From contig CP073744.1 of the NCBI GenBank assembly GCA_024397955.1, positions 2,508,501-2,572,500 of the forward strand: a stretch of 64,000 nucleotides of DNA, given 5' to 3'. Both the position numbers and the translations under genes were made by a program. Shown in pieces: positions 1 to 64,000 of the stretch; within the stretch, counting starts at the first letter, position 1, and each line of letters begins with the position of its first letter. Under the pieces are notes generated by a model. It had not been told where the DNA came from, ran no database searches, and saw only the letters and a list, made by a program, of their open reading frames with translations. The DNA is from a bacterium SCSIO 12696. GTDB taxonomy: Bacteria; Pseudomonadota; Gammaproteobacteria; Pseudomonadales; Porticoccaceae.

Positions 1-576
1 GTGATGAATCAAGGTCACACACTGGGAAGCAAACAACATGGTATTGCCCAAGCTGATTTTCTCCGCTCCCAAACGCTTCAGGCTGTTAAAGCTTTTTTTC
101 GGCATGGGAATATGGTCGGTGAGTAAAAAGCACGGGTTGTCGCCAAAAGTTGTGTCACCGATGTCTTCTCCTTTTTTATCCATGACATAGAGCTGATGAT
201 TTTCCGAAAGCTGTTGCACCAGTTTTTCAAAACTCAGAGTGCGTACGGTAATTCCCGGCTCAACCGTTTTTTGCTGTTCTTTGCCCATACCCTGTGACGC
301 ATCCAGTGCAGCCACAACTTTGGCTAGCAACGCTTGCTCGTGAAAGCCACCGATATTTTCCAGTTTATCTGCCACAAAACTGATAGTGCGGGAGAAATCC
401 TGGGTGCTTTCCAATACCAGATGAACCCTGACATCTTTGCGGTGAGATTGCGCCACAAAAATGCCGTTCATCAAAGTGTGCGCCAGAATTTCACTGTGAG
501 CATCGCCGCCGACACCGGCCAACAATTTTTGGCTGTTGGTGGGTGCGGCGCGGGCACGGACAACAAAGGTGCGCAT
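1..576 (-). CDS. trmY: TrmY-like tRNA pseudouridine N1-methyltransferase (3' end off window)
   Basis: This is the first 192 codons of a SPOUT-class methyltransferase; the frame is open to the window edge with no stop. The N-terminus MRTFVVRARAAPTNSQK and the C-terminal part ISLGNTMLFASQCVTLIHH match the archaeal TrmY/COG1901 pattern (MR.FVV.A...P, then SLG...LLAS.C). In that family the late LG..L.AS.C stretch lies in the trefoil knot that binds S-adenosylmethionine. Archaeal TrmY methylates N1 of pseudouridine 54 in tRNA; bacterial members are known by sequence but their substrate is not established. The family is about 195-200 residues, so only a few residues are missing. The start is the ATG at 574-576, with a GGGGAG sequence about 9 nt upstream formed by the last codons of the preceding gene. 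It is the last visible gene of an apparent aroF-like/unknown/trmY operon. Family assignment is confident; the bacterial function is inferred. Confidence 0.82.
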   Translation of the reverse strand, partial: MRTFVVRARAAPTNSQKLLAGVGGDAHSEILAHTLMNGIFVAQSHRKDVRVHLVLESTQDFSRTISFVADKLENIGGFHEQALLAKVVAALDASQGMGKEQQKTVEPGITVRTLSFEKLVQQLSENHQLYVMDKKGEDIGDTTFGDNPCFLLTDHIPMPKKSFNSLKRLGAEKISLGNTMLFASQCVTLIHH

Positions 577-582
577 GCTTGG

Positions 583-1356
583 TTACTCCCCTTTTGCGAA
601 CTGTTTGAGTTGCGCCAATTCGCTGTGGTATGACTGCAATTGCTTTTGCGCACGCTTATAAGTGCCTTTGAGATGACCTTTTAGATGTTGGAACAGGTGG
701 CGGTTATCGATGCCTTTCAAATGGCAGAAGATGGCCAGGGCTACCAGCGATTCCCGCTCAGACAATACCGCATTGCGATTGGCCGCCGGGTCGTAACAGC
801 TGCCGCAACCGGTGCGAAATTGGTATGCGGAGTTGGTGATTAACAAGCCAAAGCCCATAAAAATAGCCACTACTTCCGTCGCCTGTGACAAGTAATCATT
901 GCCTCCTGGGGGTGTTTGCCCGGATTGGTACACCAGGTGTTGTGCCACCAAATGACTAAAACTGGCTGCCATGGCCTGAGGCTGTTTGGTTTGCTGGGGC
1001 TGATAGCTGATGATTAACTGGGGGCTGTGTGGGTCACTGGCAGCCTGAATATCACCGCGCTGATGAGTATCCAGCGATAGCCGCGGCACCGGTGCAGGAA
1101 TAAAATTTTCCGGGCTGACCAAAATAAACGGCCAGTGGTTGAGCCCGGCGTACTGAGTCACCCGGCTAAAAATGGCCTGGGCCATACCATGGACGCTGTT
1201 GACCCGATCCGGGAAAAAATCATTGCTGGGCAGCACCAGCGGACACTCCTGAAAGGCCTGTCGGTCGTACTCACTGATGGCCCAGTGAAAGCAATCCAAC
1301 AGCCAGCTAACACTGTCGTCGTCGATAACTGGTTTGGGTTTGAGCAGTGACAACAT
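583..1356 (-). CDS. Uncharacterised 257-residue protein, possibly a degenerate zincin-like fold
   Basis: I do not recognise a named family. The start ATG shares one base with the TGA of the upstream DAHP synthase (TGATG), so translation is probably coupled. The stop lies 6 bp before the trmY start. The protein is soluble, with no signal peptide or membrane segment. The N-terminal part has WLLDCFHWAISEY (about 18-30) and PLVLPSNDFFP (39-49). The middle has SHLVAQHLV (134-142) followed by ATEVVAIFMGFGLLITNS (159-176), which looks like the helix pair of metallopeptidase-like proteins where HExxH is followed by a Thr-Asp/Glu-rich helix. Here the HExxH position reads LVAQH, so the metal site would be broken. 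There is a GCGSC cluster at 183-187. The C-terminal third is basic and helical with a KGHLKGTYKRAQKQL stretch. A non-catalytic helper of the tRNA methyltransferase is possible but unsupported. Confidence 0.75.
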   Translation of the reverse strand: MLSLLKPKPVIDDDSVSWLLDCFHWAISEYDRQAFQECPLVLPSNDFFPDRVNSVHGMAQAIFSRVTQYAGLNHWPFILVSPENFIPAPVPRLSLDTHQRGDIQAASDPHSPQLIISYQPQQTKQPQAMAASFSHLVAQHLVYQSGQTPPGGNDYLSQATEVVAIFMGFGLLITNSAYQFRTGCGSCYDPAANRNAVLSERESLVALAIFCHLKGIDNRHLFQHLKGHLKGTYKRAQKQLQSYHSELAQLKQFAKGE

Positions 1357-2402
1357 CAGCGCACCGTTGCCGCCAGTCGTTCCAGTACGGGCAGGGTATT
1401 TGCCAATGACAGGCAGCCGTCAGTAATACTCTGCCCATACGTTAAGGGTTCACCGGTCACTTGTTTTTGGTTGCCGCCCACCAGATGGCTCTCCAGCATT
1501 AACCCGCGAATGGCGGTTTCTCCGGCTTCCCTTTGCTGGGCGATATCTTCTGCCACCAGTGGCTGGTTTTCCGGATTTTTAAGGCTGTTGCCATGGCTGC
1601 AATCAATAATCAGGTTGCTGGTAATGCCGCCTTTTTCCAATACGGCTTTGGCGGTGTTTACGGATTCGGCGTTGTAATTCGGCCCGCTAACATTGCCGCC
1701 GCGCAGAATCAGATAACAGTGCGGGTTGCCGCTGGTTTCCAGAATGGCGGGGGAGCCCTCTTTGGTGAGTGACGGAAACCAGTGTGAGTGGCTGGCAGAA
1801 CGGATGGCGTCTACCGCTACTTGCATGTCGCCGTCGGTGCGGTTTTTAAATCCTACTGGCATGGACAAGCCAGAGGCCAGTTCCCGGTGTATCTGGCTCT
1901 CCACCGTACGCGCGCCGATGGCGGCAAAGCTCACCAGGTCGGCGTAGTATTGGCCAATCGTCGTATCCAGAAATTCCGAAGCAGCGGGCAAGCCCAACTC
2001 CGCCACATCCAGCAGCAGCTGGCGGGCGATTTTCAAGCCTTTGTTGATTTGGAAGCTGCCGTCCAGGTCCGGGTCATTAATCAGCCCTTTCCAGCCCACC
2101 ACGGTACGGGGCTTTTCAAAATACACCCGCAACACAATAAATAACTTGTCGCTGTACTTTTCAGAGGCTTCCTTGAGCTGGCGGGCGTAGTCCATGGCCG
2201 CTGCCGGGTCGTGAATGGAGCAGGGGCCAACCATCACCAGCAGACGTTTATCTTTACCGCTCAGAATATTTTCGATGGTAGTGCGCGATTGGGCAATCAA
2301 CTGGGCGCTACTGGCGGGCACCGGCAGTTCACTACTGAGAATGGCCGGCGCCAACAGCGGCTGGCTGTGACGAATACGCAGGTCGTCCGTACGGCTGGAC
2401 AT
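1356..2402 (-). CDS. 3-deoxy-7-phosphoheptulonate (DAHP) synthase, class I
   Basis: Condenses phosphoenolpyruvate and erythrose 4-phosphate to DAHP, the first step of the shikimate pathway, in the cytoplasm. Recognisable family blocks include VMVGPCSIHDP near the N-terminus (PEP/metal-binding Cys), RVYFEKPRTVVGWKGLINDP, ASEFLD, GARTVESQIHRELASGLSMPVGFKN, HCYLILRGG and IDCSHGNS (metal-binding His). Starting at the ATG at 2400-2402 gives 348 residues, close to the usual 350. This start is preferred because an AAGGAAA ribosome-binding site lies just upstream of it. An in-frame ATG at 2426 would place that site inside the coding region. The protein belongs to the AroF/AroG/AroH type, but which aromatic amino acid inhibits it cannot be read from sequence by eye, so no symbol is given. 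It overlaps the next gene by one base. Confidence 0.93.
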   Translation of the reverse strand: MSSRTDDLRIRHSQPLLAPAILSSELPVPASSAQLIAQSRTTIENILSGKDKRLLVMVGPCSIHDPAAAMDYARQLKEASEKYSDKLFIVLRVYFEKPRTVVGWKGLINDPDLDGSFQINKGLKIARQLLLDVAELGLPAASEFLDTTIGQYYADLVSFAAIGARTVESQIHRELASGLSMPVGFKNRTDGDMQVAVDAIRSASHSHWFPSLTKEGSPAILETSGNPHCYLILRGGNVSGPNYNAESVNTAKAVLEKGGITSNLIIDCSHGNSLKNPENQPLVAEDIAQQREAGETAIRGLMLESHLVGGNQKQVTGEPLTYGQSITDGCLSLANTLPVLERLAATVR

Positions 2403-2548
2403 AAGAGTTTCCTTCAACAAAGACAACGGCGACGGATTGTACCATCGCCGGCTGAGGGTTGGTGGCAGTGCTTTGTTTCGCTTTGTTATAGCTGATAAAG
2501 TGGCCGAATTAATGGGTACTTAGACAACAATAATTAGAGGGTTTTGCG

Positions 2549-3946
2549 ATGGCGGCGGTTGCAGGGCAACACGAAAACTGGTCATCCCGTTTTGGTTTCT
2601 TGATGGCGTCGGTGGGCTTCGCCGTTGGCCTGGGTAATATCTGGCGCTTTCCTTATATGACCGGTGAAAATGGCGGCGCCGCTTTTGTACTGGTGTATTT
2701 GGTTTGCGCTTTTGCCATTGGCGTACCGATCTTGATGGCGGAAGTGATGATCGGTCGACGTGGCAAGCTGTCGCCGCCGGCTTCAATGGCGGCGGTTGCC
2801 GAGCAGGAAGGCACCAGCAAGGTGTGGGGTGCCGCCGGTGGTATGAACCTGCTTACCGCTCTGACCATCCAGGTGTTTTATTGTGTGATTGCCGGCTGGG
2901 TGCTGAGTTATTTCTGGAAAGCCCTGAATACCGGTTTTGTGGGCATAGATGCCTCTGTTGCCGAATCGACCTTTAATGCCACGGTGCAGGACGTGCCGGG
3001 TATGTTGTTGTGGACGGCCATTGCCCTTGGGGTCACCGGGTTTATTATTTACCGGGGTGTACAGGATGGTATTGAGAAAGCCGTCAAGGTGATGATGCCC
3101 ACCCTGTTCCTGCTGTTGGTGGTGCTGGTGATTTACCACATGTTTGCCGGTGGTTTTCCCGAAGCGGTGGATTACCTGTTTAGCGCGGACTTCAGCAAGA
3201 TTACCGGAGCGGTGTGGCTGGCGGCCATCGGTCAGGCGTTTTTCTCCGTAGGCGTGGGCATGGCCGGGATGATGACCTTTGGCGCTTATCTGCCCAAATC
3301 CATTTCTATCAGTAAGTCGGTCTTTATTATTGTTTTGGCCGATACCTTTGTTGCGCTGCTCGCCGGCTTTGCGATCTTCCCCGCCGTATTCGCCAATGGG
3401 CTTGATCCTCAGAGTGGCCCTGGTCTGATATTTAAAACTCTACCGGTGGCGTTCTCCCAAATGCCCGGCGGCTACGGGGTGAGCATTGTCTTTTTTATGT
3501 TGTTGTCGGTGGCTGCTATTACCTCCATGGTGGGTTTGTTGGAGCCGTTGATTTCCTGGGCGGAAGAGCGCAAAAATACCAGCCGCCAGAAAAGCGCGGT
3601 GATTATTACCCTGATTACTGCCGCTATTAGTGTGCTGTCTATTTTGGCGTTTAGTGGCAAAATGACTTGGACGCTTTCAGATATTTTTGCTATCAAACCA
3701 GAGGATCCAGGCTCGTTCTTATATCTTACATTTGGCGATCTGATGGATGCGTTCTCCAGCCGTTTGTTGTTGCCATTAGGTGGATTGTTTATCGCTATCT
3801 TTGCCGGTTGGTTTATTAGCCGCAAGTCCAGTTTCGAAGAACTGGATATTCATAATCCTTTGGTCTATCAGGCCTGGCGTTTCTTTATCCGTTTTGTGGC
3901 GCCAGTGGCGGTGCTGATTATTTTGTTTAGAGGCATCACGGAATAA
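2549..3946 (+). CDS. Sodium-dependent transporter of the SNF/NSS family
   Basis: A 465-residue inner-membrane protein of the neurotransmitter:sodium symporter family (LeuT-like fold), which moves amino acids or related amines with Na+. The hallmark first helix reads GFAVGLGNIWRFPY (about 23-36), carrying the unwound Na+/substrate site, followed by GENGGAAFVLVYL. About eleven hydrophobic segments follow, ending in VAPVAVLIILFRGITE. This length and an apparent odd number of helices are typical of bacterial SNF proteins. The substrate cannot be predicted. An AGAGG sequence lies upstream of the ATG. The gene is divergent from the DAHP synthase, with 146 bp between the starts, and ends at a clear intrinsic terminator, so it is probably a single-gene unit. 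Confidence 0.9.
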   Translation: MAAVAGQHENWSSRFGFLMASVGFAVGLGNIWRFPYMTGENGGAAFVLVYLVCAFAIGVPILMAEVMIGRRGKLSPPASMAAVAEQEGTSKVWGAAGGMNLLTALTIQVFYCVIAGWVLSYFWKALNTGFVGIDASVAESTFNATVQDVPGMLLWTAIALGVTGFIIYRGVQDGIEKAVKVMMPTLFLLLVVLVIYHMFAGGFPEAVDYLFSADFSKITGAVWLAAIGQAFFSVGVGMAGMMTFGAYLPKSISISKSVFIIVLADTFVALLAGFAIFPAVFANGLDPQSGPGLIFKTLPVAFSQMPGGYGVSIVFFMLLSVAAITSMVGLLEPLISWAEERKNTSRQKSAVIITLITAAISVLSILAFSGKMTWTLSDIFAIKPEDPGSFLYLTFGDLMDAFSSRLLLPLGGLFIAIFAGWFISRKSSFEELDIHNPLVYQAWRFFIRFVAPVAVLIILFRGITE

Positions 3947-3989
3947 AGGTAGCGCTTAATTCCTCCGATTGAGTGCCGCCTGTAGTGAC

Positions 3990-4022
3990 AACTGGCATCT
4001 GTTAGCAGATGCCAGTTTTTAT
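3990..4022 (+). terminator. Rho-independent terminator after the SNF transporter
   Basis: A perfect 12-bp stem (AACTGGCATCTG at 3990-4001 with its complement at 4006-4017) encloses a TTAG loop. It is followed directly by TTTTATT on the plus strand. It lies 43 bp after the transporter stop and separates it from the oppositely oriented kinase gene. Confidence 0.9.
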
Positions 4023-4050
4023 TGGATGGCCTGACACATCAAATCATCAA

Positions 4051-5298
4051 TTACGAACCAAGGTGTGCCTCCGTGATCGGCAGTTTTATAGTAAAAGTGG
4101 TGCCTTTGCCAATGGCGCTGTTCACCTCAATAGAACCATGATGTTTGCCCACAATAATTGAGTGGGCAATGGCCAAGCCTTGGCCTGTTCCTTTGCCCAC
4201 ACCCTTGGTGGTAAAAAAGGGCTCAAAGATTTTGTGTTGAATGTCACTGGGAATGCCCGGCCCAGTGTCTGCTATACGGATCAATACCTTGTCGCTCTCG
4301 CTACGAGTGGTGGTGATGGTGATGCGATCTTCACAATTTTCCATGCCTTCACTTTTCCCGGAAATCGCCTGCATAGCGTTAAGGATGATATTGATCCAAA
4401 CCTGATTCAACTCTGCTGGAAAGCCCAATACTTTAGGGAGTTTGCTATCCAGGTCTGTCTCAATATCAATGCTGTCTTTGCACTCATTGCGCACGACTAT
4501 CAGCGTATTTTCTATGGCGCAATTAATATCTACGGGCTGCTGGTTATTGTTGCCTGGGTGGGAAAAGCCTTTCATGGCAGAAACTATCTCAGCAATGGCT
4601 TTCATGCCGCCGCACGATTGCTGCAGAGAATCGGGTATCTCTTCGGCCAAAAATTCCATGTCGGCCTCTTCCAGCAGTTGGTTGAATTTTGAAGCCAGAG
4701 CTTCGGGCGCGCTTTGTAGCAGTGCTTGAAACTGTTGCAACAGTTCCATTAGTTCACTGAAAGAACGTTCCAGGAACTCCAGGTTGTTGTGCACAAATTG
4801 CACAGGCGTATTGATTTCATGGGCGATGCCAGCTGCCAGCTGACCGATAGCCTCCAGTTTTTGCGCCTGCAACAGTTGTTGCTGCAATTGTGCTTTTTCT
4901 TCAATGTCGCGGAATACCACCACTGCGCCAATTTGCTCTCCACGGCTGGACATAACTGGAGCGCCACTGACCTCAAGAAGGATCGAGTGGGTTGCTCCTC
5001 CAGGCTTTTGGATACACATAGTGATGTTATGGGTTGTTTCACCACCTATGGCGCGAGCCAGTGGCAGTTCTTCCGGTGGGAATGGTGTTGTGCGGTCGGT
5101 TTTGAATATGCCGTATGTATCGCTCCAGCTGTCTGGGCCACCGGAAGAAGCGCCAACTCCAAGGATCCTTTCTGCAGCCTTGTTGAAGTGTGTGAAATGA
5201 CCATCCATATCACAGACTACAAATCCGTCGTTAAGGCTCTCAATAATGGCTAACAGAGTGTCTTTGTCTCCTGGCATTCCAGGATGTTGATATGACAT
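4051..5298 (-). CDS. PAS-domain soluble histidine kinase
   Basis: A 415-residue kinase with no membrane segment. An N-terminal PAS domain (about 13-130) contains IIESLNDGFVVCDMDGHFTHFN and ends in VVVFRDIEEK. The dimerisation/phosphoacceptor box is IGQLAAGIAHEINTPVQF with the acceptor His at 160. The C-terminal ATPase domain shows an N box (NQVWINIILNAMQAI, 298-312), a G1 box DTGPGIP (344-350) and a G2 box GKGTGQGLAIAHS (368-380). The kinase core closely resembles that of the kinase at 6444-8675, sharing EADMEFLAEEIP, an MK.(F/Y)SHPG block and the HEINTP.QF..(N/D)NL.FL box. The two look like a duplicated pair. It is transcribed away from the peroxidase operon, from a shared 189-bp intergenic region. 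No receiver is attached; the regulators at 8692-11002 are the likeliest partners by position. Confidence 0.92.
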   Translation of the reverse strand: MSYQHPGMPGDKDTLLAIIESLNDGFVVCDMDGHFTHFNKAAERILGVGASSGGPDSWSDTYGIFKTDRTTPFPPEELPLARAIGGETTHNITMCIQKPGGATHSILLEVSGAPVMSSRGEQIGAVVVFRDIEEKAQLQQQLLQAQKLEAIGQLAAGIAHEINTPVQFVHNNLEFLERSFSELMELLQQFQALLQSAPEALASKFNQLLEEADMEFLAEEIPDSLQQSCGGMKAIAEIVSAMKGFSHPGNNNQQPVDINCAIENTLIVVRNECKDSIDIETDLDSKLPKVLGFPAELNQVWINIILNAMQAISGKSEGMENCEDRITITTTRSESDKVLIRIADTGPGIPSDIQHKIFEPFFTTKGVGKGTGQGLAIAHSIIVGKHHGSIEVNSAIGKGTTFTIKLPITEAHLGS

Positions 5299-5339
5299 TG
5301 CAGTGCCTTTGATTATTTAGTGGAGGCTATTCGAGAAAG

Positions 5340-5366
5340 AATAACCATGAAAAACTAAAGGTTATT
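5340..5366. promoter_or_regulatory. Inverted repeat in the divergent kinase/peroxidase promoter region
   Basis: AATAACC at 5340-5346 and its perfect complement GGTTATT at 5360-5366 are separated by 13 bp. They lie in an AT-rich intergenic stretch between the divergent kinase (start 5298) and peroxidase (start 5488). The size and position suit a dimeric regulator site, but a 7-bp inverted repeat in AT-rich DNA can arise by chance. No convincing -35/-10 pair could be assigned. Confidence 0.3.
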
Positions 5367-5487
5367 GATTAGGTTGCCGATGTAGAGACAGTTGTAAAAA
5401 AAATAATACAAATAGAGTCTGCTCTTAACTAAGACCACGAAATCGTAAGGCAATCACCGGCAGTTTGCTACACAAAGGAGAGTGGTA

Positions 5488-6447
5488 ATGAAACGTTTGG
5501 TGTGTTGTGGAAAAAAGTCCCTGTATATCGGTCTTTCCTTCCTGTTCGTACCTCTTTCTATCAGTGAGCCTATTACGCCAATATTGACCCCTCACGACTT
5601 GGATGAAGGCGCAGTTCAGCTTGGTAAGCGTTTGTTCCACAGTGTAGAGCTGTCCGGTGACAACAGCGTTTCCTGTGCTTCCTGTCACAAGGTTGATGGT
5701 GGTGGTGATGATGATCTGCGCTTTTCAATTGGTGTGGGTGGTCAAATTGGGCCAATCAATGCTCCTACCGTACTCAATAGTAGCCTTAATGCATTTCAAT
5801 TTTGGGATGGTCGGGCAGAAACGCTAGAGCAACAGGCAGAAGGCCCTATACACAACCCTTTGGAAATGAACAGCTCATGGCAAGAGGTGATCCAGAAATT
5901 GTCGGTGAACCGGGATTGGGTGGAAGAGTTTCGGGATATCTACCCAGACGGTATAACGGCGACAAACATCGCCCGTGCCATAGCATCGTATGAAAAAGCT
6001 TTAGTGACACCAGGTTCTCCCTTTGATCGCTACTTGCTGGGAGAAGAGTCGGCTATCACCGATCGTGCCAAAGAGGGTTATCGCCTGTTTATACAAATGG
6101 GGTGTGTATCCTGTCATCAAGGCCAAAATGTTGGAGGCAATATGTTTCAGCAGTTCGGCATTATGGGGGACTATTTTCGCGATAGGGGTGCTGTTACAGA
6201 AGCGGATTACGGGCGTTTCAATGTGACAGGAAAAGAGAGTGATCGATTTAAATTTAAAGTGCCAGGGCTGCGCAATGTGGCGAAAACAGCGCCTTACTTT
6301 CACGATGGCAGCGTGGAAACGTTAGCAGAAGCTATACGGACTATGGCTCGGTATCAATTAGGGCGAGGCATAAGCGATAGTCAAGTGCAGGCGATTGAGG
6401 CTTTTTTAAGGTCACTCTCTGGTGAAGTCAGGGAGGACTTACAATGA
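5488..6447 (+). CDS. Di-haem cytochrome c peroxidase (CcpA/MauG superfamily)
   Basis: A periplasmic di-haem c-type peroxidase that would reduce hydrogen peroxide with electrons from small c-type cytochromes. The 319-residue precursor starts at the ATG at 5488, 7 nt after AAGGAG; a GTG at 5482 is poorly placed. A hydrophobic signal region covers about 9-26. Two CxxCH haem sites are visible: CASCH (63-67) and CVSCH (206-210). The family block NAPTVLNSS...FWDGRA lies at 91-110 and VPGLRNVAKTAPYFHDGS at 258-275. TMARYQLG at 285-292 carries Met286 at the position that ligates the high-potential haem in true peroxidases. That favours a peroxidase over a MauG-type oxygenase, which has Tyr there. Its stop overlaps the start of the downstream kinase by 4 bp (ATGA). 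Such coupling of a peroxidase to a sensor kinase is unusual. Confidence 0.92.
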   Translation: MKRLVCCGKKSLYIGLSFLFVPLSISEPITPILTPHDLDEGAVQLGKRLFHSVELSGDNSVSCASCHKVDGGGDDDLRFSIGVGGQIGPINAPTVLNSSLNAFQFWDGRAETLEQQAEGPIHNPLEMNSSWQEVIQKLSVNRDWVEEFRDIYPDGITATNIARAIASYEKALVTPGSPFDRYLLGEESAITDRAKEGYRLFIQMGCVSCHQGQNVGGNMFQQFGIMGDYFRDRGAVTEADYGRFNVTGKESDRFKFKVPGLRNVAKTAPYFHDGSVETLAEAIRTMARYQLGRGISDSQVQAIEAFLRSLSGEVREDLQ

Positions 6448-8675
6448 AAAAAACAGCTTCTCTTTCTGTGTATGCCAAGATGATTATTGGCTTCTTTTTT
6501 ATATTACTGGCGAGCTTTTCCCTTCTGAGCATCAATAAATACAGCGCCAGTTATGATCACCAGAAGAGTCTGGTCTCAGAGATCAGACTGAGATCGCAGG
6601 AACTTCACGCCAAACTATTGGAGGTTCGTGGTGGTTTTGTGGTGGATTACGATGGCTTGGTGGAAAAAACATCGACACTCAATCGGCTACTGTCTGCTCT
6701 GGCAAAGAAGGAGCAGCAGTACCAACAAGCGGAAGGTGAGGAGGGCCTTGCTTTTGGCAGTTGGTTGTTCGGAAAAGAAACAATAGATATTTCTTCTCAG
6801 GAATTGGAAGTATCTCTTATTAGCCGTATGCAGATTGTTGAAGAGTTTAAATCTAATTTTTCAGTATTCAGAAATTCTCAGCTTATCGTTTTTCAGCTCA
6901 TAGCTGATCTTCGTCAGATGTATGCGGACAACCAGGCGTTGAATGAAGATCTTGACGTATTGGAAGCGGATGCTTTGAAAGCTATTCACGCAATGGTTGA
7001 CGATGACCATGACGTGTTAAATGCTAGCCTTTCTACCATACGCGAGCGACACAGAAACTCCTTTGAAGATATTGATGAATTTTTGGGATTTATCATCGGC
7101 CATTTCAAAATTATTAATGGCAGGGAGTCTGTGATCAGCCAGATAGTCAGGGAGGAAGTATCATTATCCAGCCAGTTTGAGCAACAGCTAGACGTGTTCG
7201 AATACAAATTGGACAGTGAGTATAGGCAACATGATGAGCGCTCATCAATGTACCGATACAGTTTTGCTGTAGTGGCTTTGACCATTCTTTTTTATGGAAT
7301 ATTTCAGGCCAGAAATTCGAGTCGTTTAGCTAGCCAGCTTCTGGTGCAAAATGAAAATCTAGAAAGTATGGTCGAAGAACGTACAAAAAATTTGAAACTC
7401 GCTACAGATAATTTGCAGGCTGAAAAGAAAGAGCGGGAAAAAAATCTGGTTGAATTAAAGGAATCCAGAGAAAGATTGAACGTTATTATCAATAACTTGC
7501 ACGGTTGTGTTTATGAATACGATGTAGTGAATGATGCAGTGGCTTACATGAGCCGGGGAGCAGAAGAAATTTGGGGGTGCAGTTCAGGGAAAATTTCTAG
7601 TCAAGAAGATTTGAGGCGGCAGATCCATCCAGATGACCAGCAATCCACTTGCACCGCTTTTGATGACGGCGTTGCTGAGCATTCTCCATTTAATATGGAA
7701 TATAGAATTATAAGGTCACTGGAAGATGAGCGCTGGGTTAGGGAGGTCGGAGTGCCTATTGTTGAAGATGGTGCTGTTAAATCCGTCGTTTGCTTGGTGT
7801 CTGATATTCACGAATTTAAAAAGGCTGGAGAAGATAGGAAACGGATTCAGGAAGAGTTGAATCACGCTCAAAAGATGGAATCGGTTGGCCAGCTGGCCGC
7901 TGGTGTGGCTCACGAAATTAATACTCCGGCCCAGTTTATTTCCGACAATCTTGTATTTCTTCAGGAATCGGCAGGGGATTTGATAACCCTAATAAAAGAA
8001 ATGGAAGCTGAGGTTGGAAGATCCACTGAAGAGTCGACCAAGAAAGTAGTAGAAGATCTATTGGATGAGGCGGATATGGAATATCTCGCTGAGGAAATTC
8101 CACAAGCACTGTCTCAATCTGCAAGTGGTATGGAGCGAATAGCTACCATTGTTCGCGCCATGAAAGATTATTCTCACCCAGGTGAATCTTTGGAATTAGC
8201 CGATATTAATGGAGCACTGCAGAGCACTATTATTGTTTCCAAATCAGAGTGGAAATATTTTGCCAAACTGGAGACTGACTTCGATGATAATCTTCCATTG
8301 GTAGAATGTGTGGTGGGTGATGTTAATCAGGTAGTGCTTAACATGATTGTTAATGCTGCGCATGCCATTGTTGATAAATTTGATGACCCCGATGATTTAG
8401 GTGGGCTAATTACCGTTCGCACCAGAGGAAGTGGGGAACAGGTATCTATAGAAATTAGTGATAACGGTGCCGGTATGGCGGAGTCGGTCAAAAGTCGTAT
8501 TTTCGATCAATTTTTTACCACCAAAGAAGTGGGTAAGGGCACTGGTCAAGGTTTGAGTATTGCTTATCGACTGATTGTTGAGAATCACAACGGCAAGATA
8601 GAAGTAGATAGCGAGCCAGGCCAAGGTACTACTTTCCGTATTCTCTTGCCTGTATCACAACCGAAAACTGCGTAA
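6444..8675 (+). CDS. Membrane histidine kinase with helical (DAHL-like) sensor and PAS domain
   Basis: A 743-residue inner-membrane sensor. The first membrane helix is about 11-30. A long periplasmic helical region (about 31-268) has LHAKLLEVRGGFVVDYDGLV near its start, resembling the DAHL class of double-helical sensor domains. The second helix is about 271-287, then a coiled coil with SMVEERTKNLK (308-318), a PAS-3-like domain (about 342-460) and a kinase core. The acceptor His is 490 in GQLAAGVAHEINTPAQF, the N box is NQVVLNMIVNAAHAI (628-642), and the G boxes are DNGAGMA (673-679) and GKGTGQGLSIAYR (698-710). It begins inside the stop codon of the peroxidase gene and is followed 16 bp later by a REC-HDOD regulator. 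The periplasmic sensor therefore faces the same compartment as the peroxidase. The stimulus is unknown; a link to peroxide or redox state is inferred from context. Confidence 0.92.
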   Translation: MKKTASLSVYAKMIIGFFFILLASFSLLSINKYSASYDHQKSLVSEIRLRSQELHAKLLEVRGGFVVDYDGLVEKTSTLNRLLSALAKKEQQYQQAEGEEGLAFGSWLFGKETIDISSQELEVSLISRMQIVEEFKSNFSVFRNSQLIVFQLIADLRQMYADNQALNEDLDVLEADALKAIHAMVDDDHDVLNASLSTIRERHRNSFEDIDEFLGFIIGHFKIINGRESVISQIVREEVSLSSQFEQQLDVFEYKLDSEYRQHDERSSMYRYSFAVVALTILFYGIFQARNSSRLASQLLVQNENLESMVEERTKNLKLATDNLQAEKKEREKNLVELKESRERLNVIINNLHGCVYEYDVVNDAVAYMSRGAEEIWGCSSGKISSQEDLRRQIHPDDQQSTCTAFDDGVAEHSPFNMEYRIIRSLEDERWVREVGVPIVEDGAVKSVVCLVSDIHEFKKAGEDRKRIQEELNHAQKMESVGQLAAGVAHEINTPAQFISDNLVFLQESAGDLITLIKEMEAEVGRSTEESTKKVVEDLLDEADMEYLAEEIPQALSQSASGMERIATIVRAMKDYSHPGESLELADINGALQSTIIVSKSEWKYFAKLETDFDDNLPLVECVVGDVNQVVLNMIVNAAHAIVDKFDDPDDLGGLITVRTRGSGEQVSIEISDNGAGMAESVKSRIFDQFFTTKEVGKGTGQGLSIAYRLIVENHNGKIEVDSEPGQGTTFRILLPVSQPKTA

Positions 8676-8691
8676 TTAAAAAGGAAGTGCA

Positions 8692-9870
8692 ATGAAACGG
8701 ATTGCTTTTGTAGACGACGATAAAAATGTTTTGGATGGCTTGCGCAGAATGTTGCGTTGTAATCGCAAAGAATGGCAAATGAGTTTCTTTTTGTCTGGCG
8801 ATGAATTTCTGTCGTCATTGGATGATAATTCTTTCGATATCATCGTCAGTGACATGCGTATGCCTCATATGAATGGTGGGGAGTTACTTGCAAAAGTAAA
8901 AGAGTTGTCGCCTTCTACCTTGAGGATTGTGCTTTCGGGGTATGCGAATGAAGAGATGATTCTCGAAAGCCTGCACGCTACCCACCAGTTTATTTCCAAG
9001 CCTGCAGACAGTGACAGGATCACCAAGTCGATCAACCGCGCACTTCGTTTGCAGGAATCCTTGTGCGAGAGGGAATTAAAATCTCTAATGGGCTCCATTG
9101 GATCATTGCCGGCTTTGCCGGTGGTTTACGATGAGCTGATGCGAGAAACTTGTTCGGACGATTCTTCTTTGGAGCGTGTCGGAGACATCATATCCAGAGA
9201 TGTCGGCCTCTCCGCTAGCATACTAAAAATTGTCAACTCGGCATTTTTTGCGTTGGTAAGGCATATTGAATCGCCGAGCCAGGCAGCCTCCATACTTGGC
9301 ATGGACACTCTTAAAAACTTGGCATTGTCTACCAGTGTATTTTCCTGTTTTAGTTCGGGCCAAAGCGGAGTAGAGGAGATCGAGCGGCTCAATCGTGACA
9401 GTCAGCGAGTGGGCGTTTTGTGCGGGAAAATAGCCAAAGAAAGTAACTTGTCCGCCAGGGCGATCGATCATGGGCAAATTGCTGGGATGATGTGTAATCT
9501 GGGTGCGCTGATTGCCCTTGTGTATCCGTCGCTGATGGTCGGTTTGGGCGATGATGAATCCAGATTGCCGCATATTGGTAGCTATTTGTTGGGTATTTGG
9601 GCGATGCCATTTCCGGTCGTGGAAGCAGTGCGCTGGCATCAGTGCCCTGCAGACAGCCAGATAGAAGAAATGTCCCCCTTAGCTGTGCTGCACTTTTCTT
9701 GGGCTATGTTAACGGCTCATGGAGAAGGTGGAGAAGGTGTCGAAATTACACTTGAGAACGACAGATTAGATCTGGATTACCTGGGTGCCGTTGTGGGTGC
9801 GGAAACACTGCGCCAATGGGTACGCGTGACTGAAGAATTCTGTGATCAGGTAGATTGTAAAGATGACTGA
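8692..9870 (+). CDS. Response regulator with REC and HDOD domains
   Basis: A 392-residue cytoplasmic regulator. The REC domain (1-120) has the acidic cluster DDD at 8-10, phospho-acceptor Asp54 (IVSDMRMP), Ser82 in VLSG and Lys103 in the ISKP block. It is followed by an HDOD domain (about 130-330) with SLPALPVVYDELM, GDIISRDVGLSASILKIVNSAFF and ILGMDTLKNLALS. HDOD domains are HD-superfamily folds without the catalytic residues. They act in signalling, often alongside kinases and c-di-GMP proteins. A good AAGGAAG ribosome-binding site lies just upstream. The gene follows the kinase by 16 bp and overlaps the next regulator by 8 bp, so the three are probably co-transcribed. There is no DNA-binding domain, so output is likely protein-protein. 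Confidence 0.93.
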   Translation: MKRIAFVDDDKNVLDGLRRMLRCNRKEWQMSFFLSGDEFLSSLDDNSFDIIVSDMRMPHMNGGELLAKVKELSPSTLRIVLSGYANEEMILESLHATHQFISKPADSDRITKSINRALRLQESLCERELKSLMGSIGSLPALPVVYDELMRETCSDDSSLERVGDIISRDVGLSASILKIVNSAFFALVRHIESPSQAASILGMDTLKNLALSTSVFSCFSSGQSGVEEIERLNRDSQRVGVLCGKIAKESNLSARAIDHGQIAGMMCNLGALIALVYPSLMVGLGDDESRLPHIGSYLLGIWAMPFPVVEAVRWHQCPADSQIEEMSPLAVLHFSWAMLTAHGEGGEGVEITLENDRLDLDYLGAVVGAETLRQWVRVTEEFCDQVDCKDD

Positions 9871-11002
9871 AAAAATACTGTTTGTCGATGACGAGCCCAG
9901 CATTCTGCAGGCTTATCGGCGTACCCTAAGAAAGCAGTTCACAGTGGTGACTGCCGTTGGTGGCAAAGAGGCTCTCGACTTAATGGAGGCCGAGGGCCCT
10001 GCACCAGTCGTAGTGTCTGATATGAATATGCCAGAGATGAACGGCGTTGAATTCCTTTGCCAAGTAAAAGAACGCTATCCCGATACAGTACGGTTAATGC
10101 TTACTGGCAACGCCGATCAACAAACTGCGGTGTCGGCTATCAATACCAGCGATGTTTATCGGTTTTTGAACAAACCCTGCCCACCTGATCAAATGGCGCA
10201 AGCGATCAATGCGGCATTGGATCATTACAAACTGCTCAAGATGGAGCAGGAGCTTTTGGAGAATACGGTAAAGGGAAGTATCGATGCATTAGTGGAGATA
10301 CTATCCCTGGTAAGCCCGAAAATTTTTGGTCACGCCTCTGTTATCAGTGGTTATGTTGCCAAGTGCGCCAAAAAAATGGGTGTAGTATCAACCTGGGACC
10401 TGGAAGCGGCAGCATTGCTGGGGCAGGTGGGTAAGGTCACTTTGTCAGATACTGTGCTTGAGCGCGCGCTCAAAGGTTCACCTCTGAGTGAGGATGAGCA
10501 GCAGGTATATGATGGCTACCCAGAGGTAGGTGCCAAGCTGATTAATCACATTCCCCGTATGGAAGGAATTTCTCAGGCAATACGTTATCAGAACAGGGCC
10601 TACGATGGTTCGGGGCTGCCCAGCGATGGCGTTTCAGGAGAGCAAATACCTTTGGGAGCTCGCCTGCTCAAACCGGTAATGGATTTGGTATCCGGAGAAG
10701 CGCGGGGGCTGTCTGCTGAGGAGGCTTTTTCCAAAATTAAGGCCAACGGTCACTTGTATGATCCTCAGATATTGGCGGTGCTAGAACAGGTGGTCAGTGT
10801 CTCAACAGAGAAAGTGGTTAAAGAGATTAATGTCGCACAATTGGTGGAGGGAATGGTGGTTGCCAGCGACATTATTGCTTCTTCTGGCACGCTGTTGGTG
10901 GGCAAGGGGCAGGCAATTTCTGCATCCATGATTACTCGCTTGATAAACTTTTGCAGTAATGGATCAGCCCCGGGTAAGGTTGATGTGCTTGTGAGTAAAT
11001 AA
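9863..11002 (+). CDS. Response regulator with REC and degenerate HD-GYP domain
   Basis: A 379-residue protein with an intact REC domain (Asp53 in VVSDMNMP, Thr81 in MLTGNA, Lys104 in LNKP). The following domain aligns with HD-GYP c-di-GMP phosphodiesterases: HASVISGYVAKCAKKMG at 157-173, AALLGQVGKV at 183-192, YPEVGAKLINHIP at 219-231, DGSGLP at 248-253 and QIPLGARLL further on. The catalytic residues are gone. The HD pair is Gly187-Gln188, the HP of the next helix is YP, the HHE motif is Gln-Asn-Arg (243-245), and GYP is GLP. It is therefore predicted not to hydrolyse c-di-GMP and may bind it or a partner instead. A C-terminal segment (about 305-379) resembles the small extension found after some REC-HD-GYP proteins. 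It is last in the kinase/regulator run and overlaps the HDOD gene by 8 bp. Confidence 0.9.
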   Translation: MTEKILFVDDEPSILQAYRRTLRKQFTVVTAVGGKEALDLMEAEGPAPVVVSDMNMPEMNGVEFLCQVKERYPDTVRLMLTGNADQQTAVSAINTSDVYRFLNKPCPPDQMAQAINAALDHYKLLKMEQELLENTVKGSIDALVEILSLVSPKIFGHASVISGYVAKCAKKMGVVSTWDLEAAALLGQVGKVTLSDTVLERALKGSPLSEDEQQVYDGYPEVGAKLINHIPRMEGISQAIRYQNRAYDGSGLPSDGVSGEQIPLGARLLKPVMDLVSGEARGLSAEEAFSKIKANGHLYDPQILAVLEQVVSVSTEKVVKEINVAQLVEGMVVASDIIASSGTLLVGKGQAISASMITRLINFCSNGSAPGKVDVLVSK

Positions 11003-11163
11003 CCTTGGCTGATCAAAAACGGGGGGCACAGGTTTATCCTTGGTTGTTTGGTCTCTCCTCCTTTGAATAAAGAATTCTAGAAGCCAGTGTGAAGAAGTGT
11101 GAAAGCAGCAGCCATATTCAGGCTGCTGTGGCAGACTGCCGCCACTTTTTGTGGAGGTTTGCT

Positions 11164-11646
11164 GTGAAGAAATGGGTCTTATGGGTTGGTTTTTTGATGT
11201 CCTGGTCTTGCCTTACTCAGGCACAGTCCATTGACTTTTCCTTCCCTGATCGCGATGGCAAAACACACAACCTTTCGGACTTTCGCGGCAACTATGTGTT
11301 TGTGGATTTTTGGGCTTCCTGGTGCGTACCCTGTCTTGCACAAATTCCCCATTTGAAAAAATTTGAATCGGAAAATCACTACGATAATTTGGTGGTAGTT
11401 GGCATTTCTCTGGACGATGATAAAGCTGACTGGATAGACGCGCTGAATAAAGAGCAACCGTTAGGCGTTCAGTTATTTAATGAGCAAGGTTTCGACGCAC
11501 AAATAATTGCAGCATTAAATGTTGTCGGCCTGCCCCGCTTTGCGCTGTTGGGGCCGAATGGCGAATTAGTCAATGGCGATATGCCTATGCCCGGTGATGA
11601 AGATTTTAAAAGTACAATTGAAGCCTACTTGAAAGCGACGAACTAA
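11164..11646 (+). CDS. TlpA/ResA-like periplasmic thioredoxin-fold protein
   Basis: A 160-residue exported thiol-disulphide protein. The start is taken as the GTG at 11164, 5 nt after a GGAGG; this yields a classic signal peptide (KKWVLWVGFLMSWSCLTQA, cleavage near residue 20). An ATG at 11089 in the same frame would add 25 residues without a secretory character. The mature part begins with a redoxin-type SIDFSFPDRDGKTHNLSDFRG, then the active site WASWCVPC with Cys54 and Cys57, and the cis-proline loop VVGLPRF later. Such proteins reduce apocytochrome or other periplasmic disulphides, or respond to oxidants. It lies 160 bp after the regulator genes and before a bidirectional terminator. It may belong functionally with the cytochrome c peroxidase, but it need not share its transcript. 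Confidence 0.88.
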   Translation: MKKWVLWVGFLMSWSCLTQAQSIDFSFPDRDGKTHNLSDFRGNYVFVDFWASWCVPCLAQIPHLKKFESENHYDNLVVVGISLDDDKADWIDALNKEQPLGVQLFNEQGFDAQIIAALNVVGLPRFALLGPNGELVNGDMPMPGDEDFKSTIEAYLKATN

Positions 11647-11667
11647 CGAGAAACGGTTTACATGATT

Positions 11668-11712
11668 AAAAAAGCCCGGAGATAAACAGCTTAAAATCTC
11701 CGGGCTTTTTTA
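11668..11712. terminator. Bidirectional rho-independent terminator between tlpA-like gene and gatB
   Basis: AAAAAGCCCGGAGAT (11668-11682) pairs with ATCTCCGGGCTTTTT (11696-11710) around a 13-nt loop. T-runs follow the stem on both strands, so it can end both the thioredoxin-gene transcript and the convergent gatCAB transcript. Confidence 0.93.
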
Positions 11713-11725
11713 ATGGCTGTGGCTA

Positions 11726-13171
11726 CTAAAGCAGTGCAGACAGTTTTTGCGCCAGTACCTGGTTTACCTGTTGCGGATTGGCCTGGCCTTTGGATGCTTT
11801 CATAATTTGGCCGACAAAATAGCCCATCATTTTGGGCCGTTTGGCTTCGTCCGCCTTAATGTAGTTTTCCACCTGCTGTGGCGAGTTGGCAATGACTTCA
11901 TCCACTAAGGCTTCGATAGCGCCAGAGTCGGAAACCTGTTTTAAGCCGTGCTTGTCGATAATGGCGTCCACATCGGTTTCGCCTTTCCATAGATGATCGA
12001 ATACTTGTCTGGCCATTTTATTGGACAAGGTGCCATCGGAAATGCGCGTCACCAATGCAGACAATTGTTCTGCTGCAATCGGGTTGTCCGAAAATTCTTT
12101 TTCTTCCGCATTCAGGCGTGCGGCCATCTCGCCCATCATCCAGTTGGCCACCAGTTTTGCATCGCTTTGTTGGGCGGCGCTTTCAAAGTAGTTGGCGGTG
12201 GTTGCGTCTGCTGACAACAGATTGGCGTCGTAGGCGGACAGGCCGTAGTCATTCTGGAAGCGGGCGCTGCGAGCGTCTGGCAGTTCTGGCAGAGTTTTAC
12301 GCAGGGCTTCGATGTAGTCGTCTTCAATCACCACTGGCAGCAGGTCGGGGCAGGGGAAGTACCGGTAATCGTTGGCTTCCTCTTTGCTGCGCATGGAGCG
12401 GGACACTTTGGTGGCGCCGTCATAAAGGCGGGTTTCCTGCACGACCTGGCCGCCGTCCTCAATCACATCGATTTGCCGTTGTACTTCCCGGGCAATGCAC
12501 TCTTCCATAAATTTGAATGAGTTGAGGTTTTTGGTTTCGGTGCGGGTGCCCAGGGGTTCGCCGGGGCGGCGCACGGAAATATTGACGTCAAAGCGCATGG
12601 AACCCTGCGACATATTGCCGTCGCAAATGCCCAGTGAGGTGACAATGCTGTGCAGCTTTTTGGCCATGGCCACCGCTTCGGCGGCGTTGGACATATCTGG
12701 TTCGGTAACTACTTCAATCAACGGTGTGCCGGCACGGTTTAAATCGATGCCAGACATTCCATGGAAGTCCTCGTGGAGTGATTTCCCTGCATCTTCTTCC
12801 AGATGTGCATGATGAATCCGCACATCTTTAGTGCTGCCGTCATCCAGTGCAATTTCCACACGGCCGGGGCCAACAATGGGTTTTTCCAGCTGCGTAGTTT
12901 GATAGCCTTTGGGCAAATCCGGGTAGAAGTAATTTTTGCGCTCAAACGCCGACTCTTTGCCAATTTCGGCGTCGATAGCCAAACCAAACATCACCGCGTA
13001 TTTAAAAGCGGCCTCGTTGGGTACTGGCAGGGTGCCGGGCATGGCCAGGTCAACGGCGCTGGCTTGGGTGTTTGGCTCGGCGCCAAACGCAGTGCTGCTG
13101 CCGGAAAAAATTTTGCTTTGGGTGGCCAGTTGCACGTGCACTTCCAGACCAATTACGGTTTCCCAACTCAT
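11726..13171 (-). CDS. gatB: Asp-tRNA(Asn)/Glu-tRNA(Gln) amidotransferase subunit B
   Basis: The tRNA-binding and kinase subunit of GatCAB, which phosphorylates and then amidates the misacylated Glu-tRNA(Gln) or Asp-tRNA(Asn). The N-terminus [15 protein letters not shown], the block [15 protein letters not shown] and [14 protein letters not shown] are typical. The C-terminal YqeY-like tail region ends in [19 protein letters not shown]. The start is the ATG at 13169-13171, which overlaps the gatA stop as ATGA; an in-frame ATG at 13204 would add 11 atypical residues. The result is 481 residues, the usual size. It is the last gene of gatC-gatA-gatB, ending 14 bp short of the shared terminator. 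Confidence 0.96.
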
Positions 13172-14637
13172 GGCTGCACCCCCTGTGGAGCTTGCTTGTG
13201 CCAATCGGTTACCTGCTGGAAGCGGTGGGCAATATTGAGCATACGCGCCTCATCAAAATAATTGCCGGTGATTTGCAGGCCCACCGGTAAACCACCACTG
13301 AAGCCTGAGGGAATGGACATACCCGGCAGTCCCGCCAGATTGGTGGAAATGGTGTAAATATCTTCCAGATACATGGCCACCGGGTCGGCGGTTTTCTCGC
13401 CTAATTTGAACGCCGGATTGGGGCAGGTTGGCCCCATAATTACGTCTACCTTCTCGAAGGCATCCACAAAATCTTGTTTTATCAGGCGGCGCACTTGTTG
13501 GGCCTTTTTGTAGTAAGCGTCGTAGTAACCGGCGCTCAGGGCATAGGCACCCACCATAATTCGCTGCTTCACTTCCTGGCCAAAACCTTCGGCGCGGCTG
13601 CGGGTGTACAGGTCCATCAAATCTTGCGGGTCTTCGCAGCGGTAGCCGTAGCGCACCCCGTCAAAGCGAGACAGGTTGGCAGAGGCTTCTGCCGGGGCAA
13701 TCACATAGTAGGCAGGTACCGCCAGGTGGGTGTGGGGCAGGGTGATTTCCACCAGCTCGGCGCCCAGCTTTTCGTATTCCGCCAAGGCAGTGCGTACGGC
13801 TTTTTCCGTGTCCGCGTCCAACCCCGCTTCAAAATATTCTTTGGGTACGCCAATTTTCAGGCCATTCAAATCATCGCCAAGGCCGGCAGTGTAATCCGGT
13901 ACTTCGCGATCAATAGAGGTGGAATCTTTAGGGTCGTAGCTCGCCAGAGTGTTGAGCATAATCGCCGCGTCTTCGGCACTGTGGGTGATAACGCCCGCCT
14001 GATCTAGGCTGGAAGCAAAGGCCACCATGCCGTAACGGGATACCCGGCCATAAGTGGGCTTGATGCCGGTCAGGCCACACAGGGATGCCGGCTGGCGAAT
14101 GGAGCCACCGGTATCGGATGCGGTAGTGGCCACCGCCAGTTGCGCGGCCACCGCCGCGGCGGAGCCACCGGAAGAGCCGCCGGGTACGCGCTCGGTGTCC
14201 CAGGGGTTTTTCGCCGGGCCGTAAAAGCTGTTTTCATTGGAGGAGCCCATGGCGAACTCGTCCATATTCAACTTACCCAACATCACCGCGCCATCGCGCT
14301 GGTAGTTCTCCACAATGGTGGCGCTGTAGGGGGGCACAAAGTTGTCGAGCATTTTGGAGCCGCAGGAGGTTTTTACGCCGGCGGTGCAGAACAGGTCTTT
14401 GTGGGCGATGGGAATGCCACACAGCAATGGCGCATCACCACTGGCAAGGCGTTGGTCAGCCTGTTTGGCCTGCTCCATGGCCAGCTCCGGCGTCACGGTA
14501 ATAAAACTGTTATAGCGGCTGTCCAGCTGCTCAATGCGCTGCAGGTAGTGCTCGGTCAGTTCGACGCTGCTGAATTCACCGGCGCGCAAGCCTGCCGCCA
14601 GTTCAGCGATGGTTCTGGGAAAGGTTTTCTGGGACAT
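13168..14637 (-). CDS. gatA: Asp-tRNA(Asn)/Glu-tRNA(Gln) amidotransferase subunit A
   Basis: The glutaminase subunit of GatCAB (489 residues), an amidase-signature enzyme that releases ammonia from glutamine and channels it to GatB. The Ser-cisSer-Lys triad is visible: Lys in PIAHKDLFC (about residue 78), the cis-Ser in [13 protein letters not shown] and the nucleophile in the following [14 protein letters not shown] block. The N-terminal helix [24 protein letters not shown] is normal. Its ATG overlaps the gatC stop by one base (TGATG), and its own stop overlaps the gatB start by 4 bp. This gives tight coupling for equimolar assembly. Confidence 0.97.
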
Positions 14638-14924
14638 CAGTCAATCACTTTGGGAACGAGGTAAAGGCCATCTTCGGTGGCTGGCGCGACAACCTGAAAG
14701 GCGTCGCGCTGGTTGTTTTCGGTGACGTTGTCGGCCCTCAGGCGCTGCACCGCATCCAGGGGGTGAGCCATGGGGGCAACGCCTTCGGTGTCGGCCGCCT
14801 GGAGCTGGTCCACCAAGTCGAGAACTTTGTTGATGCGCCCGGTGGTGTCGGCGATTTCCGCTTCGGAAACCGCCAGTCGGGCCAGGTTGGCTACCTTGGC
14901 AATGTCGCCTTGTTCAATACTCAT
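14637..14924 (-). CDS. gatC: Asp-tRNA(Asn)/Glu-tRNA(Gln) amidotransferase subunit C
   Basis: The 95-residue clamp subunit that holds GatA and GatB together. It shows the family pattern: [14 protein letters not shown] near the N-terminus, a long helix with [26 protein letters not shown], then LRADNVTE, ending in LYLVPKVID. It is the first gene of the gatCAB operon and is divergent from mreB across 235 bp. The GC-rich intergenic stretch shows no promoter I could assign confidently. Confidence 0.95.
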
Positions 14925-14973
14925 GGTCGAGACTCATTATTTGAAAAACTGCCCCTTCTGCAGGGGTGCTTGA

Positions 14974-16197
<1,224 letters not shown>

Positions 16198-16210
16198 CGG
16201 CTTTTAGTTT

Positions 16211-16302
16211 GTCATCCCCGCGCAGGCGGGGATCCATGTTGCTACGGAACAGCCGAGCGCATGGCGCCTCAATCTCTGGATGCCCGCCTATGCGGGCATG
16301 AC
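16211..16302. repeat. Palindromic intergenic element with GTCAT ends (mreB-mreC)
   Basis: A 92-bp element whose ends are imperfect inverted repeats: 16211-16236 starts GTCATCCCCGCGCAGG and 16277-16302 ends GGCATGAC. Several arm differences keep base pairing within each arm, so each arm is itself a hairpin (CCCCGC...GCGGGG; GCCCGC...GCGGGC). It resembles the other GTCATT-ended elements in this window at 33634-33779, 59122-59235 and 61388-61461. It ends 18 bp before the mreC ribosome-binding site. Confidence 0.75.
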
Positions 16303-16332
16303 GATGTTGATCAATACCACTGAGGACTCGCT

Positions 16333-17178
16333 ATCAAAACCCTGTTCGCCCGTGGCAGCTCTCCTTCCCGCCGAATTTTGGTGCTGGGGCTGCTGGCGCT
16401 GGTATTGATTGGCGTTGACCGCTACACCACCTGGCTGAAGCCTGCGCGAAGCTATCTGGAAGAAGTTATCTACCCACTGCACTGGTTGGCAGATTTGCCC
16501 GGCCGCATGGCGGACTGGGGTGAGGACTCCACCCAAGGTCGCACGGAGTTGATTTCCGAAAACGAGCGCCTGAAAACCCAGTTGTTGGTGCTGCGTGCCC
16601 AGCAGCAGCAGATGGCGGGCCTGGAAGCAGAGAATGTGCGCCTGCGCAGCTTGCTGAATGCCACCGAAATGATTAAAGACCGGGTGCAGGTGGCCGAGCT
16701 GATCGGGGTGTCTCCAGACCCGATGTCCCACTCTTTTACCATTAACCGCGGCAGCAGTGACGGTGTGTTTAACGGCCAGGCAGTGATCGGTGCCGATGGT
16801 TTGATGGGCCAGGTAGTGGATGTGTTTAGCAACCACAGCCGGGTACTGTTGATTACCGACAGCCGCCATGCCCTGCCGGTGCAGGTCCGCCGCAACGGGT
16901 TGCGCGCCATTGCTGAAGGCATTGGCGATGGTCGCCTGAAGCTGCGTTACATCTCGCCGACCATGGACATTAAAGAGGGCGATGTCCTTGAAAGCTCTGG
17001 GTTGGGCGATCGCTACCCCGTGGGCTACCCGGTGGGTACGGTGTCCAGTACCCTGCGCGATCCCGGGCAACCGTTTCTCGATATTGTGGTGACTCCTGCC
17101 GAGCCCTTGAATCGACGCCGCACGGTGTTGTTGGTATTTCCGCTGGAAGAGCAATTGACCACGGGTATGACACCGTGA
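16333..17178 (+). CDS. mreC: Rod shape-determining protein MreC, with apparent AUC start
   Basis: A bitopic inner-membrane/periplasmic scaffold of the elongasome. A membrane helix (about 16-28 from the proposed start) is followed by a coiled coil (SENERLKTQLLVLRAQQQQM) and the two beta domains (AELIGVSPDPMSHSFTINRG; GADGLMGQVVDV). The frame is open from an in-frame TGA at 16321. The only good ribosome-binding site, TGAGGA at 16321-16326, points to 16333. That codon is ATC, not ATG, followed by KTLFARGSSPSRRIL, a normal basic MreC N-terminus. The next standard starts (TTG 16378, GTG 16381) lie inside the membrane helix and lack a ribosome-binding site. The coordinates assume the AUC start, giving 281 residues. 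The gene overlaps mreD by 4 bp (GTGA). Confidence 0.88.
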   Translation: MKTLFARGSSPSRRILVLGLLALVLIGVDRYTTWLKPARSYLEEVIYPLHWLADLPGRMADWGEDSTQGRTELISENERLKTQLLVLRAQQQQMAGLEAENVRLRSLLNATEMIKDRVQVAELIGVSPDPMSHSFTINRGSSDGVFNGQAVIGADGLMGQVVDVFSNHSRVLLITDSRHALPVQVRRNGLRAIAEGIGDGRLKLRYISPTMDIKEGDVLESSGLGDRYPVGYPVGTVSSTLRDPGQPFLDIVVTPAEPLNRRRTVLLVFPLEEQLTTGMTP

Positions 17179-17654
17179 AACCGCGCCGCCCGCCGCAGCG
17201 CAAAAGCCTGTTCTTACTGATGCTGTTGATTGCACTGGTGCTGCAGCTGTGGCCTCTGTTTGGCGGTGTGGCTTTATGGCGTCCACATTTTGTGCTGCTG
17301 GTGTTGGTGTTCGCCCTGATCTATCGGCCCAACAATTACGGCATTATGTTCGCCTGGTTTGCCGGGCTGGCAATGGATGCCGCCACCGGTGGCACCTTTG
17401 GCCGCTATGCACTGGCGTTCTGTATCAGTGCTTACCTGTTGAACCTGCTCCGGCAGCGCCTGCTGCACGCCAGTGTCTGGCATCAAAGCGGTTTGGTGTT
17501 GCTGTTGGTGGTGGCCGCGCAGCTGGTGGTGATGGGCGTCAACGCCGCCACCGGCATTGATACCAGCTGGTCTTTGGTTTGGTATCCGGCGATTACCTCT
17601 GCTCTGGCGTGGCCATTGTTTTATACCCTGATGATGCGCCTGGTGCGGCATTGA
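17175..17654 (+). CDS. mreD: Rod shape-determining protein MreD
   Basis: A small polytopic inner-membrane partner of MreC (159 residues, about five helices). It begins with a basic stretch KPRRPPQRKS before the first helix LFLLMLLIALVLQLWPL. The family signature is visible as RPHFVLLVLVFALIYRP followed by AWFAGLAMDAATGGTFGRYALAF, corresponding to the G...D...G..LG region of MreD. The start is a GTG overlapping the mreC stop (GTGA), and its TGA overlaps the maf ATG by one base, so the three proteins are translationally linked. Confidence 0.95.
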   Translation: MKPRRPPQRKSLFLLMLLIALVLQLWPLFGGVALWRPHFVLLVLVFALIYRPNNYGIMFAWFAGLAMDAATGGTFGRYALAFCISAYLLNLLRQRLLHASVWHQSGLVLLLVVAAQLVVMGVNAATGIDTSWSLVWYPAITSALAWPLFYTLMMRLVRH

Positions 17655-18250
17655 TGAGCCAGTTACCTCCAGACTTTATTCTTGCCTCTGCCTCCCCCAG
17701 ACGCCGTGAGCTACTTCAGCAAGTGGGTGCCTGTTTCCAGGTGGTGGCGGCCAATGTGCCGGAGCAGCGTTTGCCCGGCGAGGCACCAGAAGACTACGTC
17801 ACTCGTCTGGCACTGGCGAAGGCTCGCGCAGGATTTGCGGCTCAGGATGGGGCTGCCCTGCCAGTTTTGGGGTCAGATACCACGGTGGTTTATGGGGATC
17901 AGGTGCTGGGCAAACCCCGTAATCGGGAGCATGGCATCGATATGTTGTCGATGCTGTCCGGCAGTACCCATCGAGTCTTGTCCGGGGTGGCCATGGTGGC
18001 CGCTGGCAAAGAGTCGCTGCGGCTGGTGGAAACCCTGGTGACGTTTCGTACTCTTAGCAATCTGCAGTGCCAGCAGTACTGGCAAACCGGCGAGCCCGCT
18101 GATAAGGCCGGCGGTTATGGTATTCAGGGGCTGGCTGCGGTATTTGTGAAGCGTATAAAGGGCAGCTACTCTAATGTAGTGGGGTTGCCACTGGCGGAAA
18201 CCGCGGATTTGCTGGCGGAATTTGGGATAGCGGTTTGGAAGGGTACTTGA
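17654..18250 (+). CDS. maf: Maf-family nucleoside triphosphate pyrophosphatase
   Basis: A Maf-family house-cleaning pyrophosphatase acting on dTTP/UTP or modified nucleotides (198 residues). Motifs are LASASPRRRELL at the N-terminus, VLGSDTTVVYGDQVLGKP in the middle, and GEPADKAGGYGIQG followed by GSYSNVVGLPL at the end. The sequence resembles the YhdE branch by position after mreD and by the DKAGGYGIQG block. The ATG at 17654 overlaps the mreD stop codon (TGATG); an upstream in-frame start at 17579 would run deep into mreD and is rejected. Confidence 0.94.
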   Translation: MSQLPPDFILASASPRRRELLQQVGACFQVVAANVPEQRLPGEAPEDYVTRLALAKARAGFAAQDGAALPVLGSDTTVVYGDQVLGKPRNREHGIDMLSMLSGSTHRVLSGVAMVAAGKESLRLVETLVTFRTLSNLQCQQYWQTGEPADKAGGYGIQGLAAVFVKRIKGSYSNVVGLPLAETADLLAEFGIAVWKGT

Positions 18251-18347
18251 ACGTGTTTGACGTCACAGGTTTGATGCTTGACGGGGTATCACACTCGAAT
18301 TACGGATTCGTTAAACGTCCCATATCTAAGGTCAAACAAAAGGCCAA

Positions 18348-19847
18348 ATGCCAATGAGCGCCGAAATTCTGATCAACATTACTCCTATGGAAACCCGCGT
18401 GGGTCTGGTGGAAAACGGCGTGCTTCAGGAAGTGTCCATTGAGCGCACCATGAAGCGAGGCGTGGTCGGCAACATCTATCGCGGCAAGGTGGTGCGGGTG
18501 ATGCCCGGTATGCAGGCTGCCTTTGTGGATATTGGCCTGGAAAAAGCCGGTTTTATTCACGTGGATGACATCCATGTAGACAGTGACCCTCAGACCGGTG
18601 AGAAAACCGCAGACATTCGCCAGCTGTTGCACGACGGCCAGGGTGTTACGGTACAGGTGGCCAAGGACCCTCTGGGCACCAAGGGGGCTCGCCTGAGCAG
18701 TAAGCTGTCGGTCTGCTCCAAGTACCTGGTGTACATCCCCAGGGAATCTCACATCAGTATTTCCCAGCGCATTGAGTCCGAGCCCGAGCGAGAGCGTTTG
18801 CGCGCTGAGCTGGCTGCGGCGCTGACTCAGGAAGGCGATCCGAAAATGATCTCTGGAGAGGCCTCTCCCAGTGGTGGTTATATTATTCGCACCGCCGCAG
18901 AGGGCCTGAGCGCCGAAGAGCTGCGTCGCGATGTGCACTTTTTACACCGTTTGTGGCAAGACATTGGCGAGCGGGCGGTGGTGACTCCGCTGGCCAGCAA
19001 TGTGTTTGAAGACCTGCCTCTGCACCTGCGAGTGTTGCGCGAAATGACCCGGGACGGGGTGGAAAAAATTCGTGTCGATTCCAGGGAGTGCTTTGAAAAA
19101 ATGCACCGCTTCGCCACTAAGTACCACCCGGATCTGGTGCCACTGATTGAACATTACCCAGGGGAGCGGCCCCTGTTTTACCTGTATTCCGTGGAAGACG
19201 AAATTCAGAAAGCGTTGCAGCGCAAGGTGCAATTAAAATCTGGTGGCTATCTGGTGATCGACCAAACCGAAGCGATGACTACAGTGGATGTGAATACTGG
19301 CGCCTTTGTTGGCCATCGCAATCTGGAAGAGACCATTTTCAAGACCAATCTGGAGGCCGCAGCGGCCATTGCCCGACAACTGCGCCTGCGCAATCTGGGT
19401 GGCATAATTATTCTCGACTTTATCGACATGCACGATAAAGAGCACCAGCGCCAGGTATCGCGCACTCTGGAAAAAGCCCTGGAGCGGGATCGCGCCAAAA
19501 CCAGTGTGCTGACCACATCGGAGCTTGGGCTGGTGGAAATGACCCGCAAGCGCACCAGCGAAAGCCTTGAGCACATGCTCTGTGAGCCCTGTGAAGTGTG
19601 CGATGGGCGCGGCCGGATCAAATCCGCAGAAACCGTGTGTTACGAAATGATGCGCGAGATACTGCGGGAAGCCCGTGCCTTTGAATGCGACAAGTTCCTG
19701 GTATTGGCATCGCAAGTGGTGATTGACCGCTTGCTGGACGAAGATTCCGCCAATGTGGCCGACCTGGAAGAGTTTGTTGGCCGGCCAATCCAGTTCCGGG
19801 TGGAGACCATGTATTCTCAGGAACAGTACGACATTATCCCGGTTTAG
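18348..19847 (+). CDS. rng: Ribonuclease G
   Basis: An RNase E/G-family endoribonuclease (499 residues) that matures the 5' end of 16S rRNA and turns over mRNA. An S1-like RNA-binding region lies near 38-130 (GNIYRGKVVRVMPGMQAAFVDIG). The catalytic domain includes TVDVNTGAFVGHRN and IIILDFIDM with the metal-binding Asp residues, and the Zn-link region is CEPCEVCDGRGR. It lacks the long C-terminal scaffold of RNase E, so it is RNase G. Two ATGs are possible: 18348, with AAGG 4 nt away, and 18354, which gives the more typical MSAEILIN start. The order maf-rng-yhdP is standard. Confidence 0.95.
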   Translation: MPMSAEILINITPMETRVGLVENGVLQEVSIERTMKRGVVGNIYRGKVVRVMPGMQAAFVDIGLEKAGFIHVDDIHVDSDPQTGEKTADIRQLLHDGQGVTVQVAKDPLGTKGARLSSKLSVCSKYLVYIPRESHISISQRIESEPERERLRAELAAALTQEGDPKMISGEASPSGGYIIRTAAEGLSAEELRRDVHFLHRLWQDIGERAVVTPLASNVFEDLPLHLRVLREMTRDGVEKIRVDSRECFEKMHRFATKYHPDLVPLIEHYPGERPLFYLYSVEDEIQKALQRKVQLKSGGYLVIDQTEAMTTVDVNTGAFVGHRNLEETIFKTNLEAAAAIARQLRLRNLGGIIILDFIDMHDKEHQRQVSRTLEKALERDRAKTSVLTTSELGLVEMTRKRTSESLEHMLCEPCEVCDGRGRIKSAETVCYEMMREILREARAFECDKFLVLASQVVIDRLLDEDSANVADLEEFVGRPIQFRVETMYSQEQYDIIPV

Positions 19848-19865
19848 GCGTTATATGGAAGATAT

Positions 19866-19900
19866 GAGGCGAGAGCCCAATGTTACAAAGCTCTTGCCTC
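19866..19900 (+). other. Hairpin between rng and yhdP
   Basis: GAGGCGAGAGC (19866-19876) can pair with GCTCTTGCCTC (19890-19900) through one G-U pair, leaving a 13-nt loop. No T-run follows, so it is not a standard intrinsic terminator. It may be an mRNA processing or attenuation structure between the two genes. Confidence 0.4.
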
Positions 19901-19925
19901 GGGATTCCCACCTCGTGGTTGTTGA

Positions 19926-22900
19926 ATGAAAGCACTGAAATTACTTAGCAAACTGACGCGCTGGCTGTGGTTCGCCATGGCCGCCATCGTGGTCAGTTAC
20001 TCGGTGATTGTGGTGCTTGGCCGAACGCTGTTGCCAACACTGGATAACTACCGTCCGCAGGTGACCGAGCAACTGTCGAAGTTGCTGGGGGCAGAGGTGC
20101 AGGTGGCGCGCCTTTCTGGTACCTGGCCGCGATTGACGCCTACCTTGTCTGCGGATGGCGTCAACATTGCCACTGAGCACGGTGGCATGATCGCGGTTGG
20201 CCGTGTCAGCGCAGAGTTGGAGCCGTTTGCCACCATCTGGCATGGCCAGCTGATTTGGCGCAAGCTCAGTCTCAGCGATGTCACCCTGCATTTGGCCGAA
20301 GACTCCCAAGGTCACTGGAGCCTGGCGGGCTTCCCGCTGGCAGGCGGTGGAGGCGGTGGTGTTCGGCCTCTGGATATGTTGTTGTACAGTTCGTTGATCG
20401 ACGTGGACGATGTGTCTTTGGCACTCAACTTTTACTCCGGCACGGTGGTGGAGTTCAGTGCCGATCGAATCCTGGTAGAGAATAACAATCAATTTCACCG
20501 TATTGTCGCGGGCATTGCTTCTGACGAAGAGCAGCTGGCGCACTTTGTGTTTGAAGCCACCGGCGACTACCAGGACTTGGAAAACTTTAACGCCAGTGCA
20601 CACCTGGAATTGCAGGCTCTTAACCTGACCTCGTTCGGAGGTATTTTTGCCCAGTTGCTGCCGGCGTACCGGGAGAAAATTGCGGCACTGGATGGCAGTG
20701 TTGCCGCCCAGCTTTGGTTTGATTGGGACGAAGGTGGGCGCATCAATATGAGCGGCCGTTTGCAAACCGATCAGTTACCTCTTAATCGTGCCATGGCGTT
20801 GCCCAAAGTCAGTGAGCTGAATACCGACATTACCGGTTGGTACCAGCCCGGCGATGACTGGGGCATGGCTTTGCAGGGCCTGCAGTTTGACTGGGGGGAG
20901 GAAACCATACTGCCCCTGGATATTCGCTTTAGCCAAAAAGTGGGTGAACGCTGGGGCGAGTTTGGCGTGGATATCAATTACCTGGCGGTGGATGCGGTTC
21001 GACAACTGTTGGTGAACAGCGAACTGCTGCCCGAAAAAATTGCTGAAGCCATCGCGGCTATTCGTCCCACTGGCCATGTGGATCAGCTCAGTATTGACGC
21101 GGTACTCAGCGACCAACCGCTGCCAGAGATTACCTTAAAAGCCAATTTGCGGGACGTGGGCATCAGTGCCTATCAGGGTGCACCGGCAGCCACTGGCGTA
21201 GATGGCTATGTGGAGACCACGGTAGAGGGCGGAATACTGGCTTTGAATAGCAGTGACGCCAGTGTTCACTTTGAAAAACTGTTTGCTAAACCCATTGAAG
21301 CGCAGCAGGTTTCCGGCACCATCGGTTGGAGTTGGGATCGGCCGGGCAATCGTATCTTCCTGGTGAGTAGCTTATTGCAGGCCAACGCCGATGCGGGCCA
21401 GGTAAAAGGGCACTTCTATTTGAAGCAGCCTATTTATCGAACCGAAGAAGCCGCGGAGTTGTTTTTGCAGCTGGGTGTTGTGGATAGCCACTCACGGCAT
21501 CGAGCCCAGTTTGTGCCCACTACGCTCAACCCCCAGCTGACCGATTGGCTTAACCGCGCACTGGATAATGTGTCGGTTGCGGAAGCGGGGGTGATCTATC
21601 GGGGTTCGGTGCGTGCCGGCCAGGAAGATCGTCGCACTATTCAATTGCACGTGGTCGCTGATGGTGAGCGCCTGGCTTATCACCCGGAGTGGCCCGCCCT
21701 GGAACAGTTTTCTGGCCGAGTGTTGTATCACGCTGGACAGCTTGAGGGGAGTATCCAGCGAGCCAAGATGGGCGGTATGACCATCAATAACGGTGAGTTG
21801 GTGATGGATGCCTTGGGCGACCAGATCCTCAAAATCCGTGCTCAAGGCACTGCAACCGCCCAAGGTGCCTATGGGCTACTGAGTCAGTCACCGTTGAAAG
21901 ATCGTGTGGAAGGCTTGGCGGAATGGCAATTGGGCGGCCGCGTAGATGCCTCTGCCGATTTACAAATACCCTTGATCGGAGATTGGGAGAAGGGTCAATA
22001 CAGCGTAGTGGCCGACGTCGCCGACGGCATGATGGTACAGCCGGAATTTCACCTTGAGATCGACGATATCGCTGGTCGGGTTCACTTTAATCTGGACGAT
22101 GGCTTGTACGGTAGCGGCCTTGCTGGGCGATTGTGGGGGATGCCTGCAGAGGCGGATTTAAAGACAGTGGATGAGCGCCTGCAATTACAGGTACAGGGGG
22201 CGTTTCAACCGGGCAAGCTCGGGGATTATTTTGGCGTAGATATAGAAGAGCAAATCCTCGGAGAAAGTCGCTACCAGGCCACCATTACCCTCCCCGGAGA
22301 AGATGACAAACAGCCTGGCTCAGTGGTGGTGAGTACTGATCTGCAGGGCATCGATATCGATTTGCCAGACCCACTGGCCAAGCTGGCGTCTCAAAAACAG
22401 CCGCTGGAGGCTACTCTGCTGTTGGCGGATACTGCGATTTTGACCGCCACTTATGGCGCGTCTGTGCGTGTGGGTGGCGAGTGGGTTGATCAAAGCCTGC
22501 GGCGGGGGTACCTGGGTATTAATCGCTCAGACCTGAAACTGCCCAACTCCAATGTACTGCTGGTGGCAGCAGATGTCAGTGATGTCAATCTGGTGGATTG
22601 GCAATCCAGTCTACTGTCGTTGTTCGACAGCCCAAACACCAGCGCCGATGCTAGCAGTACCGATATCAGCAGCAGTTGGTTGCCTCCGGTGGGTATTGAT
22701 GTGCGGGTGGGCGAGCTTGGGGTGTCGGCGCTGAAACTCGACAATGTACACCTTACTGGCTCTCTGGTTAACTCGGTGTTGCGTACCCAACTCGAGTCTG
22801 CGGATGCCGCTGGCCGCCTGGATATTCCATTGGACAACCGCAAGGCCATGACCATTGACCTGGACCATCTGCGGTTGCCGGAATGGCAGCAAGATAACAG

Positions 22901-23843
22901 CCAGGGTGCGTCGGTTTTTGACCCCCGCACTCTGCGCAGTATGGCTTTTTCGGTGGACAAACTGTCACTTGGGGAGCGGCAACTGGGCAGTGTCGCGCTG
23001 CAGCTCAAGGCCAGCGACCAAGGGCTGGATATCACTGAGTTGAACGCCGAGCTGTTGGGTCTGGTATTGCAGGGCGATATGCACTGGAGCTTTGATGGCT
23101 TTGTTCACCGCAGCAGTTATATCGGCACCGTTCAAACCGACACCATTTCCACGGTACTGGAAAACTTTGAGCTTGAGCCCATTATCGAGAGCGACAACGC
23201 GGCGTTTCAGAGCGAGCTGAGCTGGCGAGGCCGCCCCTGGGAGCTGGGGGCAGACAATCTCGCTGGGCAAGTCACCTTTACCTTAACCGATGGCACCATC
23301 AAACAAGCCAGCAGTGGCGCCAATGCTTTTTTGCGGGTGGTTGGGCTGTTTAACTTTGGCAGTTGGCTGCGACGCCTGCGGCTCGATTTTTCCGATGTGT
23401 TTAGCAAAGGACTCAGCTACGATCGCATTGGTGGTAGCTTGATCTTTGACCAGGGAATACTGCGCTTCCCTGAGCCCATCGTGGCCAAGGCGCCCTCTGG
23501 AACCATGAAAATGTACGGCAACATTGACTTGGTGAATGAGCAGATAGATGCACAGCTGGTAGCTACCCTGCCCGTGGGCACCAACTTGCCGTGGGTGGCG
23601 GCATTGGCCGTAAATTTACCGGCAGCTGCAGGTGCCTGGGTCATCAGCAAAGTCTTCAAAAAACAGGTTAACAAACTGTCCAGCCTCAGTTATAAAATCA
23701 ATGGCTCATGGGATGATCCGGATTTTGAAATCGAAAAAGTGTTCTCCGATAAGAAAAAGGTTTTCGACGAAGGCAATCCACCAATAGCCAGTGGCGGCGA
23801 TTCGCTGCCCGGCGATTCACAGCAGACCCAAAAACAGGAATAA
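19926..23843 (+). CDS. yhdP: YhdP-family AsmA-like envelope lipid-transport protein
   Basis: A giant (1305-residue) inner-membrane-anchored periplasmic protein of the AsmA-like/DUF3971 family. YhdP in E. coli works with TamB and YdbH in moving phospholipids to the outer membrane. There is a single N-terminal membrane helix (about 13-33), then RPQVTEQLSKLLGAEVQVARLSGTW typical of AsmA starts, a very long beta-rich body, and the conserved C-terminal region with TIKQASSGANAFLRVVGLFNFGSW, followed by GTNLPWVAALAVNLPAAAGAWVISK. The tail is disordered and polar (DEGNPPIASGGDSLPG). Length matches E. coli YhdP (about 1260). It follows rng by 78 bp and precedes the nitrilase-like gene by 2 bp. Confidence 0.93.
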   Translation: MKALKLLSKLTRWLWFAMAAIVVSYSVIVVLGRTLLPTLDNYRPQVTEQLSKLLGAEVQVARLSGTWPRLTPTLSADGVNIATEHGGMIAVGRVSAELEPFATIWHGQLIWRKLSLSDVTLHLAEDSQGHWSLAGFPLAGGGGGGVRPLDMLLYSSLIDVDDVSLALNFYSGTVVEFSADRILVENNNQFHRIVAGIASDEEQLAHFVFEATGDYQDLENFNASAHLELQALNLTSFGGIFAQLLPAYREKIAALDGSVAAQLWFDWDEGGRINMSGRLQTDQLPLNRAMALPKVSELNTDITGWYQPGDDWGMALQGLQFDWGEETILPLDIRFSQKVGERWGEFGVDINYLAVDAVRQLLVNSELLPEKIAEAIAAIRPTGHVDQLSIDAVLSDQPLPEITLKANLRDVGISAYQGAPAATGVDGYVETTVEGGILALNSSDASVHFEKLFAKPIEAQQVSGTIGWSWDRPGNRIFLVSSLLQANADAGQVKGHFYLKQPIYRTEEAAELFLQLGVVDSHSRHRAQFVPTTLNPQLTDWLNRALDNVSVAEAGVIYRGSVRAGQEDRRTIQLHVVADGERLAYHPEWPALEQFSGRVLYHAGQLEGSIQRAKMGGMTINNGELVMDALGDQILKIRAQGTATAQGAYGLLSQSPLKDRVEGLAEWQLGGRVDASADLQIPLIGDWEKGQYSVVADVADGMMVQPEFHLEIDDIAGRVHFNLDDGLYGSGLAGRLWGMPAEADLKTVDERLQLQVQGAFQPGKLGDYFGVDIEEQILGESRYQATITLPGEDDKQPGSVVVSTDLQGIDIDLPDPLAKLASQKQPLEATLLLADTAILTATYGASVRVGGEWVDQSLRRGYLGINRSDLKLPNSNVLLVAADVSDVNLVDWQSSLLSLFDSPNTSADASSTDISSSWLPPVGIDVRVGELGVSALKLDNVHLTGSLVNSVLRTQLESADAAGRLDIPLDNRKAMTIDLDHLRLPEWQQDNSQGASVFDPRTLRSMAFSVDKLSLGERQLGSVALQLKASDQGLDITELNAELLGLVLQGDMHWSFDGFVHRSSYIGTVQTDTISTVLENFELEPIIESDNAAFQSELSWRGRPWELGADNLAGQVTFTLTDGTIKQASSGANAFLRVVGLFNFGSWLRRLRLDFSDVFSKGLSYDRIGGSLIFDQGILRFPEPIVAKAPSGTMKMYGNIDLVNEQIDAQLVATLPVGTNLPWVAALAVNLPAAAGAWVISKVFKKQVNKLSSLSYKINGSWDDPDFEIEKVFSDKKKVFDEGNPPIASGGDSLPGDSQQTQKQE

Positions 23844-23845
23844 CC

Positions 23846-24664
23846 ATGGGCTCTACCACCAAAGTCGCTGCCATCCAGATGTGCAGCACCGGCGACCTGC
23901 AACACAATTTGCAGCGGGCAGAAGTATTGTTATCTGAAGCCGCCGATTGTGGCGCTCAACTCGTGGTGCTGCCAGAAAATTTTGCCTATTACGGCTGTAA
24001 ACAATTGCTGGCTGCCGCGGCTGAGGAGGCCAGCGCCGGTGGACCTGTGCGCAGTTTCTTAAAGCAGCAGGCGAAACGGCACAATCTGTGGATTGTCGCC
24101 GGTACTCTTCCAGTGGCAGACGAGGATGATCAACGGGGCTATGCGGCCTGCTTGGTCTACGACAACCACGGCGCTGAGCACGGTCAATACAACAAAATCC
24201 ATCTGTTCGATGTGGACGTGGGCGACGCCCACAAGCATTACCGGGAATCGGATGACTACCGCCCCGGTAATGAGCCTCTGGTTATTGATACGCCTTTTGG
24301 CAAGCTCGGGGTGAGCATTTGTTATGACCTGCGCTTTGCCGAACTCCATCGGCAATTGGCGGATCGCGGTGCCGAGATAGTCGTAGTGCCCTCGGCCTTT
24401 ACCGCGGTCACTGGCGAAGCCCACTGGCAATTGCTATTGCGCGCCCGAGCGGTAGAAAACCAATGTTTTGTGATCGGTGCCAATATGGGCGACCGCGACC
24501 ACCGCAAACGCCCTACCTGGGGTGGCTCGGCCATTGTTCACCCCTGGGGCAATGTGCTGGCAGAGCTGGATGGTGGTGAAGGGGTAATTTGTGCGGAGCT
24601 GGATTTGGGGGAAATTCAGCGCTTAAAACAGAATATGCCAATTGCCCAGCATAGGCGGCTTTAA
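23846..24664 (+). CDS. Carbon-nitrogen hydrolase, Nit1-type (probable deaminated glutathione amidase)
   Basis: A nitrilase-superfamily amidase (272 residues). The catalytic triad is clear: Glu44 in LPENF, Lys117 in YNKIHLFDVD and Cys159 in SICYDLRF. The KIHLFDVDVGDAHKHYRESDDYRPG stretch and the closing WGNVLAELDGG match the NIT1/YbeM-like group, whose members hydrolyse deaminated glutathione. Substrate is inferred from family only. In Pseudomonas-like genomes this gene sits between yhdP and tldD; here tldD is absent and a repeat-filled gap follows. It starts 2 bp after yhdP and is probably co-translated. Confidence 0.88.
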   Translation: MGSTTKVAAIQMCSTGDLQHNLQRAEVLLSEAADCGAQLVVLPENFAYYGCKQLLAAAAEEASAGGPVRSFLKQQAKRHNLWIVAGTLPVADEDDQRGYAACLVYDNHGAEHGQYNKIHLFDVDVGDAHKHYRESDDYRPGNEPLVIDTPFGKLGVSICYDLRFAELHRQLADRGAEIVVVPSAFTAVTGEAHWQLLLRARAVENQCFVIGANMGDRDHRKRPTWGGSAIVHPWGNVLAELDGGEGVICAELDLGEIQRLKQNMPIAQHRRL

Positions 24665-25064
24665 CTGGCCAACCTCTGCTGTCATTCTGAGCGTAGCGAA
24701 GAATCTTGTACTTTGTCGTAGTCTTATTGGTAAATTTTTCTTTAGATTTCGCCCTGCTGGGCGAGTTACTTCTTTTGCTTGCCCAAAAGAAGTAACCAAG
24801 AAAAAGGCACCCCCGTTCCATTGGTTGCTGCGCAACTCCCCTCGCTCTGCACAATTGCCACGGGCCGGTCTTACTCGCATCCCTGCTCGATCGACCTAAC
24901 GCGCACATCCGTGTGCGCGTTTCCCTACCAATTGCACTGCGCTCGGCAATTTCAAGGGGGATAGGTGTTCTCCGTAGTTGGCCATTTGCTTACCCGCCGC
25001 CCGTGGCGTGCCGCTCGCCGCTTTGCTATGGTTGCAGCCCGAAACACACAACCAGAAACCAGTC
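24665..25064. other. Gene-free 400-bp gap packed with repeat-type hairpins
   Basis: There is no credible gene. It begins with a half-element GTCATTCTGAGCGTAGCGAA at 24681-24700, similar to the arms at 33634-33655. TCGCCC...GGGCGA follows at 24749-24764. A 12-bp hairpin TTACTTCTTTTG/CAAAAGAAGTAA (24766-24777 and 24784-24795, loop CTTGCC) continues into ACCAAGAAAAAGGCACC. A perfect 10-bp hairpin AACGCGCACA-TCCG-TGTGCGCGTT lies at 24898-24921. The hemC promoter must also lie here or upstream, but I could not assign it. Confidence 0.7.
24749..24921. repeat. Composite intergenic repeat (TTACTTCTTTTG hairpin plus GCGCACA hairpin)
   Basis: A 12-bp stem TTACTTCTTTTG pairs with CAAAAGAAGTAA, followed by ACCAAGAAAAAGGCAC and 100 bp later by a perfect GCGCACA hairpin. 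From memory, TTACTT...AAGTAACC(A)AG/AAAGGCAC sequences recur between genes in many Proteobacteria; copy number here cannot be counted outside the window. It lies exactly where tldD would be expected. Confidence 0.55.
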
Positions 25065-25997
25065 ATGACCCAACCCCTTAGAATTGCCACCCGCAAAAGC
25101 CCGCTGGCTTTGTGGCAGGCGGAATATGTTAAAGCCGAACTGCAAAAGCACCATCCGGATCTGGCGGTGGAGCTGGTGGGCTTTACTACCAAAGGTGACA
25201 AAATTCTTGATACGCCACTGGCGAAAGTGGGCGGTAAAGGATTGTTTGTTAAGGAGCTGGAAGTGGCCATGTTAGAGGGGCATGCGGATATCGCGGTGCA
25301 CTCCATGAAAGATGTGCCCATGGAATTTCCCGAGGGCTTGGGTCTGACCACCATTTGCCCCCGAGAAGATCCCACTGATGCTTTCGTTTCTAACCATTAC
25401 GATGATTTATCGCAACTGCCTGCGGGCAGCCGAGTGGGAACCTCCAGCCTGCGCCGTCAGTGTCAGCTGCGGGAAGCCCGGCCGGATTTACAAATTCTCG
25501 ATTTGCGGGGCAACGTCAACACTCGCCTGGCCAAGTTGGATAGCGGTGATTACGACGCCATTATTCTGGCCACAGCGGGTCTGGTGCGTCTGCAAATGGC
25601 TCAGCGTATTCGCAGTCGTATAACCCCGGAATCCTCTTTGCCCGCCGGAGGCCAGGGTGCTGTGGGTATTGAGTGCCGCAACCACGATCAGCGCACCGTG
25701 GATTTATTGGCACCACTGCACCATCACAATACCGCGGTTTGTGTCAGCGCCGAGCGGGCTATGAACCGTCGCCTACAGGGTGGCTGCCAGGTGCCAATTG
25801 CCTGTTACGCGGTATTAGAATCTGACAACCAGCTGTGGCTGCGCGGTTTGGTAGGTGCGGTGGATGGCTCCCGTATTCTGCGCGACGACATTCGCGGCCC
25901 GGCCAGCGATGCTGAGCAGCTGGGCATTGTGCTGGCGGATCGACTGCTGGCCAGTGGCGCTGATGCCATTCTCGCTGATGTCTATGGAAGTCAATGA
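25065..25997 (+). CDS. hemC: Porphobilinogen deaminase (hydroxymethylbilane synthase)
   Basis: Polymerises four porphobilinogen units to hydroxymethylbilane in haem synthesis (310 residues). The start [19 protein letters not shown] is at 25065; the open frame extends upstream but with no family similarity. Motifs: HSMKDVP with catalytic Asp83, [20 protein letters not shown], and the dipyrromethane-cofactor Cys241 in [11 protein letters not shown]. The stop overlaps hemD by 4 bp (ATGA). hemC heads the hemC-hemD-hemX-hemY run. Confidence 0.97.
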
Positions 25998-26800
25998 GCC
26001 TCGCCGGAAAGAAAATTCTGGTTATTCGCCCCAAGGCATTGCCGCAGCTGGGGCCCGATCAATTTATTGAGCAACTAACCGCCACCGGCGCAGTGCCCTT
26101 GCACCTGCCGGTAATGGCTATCGACCCTTATAACGTGCCGCTGACCGGTGAATCTGTTAGTGGGTTGGTGGAGCAGATCAAAACCACGGTGATGGGCCTC
26201 GCCAATTACCAAACGGTGATCTTTGTCAGCCGCCCGGCAGCACTGCTCGGCGCCGATTGGATTGACCACTATTGGCCGCAGCTGCCAATGGGTGTGCAGT
26301 TTTTTGCAGTGGGCGACAGCACTCGTCAAATTTTGATAAACCTAGGGATCAATGCTCTGGCGCCTTCTCATGCGCAAACCAGCGAAGGGCTATTGGCATT
26401 GCCAGAATTGCAACAGTTGCAGGGAGCTCGAATACTTATCGCCAAAGGGGAGGGCGGCCGCGATTTACTGGCCACAGAGCTGCAACACCGAGGTGCTCAG
26501 GTGGATGAGTTAAACCTGTACCGGCGCTGTTCCACCAGTCAGTATCAGCAGGAGATTGTCAGCGCTGTGCAAAGCGGCTTTGACGGCGTGGTGGCACACT
26601 CTGTTGAACTGATTGAAAGCTTGCTCAATCTGATGCCCAGTGCACTGCATCCAGGCCTGTTCGCACTGCCTTTGGTGGTGCCCAGTCAACGCATCGCTGA
26701 TATTGCCCTGAGAAGTGGGTTTGTGAATCTGCAAGTCGCCAACTCCGCTGTGCCGGGCGACATGGTTTCGGCTGTAAGCAGGTGTTACATTAGCGACTGA
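25994..26800 (+). CDS. hemD: Uroporphyrinogen-III synthase
   Basis: Closes and inverts ring D of hydroxymethylbilane to give uroporphyrinogen III (268 residues, usual about 250). Family features are the N-terminal [12 protein letters not shown] block, [58 protein letters not shown] followed by LNLYRR, and a region near [15 protein letters not shown]. This family is very divergent, so the call rests partly on its position: a 4-bp overlap with hemC and hemX downstream. Confidence 0.93.
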
Positions 26801-26830
26801 CAACTCACATTTTCGCAGAGAAATGGGCCA

Positions 26831-28255
26831 GTGACGGATAAAGACCAAAAAACACCGGAAACCTCTAAACCGGACACTTCTAAACAGGAAGACCCCGGAA
26901 AAAGCAGCCCTGAAAAATCTGCGGCCGATAACAGCCAGCAGCCTCCCACGCTGACCAAGCGAGCTGAACCGCAAGCGGATAGCAAGGCCGATAAGTCCCC
27001 CCCTGAAAAAACCGCGACGGATAAGAAAGCCGGCAAGTCCAAATCCGAACCCAAGCCCCAGCATTTGCCAGAGCCGTTGGATATTGATGACTTGTCCACA
27101 GATAAAAAGTCCGTTGGTAAAAAATCCGCCGCCAAAGCAACTCGCCGCCACACTACTGGCAGTCGCCGCAGCGCTTGGCCTGCGCTGTTGGTTACGGTGT
27201 TATTGCTCGCGGGGTTAGGTGCCGGTGGCTATTACGGCTGGCTCTATTTGCAGGATTGGCAGGCTACTGGTAACAACCAACAACAGGTCTTGAAGGCCCA
27301 GTTGGAGCAACAAGCGCAGCAACTGCAACAATTGCAGCAACAGCTTGAACAGCAGCAAAATTCCACCGAGTTGGATTCCCTGGCGGCGCAGCTGCAACAG
27401 GCCAACCAGGTAGAACGGGCTACACGCCAACAGCTGGATGAACTGCAACGGCGTGTCACCAGCCAAGGCAGCCGCTTGCGCAACCTGTCGGTGTCCACCC
27501 GGGACGATTGGCTGTTAGCAGAGGCGGAGTATTTGCTGCGCCTGGCCAACCAGCGCCTGCTCACCGAGCGCAGTACTGCCAGTCCGGTATCCCTGTTGCA
27601 AACCGCCGATGCCATTCTCAAGGATTTTGACGACCCGGATTTGTTTGCGGTACGCAGCCAGATTGCCAAAGATATTACCGCATTAAAAATTGCCACGGTG
27701 GTGGATCGCGAAGGTCTGTACTTGCAACTCAATGCACTGAATTCAATTATTCCGGAGTTGGCGCTGGCGCTGGAATTAAAAGAGCAAATACCTCAGGCAG
27801 CCCCTTCGCAAACCACAGACAACGAACAGAGCTGGGGTGACCGGGTGGCGAGCCATTTCAGTGACTTTGCCAGTGGCCTCAAAGACTATGTGCGCATTCG
27901 CCAGCGCAACGAGCCTGTCGAACCCCTGATGGGTGTGGAGGAAGAGCAATACCTGCGTCACAACCTGCGGGTGATGCTGGAACAGGCGCAATTGGCCCTG
28001 CTTAGGGAAGAGCCTCTGGTGTACCGCGCCAGCCTGGAAAAATGTCGCCAGTGGTTGCAGCAACACTTTGCTAAAGACCACACCTCCCAGGTGTTTGGCG
28101 AACAGTTGGATGCGCTATCCGCTCAAGTGGTGACTGGCCAGCTGCCGGAAATCAGTACGTCGTTACAGGCGCTGCGCAACTACATCAATCTCTGGCATCT
28201 GCGCCACGAACAACCCGCAGCCGATCAAGCTGACGCTGAGGAACAGCAGCCATGA
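26831..28255 (+). CDS. hemX: HemX-like membrane protein
   Basis: A 474-residue bitopic inner-membrane protein. A long disordered Lys/Pro/Ser-rich cytoplasmic N-terminus (1-115) precedes one membrane helix (LLVTVLLLAGLGAGGYYGWLYL, about 118-139). Then comes a Gln-rich coiled coil (QLEQQAQQLQQLQQQLEQQQ, about 156-180) and a helical domain containing DDWLLAEAEYLLRLANQRL, the most conserved HemX block. HemX was once called uroporphyrin-III C-methyltransferase, but this protein has no methyltransferase motifs; its role is not established. The start is the GTG at 26831. It overlaps hemY by 4 bp (ATGA). Confidence 0.92.
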   Translation: MTDKDQKTPETSKPDTSKQEDPGKSSPEKSAADNSQQPPTLTKRAEPQADSKADKSPPEKTATDKKAGKSKSEPKPQHLPEPLDIDDLSTDKKSVGKKSAAKATRRHTTGSRRSAWPALLVTVLLLAGLGAGGYYGWLYLQDWQATGNNQQQVLKAQLEQQAQQLQQLQQQLEQQQNSTELDSLAAQLQQANQVERATRQQLDELQRRVTSQGSRLRNLSVSTRDDWLLAEAEYLLRLANQRLLTERSTASPVSLLQTADAILKDFDDPDLFAVRSQIAKDITALKIATVVDREGLYLQLNALNSIIPELALALELKEQIPQAAPSQTTDNEQSWGDRVASHFSDFASGLKDYVRIRQRNEPVEPLMGVEEEQYLRHNLRVMLEQAQLALLREEPLVYRASLEKCRQWLQQHFAKDHTSQVFGEQLDALSAQVVTGQLPEISTSLQALRNYINLWHLRHEQPAADQADAEEQQP

Positions 28256-29457
28256 GGCGCCTGGTTCTGATCTTCGCTGCAGCCTTATTGCTGGGTACCG
28301 GCCTGTCCTGGCTGATGAGCCGGGAGAGTGGTTATCTGCTGATCGCCGTGGGCAGCACCACCATCGAAATGAATCTGTGGGCAGCGGTGATTGCGCTGAT
28401 TCTGTTGTGGCTGGTGGTTCGACTGCTGTTCCGTTTGCTCGGCTCTCTGAAAATATTTGCCGGCTGGCGCCGGGCCAGGCTGAGCCGCCGCCGGGCACAA
28501 ACCGCCCGTGGCCTGTTGTACTTTATTGAAGGCCGCTGGCAACGAGCCCGTCAGCAACTGGTGCGCGGTGCCCACCAATCGGGCATGCCATTGGTCAATT
28601 ATCTGGCCGCCGCCACCGCCGCCTACGAAGAGGGTAACTGGGAAGCGGCGCAAACCTTGCTAAACAAAGCCCAGGAAATTGCTGAAGACGATAACCCCGC
28701 CGTGGATATCGCCAAAGCTCGGTTGTACCTGAAAGAGCGGCGCTACGAAGAGGCGTTGTCGGTACTCAACCGAGTACATCAAAAGTACCCCAATCACACA
28801 AATGTTTTGCGGCTTCTGGAAAAGGCTTATCGCGGTCTCAACGATTGGCATAATCTGCAACAACTACTGCCGCAATTGCGCAAGGACAGTGGCTACGATC
28901 GACAACAATTCCAGCAACTGGAAATTGAAGTCTATGCCAATCAGCTTTCTTCCCTGGCAGAACGCTGGGGTAAAACCGACAAAAGTGGCGACAAAGCCAA
29001 ACACAAACAGGCTGTCGACCAGTTGTGGCAATCCATGCCCTCAGCAGTAAAACGCAGTGCGCAATTGGTGGCTTCCTACAGCGATCACCTGCAAGCTCGC
29101 GGCGATGGTCAACAAGCAGAAAAATTGCTCCACAATGCTCTCAATAGTCACTGGGATGACAGCTTGGTACGCCGCTACGGCCTGCTGGTGGGTGGAGATG
29201 TGAGTACTCAGATGGTGATTGCCGAAGCCTGGCTGCGCGAGCGCCCTAACAACCCAGCGCTGTTGTTGGCTTTGGGTAGATTGGCGCAGAAAGCCGAATT
29301 GTGGGGTAAGGCCCGTGATTATCTAGAGGCCGCTTTAGGGTTGTCTCATGCACCAGAAATTTACGCTGAACTGGCGCGACTGATGGCGCAGTTGGGTGAA
29401 GTGGATAAAAGTGCGGCGTATTACCAGCGGGGGTTGTTGGAGAGTGCTGGGAGTTAG
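28252..29457 (+). CDS. hemY: HemY-like TPR membrane protein
   Basis: A 401-residue inner-membrane protein of the proteobacterial HemY family, not the protoporphyrinogen oxidase of the same name in Gram-positives. Two N-terminal helices (about 1-22 and 42-65) flank a short loop, followed by a basic WRRARLSRRRAQTARGLLYF and many TPR-like helical pairs up to the C-terminus (AAYYQRGLLES). Family members are consistently linked with hemCDX; the biochemical role is unresolved. Its ATG overlaps the hemX stop. It ends the hem cluster, and the following 34 bp lead into unrelated small genes. Confidence 0.93.
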   Translation: MRRLVLIFAAALLLGTGLSWLMSRESGYLLIAVGSTTIEMNLWAAVIALILLWLVVRLLFRLLGSLKIFAGWRRARLSRRRAQTARGLLYFIEGRWQRARQQLVRGAHQSGMPLVNYLAAATAAYEEGNWEAAQTLLNKAQEIAEDDNPAVDIAKARLYLKERRYEEALSVLNRVHQKYPNHTNVLRLLEKAYRGLNDWHNLQQLLPQLRKDSGYDRQQFQQLEIEVYANQLSSLAERWGKTDKSGDKAKHKQAVDQLWQSMPSAVKRSAQLVASYSDHLQARGDGQQAEKLLHNALNSHWDDSLVRRYGLLVGGDVSTQMVIAEAWLRERPNNPALLLALGRLAQKAELWGKARDYLEAALGLSHAPEIYAELARLMAQLGEVDKSAAYYQRGLLESAGS

Positions 29458-29491
29458 CATTTAAGTAAAAATAACTTATGGATAATAAATT

Positions 29492-29980
29492 ATGGTTAAA
29501 AAAATAATTTTTCCCCTACTAGTATTGATGCTTTCTGGTTGTGCTGCAATGAATGCCAGTGGCCCCTTATTTGAAAAGCATTTCTTTGTGCCAGAAGGAA
29601 AAGCATTGGTCTATCTGATGAAGCCAGACTCAGTATCAAAAGATGGAGTGACAACATGCTTAACATTGGCCTTAGGTGACACTGAATATGGATGTGTAAG
29701 GGGTGAAGGGTATATCGTTGCTGAAGTTGATGCGGGTAAATACCAAGCAGCTTTAGTAAACAAGGCGGGCTTTGGTTACAAGCTGCTTAAATTCGATTTA
29801 GAGGTTCGTTCTAGAGAGGCAGTATATCTTGAGTATGCATTTGGACGTGGGTTAACTGGAGAGTCGCTTGATACTCGTTTTGCAAATATTGGGTTGATTA
29901 TCTCAGGAAATCATGTTGTTGCAAAAATTCAAGAGGAAGAAGCGTTGCAAAAATTAAGTACATTAAAGTTATCGATATAG
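29492..29980 (+). CDS. Predicted lipoprotein, DUF2846-like
   Basis: A 162-residue protein with a lipoprotein signal: MVKKIIFPLLVLMLSGC, lipidated Cys at 17 after the LMLSGC lipobox. The mature part includes GKALVYLMKPDSVSKDG and, later, EVDAGKYQAALVNKAGFGYKLL, a beta-rich layout resembling the DUF2846 family of small envelope lipoproteins, whose function is unknown. Base composition and codon use are clearly more AT-rich than the neighbouring hem genes, which hints at later acquisition. The ribosome-binding site is weak. It is followed by two other short exported proteins; no common function is evident. Confidence 0.78.
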   Translation: MVKKIIFPLLVLMLSGCAAMNASGPLFEKHFFVPEGKALVYLMKPDSVSKDGVTTCLTLALGDTEYGCVRGEGYIVAEVDAGKYQAALVNKAGFGYKLLKFDLEVRSREAVYLEYAFGRGLTGESLDTRFANIGLIISGNHVVAKIQEEEALQKLSTLKLSI

Positions 29981-30046
29981 TTTCTATGTGCTCGTGTTGT
30001 TCTATCTCTAAAATTTTAAATAATAAGTTTGATTAATGGGAAGTTT

Positions 30047-30523
30047 ATGAAACTAGTGGGGGTCCTTTTTTTTACTTTTTTAGGCATTCAAGCATTCGCC
30101 GAACCCGTCACCCATGTCATCGGTAATAAAAATACCCCCGATGTGTATATGACCGTTGATGCAGAATCGTCAGGCAGTACCTCCATCGGCATCTACCAAC
30201 GCACCACTGATAAGCCCTATGTCACCCTCGCCGATATTAATGGTGACGGGGTGTTTGATCTGCTTTCCTATTCCGTGCTGGATAAAAATGGCGGCCATAT
30301 TATGGAGGTGGAGGATTACGGCATGGATGGCCAGGCAGATTTTAAAACCAATATGTTCTCCGGAGCGGCATCGATTCATATCAACGGCGAATGGTACCAG
30401 TCTGTGGGTAGCACCGATGAGGATCGCTATTTTCTGATTGGTAAAAAGAAAGTGTTGGTGCGTGAGGCTGTGCACGAAATGCGCGTGGCTCATGGTTTGG
30501 TGCGCGACAGTAAGAAAGAGTAA
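30047..30523 (+). CDS. Small secreted protein with a DxNxDG calcium-type loop
   Basis: Unrecognised, 158 residues from the ATG at 30047, which follows GGGAAG and begins a clear signal peptide (MKLVGVLFFTFLGIQAFA, cleavage near 18). An in-frame TTG at 30029 would spoil the signal peptide. The mature protein contains LADINGDGVFDLLSYS, a match to the DxDxDG calcium-binding loop found in dockerin, thrombospondin-type-3 and FG-GAP repeats, and a second DYGMDGQADFKTN that resembles it more weakly. GC content is higher than in the two genes beside it. No function is proposed beyond possible calcium binding in the periplasm or outside. Confidence 0.7.
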   Translation: MKLVGVLFFTFLGIQAFAEPVTHVIGNKNTPDVYMTVDAESSGSTSIGIYQRTTDKPYVTLADINGDGVFDLLSYSVLDKNGGHIMEVEDYGMDGQADFKTNMFSGAASIHINGEWYQSVGSTDEDRYFLIGKKKVLVREAVHEMRVAHGLVRDSKKE

Positions 30524-30547
30524 TAGCTTCTGCTATATGGTATTGAG

Positions 30548-30994
30548 ATGAGAACTGTGCTGTTTTCTATACTATTGATGCTCGCATGGCATGGTAGTGC
30601 TGACACTCTTAAATTTGATGATTTAATAGGCGAGTGGGAGCCAAGTGGTGAATTCCCTGCTTCAGATAATTTAGTGCTATATGAGTTTGAAGTTTTACCC
30701 TCAGGTGATGCGTTCTATAAATCCATCGGTAAAAATGGCTATTCGCTAATGTGTAAGCCAAAGAAGTCTCAATCATGGGTGTATGTTTTTGATTGCCTTA
30801 CAGATAGTGGGAAGCATTTAATTACATTGTCCTTAAGTGGCTGGTCTATACAAGGGGATACGTCTAGCTATTCGCGAGTTAAGAAACTTATGTATGGTTT
30901 TGAATATTGGCTAAGTCCGTCTATGAATGGTATTTATGGCGGTATTCCTGTGAGTTTTAAGCCTAAAACTCACACAAGCAAAAGTAGTGAATAA
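30548..30994 (+). CDS. Small secreted protein of unknown function
   Basis: A 148-residue unrecognised protein. The N-terminus MRTVLFSILLMLAWHGSADT is a signal peptide with likely cleavage after SAD or GSA. The mature part starts LKFDDLIGEWEPSGEF, a phrase reminiscent of lipocalin-like or META-like small beta-barrels (LxGxW), and continues with alternating strands. Two Cys residues (CKPKKS and FDCLTDSG) could form a disulphide. The gene is AT-rich, like the lipoprotein gene upstream. It lies 24 bp after the previous gene and 38 bp before the EamA transporter. Confidence 0.65.
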   Translation: MRTVLFSILLMLAWHGSADTLKFDDLIGEWEPSGEFPASDNLVLYEFEVLPSGDAFYKSIGKNGYSLMCKPKKSQSWVYVFDCLTDSGKHLITLSLSGWSIQGDTSSYSRVKKLMYGFEYWLSPSMNGIYGGIPVSFKPKTHTSKSSE

Positions 30995-31032
30995 ACTACT
31001 GCTTCGGATGTTAAGGGCGTAACCAGCAGTCT

Positions 31033-31899
31033 ATGAAAATCGCCCTGTACACTGGCCTTGCTCTGATTGCCTTCGCCGGTAATTCGGTGCTTTGTCGCTT
31101 GGCTCTTGACGATACCAGCATGGATGCGGGCAGTTTTACCGCGATCCGTTTGCTATCGGGCATGGCGGTGTTGCTGGTTATTCTAAAGCTGGCTAAATCC
31201 TCTGCTGGTGTAGCTCAATCGAAGGGCAGCTGGAAGGCGGCGTTTTTTCTGTTTGTTTACGCCTTGGCGTTTTCCTTTGCGTATCTCTCTCTTGAAACCG
31301 GCGTGGGCGCGTTGATTCTGTTTGGCGCGGTGCAGATCACCATGATCCTGGTGAGCCTGGCTTCCGGGTATCGTCTCCATGGGTTGGAATGGCTGGGTGT
31401 GCTGGTGGCATTTGCGGGTTTTGTGTATCTGGTGCTGCCGGACTTGGCAACGCCCACTTTTACCGGGTTTGTACTGATGGCGGTGTCGGGTATCGCCTGG
31501 GGGTTCTACACTCTGGCAGGCAAGAGTTCCGCAAACCCGCTGGCTGATACCGCCTATAATTTTTTGCGCTGTCTGCCGTTGGTGGTGGTTTTGGTGGCCC
31601 TGACTTATCAGGAGGCGGCTTTATCCCCAAGGGGTGTGCTGCTGGCAGTGGTTTCTGGTGGTGTGACTTCCGGTATTGGCTACGCCATTTGGTACGCGGC
31701 CATGGGTGGACTATCGGCGTTGCAGGCGGCGGTTCTGCAATTGCTGGTGCCGGTATTGGCTGCTGTCGGTGGTGTGATGTTTGCCGATGAAGGGATTTCC
31801 TTGCGGCTGCTGTTGTCATCGGCGTTGGTGCTTGGTGGCATCTTGGTGGTCATACTGGGTAAGCAGTATGGCAGCGATCGCTCCCGTCAGTGTGACTAG
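31033..31899 (+). CDS. EamA/DMT-superfamily transporter
   Basis: A 288-residue inner-membrane permease with ten predicted helices in two repeated halves, as in the drug/metabolite transporter superfamily. The first half starts YTGLALIAFAGNSVLCRLAL and includes ETGVGALILFGAVQITMIL. The second starts GFVLMAVSGIAWGFYTLAGKSS and ends SSALVLGGILVVILG. Small basic and acidic residues flank the helices as expected. Substrate cannot be predicted (amino acids, amines or metabolites are all known for the family). It is followed by 125 bp before the SulP gene. Confidence 0.88.
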   Translation: MKIALYTGLALIAFAGNSVLCRLALDDTSMDAGSFTAIRLLSGMAVLLVILKLAKSSAGVAQSKGSWKAAFFLFVYALAFSFAYLSLETGVGALILFGAVQITMILVSLASGYRLHGLEWLGVLVAFAGFVYLVLPDLATPTFTGFVLMAVSGIAWGFYTLAGKSSANPLADTAYNFLRCLPLVVVLVALTYQEAALSPRGVLLAVVSGGVTSGIGYAIWYAAMGGLSALQAAVLQLLVPVLAAVGGVMFADEGISLRLLLSSALVLGGILVVILGKQYGSDRSRQCD

Positions 31900-32024
31900 A
31901 TAGGGGTGTGACTAAATAGGTAAGCTGCCTGGAACGCCATTGGCGGCTTTGTTTCGCCATAGTGTGGTTTGTGCTAGCATCGCGCGCCTGAAATCCACCA
32001 CCTCTCAATTCCCCAGGAGTTTCC

Positions 32025-33584
32025 ATGTCCAGCGTCTCTCTCGCTGCCATTCCGTCGCGCCAGTCCATTAAAAACGATTTGCTCTCTGGCTTAACTGTTG
32101 CTCTGGCGTTGGTGCCGGAAGCGGTGGCGTTTGCTTTTGTGGCGCATGTGGACCCGCTGGTGGGTTTGTACGCTGCCTTTATTGTGGGGCTGATTACCGC
32201 CGCTATTGGCGGCCGGCCGGGGATGATTTCCGGGGCCACCGGTGCACTGGCGGTGGTAATGGTGTCGCTGGTGGTGGAGCATGGAGTGGAGTACCTGTTT
32301 GCCACGGTGGTGGTGATGGGGGTGATTCAGATTCTCTGCGGGGTGCTGCGCCTGGGTAAGTTTATCCGCATGGTGCCGCACCCGGTAATGCTGGGCTTTG
32401 TGAACGGCCTGGCCATTGTGATTTTCCTGGCCCAGCTGGGGCAGATTCCGGTGCCGGAGGTGGAGTCCGGGCTATTGAGCGGTGAAGGGCTGAGTGCCCT
32501 GATGGTGTACAGCCAGTTCTGGATTATGGCCGGGTTGATTGCCCTGACGATGGCGATTATCTGGCTCCTGCCCAAACTCACCAAAGCGATTCCTGCGTCC
32601 CTGGCGGCGATATTGGTAGTGAGTCTGATGGTGATTGGGCTTTCTATCGACACCAAGACCGTGGGTGATGTGGCTTCGGTGGCTGGTGGTTTGCCGGAAT
32701 TTCATATCCCCGCAGTGCCGTTTAATTGGGACACTCTGATGATTGTGCTGCCGTATTCCATAATTCTGGCGGCCATCGGTTTGATTGAATCTCTGTTAAC
32801 TCTGACCCTGATCGACGAAGTAACCGACACTCGAGGTCGCGGTAATAAAGAGTGTGTAGGGCAGGGCGTGGCCAACACCGTCACCGGATTTTTCGGCGGT
32901 ATGGGCGGCTGCGCCATGATTGGCCAGAGTATGATCAATATTAACTCCGGCGGCCGCGGGCGTTTGTCTGGTATTTCCGCCGCGCTGTTTTTGCTGTGCT
33001 TTATTCTGTTCGCTTCCAGTCTGATTGAGCAGATTCCCCTGGCAGCGCTGATTGGGGTGATGTTTATTGTGGTGATCGGCACCTTCGAATGGTCCAGCTT
33101 CCGCATTATGCGCAAGATCCCTCGTGGCGATGCCTTTGTGTTGGTGCTGGTGTCCGGGGTGACGGTGGTGACTGACCTGGCCATTGCTGTGGTGGTGGGG
33201 GTAATCGTGTCTGCCCTGGTGTTCGCTTGGGAGCACGCCAAACATATTCGCGCGGAAATCAGCATCGATGACAACGGCTCAAAAGTCTACGATATCCACG
33301 GGCCGTTGTTCTTTGGCTCGGTGAGTAACTTTCGCGACTTATTTAGCGCCCGCACCGACCCCCAAGATGTGATTGTGGAGTTCAAAAACTCCCGTGTGTG
33401 TGACCACTCCGCTATTGAGGCCATCGATGCTTTGGCAGAGCGCTACCAAAATGCCGGTCGTACCCTGCACCTGCGTCACCTCAGCCCGGAATGCCGTCTG
33501 CTGTTGAGAAAGGCGGGCAAGCTGGTGGAGGTGAATGTTATGGAAGATCCCACCTACCATGTAGCGGATGATGCGTTGGGGTAA
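32025..33584 (+). CDS. SulP-family anion transporter with STAS domain
   Basis: A 519-residue SLC26/SulP permease. The N-terminal motif [31 protein letters not shown] and the [17 protein letters not shown] block identify the family. About 12-14 helices follow to residue 405, then a cytoplasmic STAS domain (about 420-510) with [20 protein letters not shown] and the [20 protein letters not shown] core. The substrate may be sulfate, bicarbonate or another anion; family members of this type are often annotated as sulfate permeases without proof. A CCCAGGAG-type site lies upstream of the ATG. It is probably a single-gene unit, followed by a repeat-filled gap. Confidence 0.9.
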
Positions 33585-33608
33585 TTGGCTTCGAGCGGCG
33601 GGCTGCGG

Positions 33609-33825
33609 GCTACGAGCAGATCGGTAGTGCTCTGCCATTCTGAGCGCAGCGAAGACAAATTGGCAGGAAAGCCAATTTGGGCGCCAAAGGCGGCCCGTAG
33701 GGTCGAGCACCATGGATGGTGCGAGTCAATCTCACAGCTAGCTGCAAGTATTGAGGTTCTTCGCTGCGCTCAGAACGACACATTGCTAATGTACTGCCCG
33801 CAGCACGAAGCCCGCTGCTCGTAGC
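33609..33825. repeat. Nested inverted-repeat element upstream of mraZ
   Basis: Three levels of symmetry are visible. The outermost is GCTACGAGCAG (33609-33619) with its exact complement at 33815-33825. Inside, GCCATTCTGAGCGCAGCGAAGA (33634-33655, given here as an arm of the GTCATTCTGAG type) pairs with 33758-33779 with few mismatches. Innermost is the CATGGATG hairpin unit listed separately. This looks like successive insertion of one repeat type inside another. No coding capacity. Confidence 0.75.
33657..33722 (+). repeat. CATGGATG two-hairpin repeat, copy 1
   Basis: Hairpin 1 is AAATTGGC/GCCAATTT (33657-33664, 33671-33678) with loop AGGAAA. GGGCGCC and a GTAGG motif come next, then hairpin 2, GCACCAT-GG-ATGGTGC (33707-33722). 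Copy 2 at 51180-51252 has the same layout and loops, but both stems carry compensatory changes. Structure rather than primary sequence therefore seems to be kept. Confidence 0.75.
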
Positions 33826-34065
33826 TACTAAATTACACTCAATAGCTTAAAATTGGTTAAAAAGTAACCAGTTTTTCTGTTTTTCAATCGAAGCAGCCCC
33901 TCTTATTCCAAAATCTTATAAATTTCTTAAAGTGTCTCTTTAAGTTGCGGTTGTATTATTCTGTTTTATCTTATCTTTTGTTTTTAAAATTTTCACTTCC
34001 TGAAAGATGGCGTCCAGTTCGGCGATTTTAGCCACACGTTTTTGACTTTTTGCCGCCCGGTTTCC

Positions 34066-34093
34066 TTGACTTCTCTTTTGATGAGCATATAGT
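34066..34093 (+). promoter_or_regulatory. Probable sigma-70 promoter of the dcw cluster (Pmra)
   Basis: A -35 element TTGACT (34066-34071) and a -10 element TATAGT (34088-34093) are separated by 16 bp. Transcription would start near 34100, inside the run of MraZ-type pentamers, which suits autorepression. It lies about 115 bp before mraZ. Confidence 0.7.
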
Positions 34094-34126
34094 GTCGTGT
34101 AGTGGCAGATTGTGGGTAATTGTGTC
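34092..34126 (+). promoter_or_regulatory. MraZ operator: GTGKS pentamers every 10 bp
   Basis: Pentamers GTGTC (34092), GTGGC (34102), GTGGG (34112) and GTGTC (34122) are repeated with exact 10-bp periodicity, separated by 5-bp spacers. MraZ is known to bind TGGGN/GTGG-type direct repeats spaced on one DNA face upstream of its own gene. The site overlaps the -10 region and presumed start point, so MraZ binding would block RNA polymerase. Confidence 0.82.
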
Positions 34127-34208
34127 GTTCAAGGCCATTTTTTAACCCACTCTCTGTACAGCACCAGCAATAATTGAACAAAAAATAACCAATAAACTGG
34201 ATAAAACG

Positions 34209-34667
34209 GTGTTTCGGGGCAGCAACGACATCAACATAGATGCCAAAGGGCGCATGGCGGTACCGGCAAGGTTCCGTGATGAGCTTATGGAGCTGTGTGG
34301 CGGCCGCCTGGTGGTGACTGTCAATAATGATGTGCAGGATCGCTGCCTGCTGCTGTACCCCATGGACGAATGGATTCAGATCGAAAATAAAATTTCCCGC
34401 TTGCCTTCCCACCCTAAAGCGCGCCGTTTGCAGCGCCTGTTGATCGGTAACGCCCGCGAGGTGGAAATCGACGGCAGTGGGCGCATATTGCTACCCCCGG
34501 AGCTGCGTCAGCATGCGTCGCTGGACAAAAAAGTGCGCCTGTTGGGTGTTGGGCACCGCTTTGAGATTTGGGATGGCGGGCTGTACAGCGCCCACCACGA
34601 GGAGTGCCTGGAAGAGAGCATGGACGATCAACCCATACCGGAAGAGATGCTTTCACTGAGCCTGTAG
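34209..34667 (+). CDS. mraZ: MraZ, transcriptional repressor of the dcw cluster
   Basis: A 152-residue protein made of two tandem SpoVT/AbrB-like (MraZ) domains that forms ring-shaped oligomers and represses its own operon. Each half has the DXXXR signature: MFRGSNDINIDAKGRMAVPARFRDEL at the start and VEIDGSGRILLPPELRQHASLDKKVRLLGVGHRFEIWD in the second half. The start is a GTG, 8 nt after GGA. It is the first gene of the cluster and lies downstream of four operator pentamers. 43 bp separate its stop from the preferred rsmH start. Confidence 0.96.
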   Translation: MFRGSNDINIDAKGRMAVPARFRDELMELCGGRLVVTVNNDVQDRCLLLYPMDEWIQIENKISRLPSHPKARRLQRLLIGNAREVEIDGSGRILLPPELRQHASLDKKVRLLGVGHRFEIWDGGLYSAHHEECLEESMDDQPIPEEMLSLSL

Positions 34668-34710
34668 TGGGATGGACTTTAGTGGGATCGAAAGTACGGA
34701 GCCGAAAGTG

Positions 34711-35649
34711 ATGCAACAGGGCAAAGCCGCACACACGACGGTACTGCTGGAAGAAGCAGTGGCTGCTCTCGTCACCGATCCGGACGGCACTTATATCGAC
34801 GGTACTTTTGGTCGCGGTGGTCACAGTGCCGCCATCCTCGACAAGTTGTCCTCTAAGGGTCGTTTGCTGGCGTTTGATAAAGACCCAGAGGCCATTGCCA
34901 GTGGTCGTCAGCGTTTTGCGGATGATAAGCGCCTTGAGCTGATTCACGACTCCTTCGCCACCCTTGGTGATCAGGTGGCACAACGCAATCTTACCGGCAG
35001 TGTGCAAGGTGTATTGCTGGATTTGGGGGTTTCCTCTCCGCAGCTGGATGACGACCACAGGGGCTTTAGCTTTTTGCGGGAAGGCCCGCTGGATATGCGC
35101 ATGAATACCGAGTCCGGCGAGAGCGCTGCCGAGTGGTTGGCGCGGGCCAAAGAAGATGAAATTGCCCAAGTATTAAAGGAGTACGGCGAGGAGCGCTTTG
35201 CTCGTCGTATGGCCAAGGCTATCGTCAGCGCTCGCCAGCAGCAGGAAATTACCACGACTACCCAGCTGGCAAAAATTGTTGCCGATGCTCACCCGGCCTG
35301 GGAGAAATACAAGCACCCGGCAACCCGGGCTTTTCAGGGTATTCGTATTCACATCAACCGCGAACTGGATGACCTCAAGCAGCTGTTGGAGCAGGTGCTG
35401 GATGTATTGGCGGTTGGTGGCCATCTGGTGGTGATTAGCTTTCACTCCCTGGAGGATCGCATCGTCAAGCGTTTTGTGCGCGATCAGGAGCGCGGCCCGC
35501 AACTGCCTCGCGGGGTGCCGGTACGGGATGATCCGGGTTTGCGGCGCATGAAGTCTGTGGGCAAGCCGCTCAAGCCGTCCGGTGGTGAGGTGGATGACAA
35601 TATTCGTTCCCGCAGCGCGATTATGCGCGTGGCGGAAAAGTTGGCGTAA
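34711..35649 (+). CDS. rsmH: 16S rRNA m4C1402 methyltransferase RsmH (MraW)
   Basis: Methylates N4 of C1402 in 16S rRNA using S-adenosylmethionine. The sequence from 34711 begins MQQGKAAHTTVLLEEAV, the usual RsmH start, with GGAG 9 nt upstream, and gives 312 residues as in E. coli. An upstream ATG at 34672 (13 more residues, closer to mraZ) is possible. SAM-binding motif YIDGTFGRGGHSAAIL, QGVLLDLGVSSPQLDD, and a C-terminal ISFHSLEDRIVKRF are present. It is the second gene of the dcw operon, followed 5 bp later by ftsL. Confidence 0.96.
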   Translation: MQQGKAAHTTVLLEEAVAALVTDPDGTYIDGTFGRGGHSAAILDKLSSKGRLLAFDKDPEAIASGRQRFADDKRLELIHDSFATLGDQVAQRNLTGSVQGVLLDLGVSSPQLDDDHRGFSFLREGPLDMRMNTESGESAAEWLARAKEDEIAQVLKEYGEERFARRMAKAIVSARQQQEITTTTQLAKIVADAHPAWEKYKHPATRAFQGIRIHINRELDDLKQLLEQVLDVLAVGGHLVVISFHSLEDRIVKRFVRDQERGPQLPRGVPVRDDPGLRRMKSVGKPLKPSGGEVDDNIRSRSAIMRVAEKLA

Positions 35650-35654
35650 ATAGA

Positions 35655-35942
35655 ATGAGTCGCACAGCAAACAAAAAATCGCTCGCTTGGGTTACAGCTT
35701 CGCTGTGGCTGGCGGTGGTTGTGTCGGCGCTGGCGGTGGTGAATGTCAGCCACCAGTGCCGCACACTGTTTGCTCAACTGACTCAACTGGAGAAATCCCA
35801 CAACCAACAACAGGTGGTGTGGGGGCAGTTACTGCTGGAGCAGGCGGCTCACGGCTCTTTCAGCAGTGTCGAGCAACAGGCATCGGATAAGCTGGGTATG
35901 CGTGCGCCAATTGCCGATGACATTGTGGTGGTGCGCCCATGA
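35655..35942 (+). CDS. ftsL: Cell division protein FtsL
   Basis: A small bitopic divisome protein (95 residues) that joins FtsB and FtsQ and activates FtsWI. Basic cytoplasmic start (SRTANKKS), one membrane helix (about 13-31), then a periplasmic coiled coil with QLEKSHNQQQVVWGQLLLEQ. FtsL is poorly conserved; the call rests on topology, length and position between rsmH and ftsI. Its TGA overlaps the ftsI ATG by 4 bp. Confidence 0.93.
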   Translation: MSRTANKKSLAWVTASLWLAVVVSALAVVNVSHQCRTLFAQLTQLEKSHNQQQVVWGQLLLEQAAHGSFSSVEQQASDKLGMRAPIADDIVVVRP

Positions 35943-37702
35943 CCCGCGCCCGAAACAATCGCAGCCGCAAAAAGTTGACCATCTCTCGCTGGCGCTTCTT
36001 CTCCGTGGTGGTTTGCCTGCTGGCGTTGCCAGCACTGCTGGTGTGGCATATCGCCGGTTTGCAGGTGTTGCCGGATCAGGATCGCGGTGCTGAGTTTCTG
36101 CAGACTCAGGGTGATGCCCGTACTGTTCGAGAGCAACCTATCCCGGCTTACCGAGGGTTGATTACCGATCGCTATGGCGAGACCCTGGCCGTGAGTACTC
36201 CGGTGGCCACCCTGTGGGCTAATCCTCAGGTGTTGAGCAACGATCCGGCGGTGCTGGCTCGACTGGCCGACAAACTGGGCGTTAAAGCCAGTGACCTGCA
36301 GCAGCGCCTGAAGCGTTACGTCAATAAAGAGTTTATGTTCCTGGCTCGCCAGCTGGCACCAGCGGATGCCAAAAAAGTCATGGACCTGAAAATCGACGGT
36401 GTTCACTCCCGCCGCGAGTTCAAGCGCTATTACCCGGCTCACGAAGTGACTGCCCAGCTGGTGGGAGTGACCAATGTGGATGATCGCGGCCAGGAAGGTG
36501 TCGAGTTGGCGTTTGATGAATACCTGACCGGCACGCCCGGCGCCAAACGTGTGCTCAAAGACCTGAAAGGCAATGTGATCAAAGACCTGGAACTGATTCG
36601 TCGGGAACAGCCAGGTAAAGACGTAGCCCTCAGTATTGATCTGCGTTTGCAATATCTGGCTTACCGCGAACTCAAAGAGGCTGTGAAACGCTTTGGTGCC
36701 AAAGCCGGTTCCGTAGTGATGTTGGATGTAGCCAGCGGCGAAGTATTGGCCATGGCCAACCAGCCCTCTTTTAATCCCAATGCCAAAGGTGCGCGCTCCG
36801 CTTCTGCTATGCGCAACCGCGCCGTCACCGACCGGGTTGAGCCTGGCTCCACCATGAAGCCTTTTACCATGGTGGCGGCTCTGGAAAGTGGCAAATTTAC
36901 CCCCAGCAGCGTTGTCGATACCGGCATGGGCTACGTGCGGGTGGGGTACAAGGACATTAAAGACCCGCTGGGCTACGGCGTGTTGGATATGGCCGGTGTG
37001 TTGGCCAAATCCAGTCAGGTGGGTACGTCTAAGGTGGCGTTGGCGCTGGACCCTCATCATGTGCGCGAAGTATTTGCCCGCGGTGGCTTGGGGCAGGCAA
37101 CCGGGCTGGAATTTCCCGGTGAGATCGAGGGCTATTTGCCCGCACCACGGCGTTGGGACGATGTCACCCGTACCACCCTGGCGTTTGGCTACGGCCTCAA
37201 TGCGTCACCGGTGCAAATTGCCAAAGCTTACGCAGTGCTTGCGGCCGGCGGACAATCCCGGCCGGTGACGCTGTTAAAGAACAGTCAGCCTGCGCGCACT
37301 GAACAGGTGATTGAGCCTCAAGTGGCGCGTCAGGTGCTGGATATGATGAAAGCGGTGACTGAGCCCGGCGGCACCGGTACCCGGGCTGCTTTAACTGCTT
37401 ACCAGGTGGCAGGCAAAACGGGCACCGCTCGCAAAGTGGCCAAAGGTGGTGGCTACGACAATAACCGCCATATCGCATTGTTTGCCGGTGCGGTTCCCGC
37501 GGATGACCCCAAGTTGGTTTGCGTAGTAGTGATCGACGAGCCCACTATTGGTGAAAACCACGGTGGTGGCTCGGTGGCGGCACCGGTGTTTGCCGGGGTG
37601 ATGGCAGAGTCGCTGCGCTTGTTGCGGGTGCCGCCGGACACCGATGACAGTCAGCAGGTGACAGCCCTGAAAGAGTCGCCGCCTGACGGGGGGGCGACAT
37701 GA
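35939..37702 (+). CDS. ftsI: Septal peptidoglycan transpeptidase FtsI (PBP3)
   Basis: A class B penicillin-binding protein (587 residues) that cross-links septal wall with FtsW. An N-terminal membrane helix (about 20-41), a pedestal domain (RGLITDRYGETLAVSTPV), then the transpeptidase. The active-site serine is Ser304 in GSTMKPFT (SxxK, Lys307), and the KTG box is KTGTARK (493-499). The SxN motif, normally SSN, reads SSQ (Ser358-Ser359-Gln360). The C-terminus ends with a disordered DTDDSQQVTALKESPPDGG. It overlaps ftsL and murE by 4 bp each. Confidence 0.97.
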   Translation: MTRARNNRSRKKLTISRWRFFSVVVCLLALPALLVWHIAGLQVLPDQDRGAEFLQTQGDARTVREQPIPAYRGLITDRYGETLAVSTPVATLWANPQVLSNDPAVLARLADKLGVKASDLQQRLKRYVNKEFMFLARQLAPADAKKVMDLKIDGVHSRREFKRYYPAHEVTAQLVGVTNVDDRGQEGVELAFDEYLTGTPGAKRVLKDLKGNVIKDLELIRREQPGKDVALSIDLRLQYLAYRELKEAVKRFGAKAGSVVMLDVASGEVLAMANQPSFNPNAKGARSASAMRNRAVTDRVEPGSTMKPFTMVAALESGKFTPSSVVDTGMGYVRVGYKDIKDPLGYGVLDMAGVLAKSSQVGTSKVALALDPHHVREVFARGGLGQATGLEFPGEIEGYLPAPRRWDDVTRTTLAFGYGLNASPVQIAKAYAVLAAGGQSRPVTLLKNSQPARTEQVIEPQVARQVLDMMKAVTEPGGTGTRAALTAYQVAGKTGTARKVAKGGGYDNNRHIALFAGAVPADDPKLVCVVVIDEPTIGENHGGGSVAAPVFAGVMAESLRLLRVPPDTDDSQQVTALKESPPDGGAT

Positions 37703-39306
37703 TGTCGAGTCCTCACCATCCACAGGTAACGCAAGTGAAAACGCTGGGCCAATTGCTGCCCGGCGTTGCGCTTTCTGCTGAGCAGCAACGCATAGAGGTA
37801 ACTGCGATCACTGCCGATAGCCGCCAGGTGGTGCCCGGCGGTTTGTTCCTGGCTTGCCCGGGGCTCAGTGTTGATGGCCGTGAGTTTGTGGGCCAGGCCC
37901 TGGCCGCGGGTGCCGCTGTAGTGGTTGCGGAAGCTAATAACCTGTCCGATGAATTGTCTGCAGAGCCTCGAGTGGTTGCGGTTACCGGCCTTGCACAGCA
38001 GCTGAGCGCCATTGCGGCACGCTTTTACGGTGAGCCCGCGGAGCAGGTGCAGTTGACCGGTATCACCGGCACCAATGGCAAAACCACTTGCAGTCAACTG
38101 CTGGCACAGTTGCAACAACGGCTGCTAGAGCAAAGTGGCAGCGATCAGCAGTCCGGCTTTATTGGCACCCTGGGCTATGGCCTGGTGGATGGTGAGTTGC
38201 TTGAAACCGGCATGACCACCCCGGATGCTATTAATACTCAGCAAATTCTGTCTCAGCTGCACCATGGCGGTGCCGCCAGTGTGGCCATGGAAGTGTCGTC
38301 TCACAGCCTGGAGCAGGGCAGGGTGGCGGCGCTGCCATTTCACACTGCCGTATTTACCAACTTGAGCCGCGATCACCTGGATTACCACGGCGATATGGAC
38401 AGCTATCTGGCGGCCAAGGCGCGGTTGTTTAAACAACCGGGGCTGAAGTTGGCTGTGCTTAACGGTGACGACAGTGCCAGTGACGTTATTGCTGAGCAAT
38501 TACCCAAGTCGGTGACTTGCTATCGTTTTGGTATCGATAATCCGGCTGCCGATGTGGTGGCCAGTGATGTGGTGCTCTCTGAAGAGGGTATCAGCGCTCA
38601 GGTGAAAACCCCGTGGGGTGACGGCGAGCTGCGCTCCCCGCTGTTGGCGCAATTTAACCTCAGCAATTTACTGACAGTGTTAACCGCTGCCTGCGGTCAG
38701 GGTTGGGCTCTGGATAAGGTGTTAGCGCAAATTTCCGCTTTGACGGCGGTACCTGGGCGTATGCAGCTGGTAAACGCACAGCTGGCTGGCGGTGTGCTGC
38801 ACCCGGCGGTGGTGTTGGATTACGCCCACACCCCGGACGCTCTAGAACAGGCGCTGTCGGGCTTGCGCACTCACTGCTGTGGGCGCTTGTGGTGTGTGTT
38901 TGGCTGCGGTGGCGATCGCGACAGCGGTAAACGCCCACAAATGGGCGAAGTTGCCGCGCGTTTGGCGGACTGCCCGGTGGTGACCAGTGACAACCCGCGC
39001 AGCGAAAACCCGGATCAAATTATTCTCGATATCCTGGCCGGTATGCCGGAATCCCAGGCGGTGCGTGTGGCCCCGGATCGAGCCGCGGCAATTCGTGAGG
39101 CTATTGCCTGCGCAGACGATGAAGACTGCGTGCTGATCGCTGGCAAAGGCCATGAAACTTACCAGGAAGTGCAAGGGAAGAGACTGCCGTTCAGCGATCT
39201 GGAGCAGGCCGCCCAGGTATTGATGGAAAGAGCGGCCAAACAGGCGGCGGGTGACCTGCCCATTGACCTGTCGGCAATACAACCGGGGGCTGATCGTGAA
39301 CACTGA
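37699..39306 (+). CDS. murE: UDP-MurNAc-L-Ala-D-Glu:meso-diaminopimelate ligase MurE
   Basis: Adds meso-diaminopimelate to the peptidoglycan precursor (535 residues). ATP-binding GITGTNGKTTCSQL, the EVSSHSLEQGR block, FTNLSRDHLDYHGDMDSYLAAK, and the DNPR motif in TSDNPRSENPDQI (selecting diaminopimelate rather than lysine) are present. The ATG at 37699 overlaps the ftsI stop; a second ATG follows at once. The 3' end overlaps murF by 11 bp. Confidence 0.97.
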   Translation: MMSSPHHPQVTQVKTLGQLLPGVALSAEQQRIEVTAITADSRQVVPGGLFLACPGLSVDGREFVGQALAAGAAVVVAEANNLSDELSAEPRVVAVTGLAQQLSAIAARFYGEPAEQVQLTGITGTNGKTTCSQLLAQLQQRLLEQSGSDQQSGFIGTLGYGLVDGELLETGMTTPDAINTQQILSQLHHGGAASVAMEVSSHSLEQGRVAALPFHTAVFTNLSRDHLDYHGDMDSYLAAKARLFKQPGLKLAVLNGDDSASDVIAEQLPKSVTCYRFGIDNPAADVVASDVVLSEEGISAQVKTPWGDGELRSPLLAQFNLSNLLTVLTAACGQGWALDKVLAQISALTAVPGRMQLVNAQLAGGVLHPAVVLDYAHTPDALEQALSGLRTHCCGRLWCVFGCGGDRDSGKRPQMGEVAARLADCPVVTSDNPRSENPDQIILDILAGMPESQAVRVAPDRAAAIREAIACADDEDCVLIAGKGHETYQEVQGKRLPFSDLEQAAQVLMERAAKQAAGDLPIDLSAIQPGADREH

Positions 39307-40687
39307 GTCGATGCCTCTGAGTCTGTCCCGAGCCGCTATTGAATTTGGCGGCACCCTGATGTTTCCGGATTGCCAGTTTCAGAGCCTATCCACAGATACC
39401 CGCAGCCTGGCCAATGGTGATCTGTTTGTGGCGCTGCGGGGCGAGCACTTTGATGCCCACAATTTCCTCGCCCAGGCGGCGGAAAAGGCCTGTGGGCTAG
39501 TGGTGGAAACCCCGGATCGAAATCTGGAATTGCCCCAGTGGGTGGTTGCGGACACCACAGCAGCCCTCGGCCAGTTGGCCAGCTTGAAGCGCAAGGATTA
39601 CCAGGGTGTGGTGGTCGCGGTGACTGGCAGCGCCGGAAAAACCACCGTGAAAGAAATGCTGGCGTCGATATTTGCCCAGGCGGTGGGTGAGTCAGCCGTG
39701 CTCGCCACCCGGGGTAACTTGAATAATCACATCGGTGTGCCATTGACATTGATGGGGCTTGAGCAACGCCATCAGTACGCGGTTATTGAAATGGGTGCCA
39801 GCGGTGGTGGCGAAATTGGTTACCTGTGCCAGCTGGGGCGCCCGCAGGTGACCTTGGTGAATAACGTATTGCCAGCCCACGTGGAAGGTTTTGGCAGTGT
39901 CGATGCCATTGCCCACGCCAAAGGTGAAATTTACAGCGGCCTGCCGGCAGATGGCACCGCGGTACTGAATTTGGATCAGGATTATGTGGCGCTGTGGCGC
40001 GGCCTTATCAATGAACGCAACTGCCTGACGTTTAGTGCTACAGAAGGCAACGACAGTGCAGGCCTGTTTGCCAGCAATATTGAGGTGGACCAACTGGGCC
40101 GTTGCTCTTTTCAGTTGCATAGCCCTCAAGGTGTGGCTTCGGTCAGCCTTGGTCTCAGTGGCCGCCATAATATTTCCAATGCTCTGGCCGCTGCGGCGGT
40201 TGCCCAGGCGGCCGGTGTGAGTGTGGAGCATATCGCCGCTGGCCTCAGTGCGCTGCGGCGGGTTGCTGGGCGTATGGAACTGCTGGAACTTGACAACGGT
40301 GATTATTTGATCGACGACAGTTACAACGCCAATCCCGGCTCGGTGAAAGCGGCGGTGGATGCGTTGTTGCAGTTGCCGGGCAGGCCGTTGTTGGTGTTGG
40401 GTGATATGGGGGAGCTGGGTGCCGATGAGGTGGCGTTGCACGCCGAGGTCGGTGAATACGCCGCCCAGGCGGGTGTGGCTCAGCTGTATACCGTGGGTAC
40501 CTTGTCTGCCAATACCAGTGCCGCGTTTGGCAACGGTGGCAGACATTTTCAAAACCAGCAGGATTTGATCGCCGAGTTACAGCCCCAGTTGGGCAGCGGA
40601 GTGGCGATATTGGTAAAAGGATCGCGCAGTTCCGGTATGGAAAATATAACCAAAGCGTTGGTAGCCACCAGCGCGGGAGAAAAATAA
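39296..40687 (+). CDS. murF: UDP-MurNAc-tripeptide:D-Ala-D-Ala ligase MurF
   Basis: Adds D-Ala-D-Ala to finish the UDP-MurNAc-pentapeptide (463 residues from the GTG at 39296). This start, 5 nt after GGGGGC, gives [19 protein letters not shown]; an ATG at 39311 is an alternative. An upstream frame extension lies inside murE without similarity. ATP motif [40 protein letters not shown], and [15 protein letters not shown] are characteristic. Its stop shares one base with the mraY start (TAATG). Confidence 0.96.
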
Positions 40688-41781
40688 TGCTCTATTGGTT
40701 GGCAGATTATTTATCACAGTACGTCAGTGCCTTTGGGGTGGTGCAGTACCTGACGTTCCGGGCCATTCTCGGTGTGCTGACCGCATTGGGGCTTTCCCTG
40801 TGGTTGGGGCCGGTGATGATCCGCAAATTGAATTTGTTGCAGATTGGTCAGTCGGTGCGCAGCGATGGCCCCCAGAGCCACCTCAGCAAATCCGGTACAC
40901 CCACCATGGGCGGCGCGCTGATCCTGATGGCGATTTTTATCGCCACCCTGCTGTGGTCGAACCTGGAAAATCGTTACGTGTGGGTGGTGCTGGGTGTCAC
41001 CTTTATTTTTGGCGCCGTGGGCTGGGTGGATGACTACCGCAAGGTGGTGGAAAAAAACTCCCGGGGTCTGCCCGCCCGCTGGAAGTATTTCTGGCAATCG
41101 GTAGGTGGTTTGGGAGCCGCTATCTTTTTGTACTGCACTGCGGGTTCACCGGCAGAAACCACCTTGTATGTGCCGTTTTTTAAAGATGTGGCGTTGCCGC
41201 TCACGGCCCTGGGCGGGGTTTGCTATATCGCGCTCACCTACTTTGTGATTGTTGGCGGCAGCAACGCGGTAAACCTCACTGACGGCCTCGATGGCCTGGC
41301 GATTATGCCCACGGTGATGGTGGGGGGCGCGTTGGGCGTATTTGCCTATCTCACCGGCCACAGCCAGTTTGCCGATTATTTGCACATTCCCTATATCGCC
41401 GGCGCTGGTGAATTGATTGTGTTCTGCGCCGCATTGGGTGGAGCCGGGCTTGGCTTCCTGTGGTTCAACACCTACCCGGCTCAAGTGTTTATGGGCGATG
41501 TTGGTGCTCTTGCTCTGGGGGCTGCACTGGGTGTGATCGCGGTGATTGTGCGCCACGAAATTGTGTTTTTCATTATGGGCGGTGTATTTGTGATGGAAAC
41601 CCTGTCGGTGATGATTCAGGTGGCGTCGTTCAAGCTGACCGGTAAGCGAGTCTTCCGCATGGCGCCCATCCATCACCACTTTGAATTGAAAGGCTGGCCA
41701 GAGCCGCGGGTGATTGTGCGCTTCTGGATTATCACCGTGATGCTGGTGCTGATCGGTCTGGCAACTTTGAAACTGCGTTAA
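40687..41781 (+). CDS. mraY: Phospho-MurNAc-pentapeptide translocase MraY
   Basis: A ten-helix inner-membrane enzyme (364 residues) that transfers phospho-MurNAc-pentapeptide to undecaprenyl phosphate, making lipid I. Signature blocks: [39 protein letters not shown] (the Asp-Asp-x-x-Lys catalytic/Mg site), [39 protein letters not shown], and a C-terminal [19 protein letters not shown]. Length and order match Gram-negative MraY. It follows murF with a one-base overlap and precedes murD by 20 bp. Confidence 0.98.
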
Positions 41782-41801
41782 TTAAAGGCAGAGAGACAAC
41801 A

Positions 41802-43169
41802 GTGACTACGGCAAAGCATGACTCACAACAAGGCGTGACAGCGATCCTGGGTATCGGTGTCACCGGCTTGTCGGTGGTTCGCTTTTTGGCGAGCCGCCAG
41901 GTGCCGTTTGTGGTTTGCGATACCCGGGAACAACCACCGCTGTTGGCGCAGTTTGAACAAGAATTCCCCGGGGTGGATTGCTTCCTTGGTGCCGACGCTG
42001 CCCAGGCGTTGCAAGGCGCCAGTGAACTGGTGGTGAGCCCCGGTTTGGCCCCTGACGAGCCGCTGTTGGTGGCCGCTCGCCAGCAGGGCATCGAGGTGAT
42101 TGGTGATATCGAGCTGTTTGCCCGCCATGTTAAAGCGCCTGTGGCCGCCATTACGGGTTCCAACGGCAAGAGCACAGTAACCGCGCTGTTGGGCGAGATG
42201 GCCAAGGCGGCCGGTTTGCGAGTGGCGGTTGGCGGCAACCTGGGCACCCCGGCGCTGGAATTGCTGGCGGAGGACTGCGAGCTCTATGTGTTGGAGCTAT
42301 CCAGCTTTCAGTTGGAAATTACCCACAATCTCAAGCCTGCGGTATCCACCATTCTCAATCTTTCGGAAGATCATTTGGATCGCTACGGTTCCATGGACAG
42401 TTACCTGGCCGCCAAGCAGCGGATTTTTCACGGTGCGGCACACATTGTCTGCAACCGCGATGACAATGCCACGCGCCCCGGTGACAGTGCTGCCGAGTTG
42501 TCCAGCTTCGGGTTGCAGCTCAGTGAGCGCACCCTCAGCGATATCCACCAGTGCGGCATTGCCAATCGCGGCGGTGACCTGTGGCTCCACGGCCCCGACG
42601 GCGATCTGATGCCGGTGGCGGAGCTGTGCATCAAGGGCAGTCACAACTGGGCCAATGCCCTGGCGGCCATGGCTATGGGCGCTGTGCTGGGCTTAACTCA
42701 GGAAGCCATGGCCGCAGCCATGAAAACATTCCCCGGTCTCGATCACCGCTGCCAGACCGTGCGCACTCTGGATGGGGTGAGTTATATCAACGACTCCAAA
42801 GCCACCAACGTGGGGGCTACCCTGGCGGCGCTGGAAGGCTTAGGTAATAAAGAACACCCCAATATTGTTTGGATTGCTGGTGGCGATGGCAAGGGCGCAG
42901 AGTTTCATGAATTGCGCAGTACCGTAGCGGCCACGGTTAAACAGGCCTTGCTTATCGGGGTTGATGGCCTGCGTATTGGCGAGGCCATTGCCGGTGCTAC
43001 CGACATCGAATCTCACCAAAGCCTGGAAGGCGCCGTAGCCCGTGCTCGCCAATTGGCCCAGCCAGGGGATTTGGTGCTGTTGTCGCCGGCCTGTGCCAGC
43101 TTCGATATGTTCAATAATTTTGAACACCGGGGCGACATGTTCGCCAAAGCGGCGGAGGCATTGCAATGA
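41802..43169 (+). CDS. murD: UDP-MurNAc-L-Ala:D-Glu ligase MurD
   Basis: Adds D-glutamate to UDP-MurNAc-L-Ala (455 residues). Rossmann-like start TAILGIGVTGLSVVRFLASR, ATP loop AAITGSNGKSTVTALLGEM, the LELSSFQLEI block, LNLSEDHLDRYGSMDSYLAAK, and the C-terminal SFDMFNNFEHRGDMFAKAAE box. It uses a GTG start 4 nt after GAGAGAC, the only internal dcw gene besides murF to do so. The 3' end overlaps ftsW by 4 bp (ATGA). Confidence 0.97.
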   Translation: MTTAKHDSQQGVTAILGIGVTGLSVVRFLASRQVPFVVCDTREQPPLLAQFEQEFPGVDCFLGADAAQALQGASELVVSPGLAPDEPLLVAARQQGIEVIGDIELFARHVKAPVAAITGSNGKSTVTALLGEMAKAAGLRVAVGGNLGTPALELLAEDCELYVLELSSFQLEITHNLKPAVSTILNLSEDHLDRYGSMDSYLAAKQRIFHGAAHIVCNRDDNATRPGDSAAELSSFGLQLSERTLSDIHQCGIANRGGDLWLHGPDGDLMPVAELCIKGSHNWANALAAMAMGAVLGLTQEAMAAAMKTFPGLDHRCQTVRTLDGVSYINDSKATNVGATLAALEGLGNKEHPNIVWIAGGDGKGAEFHELRSTVAATVKQALLIGVDGLRIGEAIAGATDIESHQSLEGAVARARQLAQPGDLVLLSPACASFDMFNNFEHRGDMFAKAAEALQ

Positions 43170-44350
43170 CGGTCGCCGGATTGCAGTGGTCATTTACCCC
43201 GGATAGCGCCCGCTATCTGGACGCCAAACTGCTGCTGGCGGTATTGGCGCTCATTACCTTGGGGGTGGTGATGATTTACTCCGCGTCAGTGAATTTTGCC
43301 GAGCTCAAGTACGGCGACAGCCTCTACTTCCTCAAGCGCCAGTTGATGTATTTGATGCTGGGCTCGGTGCTGGCACTGGTGGTGCTGAATATTCCGGTGG
43401 CCTTCTGGTATCAGTACGGATTGCTGCTACTGGCGGCGGCGTTTGTCCTGCTGCTGATTGTGTTGATTCCCGGTGTTGGCCGCAGCTTTAACGGCAGTCG
43501 TCGCTGGTTGGGCATTGGCCCGCTGACGTTCCAGGTATCGGAACTGGTGAAGGTGGCCGTGGTGTTGTTTATGGCGGGCTATCTGCAGCGCCATCATGAG
43601 GTGCTGCGAGAAAACTGGAAAGAAATTGGCAAACCTTTGGGCATCTTGGCGGCGCTGGTGGGGCTGCTGTTGCTGGAACCGGATCTGGGCTCCTCAGTGG
43701 TGTTGTCCGGTGCGGTGCTGGGCATGTTGTTTTTTGCCGGCGTCAAACTCTGGCAAGTTGGGGCCCTGGTGACATTGGCCGGTGGCTTGCTGGGGTTGGC
43801 GGCGTTTCTGTCTCCCTATCGCTATCAGCGTTTGGTGGCCTATCTGGATCCCTGGGCGGATCAATTTGGCAGTGGCTACCAGCTGACTCAGTCGTTGATT
43901 GCCTTTGGTCGCGGCGAATGGTTTGGCGTGGGTTTAGGCAACAGCATCCAGAAGCTGGGCTACCTGCCGGAGGCTTACACCGACTTCGTGTTTGCCATTT
44001 TTGCAGAAGAGTTCGGCTTGTTGGGCGTGGTCGCAGTGCTGGCTTTGTTTGGCCTGTTGCTGTGGCGTGTGTTTGCCATTATCCGCCAGGCGGTACGCCG
44101 CTGTGACTGGTTTTCCGCCTACGCCGTGTTTGGCTTGGGAGTGCTGATGGCAGGGCAGGCATTTATCAATATTGGGGTGGCGTCCGGGTTGCTGCCCACC
44201 AAGGGACTGACGCTGCCCTTTGTCAGCTACGGCGGCAGCAGCCTATTGGTGAGCTGCGTGATGGTGGCGCTGATTTTACGTTTTGGTATGGAGCTGCACA
44301 GCCCTCCGGGGAAAAGCGCTTCGACCAAAAGCAGCAGGGCAGCCCGATGA
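43166..44350 (+). CDS. ftsW: Septal glycosyltransferase FtsW (SEDS)
   Basis: A ten-helix SEDS protein (394 residues) that polymerises lipid II at the septum as a complex with FtsI. Conserved blocks: MIYSASVNFAELKYGDSLYFLKRQ, GSRRWLGIGPLTFQVSEL, EPDLGSSVVL, YQLTQSLIAFGRGEWFGVGLG, LPEAYTDFVFAIFAEEFGL and LPFVSYGGSSLLVSC. The Asp in YTDFVFA is the family's catalytic candidate. It overlaps murD and murG by 4 bp each. Confidence 0.98.
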   Translation: MTVAGLQWSFTPDSARYLDAKLLLAVLALITLGVVMIYSASVNFAELKYGDSLYFLKRQLMYLMLGSVLALVVLNIPVAFWYQYGLLLLAAAFVLLLIVLIPGVGRSFNGSRRWLGIGPLTFQVSELVKVAVVLFMAGYLQRHHEVLRENWKEIGKPLGILAALVGLLLLEPDLGSSVVLSGAVLGMLFFAGVKLWQVGALVTLAGGLLGLAAFLSPYRYQRLVAYLDPWADQFGSGYQLTQSLIAFGRGEWFGVGLGNSIQKLGYLPEAYTDFVFAIFAEEFGLLGVVAVLALFGLLLWRVFAIIRQAVRRCDWFSAYAVFGLGVLMAGQAFINIGVASGLLPTKGLTLPFVSYGGSSLLVSCVMVALILRFGMELHSPPGKSASTKSSRAAR

Positions 44351-45438
44351 CTGAGTCGGCAATCAACAACAGCGATAAAAAAGTCATGGTGATGGCTGGT
44401 GGCACCGGTGGCCATGTGTTCCCGGCGCTGGCGGTGGCCAACGAATTGCGCAATCGCGGTGTGGTGGTGGAGTGGTTTGGTACCCGCCGTGGCATCGAGG
44501 CGGATTTGGTGCCCGCCAATGATATTGAACTGCATTTTATCGATGTGGCGGGGGTGCGCGGCAAAGGCATTGCCACTTTGTTGAAAGCGCCGTTTTTGCT
44601 GCTCAAAGCAGTTTCTCAGGCGCGGGCATTGCTGCGCCAGCAGCGCCCAAATGCGGTGCTGGGCATGGGCGGTTTTGCCTCTGGCCCCGGTGGTTTGGCG
44701 GCGCGCCTGTTGGGTATTCCGGTGGTGATACACGAGCAAAATGCGGTAGCTGGCACCACCAATCGCTGGTTGGCAAAAATGGCTCGCCGGGTGATGGAAG
44801 CGTTTCCTGGCTCCCTGCCCAAGGGCCGTCATTGCGGTAACCCGGTACGCCGGGAAATTTTGGAGCTTGTGGAGCCTGGGCAGCGACTGCAACGCAATGG
44901 CGATACCCCCAACTTGCTGATCTTGGGCGGCAGCCTGGGCGCTCAGGCTATTAATGATGTGTTGCCCAAGGCCATTGCTCGCCTGCCGCAAAACGAATGG
45001 CCCAACATCTGGCATCAGACCGGCAGGGATAAGGCGGTGGTGACTGAAGAAGATTACCGGGAGCAGGGCATTGACGCCCATGTGGTGCCCTTTATTGACG
45101 ATATGGCGGAGGCCTATGGTTGGGCAGATTTGGTGGTGTGTCGCGCGGGGGCCTTGACCGTATCGGAATTGGCCGCTGCGGGGGTGGGTTCCATTTTGAT
45201 TCCATTTCCACACGCCATCGACGATCACCAGACCAAAAATGGTCAGTGGTTGGTGAATAACGATGCCGCTCGCCAGATTCAGCAGCATCAGCTGAGCCCA
45301 GAGAAGCTGGCGGTGGAGCTGCAGCAGCTGTTGGGCGAACGCGAACGCTTGATTGCTATGGCGAAAAATGCACGCGAGCTGGCGCAGCCAGAGGCGGTGG
45401 CTGCGGTAGCAGATGCCTGTGAGGAGGTATGCAAATGA
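44347..45438 (+). CDS. murG: Lipid II synthase MurG
   Basis: A peripheral membrane GT-B glycosyltransferase (363 residues) that adds GlcNAc to lipid I. N-terminal [75 protein letters not shown], and [34 protein letters not shown] are all textbook family blocks. It overlaps ftsW by 4 bp and ends inside the start region of murC. Confidence 0.98.
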
Positions 45439-46892
45439 GTAAAACAACAAATGCTGGCAAGGCGAGCGGCGTCTTTGAGATTCCAGAGATGCGCCGTATT
45501 CAGCGTATTCACTTTATTGGTATCGGTGGTGTGGGTATGTGCGGCATTGCCGAAGTACTGCTCAACCAGGGTTATCAGATTTCCGGTTCCGACATTAACG
45601 ATGGTCCCGTGACCAAACGCCTGCGGGATATGGGCGCGACGATTCATATCGGTCACGCCGCCAGCAATGTGGACGGCGTGGATGTGGTGGTTAACTCCAC
45701 CGCGGTGAGCGACAACAACCCGGAAATGGTGCGCGCCCGCGACCAGCGCATTCCAATTGTGCGCCGTGCCGAAATGTTGGCGGAGCTGATGCGCTATCGC
45801 CACGGCATTGCAGTGGCGGGTACTCACGGTAAAACCACCACCACCAGTTTGATTGCGTCGATTTTTGCCGAGGGCGATAAAGACCCCACTTTTGTGATTG
45901 GCGGCCGCCTTAACAGCGCGGGTACCAACGCTCGCCTGGGTGAGAGTCGCTATCTGGTGGCAGAAGCGGATGAGAGCGACGCGTCGTTCCTGCATCTGCA
46001 ACCGTTAGTCGCGGTGGTGACCAATATCGATATCGATCACATGGAAACCTACGGTTTTGACGAGGGCAAACTCAAGCAGACCTTTGTGGAGTTCCTGCAC
46101 AACCTGCCGTTTTATGGCTTGGCAGTGCTTTGTGTGGATGATGAGCGAGTGCGGGAAGTCATGCCCGATGTATCCCGGCCCATGCTTACCTATGGCTTCT
46201 CTGAGCAGGCGGATTACCGCATTACCGATTTGCGCAATGACAAAGGTCGTAGCCACTTTAAAGTGCACCGCCCGGATGGCAAGGCGGCACTGGATATCGA
46301 ACTTAATATTCCCGGAGCTCACAACGTGCTCAATGCCACGGCCGCTATTGCGGTGGCCACCGATGAAGGCATTGACGATAGCGCCATCTGTGAGGGGCTG
46401 AGCAAATTTGGCGGTGTTGGCCGCCGCTTTGAGGTGCACGGTGAATTTGCCGTGTCTACCGGCGCTGGTCGCGGCGGCGAAGCCATGCTGGTGGACGACT
46501 ATGGCCATCACCCCCGTGAAGTGGCTGCCACGATCAAAGCTGTAAGGGATGGCTGGCCAGAACGGCGCCTGGTGATGGTGTTCCAGCCCCACCGTTATTC
46601 GCGGACTCGCGATTTGTACGAAGACTTTGTGCAAATTCTTTCCAGCTGTGACGCTCTGGTGTTAACCGAGGTTTATGGTGCCGGTGAGGAGCCGGTGCCC
46701 GGTGTTGATAGCCGCCAGCTGTGTCGCAGTATCCGCCAGCGCGGTTTGGTGGATCCGATTTACGCCGACGGCATTGATGCGGTGCCAGATATTGTTCGAG
46801 ACATCGTCCAGCCTGGAGACATTGTGATTACTCAGGGTGCAGGCAGCGTGGGCAAGCTGGTGAAAATGCTGGCAGAGAGGAAGCTGCAATGA
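45435..46892 (+). CDS. murC: UDP-MurNAc:L-alanine ligase MurC
   Basis: Adds L-alanine to UDP-MurNAc (485 residues). The ATG at 45435 lies 7 nt after AGGAGG and forms ATGA with the murG stop. Another ATG at 45429 is only 1 nt from the ribosome-binding site and is rejected. Blocks: [81 protein letters not shown] and [16 protein letters not shown]. It overlaps ddlB by 4 bp. Confidence 0.98.
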
Positions 46893-47803
46893 GCCAGAGC
46901 CTCGACTTTGGTCGTGTCGGCGTTATTTACGGCGGCAACTCCGCAGAGCGAGAGGTGTCGTTGCAGTCTGGGCAAGCGGTGTATGAGGCATTGCTGCGGG
47001 CTGGTGTGGATGCGGTGCCCATCGTGGTGGAAGACAAACCTCTGACCGCTATTCAATCGGTGGATATGGATCGCGCGGTACTGGTTTTGCACGGCCCCGG
47101 GGGCGAGGACGGCACCTTGCAGGGGGCACTGGAGTTGCTTGAAATTCCCTACACCGGCAGTGGCGTGATGGCCTCGGCACTCGCGATGGATAAATGGCGC
47201 TGCAAAAAATTGTGGCGCGGCATTGATTTGCCCACTGCTGAGTTTGCCATTTTGAGTGAAGACAGCGACTGGGCGGCAACACTGGAGTCTCTGGGTGGTG
47301 TGGTCATGGTAAAGCCCAATGGTGAGGGTTCCAGTATTGGTATGCGCCGGGCGGAAACACCGGAACAGCTGCGAGATGCCTGGCAACAGGCATCCATCTA
47401 CGGCGAGGTGATGGCAGAGCGCTGGATTGATGGTCCGGAATATACGGTTGCGGTACTCAATGGCCGCGCATTGACGCCGATAAAGCTGGAGACGGATCGT
47501 GGTTTTTACGATTACGAAGCCAAGTATGTGCTGGACGACACCCGCTATCTTATTCCCTGCGGTCTGCACGGTGGTGAGGTGCATCAGTTACAGCAGCTGG
47601 CACTGCAGGCGTTTAACAGTATTGGCTGCAGTGGCTGGGGCCGGGTGGATGTGATGCGCGACAGTGATGGCCACTTTCAGGTACTGGAAGTGAACACCAT
47701 CCCCGGCATGACCGATCACAGCCTGGTGCCGAAAGCTGCGGCGGCAGAAGGCATCACCATGGAACAACTGGTGGTGGAGATTTTACGGACATCAATGAAT
47801 TGA
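46889..47803 (+). CDS. ddlB: D-alanine-D-alanine ligase DdlB
   Basis: An ATP-grasp enzyme (304 residues) that makes D-Ala-D-Ala for Mur[69 protein letters not shown] and [22 protein letters not shown] are the family blocks; the first contains the Glu used for D-Ala binding. The classical chromosomal position after murC supports ddlB. An AGAGAGGA ribosome-binding site precedes the ATG, which overlaps murC by 4 bp. ftsQ starts 1 bp after its stop. Confidence 0.97.
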
Positions 47804-47804
47804 T

Positions 47805-48629
47805 ATGAGTCGAGCAGCGAATAAAAAAGGCGCCGTACGCAATCAGCGGGAACCTCGCTTCGAAGGCTTGTGGTCGCTGTTGCGCACCGCGATGTTTACC
47901 GTGCTGTGGAGCTGTTTTGCGCTCGGCATGCTGTGGGGCGGAGTGCTGCTTTACCAAAATCTGGATCGCCCCATCGAGCGCATCTCGGTGCAGGGAGATT
48001 TTAACTACGCCAGTCGCGAGCAGATTGCCCGTTTGGTAAGGCGTGAATTAAACGGCGGCTTTCTGAGCCTGAACTTGCGCCGTATACGCAGCCAATTGGA
48101 ACAGGACCCCTGGATTGCCAGTGCGGTCGTTAGCCGCCGCTGGCCTGGGCACCTGGAGATTTCGGTGACCGAGGAAATGCCCATCGCTCGTTGGAATCGT
48201 CGTGGATTTCTCAACAGTCGCGGTCAGGCGCTGGATATTGAAGACAACAGCGGGCTGGAAAATCTGCCTCTTTTGCTAGGGCCGCAGGGGCAGGCGCGGG
48301 AGATTATGGAGCAGTACCAGCACGCTGCCCAAATGTTGCTGCCGTCGGGCCTGAAGACCATGGAATTTCGCCTCGACAACCGCCGCGCCTGGTATTTGAA
48401 GGTGGTGGCTGGCAACGGCGCGGATGGTGTGGAAAACAGCGCCCTGGAAATTGAAGTGGGCCAGGGCAATGTCACCGAAAAACTAAAACGCTTTCTGGCG
48501 GTGTACGACACCGTATTGCGCCACCGCCAGGGAGAGATTGCACAGATTGATATTCGTTACCCCAATGGTGTGGCCGTGAGTTGGCGTGGCGAAGACGACG
48601 AAGAGAGTGGGGAAGCAAAGCATGGCTAG
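47805..48629 (+). CDS. ftsQ: Cell division protein FtsQ
   Basis: A bitopic divisome protein (274 residues). A basic cytoplasmic segment with NQREPRFEGLW, a membrane helix (about 31-50, VLWSCFALGMLWGGVLLY), then the POTRA domain with ISVQGDFNYASREQIARLV and LEQDPWIASAVVSRRWPGHLEISVTEEMPIARWN, and the FtsQ/DivIB beta domain with the LLLGPQGQAREIMEQYQ region. It links FtsL/FtsB to the Z ring. The 3' end overlaps ftsA by 8 bp. Confidence 0.96.
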   Translation: MSRAANKKGAVRNQREPRFEGLWSLLRTAMFTVLWSCFALGMLWGGVLLYQNLDRPIERISVQGDFNYASREQIARLVRRELNGGFLSLNLRRIRSQLEQDPWIASAVVSRRWPGHLEISVTEEMPIARWNRRGFLNSRGQALDIEDNSGLENLPLLLGPQGQAREIMEQYQHAAQMLLPSGLKTMEFRLDNRRAWYLKVVAGNGADGVENSALEIEVGQGNVTEKLKRFLAVYDTVLRHRQGEIAQIDIRYPNGVAVSWRGEDDEESGEAKHG

Positions 48630-49863
48630 TAACGAAGAACGCATGATCGTCGGGCTCGATATCGGCACCTCCAAGGTGGTGGCGATTGTGGGTTCGTTGA
48701 GTCCAGATGGTCAGTTGGAGATCGTCGGTACCGGCATGTATCACTCCACCGGAATGAAAAAGGGCGTGGTGGTGAATATCGAATCCACCGTGCACTCCAT
48801 CCAGCGCGCCATTGAAGAGGCGGAGCTGATGGCGGGCTGCCACATTCATTCGGTGTATGTGGGCATTGCTGGCAGTCATATTCGCAGCCTCAATTCTCAC
48901 GGCATCGTCGCCATTCGCGACCGGGAAGTGAACCCTCAGGATGTGGAGCGGGTGATCGACGCGGCAAGGGCGGTGGCGATTCCAGCGGACCAGGAAATCC
49001 TTCACGTGTTGCCGCAGGAATTCATCATCGACAATCAGGAAGGGGTGCGGGAGCCGCTGGGTATGTCCGGTGTGCGCCTGGAGGCCAAAGTGCATTTGGT
49101 GACCTGTGCGGCTAACGCTGCCCAGAACATCAAAAAATGCATTCGCCGCTGTGGTCTGGAAGTGGAAGACGTGATTCTCGAACAGCTGGCGTCCAGCTAC
49201 GCGGTGCTTACCGAAGACGAAAAACAACTGGGCGTCTGCCTGGTGGATATCGGTGGCGGTACTACCGACATTGCCATCTTTACCGAAGGCGCTATTCGCC
49301 ACACCGGGGTAATTCCCATTGCCGGCGACCAGGTGACTAACGACGTGGCCATGGCGTTACGTACGCCCACGCCGCACGCGGAAGAATTGAAGATCAAATA
49401 CGCCTGTGCGCTGGCCAACCTGGCGGGGCCGGAAGAGAGCATCAAAGTGCCCAGCGTCGGTGATCGCCCACCTCGCGACCTGTCTCGTCAGGCACTGGCG
49501 GAGGTAGTGGAACCCCGTTACGACGAGTTGTTTACCTTAATTCAGGGGGAGTTGCGTCGCAGTGGCTTCGAAGACCTGGTAGCAGCGGGCATCGTGCTCA
49601 CCGGTGGCACCGCCAAGATGGAAGGTGTGGTGGAGCTGGCGGAAGAAATCTTCCATATGCCGGTGCGCTTGGGTGCCCCCAGCAACATTACCGGGCTGAC
49701 GGATATCGTCAACAACCCGATTTATTCCACCGGAGTTGGCTTGCTGCTGTACGGCATGCAGCAACAGCAGGAAGGTGCGCCCGTGCGCCGCAGCAGCAAC
49801 TCGGAGGCCAGCGGCGAGAGTCTGGTTGGTCGCATTAAGCAGTGGTTTCAAGGCAGTTTGTGA
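48622..49863 (+). CDS. ftsA: Cell division actin homologue FtsA
   Basis: Anchors FtsZ filaments to the membrane (413 residues from the ATG at 48622, 6 nt after GGGGAAG; a farther ATG at 48586 lies in ftsQ). IVGLDIGTSKVVAIVG, DIGGGTTDIAIFTEGAI, GIVLTGGTAKMEGVVELAE and the 1C domain between them are typical. The C-terminal amphipathic membrane helix VGRIKQWFQGSL is intact. An 86-bp gap with a hairpin separates it from ftsZ. Confidence 0.97.
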   Translation: MASNEERMIVGLDIGTSKVVAIVGSLSPDGQLEIVGTGMYHSTGMKKGVVVNIESTVHSIQRAIEEAELMAGCHIHSVYVGIAGSHIRSLNSHGIVAIRDREVNPQDVERVIDAARAVAIPADQEILHVLPQEFIIDNQEGVREPLGMSGVRLEAKVHLVTCAANAAQNIKKCIRRCGLEVEDVILEQLASSYAVLTEDEKQLGVCLVDIGGGTTDIAIFTEGAIRHTGVIPIAGDQVTNDVAMALRTPTPHAEELKIKYACALANLAGPEESIKVPSVGDRPPRDLSRQALAEVVEPRYDELFTLIQGELRRSGFEDLVAAGIVLTGGTAKMEGVVELAEEIFHMPVRLGAPSNITGLTDIVNNPIYSTGVGLLLYGMQQQQEGAPVRRSSNSEASGESLVGRIKQWFQGSL

Positions 49864-49871
49864 TTTTTATC

Positions 49872-49892
49872 GTCATCGCTATTGGCGATGAC
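49872..49892 (+). other. Hairpin between ftsA and ftsZ
   Basis: GTCATCGC (49872-49879) and GCGATGAC (49885-49892) form a perfect 8-bp stem with loop TATTG. Only a broken T-run follows. It may be a processing site that gives ftsZ its own mRNA dosage, rather than a full terminator. Confidence 0.5.
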
Positions 49893-49949
49893 AACAGTTT
49901 TAGCAATTTTAAGTATCAACAGCATTAGGGAAAACAAAGGGGAAAACTT

Positions 49950-51182
49950 ATGTTTCAAATCGTAGACAGCATTCCGGATTCAGCGGAAATCAAGGTAATC
50001 GGTGTCGGTGGTGGCGGCGGTAACGCCGTGCGGCACATGATTGACAGCAACGTCGAAGGCGTGGAGTTTATTTGCGCCAATACCGACGCCCAGGCGCTCA
50101 AAGACATTGGCAACGCCACGGTTCTGCAGTTGGGCAACAACGTCACTCGCGGCTTGGGCGCCGGCGCCAATCCGGAAGTGGGCCATCAGGCGGCGCTGGA
50201 AGATCGCGATCGCATCGCCGATGTGCTGCAGGGCGCTGATATGGTGTTTATCACTGCCGGTATGGGCGGTGGCACCGGCACCGGTGGCGCTCCGGTGGTG
50301 GCGGATGTGGCCAAGGAGCTGGGCATTCTTACCGTTGCCGTAGTCACTCGCCCGTTCTCTTTCGAAGGCAAGAAGCGCATGGCCATTGCCGAAGAGGGCT
50401 TGAAGCATCTGCGCGACCGCGTTGACTCGCTGATTACCATCCCCAACGAAAAGTTGTTGGCGGTGCTGGGCAGCTCCACCAGCCTGCTGTCTGCTTTTAA
50501 GGCGGCCAACGACGTGCTGCTGGGTGCGGTGCAGGGGATTGCCGACCTGATTATCCGTCCGGGCATGATTAACGTGGACTTTGCCGACGTGCGTACCGTC
50601 ATGTCGGAAATGGGCATGGCGATGATGGGCAGCGGCGAAGCCGCTGGTGACCAGCGCGCTCGCGAAGCCGCCGAATCTGCGGTACACAGCCCGCTGCTGG
50701 AAGACATCAACCTGCAGGGTGCCAAAGGTATTCTGGTGAATATCACTGCTGGCCCGGATCTGTCCTTGGGTGAGTTCCAGGATGTGGGCGATACCGTGGA
50801 GCAGTTTGCCTCTGACGACGCCACTGTGGTGGTAGGTACCGTTATTGACGAAAGCCTGGGCGACAAGCTGCGGGTGACTGTGGTGGCTACTGGGCTCGGT
50901 CGAGAGTTTGTGCCCACCAAAGTAGTGGATAACACCACTTCTCAGGCGGAGCCACGCAAAAGCAACGGCGAAGTGGATTACGGCGAACTGGACAAACCAG
51001 CGGTTAACCGGGTACGTCGCGGTCAGGCACAAACCCGTCGCCCGAACAGCAACCCAGCGCAGGCCCAAGTGCAACCACCGGTGAGCACCGAAGCGACAGC
51101 TCGCAAGCTAGAGGAGCCTAAAGCGGAACAGGATATGGATTATCTGGATATTCCTGCTTTTCTGCGTCGTCAGGCGGACTAA
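49950..51182 (+). CDS. ftsZ: Cell division tubulin homologue FtsZ
   Basis: The GTPase that forms the Z ring (410 residues). N-terminal [16 protein letters not shown], the tubulin signature [18 protein letters not shown], the T7-loop region [15 protein letters not shown], and the C-terminal interaction peptide [14 protein letters not shown] that binds FtsA and ZipA. The linker between (about 318-395) is polar and Pro/Gln-rich. A GGGGAAAAC ribosome-binding site precedes the ATG. The TAA at 51180-51182 is the first arm of the downstream repeat hairpin. Confidence 0.98.
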
Positions 51183-51252
51183 TCGGCAGGACAGCCGATT
51201 AGGGCGCCGAAGCGCAGCGTAGGCGGGCGAAGCCCGAGCCACATGGATGTGG
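51180..51252 (+). repeat. CATGGATG two-hairpin repeat, copy 2, containing the ftsZ stop codon
   Basis: Hairpin 1 is TAATCGGC/GCCGATTA (51180-51187, 51194-51201, loop AGGACA), of which the first three bases are the ftsZ stop. Hairpin 2 is CCACAT-GG-ATGTGG (51239-51252). Between them GGGCGCCGAAGCG and GTAGG recall copy 1 at 33657-33722. Stem differences between the copies are matched on both strands. Confidence 0.75.
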
Positions 51253-51503
51253 TGAGTCATTAATATCGCTGCGGTAATAAGGAGATTGCCACGCTGCCTG
51301 CTACGGCTCGTAATGACCAGCTACACGCAATTAAATACAGTGCCACTGACCACTTATTCCCCTTTGTCGGTACAGTGGCACTATTTGAGCTTTTTAAGGT
51401 CACATCCAAGTTGACCTGCCCCCTTTTGGGGCGGTGGTTAAGGTGGTTGCATTCTGTTAAGATTGCGGCCTTTTAAGCTCATTTTGCGTGGAAACTCAAG
51501 CGT
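51183..51503 (+). other. 321-bp gap between ftsZ and lpxC
   Basis: There is no gene. It holds the rest of the CATGGATG repeat, then an inverted repeat AGTGCCACTG (51339-51348) with its complement CAGTGGCACT (51373-51382), and a short CCCC-TTTT-GGGG palindrome near 51420. A TAAGAT at 51458-51463 could be a -10 box of the lpxC promoter, but no good -35 is seen. Confidence 0.55.
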
Positions 51504-52418
51504 ATGGTCAGGCAGCGGACACTGAAAAACACCATTAAGGCCACTGGCGTCGGTTTACATACTGGCGACAAGGTTTATTTGACTCTGCACCCCGCTCCGG
51601 CGGACAGCGGCATTATTTTCCGTCGCACCGACCTTTCCCCTGTGGTGGAAATTGAAGCCAAAGCCGAGAATGTGGGGGATACCACTCTTTCCACTACCTT
51701 GGTGAACGGTGATGTTCGGGTTTCCACTGTCGAGCACTTGTTGTCTGCCATGGCGGGATTGGGCATCGACAACGCCATTATCGATGTTTCCGCCCCGGAA
51801 GTGCCGATTATGGATGGCAGTTCTGGCCCGTTTGTGTTCCTGATTCAGTCCGCTGGTATCGCCGAGCAGGAAGCCCCGAAAAAGTTCATCCGCATCAAAA
51901 AAGAAGTGACGGTTACCCACGACGACAAAGTGGCGCGCTTCAAGCCCTTTGACGGCTTTAAAGTCTCTTTTACCATCGATTTCGACCACCCGGTGTTCAA
52001 AGGCCGGGCACTGCACTCCGCCATTGATTTTTCCACCACTTCCTTCGTGAAGGAAGTGAGCCGGGCGCGCACCTTCGGCTTTGTTCACGAGTTTGAGTAC
52101 ATGCGCTCCAAGGGCCTGGCTCGAGGTGCCAGTGTCAAGAACGCCATTGCTGTCGACGAGTACAGCATTCTCAATGAAGATGGCCTGCGCTACGAAGATG
52201 AATTTGTAAAACACAAAATTCTCGACGCCATTGGCGACCTGTACCTGCTGGGCAACAGCCTGATTGGCGAATTTGAAGCGTTTAAGTCCGGCCATGCCCT
52301 CAACAACGCCTCCCTGCGAGCCCTGATTGCCCAGGAAGATGCTTGGGAAATGGTGACCTTTGAAGGGGAAGATGCCGTTGCCCCCATCAGCTACAGCAAG
52401 CCCGTAGCGGCTCTGTAG
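51504..52418 (+). CDS. lpxC: UDP-3-O-acyl-GlcNAc deacetylase LpxC
   Basis: A zinc hydrolase (304 residues), the committed step of lipid A synthesis. [20 protein letters not shown] at the start, [18 protein letters not shown] with a zinc His, [35 protein letters not shown], and [15 protein letters not shown] with further catalytic residues, plus [12 protein letters not shown]. Length is normal for Gram-negatives. The usual LpxC degradation tail region ends SYSKPVAAL, with small hydrophobic residues as expected for FtsH recognition. It is monocistronic or co-transcribed with the M23 gene 35 bp downstream. Confidence 0.98.
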
Positions 52419-52453
52419 TTAACATTAAGCGTCTGCGACCCAGTTAACAGAGT

Positions 52454-53503
52454 ATGTTTACCGGCAACGCTAAAGTGGCAGGTGATACAGTGGCAACCAT
52501 TTCTGACGAAGGCTCTTTTGACGAGACCCAGGATAACGACAATAAAAAGCAAAACCCTCGTGCCATGAAAGTCATCTTTATTGGAAACAACCAGGACAGT
52601 ACCCGTTCGGTCACGCTAAATAGCTGGGCCAAAGTACTGCTGTCTGTTTGTTTTCTGGCGCTGCCCACAGGCACCGGCTTCCTGATTGGCAAGCTGGCCA
52701 GTGATCGCAATACCGATCTGGAATTGGCTCAGGCCGTAGAGGCCATGAGTGTTGAGCTGCAACAGCAGCGTCAGGTGTTGACCCGCGAGCACACTGAAGC
52801 CCGTCGCCGGCTGGGTGCCTTGACCTCAAAGCTTGCAGAAATGCAGGCTCGGCTGGTTCGGATCGACGCCCTGGGTGAACGCCTGACCGATGTCGCCAGC
52901 CTGGATAAAGGCGAATTTGATTTTAGCCGCGTGCCTGCGGTGGGTGGCCCGGATGAAGCCATTTTGGGTGGCGCCGTGGAAGGGGGTGAGCCCTCTGATC
53001 TGGACAAACTGTTTGCTCAATTAGAGCGTCAGCTGGAAGACCGCGAACTGCAGCTGCAGATGATGGAATCCATGCTGGTGGATCGCGGGATTACCCAGCA
53101 AACCACCGTTGCTGGTCGCCCAATCACTAAGGGTTGGATGTCGTCCAAATACGGTTGGCGCACTGACCCGTTTCACGGCAAGCGCGCCTGGCACAACGGT
53201 GTTGATTTCGCCGGTAAAGAGGGTGGTGATGTAGTGGCCACTGCTGCCGGTGTGGTTATTTGGTCTGGCGAGCGCCAGGGTTATGGCCAGCTGATAGAAA
53301 TTGAGCACGGCGATGGTTTTGTCACCCGCTATGGCCACAACAAACAAAACTTGGTCAGCGCGGGCGATGTGGTCAAAAAAGGCCAGATTATTGCTCTGAT
53401 GGGCAGCACCGGCCGTTCCACCGGCCCCCATGTCCACTTTGAAGTCTTTAAGAATGGCCGCCCGGTAGACCCGGCGAGCTACATCAAAAAAACAGTACTC
53501 TGA
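52454..53503 (+). CDS. M23 (LytM) family peptidase, membrane-anchored
   Basis: A 349-residue envelope protein: a membrane helix (about 57-80, SWAKVLLSVCFLALPTGTGFLIG), a coiled coil (about 88-140), and a C-terminal LytM domain with HNGVDFAG (HxxxD) and HVHFEVF (HxH) zinc ligands, so the peptidase looks catalytically intact. It probably cleaves peptide cross-links in the wall. Members of this family sit between lpxC and secA in Pseudomonas-like genomes. The start at 52454 gives a 37-residue acidic cytoplasmic extension; an ATG at 52565 (MKVIFIGNNQDSTRSV) is a good alternative. No ribosome-binding site is decisive for either. Confidence 0.85.
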   Translation: MFTGNAKVAGDTVATISDEGSFDETQDNDNKKQNPRAMKVIFIGNNQDSTRSVTLNSWAKVLLSVCFLALPTGTGFLIGKLASDRNTDLELAQAVEAMSVELQQQRQVLTREHTEARRRLGALTSKLAEMQARLVRIDALGERLTDVASLDKGEFDFSRVPAVGGPDEAILGGAVEGGEPSDLDKLFAQLERQLEDRELQLQMMESMLVDRGITQQTTVAGRPITKGWMSSKYGWRTDPFHGKRAWHNGVDFAGKEGGDVVATAAGVVIWSGERQGYGQLIEIEHGDGFVTRYGHNKQNLVSAGDVVKKGQIIALMGSTGRSTGPHVHFEVFKNGRPVDPASYIKKTVL

Positions 53504-53618
53504 TTCCCTGGCCGCGTTCTGCGGTTGATTCCCGATCTGCCTGTGCCCTTGAGTACGACGGCAAACACCCCATATTGCCATGACTGGCACCTAAACGACT
53601 CGACCATAAGGGAAACCG

Positions 53619-56588
53619 ATGGCCAATTTATTGAAGAAAGTATTCGGCAGCAAAAACGATCGTGAGCTGCGCCGGATGCGCAAGACCGTCAAACAAATAA
53701 ACAGTTATGACGAACCTTACCGTGAGCTCAGTGACGATGAGCTTCGCGCCAAAACCGATGATTTCAAGCAGCGCTTTCAAAATGGCGAAACCCTCAACCA
53801 GCTGTTGCCAGAGGCCTTTGCTGTTGTGCGTGAAGCAGCCGATCGCAGCCTGGGCATGCGCCACTTTGATGTGCAGATGATTGGCGGTATCACCCTTCAC
53901 GAGGGCAGCATTGCGGAAATGCGTACTGGTGAAGGTAAAACCCTGATGTCTACTTTGGCGGCTTACCTGAACGCCCTGAGTGGAGAGGGTGTACACATTA
54001 TCACCGTCAACGATTACCTGGCCAAACGCGACGCCGACTGGATGCGGCCCATTTACGAGCTGTTGGGGTTGACTGTGGGCGTGGTGTATTCCGGCCAGAT
54101 GGCCCACGAAAAGCAACTCAATTACAGCGCCGATATTACCTACGGCACCAACAACGAATTTGGCTTTGACTACCTGCGCGACAATATGGCGTTGCGCCAG
54201 GAAGACCGGGTTCAGCGGCAGCTGTCGTTTGCCATTGTGGACGAAGTGGACTCCATTCTGATTGACGAGGCCCGTACCCCGCTGATTATATCCGGTGCTG
54301 CCAGTGACAGTTCCGAAGTCTACAAGCGCATGAACCGCATAGTGCAGCTGCTGAAACCGCAGCAGCACTCGGACAAGATGCGCAACGACAAAATCCAGTT
54401 CCCCAAGGTGCAGCTACAGCGTGGCAGTGATGAGCCAGAACTGGTTTCCACCGGTGCTGCTCAGGCAGAGGCTCGCGAGGCGGGCAAAGACCTGGTGTTG
54501 ATGGAAGAGGGCAAACAGCCGATTTGCCAAATTCTGGATACCGGCGATTTTGTGATTGATGAAAAGGGCCGCGCCGTTGAGTTAACCGAGCAGGGCCACG
54601 AAAAAATTGAAGGCCTGCTGATAAACGAAGGCCTGTTGGGTGAAGAAGAGAGTCTGTACCAGGCCACCAACCTGAATTTGTTGCATCACGTACAGGCCGC
54701 TCTAAAAGCTCATCATCTGTTCCGCCGAGATGTGGATTACATTGTTGAAGGCAGCGATGTGGTGCTGATTGACGAGCACACCGGCCGCAAGATGTTGGGG
54801 CGTCGCCTGTCTGAAGGCTTGCACCAAGCTATTGAGGCCCGTGAAGGTGTGCGGATTCAGCAAGAAAGCCAGACCCTGGCTTCGACCACCTTCCAGAATT
54901 ACTTCCGTTTGTACAACAAGCTGGCAGGTATGACCGGTACCGCCGATACCGAAGCCTACGAATTTCACCAGATTTACGGTTTGACCGTGGTGGTTATCCC
55001 AACTAATCGCGCGATTGCCCGGGAAGACCTCAATGACTTGGTCTACCTTACTCAGGGCGAGAAATACCAGGCGGTGATTGAAGACATCAAACACTGCATG
55101 GAAAAGCAGGCACCGGTGCTGGTGGGTACAGCGTCTATTGAAACCTCTGAGTTGCTGTCCAGCCTACTGAAAAAAGCCAAAGTACCTCACCAGGTACTGA
55201 ACGCCAAATTTCACGAGAAAGAAGCGCAGATCGTTGCTCAGGCCGGGCGCCCGGGCGCAGTGACCATCGCCACCAATATGGCCGGTCGTGGTACCGATAT
55301 TGTGTTGGGCGGCAACTGGGAAGCGGAGTTGGCCGAGATGGGCAACCCCACCGAGGCACAAATTGATGAGGTGAAGGCCGACTGGAAACAGCGCCACGCC
55401 ACTGTGATTGAAGCGGGTGGCTTGCATATTATCGGCACTGAGCGCCACGAATCCCGCCGCATCGACAACCAGTTGCGAGGCCGTGCCGGCCGTCAGGGCG
55501 ACCCTGGCTTATCTCGTTTCTACCTGTCTTTGGAAGACCCATTGATGCGCCTGTTTGCCTCCGATCGGGTGAAAAACATGATGCGCGCACTGGGCATGAA
55601 GGATGGCGAAGCCATTGAGCATCGCATGGTGTCGAATGCCATCGAAAAAGCCCAGCGCAAAGTAGAAGGACGCAACTTTGATATCCGCAAACACCTGCTG
55701 GAATTTGACGATGTGGCCAACGATCAGCGTCAAGTGGTTTACCAGCAGCGCAATGATCTATTGGAAAGTGACGATATTTCCGACGTGATCGATTCGGTAC
55801 GAGAAGATGTGGTCAACGATGTTATCAGTGCCCATATTCCGCCGGAGAGTCTGGAAGAGCAGTGGGATATCAGCGGACTGGAAGAGGCTTTGAAAGCCGA
55901 ATTCTTGCTGGAAGCGCCTATCCAACAGTGGCTGGAACAGGACGACCGCCTGAACGAAGACGGTATTCGCGAGCGAGTTAACACCGAGTTAACAGGCCTC
56001 TATAAAGCCAAGTGCGACGAGGTGGGGCCAGACATGCGCGCCATTGAGAAGCAGATTATGTTGCAGGTGCTGGATCAATTGTGGAAAGAGCATCTGGCCA
56101 ATATGGATCATCTGCGCCAGGGCATTAATCTGCGTGCCTACGCCCAGAAGAACCCCAAGCAAGAATACAAGCGGGAGTCGTTTGAGTTGTTTGAAAGTCT
56201 GTTGCACAACGTCAAGCTCGATACCACGCGCTTCTTGTGCAAAGTGCAAATCGCCCAGCCCGATGAAGCGGAGCAATTGGAACAGCGTCGCCTGGAGCAG
56301 CAACAACGCCAGCAAATGGAATTTCAACACGCCGAGGCTTCGGCCATGGCAGCGGCTCCTGAACAGGCTGAGCCACAGCAACAACCTCAACAGGCGCCTC
56401 CCGGAGTTGGCCGCAATGATCCTTGCCCTTGTGGCTCGGGCAAAAAATTCAAGCAGTGCCACGGCAAGATTGAGGCTGGTGACCAGCAACAACCTTTTGT
56501 GCGTGACATGCCCAAAGTGGGCCGCAACGATCCTTGCCCCTGCGGTTCTGGCAAGAAATTTAAGCAGTGCCACGGAAAGCTGGGGTAA
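53619..56588 (+). CDS. secA: Preprotein translocase ATPase SecA with tandem C-terminal SEC-C motifs
   Basis: The ATPase motor of Sec export (989 residues; E. coli 901). Walker [18 protein letters not shown], Walker [13 protein letters not shown], the preprotein cross-linking and helical scaffold domains, and [17 protein letters not shown] are all present. The C-terminal zinc tail, normally one copy, is duplicated: [20 protein letters not shown] at 931-950 and again at 968-987, 37 residues apart. Both copies keep the Cys-x-Cys...Cys-His ligands. The copies differ by synonymous changes, so the duplication is not recent. A Gln-rich linker precedes them. SecA autoregulates via SecM in some bacteria; no secM-like gene is seen here. 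Confidence 0.97.
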
Positions 56589-56598
56589 CGCCTAACCC

Positions 56599-56633
56599 GT
56601 AGCCGGGGTGTCGCTTTGTTTTACCCGGGCTAC
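56599..56633. repeat. GTAGCC/GGGCTAC palindromic hairpin between secA and argJ
   Basis: GTAGCCGGGGT (56599-56609) pairs with ACCCGGGCTAC (56623-56633) with one mismatch and a 13-nt loop. No T-run follows. The GTAGCCCGGGT...ACCCGGGCTAC type is a familiar REP-like intergenic palindrome of gammaproteobacteria; membership here is by eye only. Confidence 0.55.
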
Positions 56634-56663
56634 AGTACCAATAAAACTTAGTGGACTATAAAC

Positions 56664-57878
56664 ATGGCCGTAGGCGAACCCACTTTTCCAACCATGCACC
56701 CTGTTCCTGGCTTTAAGCTGGCAACCACTTCTGCAGGTATCAAAACCCCTGGCCGTAAGGATTTAGTGGTGATGGAAATCGCACCTGGCAGCAGGGTAGC
56801 TGGTGTGTTTACCAAAAACGCCTTCTGTGCCGCGCCAGTACGTATTGCCAAGGCCAACCTGGCGCAAACTACCCCTCGCTACCTGATTACCAATACCGGT
56901 AATGCCAATGCGGGTACTGGTGAGCAGGGATTGGCCGATGCTAACTTAATTTGCCAGACACTTGCCGAGCAGGCCTGTGTGTCTTTGTCAGAGGTTTTGC
57001 CGTTTTCGACCGGTGTTATTGGTGAGCCTTTGCCTGCAGAAAAGATCGTCACTGCATTACCCAAAGCACTTTCTACTTTAACTGAGCAAGGCTGGGTGGA
57101 CGCAGGTGAGGGCATTATGACCACAGATACTCGCCCCAAAGGTGCTAGCCGCCAGCTTGATATCGATGGTAAGACCGTCACTATTACCGGTATTTCCAAG
57201 GGTTCGGGCATGATTAAGCCCAATATGGCCACCATGCTTGGCTACATTGCCACCGACGCGGCCATTGAGCAGCCAGTGCTGGAGCAGCTGGTGCGTGCGT
57301 GTGTGGACTGTTCTTTTAATCGCATCACCGTTGATGGCGATACCTCCACCAATGATTCGGTGGTTCTGGCAGCCACTGGGCAGTCGGGTGTTTCGATTGC
57401 CGAGGAGTGCAGTGGCTATGAGGATTTTGTCACTGCCCTGCGACAAGTTTGTATTGAACTGGCACAGGCCATTGTTCGCGATGGTGAAGGGGCCAGCAAG
57501 TTTGTGACCGTTGATGTTCGTGGTGGGGCCAGCTCCGCAGAGGCCTTGGCGGTGGCGTTTACAGTGGCGGAATCACCGTTGGTCAAAACCGCACTGTTTG
57601 CTTCCGACCCCAACTGGGGGCGTATTTTGGCCGCTGTTGGCCGTGCCGGCGTCGATGGCCTGGATGTTGATAATGTGGTTGTCCATTTGGGTGATGTATT
57701 GCTCACCGAGAATGGGGGCCGCGCCAGTAGTTACAGCGAACAGGCGGGTCAGGCGGTAATGGATCGGGAAGACATTGAGATCCGTATTGACCTGGGGCGC
57801 GGCGATTGCAGGGAAACCGTGTGGACTACGGATTTGTCTCATGAGTACGTGCGCATTAACGCAGAATACAGAACCTGA
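56664..57878 (+). CDS. argJ: Bifunctional ornithine acetyltransferase/N-acetylglutamate synthase ArgJ
   Basis: Recycles the acetyl group in arginine synthesis (404 residues). The self-cleavage site KPNMATML is present with the nucleophilic Thr190; cleavage between Ala189 and Thr190 gives the alpha and beta chains. N-terminal GFKLATTSAGIKTPGRKDL and TNTGNANAGTGEQG are family blocks. Whether it is mono- or bifunctional cannot be read reliably. secA-argJ-mutT order is shared with Pseudomonas-like genomes. Its stop lies inside the ribosome-binding region of the mutT start. Confidence 0.96.
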   Translation: MAVGEPTFPTMHPVPGFKLATTSAGIKTPGRKDLVVMEIAPGSRVAGVFTKNAFCAAPVRIAKANLAQTTPRYLITNTGNANAGTGEQGLADANLICQTLAEQACVSLSEVLPFSTGVIGEPLPAEKIVTALPKALSTLTEQGWVDAGEGIMTTDTRPKGASRQLDIDGKTVTITGISKGSGMIKPNMATMLGYIATDAAIEQPVLEQLVRACVDCSFNRITVDGDTSTNDSVVLAATGQSGVSIAEECSGYEDFVTALRQVCIELAQAIVRDGEGASKFVTVDVRGGASSAEALAVAFTVAESPLVKTALFASDPNWGRILAAVGRAGVDGLDVDNVVVHLGDVLLTENGGRASSYSEQAGQAVMDREDIEIRIDLGRGDCRETVWTTDLSHEYVRINAEYRT

Positions 57879-57887
57879 GGTGGCCTT

Positions 57888-58292
57888 TTGAAACGAATCC
57901 ATGTTGTTGCAGCTGTTATCCACGGCGACTGCTGTGGCCGTTCCGGTGAGCTGTTTATTGCCAAGCGCCCGGACCACTTACACAAAGGTGGCATGTGGGA
58001 ATTTCCTGGTGGTAAGGTGGATAGTGGTGAAACACCCAGGGAGGCGCTGGTGCGAGAGCTGCAAGAAGAGTTGGGTATCCAAACCATTGCTTGCGAGCGG
58101 TTAGTGGAAACTCATCACGACTACCCGGAAAAACAGATTCATCTGGAATTTTGGGAAGTCACCGATTTTGATGGCGAGCCCCATGGCGCTGAAGGCCAGC
58201 CAGTAAAGTGGGTGAAGTATCAGGAGTTAGGCAGTCACCCATTTCCAGAAGCCAATCAGGCGGTGGTTAACCGCCTGATGCAACACAGCTAG
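57888..58292 (+). CDS. mutT: MutT-like Nudix hydrolase (8-oxo-dGTP diphosphatase)
   Basis: A 134-residue Nudix protein that would hydrolyse 8-oxo-dGTP to prevent oxidative mutations. The Nudix box GGKVDSGETPREALVRELQE followed by ELGI matches GX5EX7REUXEEXGU fully. WEFPGGKV and FWEV are MutT-like. The start is a TTG at 57888, 5 nt after GAGGTGG. In some genomes this gene is fused to a thiamine-phosphate synthase-like domain; here it is not. It is convergent with yacG, 17 bp away. Confidence 0.92.
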   Translation: MKRIHVVAAVIHGDCCGRSGELFIAKRPDHLHKGGMWEFPGGKVDSGETPREALVRELQEELGIQTIACERLVETHHDYPEKQIHLEFWEVTDFDGEPHGAEGQPVKWVKYQELGSHPFPEANQAVVNRLMQHS

Positions 58293-58309
58293 ATCAATTT
58301 TGACAATCT

Positions 58310-58501
58310 TTAGTGCTGAGTCTCATCCGATAGCTCAGCATCCATAACCGGCTCACCGGGTATCGAATGAGTTTCATTGGCCCAGTCACCAAAATCAATT
58401 TGCTTACAGCGTTCTGAGCAAAATGGGCGATGGGGAAAGCCGCTATTCCACTGGATCAGCTTCTGACAGGTAGGGCAGTTTAATTCTGGGGGAGTGCTCA
58501 T
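58310..58501 (-). CDS. yacG: DNA gyrase inhibitor / zinc-binding protein YacG
   Basis: A 63-residue zinc protein. CPTCQKLIQWNSGFPHRPFCSERCKQIDFGDWAN has the four zinc cysteines (CxxC...CxxxC) and the WAN region of YacG, which binds and inhibits gyrase in E. coli. Its ATG overlaps the coaE stop by 4 bp. Standard coaE-yacG arrangement next to the pil genes. Confidence 0.95.
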   Translation of the reverse strand: MSTPPELNCPTCQKLIQWNSGFPHRPFCSERCKQIDFGDWANETHSIPGEPVMDAELSDETQH

Positions 58502-59103
58502 GCCTTTGCCTCACTGGCCAACAGCAAATACTTTTGGTGCATGGCATTTACCTGGTTTTGCAATTCATCAAGTGAGCCGCTATTGCAGATGATATCGTCA
58601 GCCCGATCCAGACGGGTTTGCCGAGGCAGCTGACTGGCCATAATCGCACGGATTTGGCTTTCTGAAGTGGCGTCTCTGGCACAGGCGCGCTCTATTTGCA
58701 GCTCTTCCGTAGCGTCTATCACCAGAATACGGTCAACCAATTTGTGTTGTTCGGTATCCAACAACAGAGGTGATGAGAGGATGGCGTAAGGGCTGTTGAT
58801 GGTGTGTAGACGCTCATCCATCCATTGGTGAATCAGTGGGTGCAATAACTCTTCGAGCCATTGGCGTTTTTCCGGGTCGGCGAACACCATTGCTCGTAGG
58901 GCGCTTCGATTGAGGTCGTTGCTGGGCAATAGCACACCGACGCCAAAGTGCTCAATGATTTCGAGATAGGCGTCGGTGTGGGGCTCTACAACTCGCCGTG
59001 CGGCGATGTCTGCGTCGACAATCTCAATTTCACAATCCTGAAAATAGTGGGTGGCGGCGTTTTTGCCGCTGCCGATACCGCCGGTTAGGCCAACTACGTA
59101 CAT
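58498..59103 (-). CDS. coaE: Dephospho-CoA kinase
   Basis: The final step of coenzyme A synthesis (201 residues). P-loop VGLTGGIGSGKNAATHYF (with Asn where many have Ser/Thr after the Lys), VDADIAARRVVEPHT, and PLLLDTEQHKLVDRILVIDATEE are family blocks. An AGGAAAA ribosome-binding site precedes the ATG. The gap upstream to pilD (140 bp) is filled by a palindromic repeat, so promoters for coaE may come from pilD or within the repeat. Confidence 0.95.
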   Translation of the reverse strand: MYVVGLTGGIGSGKNAATHYFQDCEIEIVDADIAARRVVEPHTDAYLEIIEHFGVGVLLPSNDLNRSALRAMVFADPEKRQWLEELLHPLIHQWMDERLHTINSPYAILSSPLLLDTEQHKLVDRILVIDATEELQIERACARDATSESQIRAIMASQLPRQTRLDRADDIICNSGSLDELQNQVNAMHQKYLLLASEAKA

Positions 59104-59121
59104 GGTTTTTTCCTGATAGTT

Positions 59122-59235
59122 GTCATTCCCGCGAAGGCGGGACTAATGCTTGCGTTGAGCGCCCGCAGGGCGAGCGAAGCGTATAATCCACATAGGTTGG
59201 TAAGAATAATGGATTCCTGCCTTCGCGGGAATGAC
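59122..59235. repeat. GTCATTCCCGCG-ended palindromic element between coaE and pilD
   Basis: A 114-bp element with near-perfect 21-bp terminal inverted repeats: GTCATTCCCGCGAAGGCG (from 59122) and its complement ending at 59235, one mismatch that still allows G-T pairing. A further internal GC-rich hairpin (GCGCCCGCAGGGCG near 59160) is present. It is similar in type to 16211-16302 and 61388-61461. Confidence 0.8.
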
Positions 59236-59243
59236 GAATTAGC

Positions 59244-60101
59244 CTAAGGGGCTAAGTAAGGGGTATACCAAGCCAAAATATCATGCCCCCAAATTAGTGC
59301 AATCCATCCCGCTGCGGCCAGGTAGGGGCCAAAAGCGATGGGGATCTGCTTGTCGCGGCCCATAATTAATATACCGGCAATGCCCACCAGAGCGCCTACT
59401 ACCGCTGACAACAAAATAATCATTGGTAAAAACTGCCATCCCATCCAGGCACCCAACGCTGCCAGCAGCTTGAAATCCCCGTGGCCCATGCCTTCTTTGC
59501 CGGTGAGCTTTTTGAAAATAATGTACACCGTCCAAAGAGAGAGGTAGCCTACTGCACCACCAATAACTGAGCTGGCCAAATCTGTAAAAACCCCTTGGGT
59601 ATTGGCCAATAGACCTATCCACATCAGCGGTAGGGTTATATTGTCTGGCAATAGTTTATGGCCGAAGTCGATACCAGTAAGGGCAATCAGGCACCAGGTA
59701 AATAGCAGTGCTAACAAGCCCTGCTCGCTCATTCCATAGTGAAAAATAATAAAACCGGACAACAGGCCAGTGAGTAGCTCAATCGCCGGATACTGTAGTG
59801 AGATTTTTGTGCTGCAGTTTTGACATTGACCCTTCAACAGCAGGTAACTGATTACCGGGATATTGTGCCAAGGCTTGATAGATGCATTGCACTTGGGGCA
59901 ATGAGATGCGGGGAATGCTAAGGAAATGCGTGGTTCAACTTCCGCCTTTAACTCCAAAATCTCTCGTGCCATTTCCCGCCAGCTAATTTGTAGCTGCATC
60001 GGCAGACGATAGATCACTACATTGAGGAAGCTTCCGACCAACAGGCCTAATATAACGGCAACGCCCACCAAAAGGGTGGGCGGGAGGTTGAGTTCTGGCA
60101 T
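59244..60101 (-). CDS. pilD: Prepilin peptidase/N-methyltransferase PilD
   Basis: A polytopic inner-membrane aspartyl protease (285 residues) that cleaves the leader of type IV prepilins and type II secretion pseudopilins and methylates the new N-terminus. The zinc-binding pair CPKC and CQNC in the cytoplasmic loop, the protease Asp residues in ALTGIDFGHKLLPD and GMGHGDFKL, and GSFLNVVIYRLP near the start are all present. It follows pilC by 27 bp and would process PilA. Confidence 0.96.
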   Translation of the reverse strand: MPELNLPPTLLVGVAVILGLLVGSFLNVVIYRLPMQLQISWREMAREILELKAEVEPRISLAFPASHCPKCNASIKPWHNIPVISYLLLKGQCQNCSTKISLQYPAIELLTGLLSGFIIFHYGMSEQGLLALLFTWCLIALTGIDFGHKLLPDNITLPLMWIGLLANTQGVFTDLASSVIGGAVGYLSLWTVYIIFKKLTGKEGMGHGDFKLLAALGAWMGWQFLPMIILLSAVVGALVGIAGILIMGRDKQIPIAFGPYLAAAGWIALIWGHDILAWYTPYLAP

Positions 60102-60128
60102 TCTGTGTTTGTCTCGTTGTTATTCTTT

Positions 60129-61343
60129 TTAGATTGTATTACCCAGCTGAAATATTGGCAGGTACATAGCAATCAGCATGCCGCCGATAAGAACACCTAG
60201 TACAGCCATAATCATTGGCTCAAGCAGGGTGGTTAGATTGTCTACGGCATTATCAACAGACTCTTCGTAATGTTCAGCTGCCTTTTCCAACATTTCATCT
60301 AGCGCTCCTGATTCTTCACCGATAGAAGCCATTTGTACTAAAAGAATGGGAAATACCCCGGTGCTTTTCAGCGAGCTGTTGAGTTGAACGCCAGTGGTAA
60401 CATCGTCACGTACCTTGTATATGGCGTCTCTATAAACGGCATTGCCTGAAGCGCGACCTACTGAGTCCAATGCATCCACAAGGGGAACACCTGCTGCAAA
60501 TGTTGTGGATAATGTCCGTGCAAAACGAGCCACAGCGCCTTCATTAATTATATTTCCCACTATGGGTATTTTTAAAGTCACCTTGTCGACAGTGTCAGCA
60601 AACTTTGGTGATCTTTGCTTTCCCTCTTTGAATGCGAAAAGGGCACCAACAATTATCAAAAGCCATATCCACCACTGTCTTTGAGCAGCCTCTGACAAAC
60701 CTAAAACGAATTGTGTGAAAGCTGGGAGCTCGCCACCAAAGGAGCTAAATGTTTGAGCAAATTGAGGAATCACATTAACAAGCAAAATGCCCATTACTAT
60801 TACAGCAACAACAATTACAGCAATAGGGTAGGTTAGAGCCTTCTTAACTTTTGCTTTCAGGCTTTCCAGCTTTTCCTTATAGAGTGCAATACGATCCAGC
60901 ATAGTTTCTAAGGCACCTGATGTTTCGCCTGATTCAACTAGACTACAAAATAGATCATCAAAGTACTTTGGATGCTTTCGCAGGGATGAACCAAAGCTGG
61001 CGCCGGCAGCGACATCGTCGCGAATGGACTCAATCAGGGATTTCAGACTGGTGTTTTCACAGCCCTCAGCGACAATATCGAAGCTTTGTACCAGTGGCAC
61101 ACCTGCTTTCATCATCGTGGCCATTTGGCGAGTAAAAGCCGCAATATCGGCGGGCTTGATAGGTTTGCCGCTACTGCCAAACAGAGGTTTGGGTTTCTTT
61201 TTAACGTTATTGGCAATAATGCCCTGTTTGCGCAGCTGGGCACGGGCAAAGTTGGCGTTGGCGCTACGAATCTCGCCTTGCACAACACTACCTTTTTTAT
61301 CTTTGCCTTTATAGACAAATACTTGCGCTTCTGCGGTTGCCAT
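60129..61343 (-). CDS. pilC: Type IV pilus inner-membrane platform protein PilC
   Basis: A 404-residue platform protein of the type IV pilus machine. Two repeats of the GspF/PilC domain: AAFTRQMATMMKAGVPLVQSFD and ARFARTLSTTFAAGVPLVDALDS, each followed by the FxxxLxxxxxxG-type helices and three membrane segments (IVVAVIVMGILLV near 180; a central pair; and a final LIGGMLIAMYLPIFQLG). An AAGGAT ribosome-binding site precedes the ATG. The 148-bp gap to pilB holds a palindromic repeat. Confidence 0.96.
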   Translation of the reverse strand: MATAEAQVFVYKGKDKKGSVVQGEIRSANANFARAQLRKQGIIANNVKKKPKPLFGSSGKPIKPADIAAFTRQMATMMKAGVPLVQSFDIVAEGCENTSLKSLIESIRDDVAAGASFGSSLRKHPKYFDDLFCSLVESGETSGALETMLDRIALYKEKLESLKAKVKKALTYPIAVIVVAVIVMGILLVNVIPQFAQTFSSFGGELPAFTQFVLGLSEAAQRQWWIWLLIIVGALFAFKEGKQRSPKFADTVDKVTLKIPIVGNIINEGAVARFARTLSTTFAAGVPLVDALDSVGRASGNAVYRDAIYKVRDDVTTGVQLNSSLKSTGVFPILLVQMASIGEESGALDEMLEKAAEHYEESVDNAVDNLTTLLEPMIMAVLGVLIGGMLIAMYLPIFQLGNTI

Positions 61344-61387
61344 AACCCAATCCTTCGAAATCTAGTTATTATTCGTTGTAAGTCGCT

Positions 61388-61461
61388 GTCATTGCGAGGA
61401 TTGAATGTGTTACCACACTCGCTGAGGTTGCTGCGGCCACTGTGTTTAGCCTCGCAATGAC
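61388..61461. repeat. GTCATTGCGAGG-ended palindromic element between pilB and pilC
   Basis: Perfect 12-bp terminal inverted repeats GTCATTGCGAGG (61388-61399) and CCTCGCAATGAC (61450-61461) enclose a 50-bp core with TGTG/CACA pairing. This is the shortest GTCATT-ended element in the window and sits inside the pil operon. Confidence 0.75.
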
Positions 61462-61491
61462 GAGATTATTACTTATTCGGCGTTTGGCCGG

Positions 61492-63216
61492 TCAGTCTTT
61501 AGTGACCCGATTAGCCTCTTCCAAACTGATTATACCCTTGGCAGCCTTTAAAAGTGCCGACTGGCGCAAAGTTCTAAAGCCTTCTTTTTTCGCCTCTTCG
61601 GCGATTTGCAAGGAGTTTCCTCCCTCCATAATAATGCGCGAAATGGACGGACTCACCTTTAGCACCTCATATACCCCACTACGGCCCTTGTAGCCATTAG
61701 TGCATTTGGGGCAACCTACCGGGTGGTACAGCTCAAACTGATCGCGAGGTAGGTCGATAGTATCAAAGCCTTCCTCGGTCAGAATCTTATCGGGTATATC
61801 GTCTGCCGGGCGGCGGCAGTGTTGGCACAGTCGGCGCGCCAGCCGCTGGGCGATAATCAGACTAACAGATGTGGCTACGTTAAAGGCGGGAACCCCCATA
61901 TTGAGCAAGCGGGTTAATGTTTCCGGTGAGCTGTTGGTGTGTAGGGTGGATAACACCAAGTGGCCGGTTTGCGCCGCTTTAATGGAAATTTCTGCTGTTT
62001 CTAAGTCGCGAATCTCACCCACCATGATCACATCTGGATCCTGACGGAGAAAGGCTCGCAGGGCTTCTGCAAAAGTCAGGTTTACCTTGGTGTTGATCTG
62101 CACCTGGTTAATCCCATCCATATTGATTTCGATGGGGTCTTCGGCCGTGGAGATATTGCGCTCCGGGGTGTTGAGAATACCCAAACCGGTATAAAGGGAA
62201 ACGGTTTTACCGCTACCAGTAGGGCCAGTGACCAGAATCATGCCCTGAGGCTGGGCTAGGGTATTCATATAAGCTTCTTTTTGGTCTTCCTCGTAGCCCA
62301 GTGCATCGATACCCATTTTTGCACTGTTGGAGTCCAAAATTCGCAATACAATTTTTTCCCCATACAAGGTGGGTAGTGTATTTACCCGAAAGTCGATAGC
62401 TTTAGATTTGGACAGTTTAAGTTTAATTCGGCCGTCCTGAGGGATGCGCCGCTCTGAGATATCCAGCTGCGACATTACCTTTAAGCGTGCTGCCAGACGT
62501 GGCGCCAAATTAGCCGGGGGCTTTGTCATTTCCTGCAATACGCCGTCAATGCGGAATCGCACACGGTAGCTCCGCTCATAGGGCTCAAAGTGAATATCCG
62601 ATGCCCCCAACTTGATAGCATCCAGTAATAGTTTATTAATAAAGCGAACAATGGGAGCGTCGTCGGTATCTCCGCTATGGTCTTCTTCGGCAGGGTCTTC
62701 AACGGCGCTAACGTCCAATTCGTCCAGATGCACATCGTCCAGTGTGCCCAGAGCTTCCCCTAAGTCTTCTTCTTGCTGGTTGAGAAAGTTTTCGATAGCC
62801 GCTTCAAGCTTGTCGTACTCTACAAGTACTGGCTCAATAGTCATGCCAGTTTGGAATTGAATCTCGTTGATAGTCTGGTGGTTGGTGGGGTCGCATACAC
62901 CAAGAGACAAGCGGCTTCCTCGACTATAGAGTGGCAGGGCTTTATGGCGACGAATCAGTTTGCCATCTACTAGCTCTTTTGGGGCTGTATCCAGATTAAA
63001 GGAATCCAGATCCAATAGTGGGGAGCCAAATTCATTGGCTGCCACTGTTGCTACCAGTTGAGCTGGTAGCACATTGGCAGTAACAATATGTTCTACAAAT
63101 GGTAGCCGCTGTTGCTGGCAGTGAATAACTGCCTCTTCAGCGGCTTCCTGTTCGATTAGGCCGTCCTGTACCAAACGCTTTGGCAAGCCTCTTAGTGCGC
63201 TATTGGCGGGTGTCAT
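61492..63216 (-). CDS. pilB: Type IV pilus assembly ATPase PilB
   Basis: The extension motor (574 residues). N-terminal GspE-N domain with QDGLIEQEAAEEAV, then the ATPase: Walker A GPTGSGKTVSLYTGLG, Asp box STAEDPIEINMDGINQVQ, Walker B DPDVIMVGEIRDLETAEI, His box LSTLHTNSSPETLTRL, and the tetracysteine zinc site CQHC...CPKC in GCPKCTNGYKGRSG. Length and features are those of PilB, not PilT. It is divergent from pilA across 378 bp. Confidence 0.97.
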   Translation of the reverse strand: MTPANSALRGLPKRLVQDGLIEQEAAEEAVIHCQQQRLPFVEHIVTANVLPAQLVATVAANEFGSPLLDLDSFNLDTAPKELVDGKLIRRHKALPLYSRGSRLSLGVCDPTNHQTINEIQFQTGMTIEPVLVEYDKLEAAIENFLNQQEEDLGEALGTLDDVHLDELDVSAVEDPAEEDHSGDTDDAPIVRFINKLLLDAIKLGASDIHFEPYERSYRVRFRIDGVLQEMTKPPANLAPRLAARLKVMSQLDISERRIPQDGRIKLKLSKSKAIDFRVNTLPTLYGEKIVLRILDSNSAKMGIDALGYEEDQKEAYMNTLAQPQGMILVTGPTGSGKTVSLYTGLGILNTPERNISTAEDPIEINMDGINQVQINTKVNLTFAEALRAFLRQDPDVIMVGEIRDLETAEISIKAAQTGHLVLSTLHTNSSPETLTRLLNMGVPAFNVATSVSLIIAQRLARRLCQHCRRPADDIPDKILTEEGFDTIDLPRDQFELYHPVGCPKCTNGYKGRSGVYEVLKVSPSISRIIMEGGNSLQIAEEAKKEGFRTLRQSALLKAAKGIISLEEANRVTKD

Positions 63217-63594
63217 TATATGTATCCGTTTTTATCATCGGTGCCTGTCAGGCCCGCAGAAGTGGGAATCCATATCTGATTATGGCAACCCGCATATATA
63301 AGAGCAATGGGCTGGTACCACTAGAATTACGATAAGCTTGGGATGGTATGACAATAAATGTCACATCGGGCTGTCTTGGTCTGACCAAAGTTGTTCTTGC
63401 GAGCCCCTATTATTCCATCATTAAGAGGATTGTGGCGACACGGCAATCTGTGTGTATCAGAGTTGTTGCTTTTAAATTTTTGATTTTGTTTGATTTTTTT
63501 CTGTTGTGGGCGTGGTTTTGAAAAGTTGGCACACTATTCGCTATTAAGATCTCCGACTGTTCATAACAACCATAAACTTCCGAAGGAGAATCTT
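63217..63594. other. 378-bp divergent pilB/pilA intergenic region
   Basis: There is no gene. A degenerate half-repeat GTCAGGCCCGCAGAAGTGGG (63247-63266, resembling the GTCATTCCCGCG arm) and a second degenerate piece near 63430-63450 (CGACACGGCAATCTG) are visible. The 3' portion is T-rich and holds the sigma-54 promoter of pilA. PilR sites are likely upstream of it but I could not define them. The pilB promoter was not identified. Confidence 0.6.
63527..63542 (+). promoter_or_regulatory. Sigma-54 (RpoN) promoter of pilA
   Basis: TGGCACACTATTCGCT: GG at 63528-63529 and GC at 63540-63541 are separated by exactly 10 bp, the strict -24/-12 spacing. Transcription would begin near 63553, about 40 nt before the pilA ATG. 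pilA is classically RpoN- and PilR-dependent. Confidence 0.88.
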
Positions 63595-64000
63595 ATGAAA
63601 CAGCGTCAAGGGGGCTTTACCCTGATTGAATTAATGATCGTTATTGCGATTATCGGTATTTTGGCAGCTATCGCTTTGCCTCAGTATGAAAACTACACTA
63701 TTCGTGGCCAATCTTCTGAAGGTTTGGCTTTGGCTAGTGGCCTGAAAACAAATGTTGCCGAGATATTTGCAGAAGAAGGTGCTCTTGCTGGTATTAACAG
63801 TGGGGCCGATGGTATTCCGGCAGCAGCCACTGTAAATGGTAACTATGTAACTGGTGTGGCTGTGGCTGCAGGTGTGATTACAGTGACTTTTGGCAATGAT
63901 GCTAACGCAAACTTGGCTGGTGCAAATATGGTTCTTACGCCTGTAGATAACGGCGGTTCCTTAGAGTGGGGTTGTACTTCGCCGCTTAACGCAACCGATC
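63595..64000 (+). CDS. pilA: Type IV major pilin PilA (3' end off window)
   Basis: The first 135 codons of a type IVa pilin. Leader MKQRQGG ends in Gly-Gly, cleaved by PilD before Phe8. The hydrophobic helix [20 protein letters not shown] with Glu at mature position 5 is canonical. The globular part is Ala/Gly/Asn/Val-rich, and the first Cys of the likely C-terminal disulphide loop appears at EWGCTS. An AAGGAG ribosome-binding site is 6 nt before the ATG. The gene is beside, and divergent from, pilBCD. Confidence 0.95.

Follow-up and report, generated by a model that had tools for sequence, protein, structure and literature searches.

Analysis of a 64,000-nucleotide stretch of the genome of bacterium SCSIO 12696 (the window) revealed two histidine kinases, a peroxidase homologue and two response regulators, with all of the genes lying at the coordinates and carrying the domains given in the original prediction. 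K1, a soluble PAS-HisKA-HATPase_c histidine kinase (4051..5298, minus strand; Pfam PAS_4, HisKA and HATPase_c), is divergent from the operon and holds the same place in the congener G002. Across a divergent intergenic region of 183 bases (5299..5481, counted from the GTG start at 5482) lie four plus-strand genes: ccp (5482..6447), encoding a di-haem cytochrome c peroxidase homologue (CCP) that we propose to be a co-receptor; K2 (6444..8675), encoding a membrane histidine kinase with the order TM1-DAHL-TM2-PAS-HisKA-HATPase_c (domains from Pfam, TM segments placed by eye); a REC-HDOD response regulator (8692..9870; PF00072 and PF08668); and a REC-HD_5 response regulator (9863..11002; PF00072 and PF13487), whose gene starts inside that of REC-HDOD. 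The sequence confirmed that the ccp stop and the K2 start overlap in an ATGA, and an ATG at 5488, located behind AAAGGAG, is a likelier start for ccp than the GTG at 5482. Promoter-like matches between 3940 and 11800 showed no excess over shuffled sequences. Further along the plus strand is a TlpA/ResA-like thioredoxin (11089..11646; AhpC-TSA/thioredoxin families), whose link to the system is uncertain; in G002 its homologue lies on the opposite side of the locus.

The ccp product matched PF03150 (CCP_MauG) with 191.8 bits against a cut-off of 25.6, had 9qdt as its best PDB match and is predicted, judging its N-terminus by eye, to be exported. The hallmarks of di-haem CCPs are two CxxCH motifs, a Trp between the haems, a Gln and a Glu at the peroxidatic haem and an axial Met on the second haem. 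Alignment placed all of these in the locus protein, a putative peroxidase. In place of the distal-loop His of 1iqc, part of a ligand loop that marks enzymes needing reductive activation, it carries Val. MauG, which has a Tyr at the axial Met position, and MbnH were rejected as identities for the locus CCP, which retains the axial Met and scored far under both NCBIfam cut-offs (151.4 against 443.85 for the MauG model and 180.3 against 362.85 for the MbnH model).

K2 contains a match to DAHL (PF19443), a known helical sensor domain, of 52.5 bits compared to a gathering cut-off of 38; its PAS_3 and HATPase_c matches also exceeded the Pfam cut-offs, with HisKA falling just under (24.0 bits against 26.9). 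The K1 and K2 cores are 47% identical and have HEINTPxQF, EADME(F/Y)LAEEIP and SHPG in common, bearing out the claim of a divergently transcribed soluble PAS kinase with a core similar to that of K2. The description of the two as a duplicated pair held for the similarity of the cores and not for a recent tandem duplication, which the kinase tree led us to reject: K1 and K2 fell in one 100/100 clade with kinases of three other genomes (G010, G054 and G040), and K1 was not the sister of K2, although support at that fork was only 85/75. The two cores therefore belong to an older kinase clade.

In agreement with the original prediction, neither REC output has a DNA-binding domain recognised by Pfam, and the HD protein lacks the HD-GYP catalytic residues. 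Active HD-GYP domains contain LHDIGK, with the HD dyad, a His, and HHE...GYP; because LGQVGK, YDGY and YQNRAYDGSGLP replace these in the alignment, the label of a degenerate HD-GYP domain is right, and we rejected a phosphodiesterase output. Regulators of the NosR family and the HnoD type likewise combine REC with an HD-GYP-like domain, and Shewanella HnoD, a REC protein with a degenerate HD-GYP domain, binds another regulator. The protein described here scored below the cut-off of the NosR-family model NF053512 (283.9 bits against 400) and, unlike those regulators, has a REC-HDOD protein as its neighbor.

Comparison with other genomes established that the gene order is not unique to this locus. 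It is kept in G002, and the four genes from ccp onward occur in identical order in three Mariprofundus-type loci, so the arrangement is more than a chance cluster. Among 58 genomes from two relative searches (own genome included), only the genome studied here and G002 showed the full order, as judged from 18 fetched stretches, and the genomes with related kinases, G010, G054 and G040, have a kinase, REC-HDOD and REC-HD without the peroxidase. Thus, of the proposed peroxidase-coupled sensing locus, the pairing of CCP with the sensor domain proved real, recurrent and specific, but what is conserved is the CCP-DAHL pair, found with many outputs, rather than the whole locus.

This pairing was widespread. 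Among 398 genomes, a CCP was encoded directly upstream, on the same strand, of 61 of 71 DAHL proteins over the Pfam cut-off, or 61 of the 69 with readable upstream sequence, since two of the ten misses start at a contig edge; the other eight had upstream sequence and no CCP. Another 12 DAHL matches fell below the cut-off, and L217, the one whose neighborhood was read, also lacked a CCP. Altogether, the pair was present in 146 of 157 loci examined, representing 134 distinct pairs, and in 107 of these 134 a start codon was found at the 4-base overlap. No single reading frame in the 157 loci fused CCP to DAHL. In control searches for a CCP within about 1.5 kb on each side and on either strand, in 120 genomes each, a CCP was near 0 of 30 CHASE4 loci and 1 of 30 HBM loci; a positive control gave 18/18, a weak result because these loci had been fetched with the same CCP. 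Of the 59 fetched linked matches of the phylum set, 30 belong to one family.

A scan of GTDB pointed in the same direction. DAHL lay downstream of 80/80 of the closest CCP relatives, the best 80 of at least 536 confirmed, a figure that is conditional, since DAHL-linked CCPs had supplied the scan patterns and the set was limited to the top 80; the downstream proteins of these 80 matched Pfam DAHL at E 0.001 in 40/40 and 40/40 cases. Their output domains were HATPase_c (40), GGDEF (30), EAL (29), SpoIIE (2), Guanylate_cyc (1) and MCPsignal (2), so that the pair is kept while the output changes from kinase to GGDEF-EAL, PP2C, cyclase or chemoreceptor. For 44 kinase-type pairs, CCP distances correlated more closely with DAHL distances (Spearman 0.34) than with those of the attached kinase core (0.07; bootstrap of the difference, 0.08-0.48). 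These data show close coupling of the CCP and DAHL genes as a pair, in distantly related bacteria and with many kinds of output. That DAHL receptors usually have a CCP encoded directly in front suggests that the peroxidase is the signal-detecting part.

Polar residues within DAHL largely track the presence of a CCP. In the 134 distinct CCP-linked domains, the Asp of Y69-D70 (codons at 6648..6653, plus strand) is present in all 134 and Tyr or Phe precedes it in 129, N144 (6873..6875, plus strand) is conserved in 130 and H220 (7101..7103, plus strand) in 125, compared to D in 4, N in 4 and H in 2 of the 11 DAHL domains with no detected CCP. Because the latter are mostly weaker DAHL matches, part of this loss is plain divergence. 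Nor are the three residues strictly tied to a CCP, since one DAHL over the cut-off without a CCP (L204) retains D, N and H; the second DAHL of the genome studied here (L051) is CCP-linked yet lacks N and H.

The K2 sensor domain, modeled over residues 1-315 with a pLDDT of 91.4, weakly resembles two helical sensor domains. The sensor domains among the top Foldseek matches were those of the HBM chemoreceptor McpS (2yfb, E 0.031), the best match, and TorS (3i9y, E 0.074), each with a probability of 0.99, although E-values of 0.03-0.07 are weak and none was below 0.001; sequence searches of the PDB for a DAHL relative gave two matches that were not credible (E 0.05 and 0.26). McpS structures hold succinate or malate, according to their titles, and 29 of the 30 HBM loci lack a nearby CCP. 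TorS, the trimethylamine N-oxide (TMAO) sensor, whose helical periplasmic domain may be broadly similar in fold (TM 0.40/0.50 at the weak E of 0.074; the TorS-TorT complex 3o1i was at rank 44), reads its stimulus through the separate periplasmic protein TorT. The accessory partners differ, TorT being of the periplasmic-binding-protein kind and the putative partner here a CCP.

Two further systems resemble the CCP-DAHL pair in part. HbpS of Streptomyces is octameric and unrelated to CCP, and the sensor domain in that system also differs. However, as proposed for CCP and K2, the HbpS-SenS-SenR system is described as pairing a membrane kinase with a secreted redox-sensory protein that has ties to haem and iron stress (PMC4991794, PMC3754957). 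In Campylobacter jejuni, the CcP gene docA is immediately upstream of docB, or Tlp10 (PMC3156733), a DAHL receptor (PMC9796306), matching the arrangement of ccp and K2 with a chemoreceptor in place of a kinase; the likeness to DocA is drawn from these published descriptions, and the passages concerned do not call DocA a receptor for DocB (PMC3156733, PMC9796306). Among the literature matches listed, none described a general CCP-DAHL sensing unit.

We regard it as fairly probable that the exported CCP serves DAHL as a dedicated co-receptor in the periplasm, putatively responding to periplasmic peroxide or redox state. By analogy with TorT on TorS, CCP would dock on the helical DAHL domain, and H2O2 binding or turnover at its haems, or a redox state set by electron donors, would alter this contact and switch the attached output. 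Here the output would be K2; together with the soluble K1, it would pass phosphate to the REC-HDOD and REC-degenerate-HD proteins. With no recognised DNA-binding domain in either, and no HD-GYP active site in the HD protein, the two regulators may work through contacts with protein partners. In this scheme we infer the stimulus, the contact between CCP and DAHL and the way in which the outputs act.

Among other explanations, plain detoxification survives best, although we consider it unlikely: an ordinary periplasmic peroxidase would share an operon with its controlling sensor, and DAHL would itself sense a small molecule. Because the peroxidase residues persist in most linked CCPs, with the catalytic Glu in 118 of 134 distinct proteins (which rules out that all are catalytically dead) and the catalytic residues intact in the locus CCP, an enzymatic role has some probability. 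DAHL may also bind small molecules by itself, since Tlp10 is described as detecting several classes of ligand, including malate (PMC9796306), and peroxide removal has been suggested for another C. jejuni CcP, Cj0358, which rises in vivo (PMC3156733). In contrast, the link to CCP follows one sensor domain and not the type of regulator, which may be a kinase, c-di-GMP enzyme, PP2C phosphatase, cyclase or chemoreceptor. Furthermore, Glu was lost with the haems kept in 16 of the 134 pairs. In favor of the co-receptor proposal, a second CCP of this genome, 42% identical, has lost the catalytic Glu, and its gene overlaps a DAHL gene with a different output. The same C. jejuni review reports that docA is needed for full colonisation and that the CcPs make no contribution to H2O2 resistance (PMC3156733).

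Somewhat less likely still, CCP could report how far the cytochromes or quinols of the periplasmic pool are reduced, reflecting electron supply or low oxygen rather than peroxide, with DAHL reading the oxidised or reduced CCP conformation. Conservation of the haem ligands (axial Met in 133/134), absence of the distal-loop His of 1iqc from all 146 linked CCPs and the greater dispensability of the catalytic Glu compared to other residues are consistent with this explanation, as are several holders that, by name, we take to be microaerophiles or sulfur or iron oxidisers. However, the peroxidase residues W (134/134) and Q (128/134) are kept, suggesting that H2O2 chemistry still matters. This explanation is a variant of the co-receptor proposal, not its opposite.

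It is improbable that CCP, like MauG or MbnH, is a protein-modifying enzyme that oxidises a DAHL residue (e.g. Y69 or H220), thereby setting or switching the receptor. The near-invariant Y/F, D, N and H of CCP-linked DAHL domains would fit such a role, and loss of the CCP Glu coincides with loss of the DAHL His (5/16 versus 4/118, one of the four coming from a truncated protein; p = 0.0012 by Fisher's test, with kinship not corrected), although this suggestive pairing involves about three lineages. The NCBIfam MauG and MbnH models do match the locus CCP, but far below their cut-offs, and the second haem keeps its axial Met in 133/134 linked proteins, where MauG has Tyr. Finally, a chance cluster of unrelated genes, to which the restriction of the full order to this genome and G002 might point, was rejected as highly improbable given the four-gene order of the Mariprofundus-type loci and the 134 distinct pairs.

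Returning to the co-receptor proposal, we give roughly even chances to its extension to the class. DAHL domains would then mainly read a dedicated CCP-family protein through its haem or redox state, and this module would be attached to kinases, c-di-GMP enzymes, PP2C phosphatases, cyclases or chemoreceptors across some nine phyla, with some CCPs having dropped catalysis and kept only sensing. Annotation usually treats di-haem peroxidases as enzymes; should the proposal hold, many genes labeled cytochrome c peroxidase, possibly hundreds given at least 536 confirmed CCP relatives, would be mis-assigned. The signal of DAHL kinases, cyclases and chemoreceptors, periplasmic peroxide or redox state, would be testable at once, and a co-receptor role would explain the reported importance of DocA without a contribution to peroxide resistance in C. 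jejuni.

The genome of SCSIO 12696 (G000) is a single contig of 2.93 Mb, and open reading frames together with domain searches bore out every gene that the original prediction had placed at this locus. These are K1, a soluble PAS histidine kinase (4051-5298, − strand), and, on the + strand, ccp (5482-6447, with ATG 5488 the likelier start), encoding a di-haem cytochrome c peroxidase (CCP); K2 (6444-8675), a membrane kinase with DAHL, PAS, HisKA and HATPase_c domains, whose HisKA match of 24.0 bits is slightly below the 26.9 cut-off; and genes for a REC-HDOD protein (8692-9870) and a REC-HD_5 protein (9863-11002). The ATGA said to be shared by the ccp stop and the K2 start is present in the sequence, and the REC-HD start codon lies inside the REC-HDOD gene. 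A promoter scan of the locus gave no signal exceeding that of shuffled sequences. A TlpA/ResA-like thioredoxin is encoded at 11089-11646 in the window and at 2836-3414 of L043 in the other congener; its presence on opposite flanks in two congeners may reflect a loose functional link.

CCP and DAHL genes are paired far beyond this locus. A search for DAHL (PF19443, a helical periplasmic sensor domain) in 398 genomes of the phylum gave 71 matches above the cut-off and 12 below it, and inspection of the upstream sequence of all 71 revealed a CCP gene at 61: both in the own genome, 30 of 30 in one set of loci and 29 of 39 fetched loci. The 59 fetched, linked DAHL genes span 11 families and 19 genera, with 30 from one family. 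Two of the ten DAHL genes lacking a CCP start at a contig edge (L210, L216) and eight are preceded by other genes; the single below-cut-off DAHL read (L217) also had no CCP. In control searches of the same kind, each in 120 genomes, a CCP was found at none of 30 loci for the sensor domain CHASE4 and at one of 30 for HBM, some of the latter being below the HBM cut-off. That one locus (L296, genome G067) carries a CCP of another type (1-1176, ~38% identical) and, after a gap of at least 80 bases, an HBM-like chemoreceptor without DAHL (1258-3345), perhaps a second, independent peroxidase-receptor pairing. The CCP upstream of the DAHL gene in L215 (genome G064) is just 38% identical to the queries and was possibly recruited independently. 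Eight DAHL-like loci with CCP-free upstream sequence (L187, L203-L206, L208, L212 and L214), mostly missing the full Y/F-D-N-H residue set, are candidate peroxidase-independent DAHL domains.

The pairing also holds when approached from the peroxidase. Querying GTDB contigs with seven aligned DAHL-linked CCPs yielded at least 536 confirmed relatives, and a DAHL followed the CCP in 80 of the best 80, a result conditional on the query clade, as free CCPs of other kinds exist. DAHL was recognized in the next ORF (73) or within a longer frame (3) by our own profile and by frame translation in four, and Pfam DAHL (E 0.001) was found in 40/40 and 40/40 of the downstream proteins. By their titles these loci are assigned to Pseudomonadota (58), Cyanobacteriota (13), Myxococcota (2), one each of Omnitrophota, Poribacteria, Acidobacteriota, Chloroflexota, Bdellovibrionota and Verrucomicrobiota, and one unplaced; many are metagenome bins, which may be contaminated. 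The outputs joined to DAHL are swapped: HATPase_c (40), GGDEF (30), EAL (29), SpoIIE (2), MCPsignal (2) and Guanylate_cyc (1), counted among the families listed (25 of 26 and 25 of 27), with one protein possibly counted repeatedly. SCSIO 12696 itself has a second, divergent CCP, 42% identical to the first, and the stop codon of its gene overlaps the start codon of one for a DAHL-PAS-GGDEF-EAL protein (C1:293388-297298; L051 8389-12299), an arrangement also seen in the congener G002; in L051 the CCP lacks the catalytic Glu and the DAHL lacks N and H but retains D. In a plasmid collection, DAHL adjoined CCP in three of seven loci inspected, with a 4-base overlap of CCP and an annotated 'DAHL domain-containing protein' in Gloeocapsa and Vitreoscilla, and a CCP overlapping a DAHL-GGDEF-EAL protein in Pseudoalteromonas piscicida; for the Persicobacter, Paraburkholderia, E. 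coli and Vibrio plasmid CCPs, DAHL was neither annotated nor seen among the listed ORFs.

Coupling within the pair is close. Among 157 loci (80 + 30 + 40 and 7 hand-picked, window included), 146 contained the pair and none a CCP-DAHL fusion, leaving 134 distinct pairs after removal of 12 duplicates. A start codon at the 4-base overlap exists in 107 of the 134, the start nearest the overlap site having been chosen. The haem sites are conserved: in the 134 distinct CCPs the checked haem-site Cys and His and the Trp are invariant, and the axial Met is kept in 133, the Gln in 128 and the Glu in 118. The distal-loop His of the CCP structure 1iqc is absent from all 146 linked CCPs. The catalytic Glu is gone in 16/134 by alignment (17/146; 11/146 by an independent pattern) and retained in 22/22 unlinked CCPs, which are of mixed kinds (axial Met in 7, a gap there in 15).

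Conserved DAHL residues largely follow the presence of a CCP. In the 134 linked domains D is found in 134, N in 130, H in 125 and Y/F in 129 (D70, N144, H220 and Y69 in K2), compared with 4, 4, 2 and 1, respectively, in 11 DAHL domains without a detected CCP, which include two at contig edges and one below the cut-off. Because the CCP-less domains are mostly weaker matches, part of the residue difference is plain divergence; several hydrophobic columns nevertheless drop less than the polar residues, and L204 retains D, N and H although CCP-free. Loss of the CCP Glu co-occurs with loss of the DAHL H (5/16 vs 4/118, Fisher p = 0.0012), uncorrected for kinship, involving about three lineages and with one of the four being a 112-residue fragment (L091). 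For 44 kinase-type pairs, CCP distances correlate better with those of DAHL (0.34) than with those of the kinase core (0.07), even though both belong to one protein. When 60 CCPs are placed in one tree (39 from the 134 linked set, 20 unlinked ones and 1iqc), the linked label takes 3 changes against a shuffled mean of 17.3, the two CCPs of SCSIO 12696 are not sisters and the long-branched L215 CCP is placed among free CCPs.

The particular gene order is not confined to the window. All five genes, K1, ccp, K2, REC-HDOD and REC-HD, keep their order in G002 (65-90% identity by part), and the order ccp, DAHL kinase, REC-HDOD, REC-HD recurs at two of the 80 GTDB loci (L095, L117, both titled Mariprofundus sp.), a set whose flanks were at most 6 kb and often ended by contig edges, and in a putatively Mariprofundus-type locus (L251) among 20 further loci with longer flanks. 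In L117 the DAHL kinase is split across two overlapping frames (6884-9296), reflecting either an error in sequencing or a disrupted gene. In L081 and L082 the DAHL kinase is followed by a REC-HD of another kind, and in Pseudomonas-type L121, L135, L140 and L145 such a protein is encoded near it on the opposite strand; L140 is from Pseudomonas thivervalensis DSM 13194, with DAHL and HATPase_c recognized by Pfam. Kinase, REC-HDOD and REC-HD sets without ccp occur in genomes G010 and G054 (MHYT sensor) and G040 (PAS; no DAHL found), and therefore the outputs seem to form an older module that acquired a CCP-DAHL input. Such peroxidase-free sets with other sensors lie at L046 8006-12350 and L045 6342-10642. 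As for the predicted 'duplicated kinase pair', a tree of 23 kinase cores does unite K1, K2 and the kinases of G010, G054 and G040 (100/100), but K1 branches outside the others (85/75), which disfavours a fresh tandem copy. The REC-HD protein was rightly called a degenerate HD-GYP: HD dyad, HHE block and GYP are all gone in the alignment, as in its counterparts from G002, G010 and G054 and in those of L095 and L251. Because the G040 protein retains the motifs, the loss of HD-GYP activity probably took place inside this family of outputs.

An AlphaFold2 model of K2 residues 1-315 (71 sequences), which takes in the DAHL domain at about residues 33-270, is all helices (mean pLDDT 91.4, pTM 0.81). 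Foldseek against the PDB found nothing with E < 0.001; the sensors McpS HBM (2yfb; E 0.031, probability 0.99), TorS (3i9y; E 0.074, probability 0.99, TM 0.40/0.50) and PilJ (7zjr; probability 0.89) were near the top and the TorS-TorT complex came 44th, in a list that also has many unrelated long-helix proteins. TorS senses TMAO via a separate periplasmic protein, TorT.

A known parallel comes from Campylobacter jejuni. According to a review (PMC3156733), docA, which is one of the two CcP genes there, directly precedes the receptor gene docB (Tlp10), as ccp does K2; the two CcPs surprisingly made no contribution to H2O2 resistance, docA mutation reduced colonisation, and the other CcP, Cj0358, was up in vivo, suggesting peroxide removal. 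HbpS-SenS-SenR (PMC4991794, PMC3754957) resembles the pair in that a secreted redox-sensory protein works with a kinase. Among the papers listed from a mostly non-subscription literature, none described CCP and DAHL as a general unit.

The most economical reading, which we favour with some reserve, is that CCP is an exported haem-bearing co-receptor and DAHL its membrane reader, with freely swapped outputs. CCP would bind the membrane-anchored DAHL and pass it a signal of H2O2 or periplasmic redox, and K2, with K1, would phosphorylate REC-HDOD and REC-HD, both of which would work via protein contacts. The locus itself is an arrangement of known parts, and the interesting result is the general CCP-DAHL pair.
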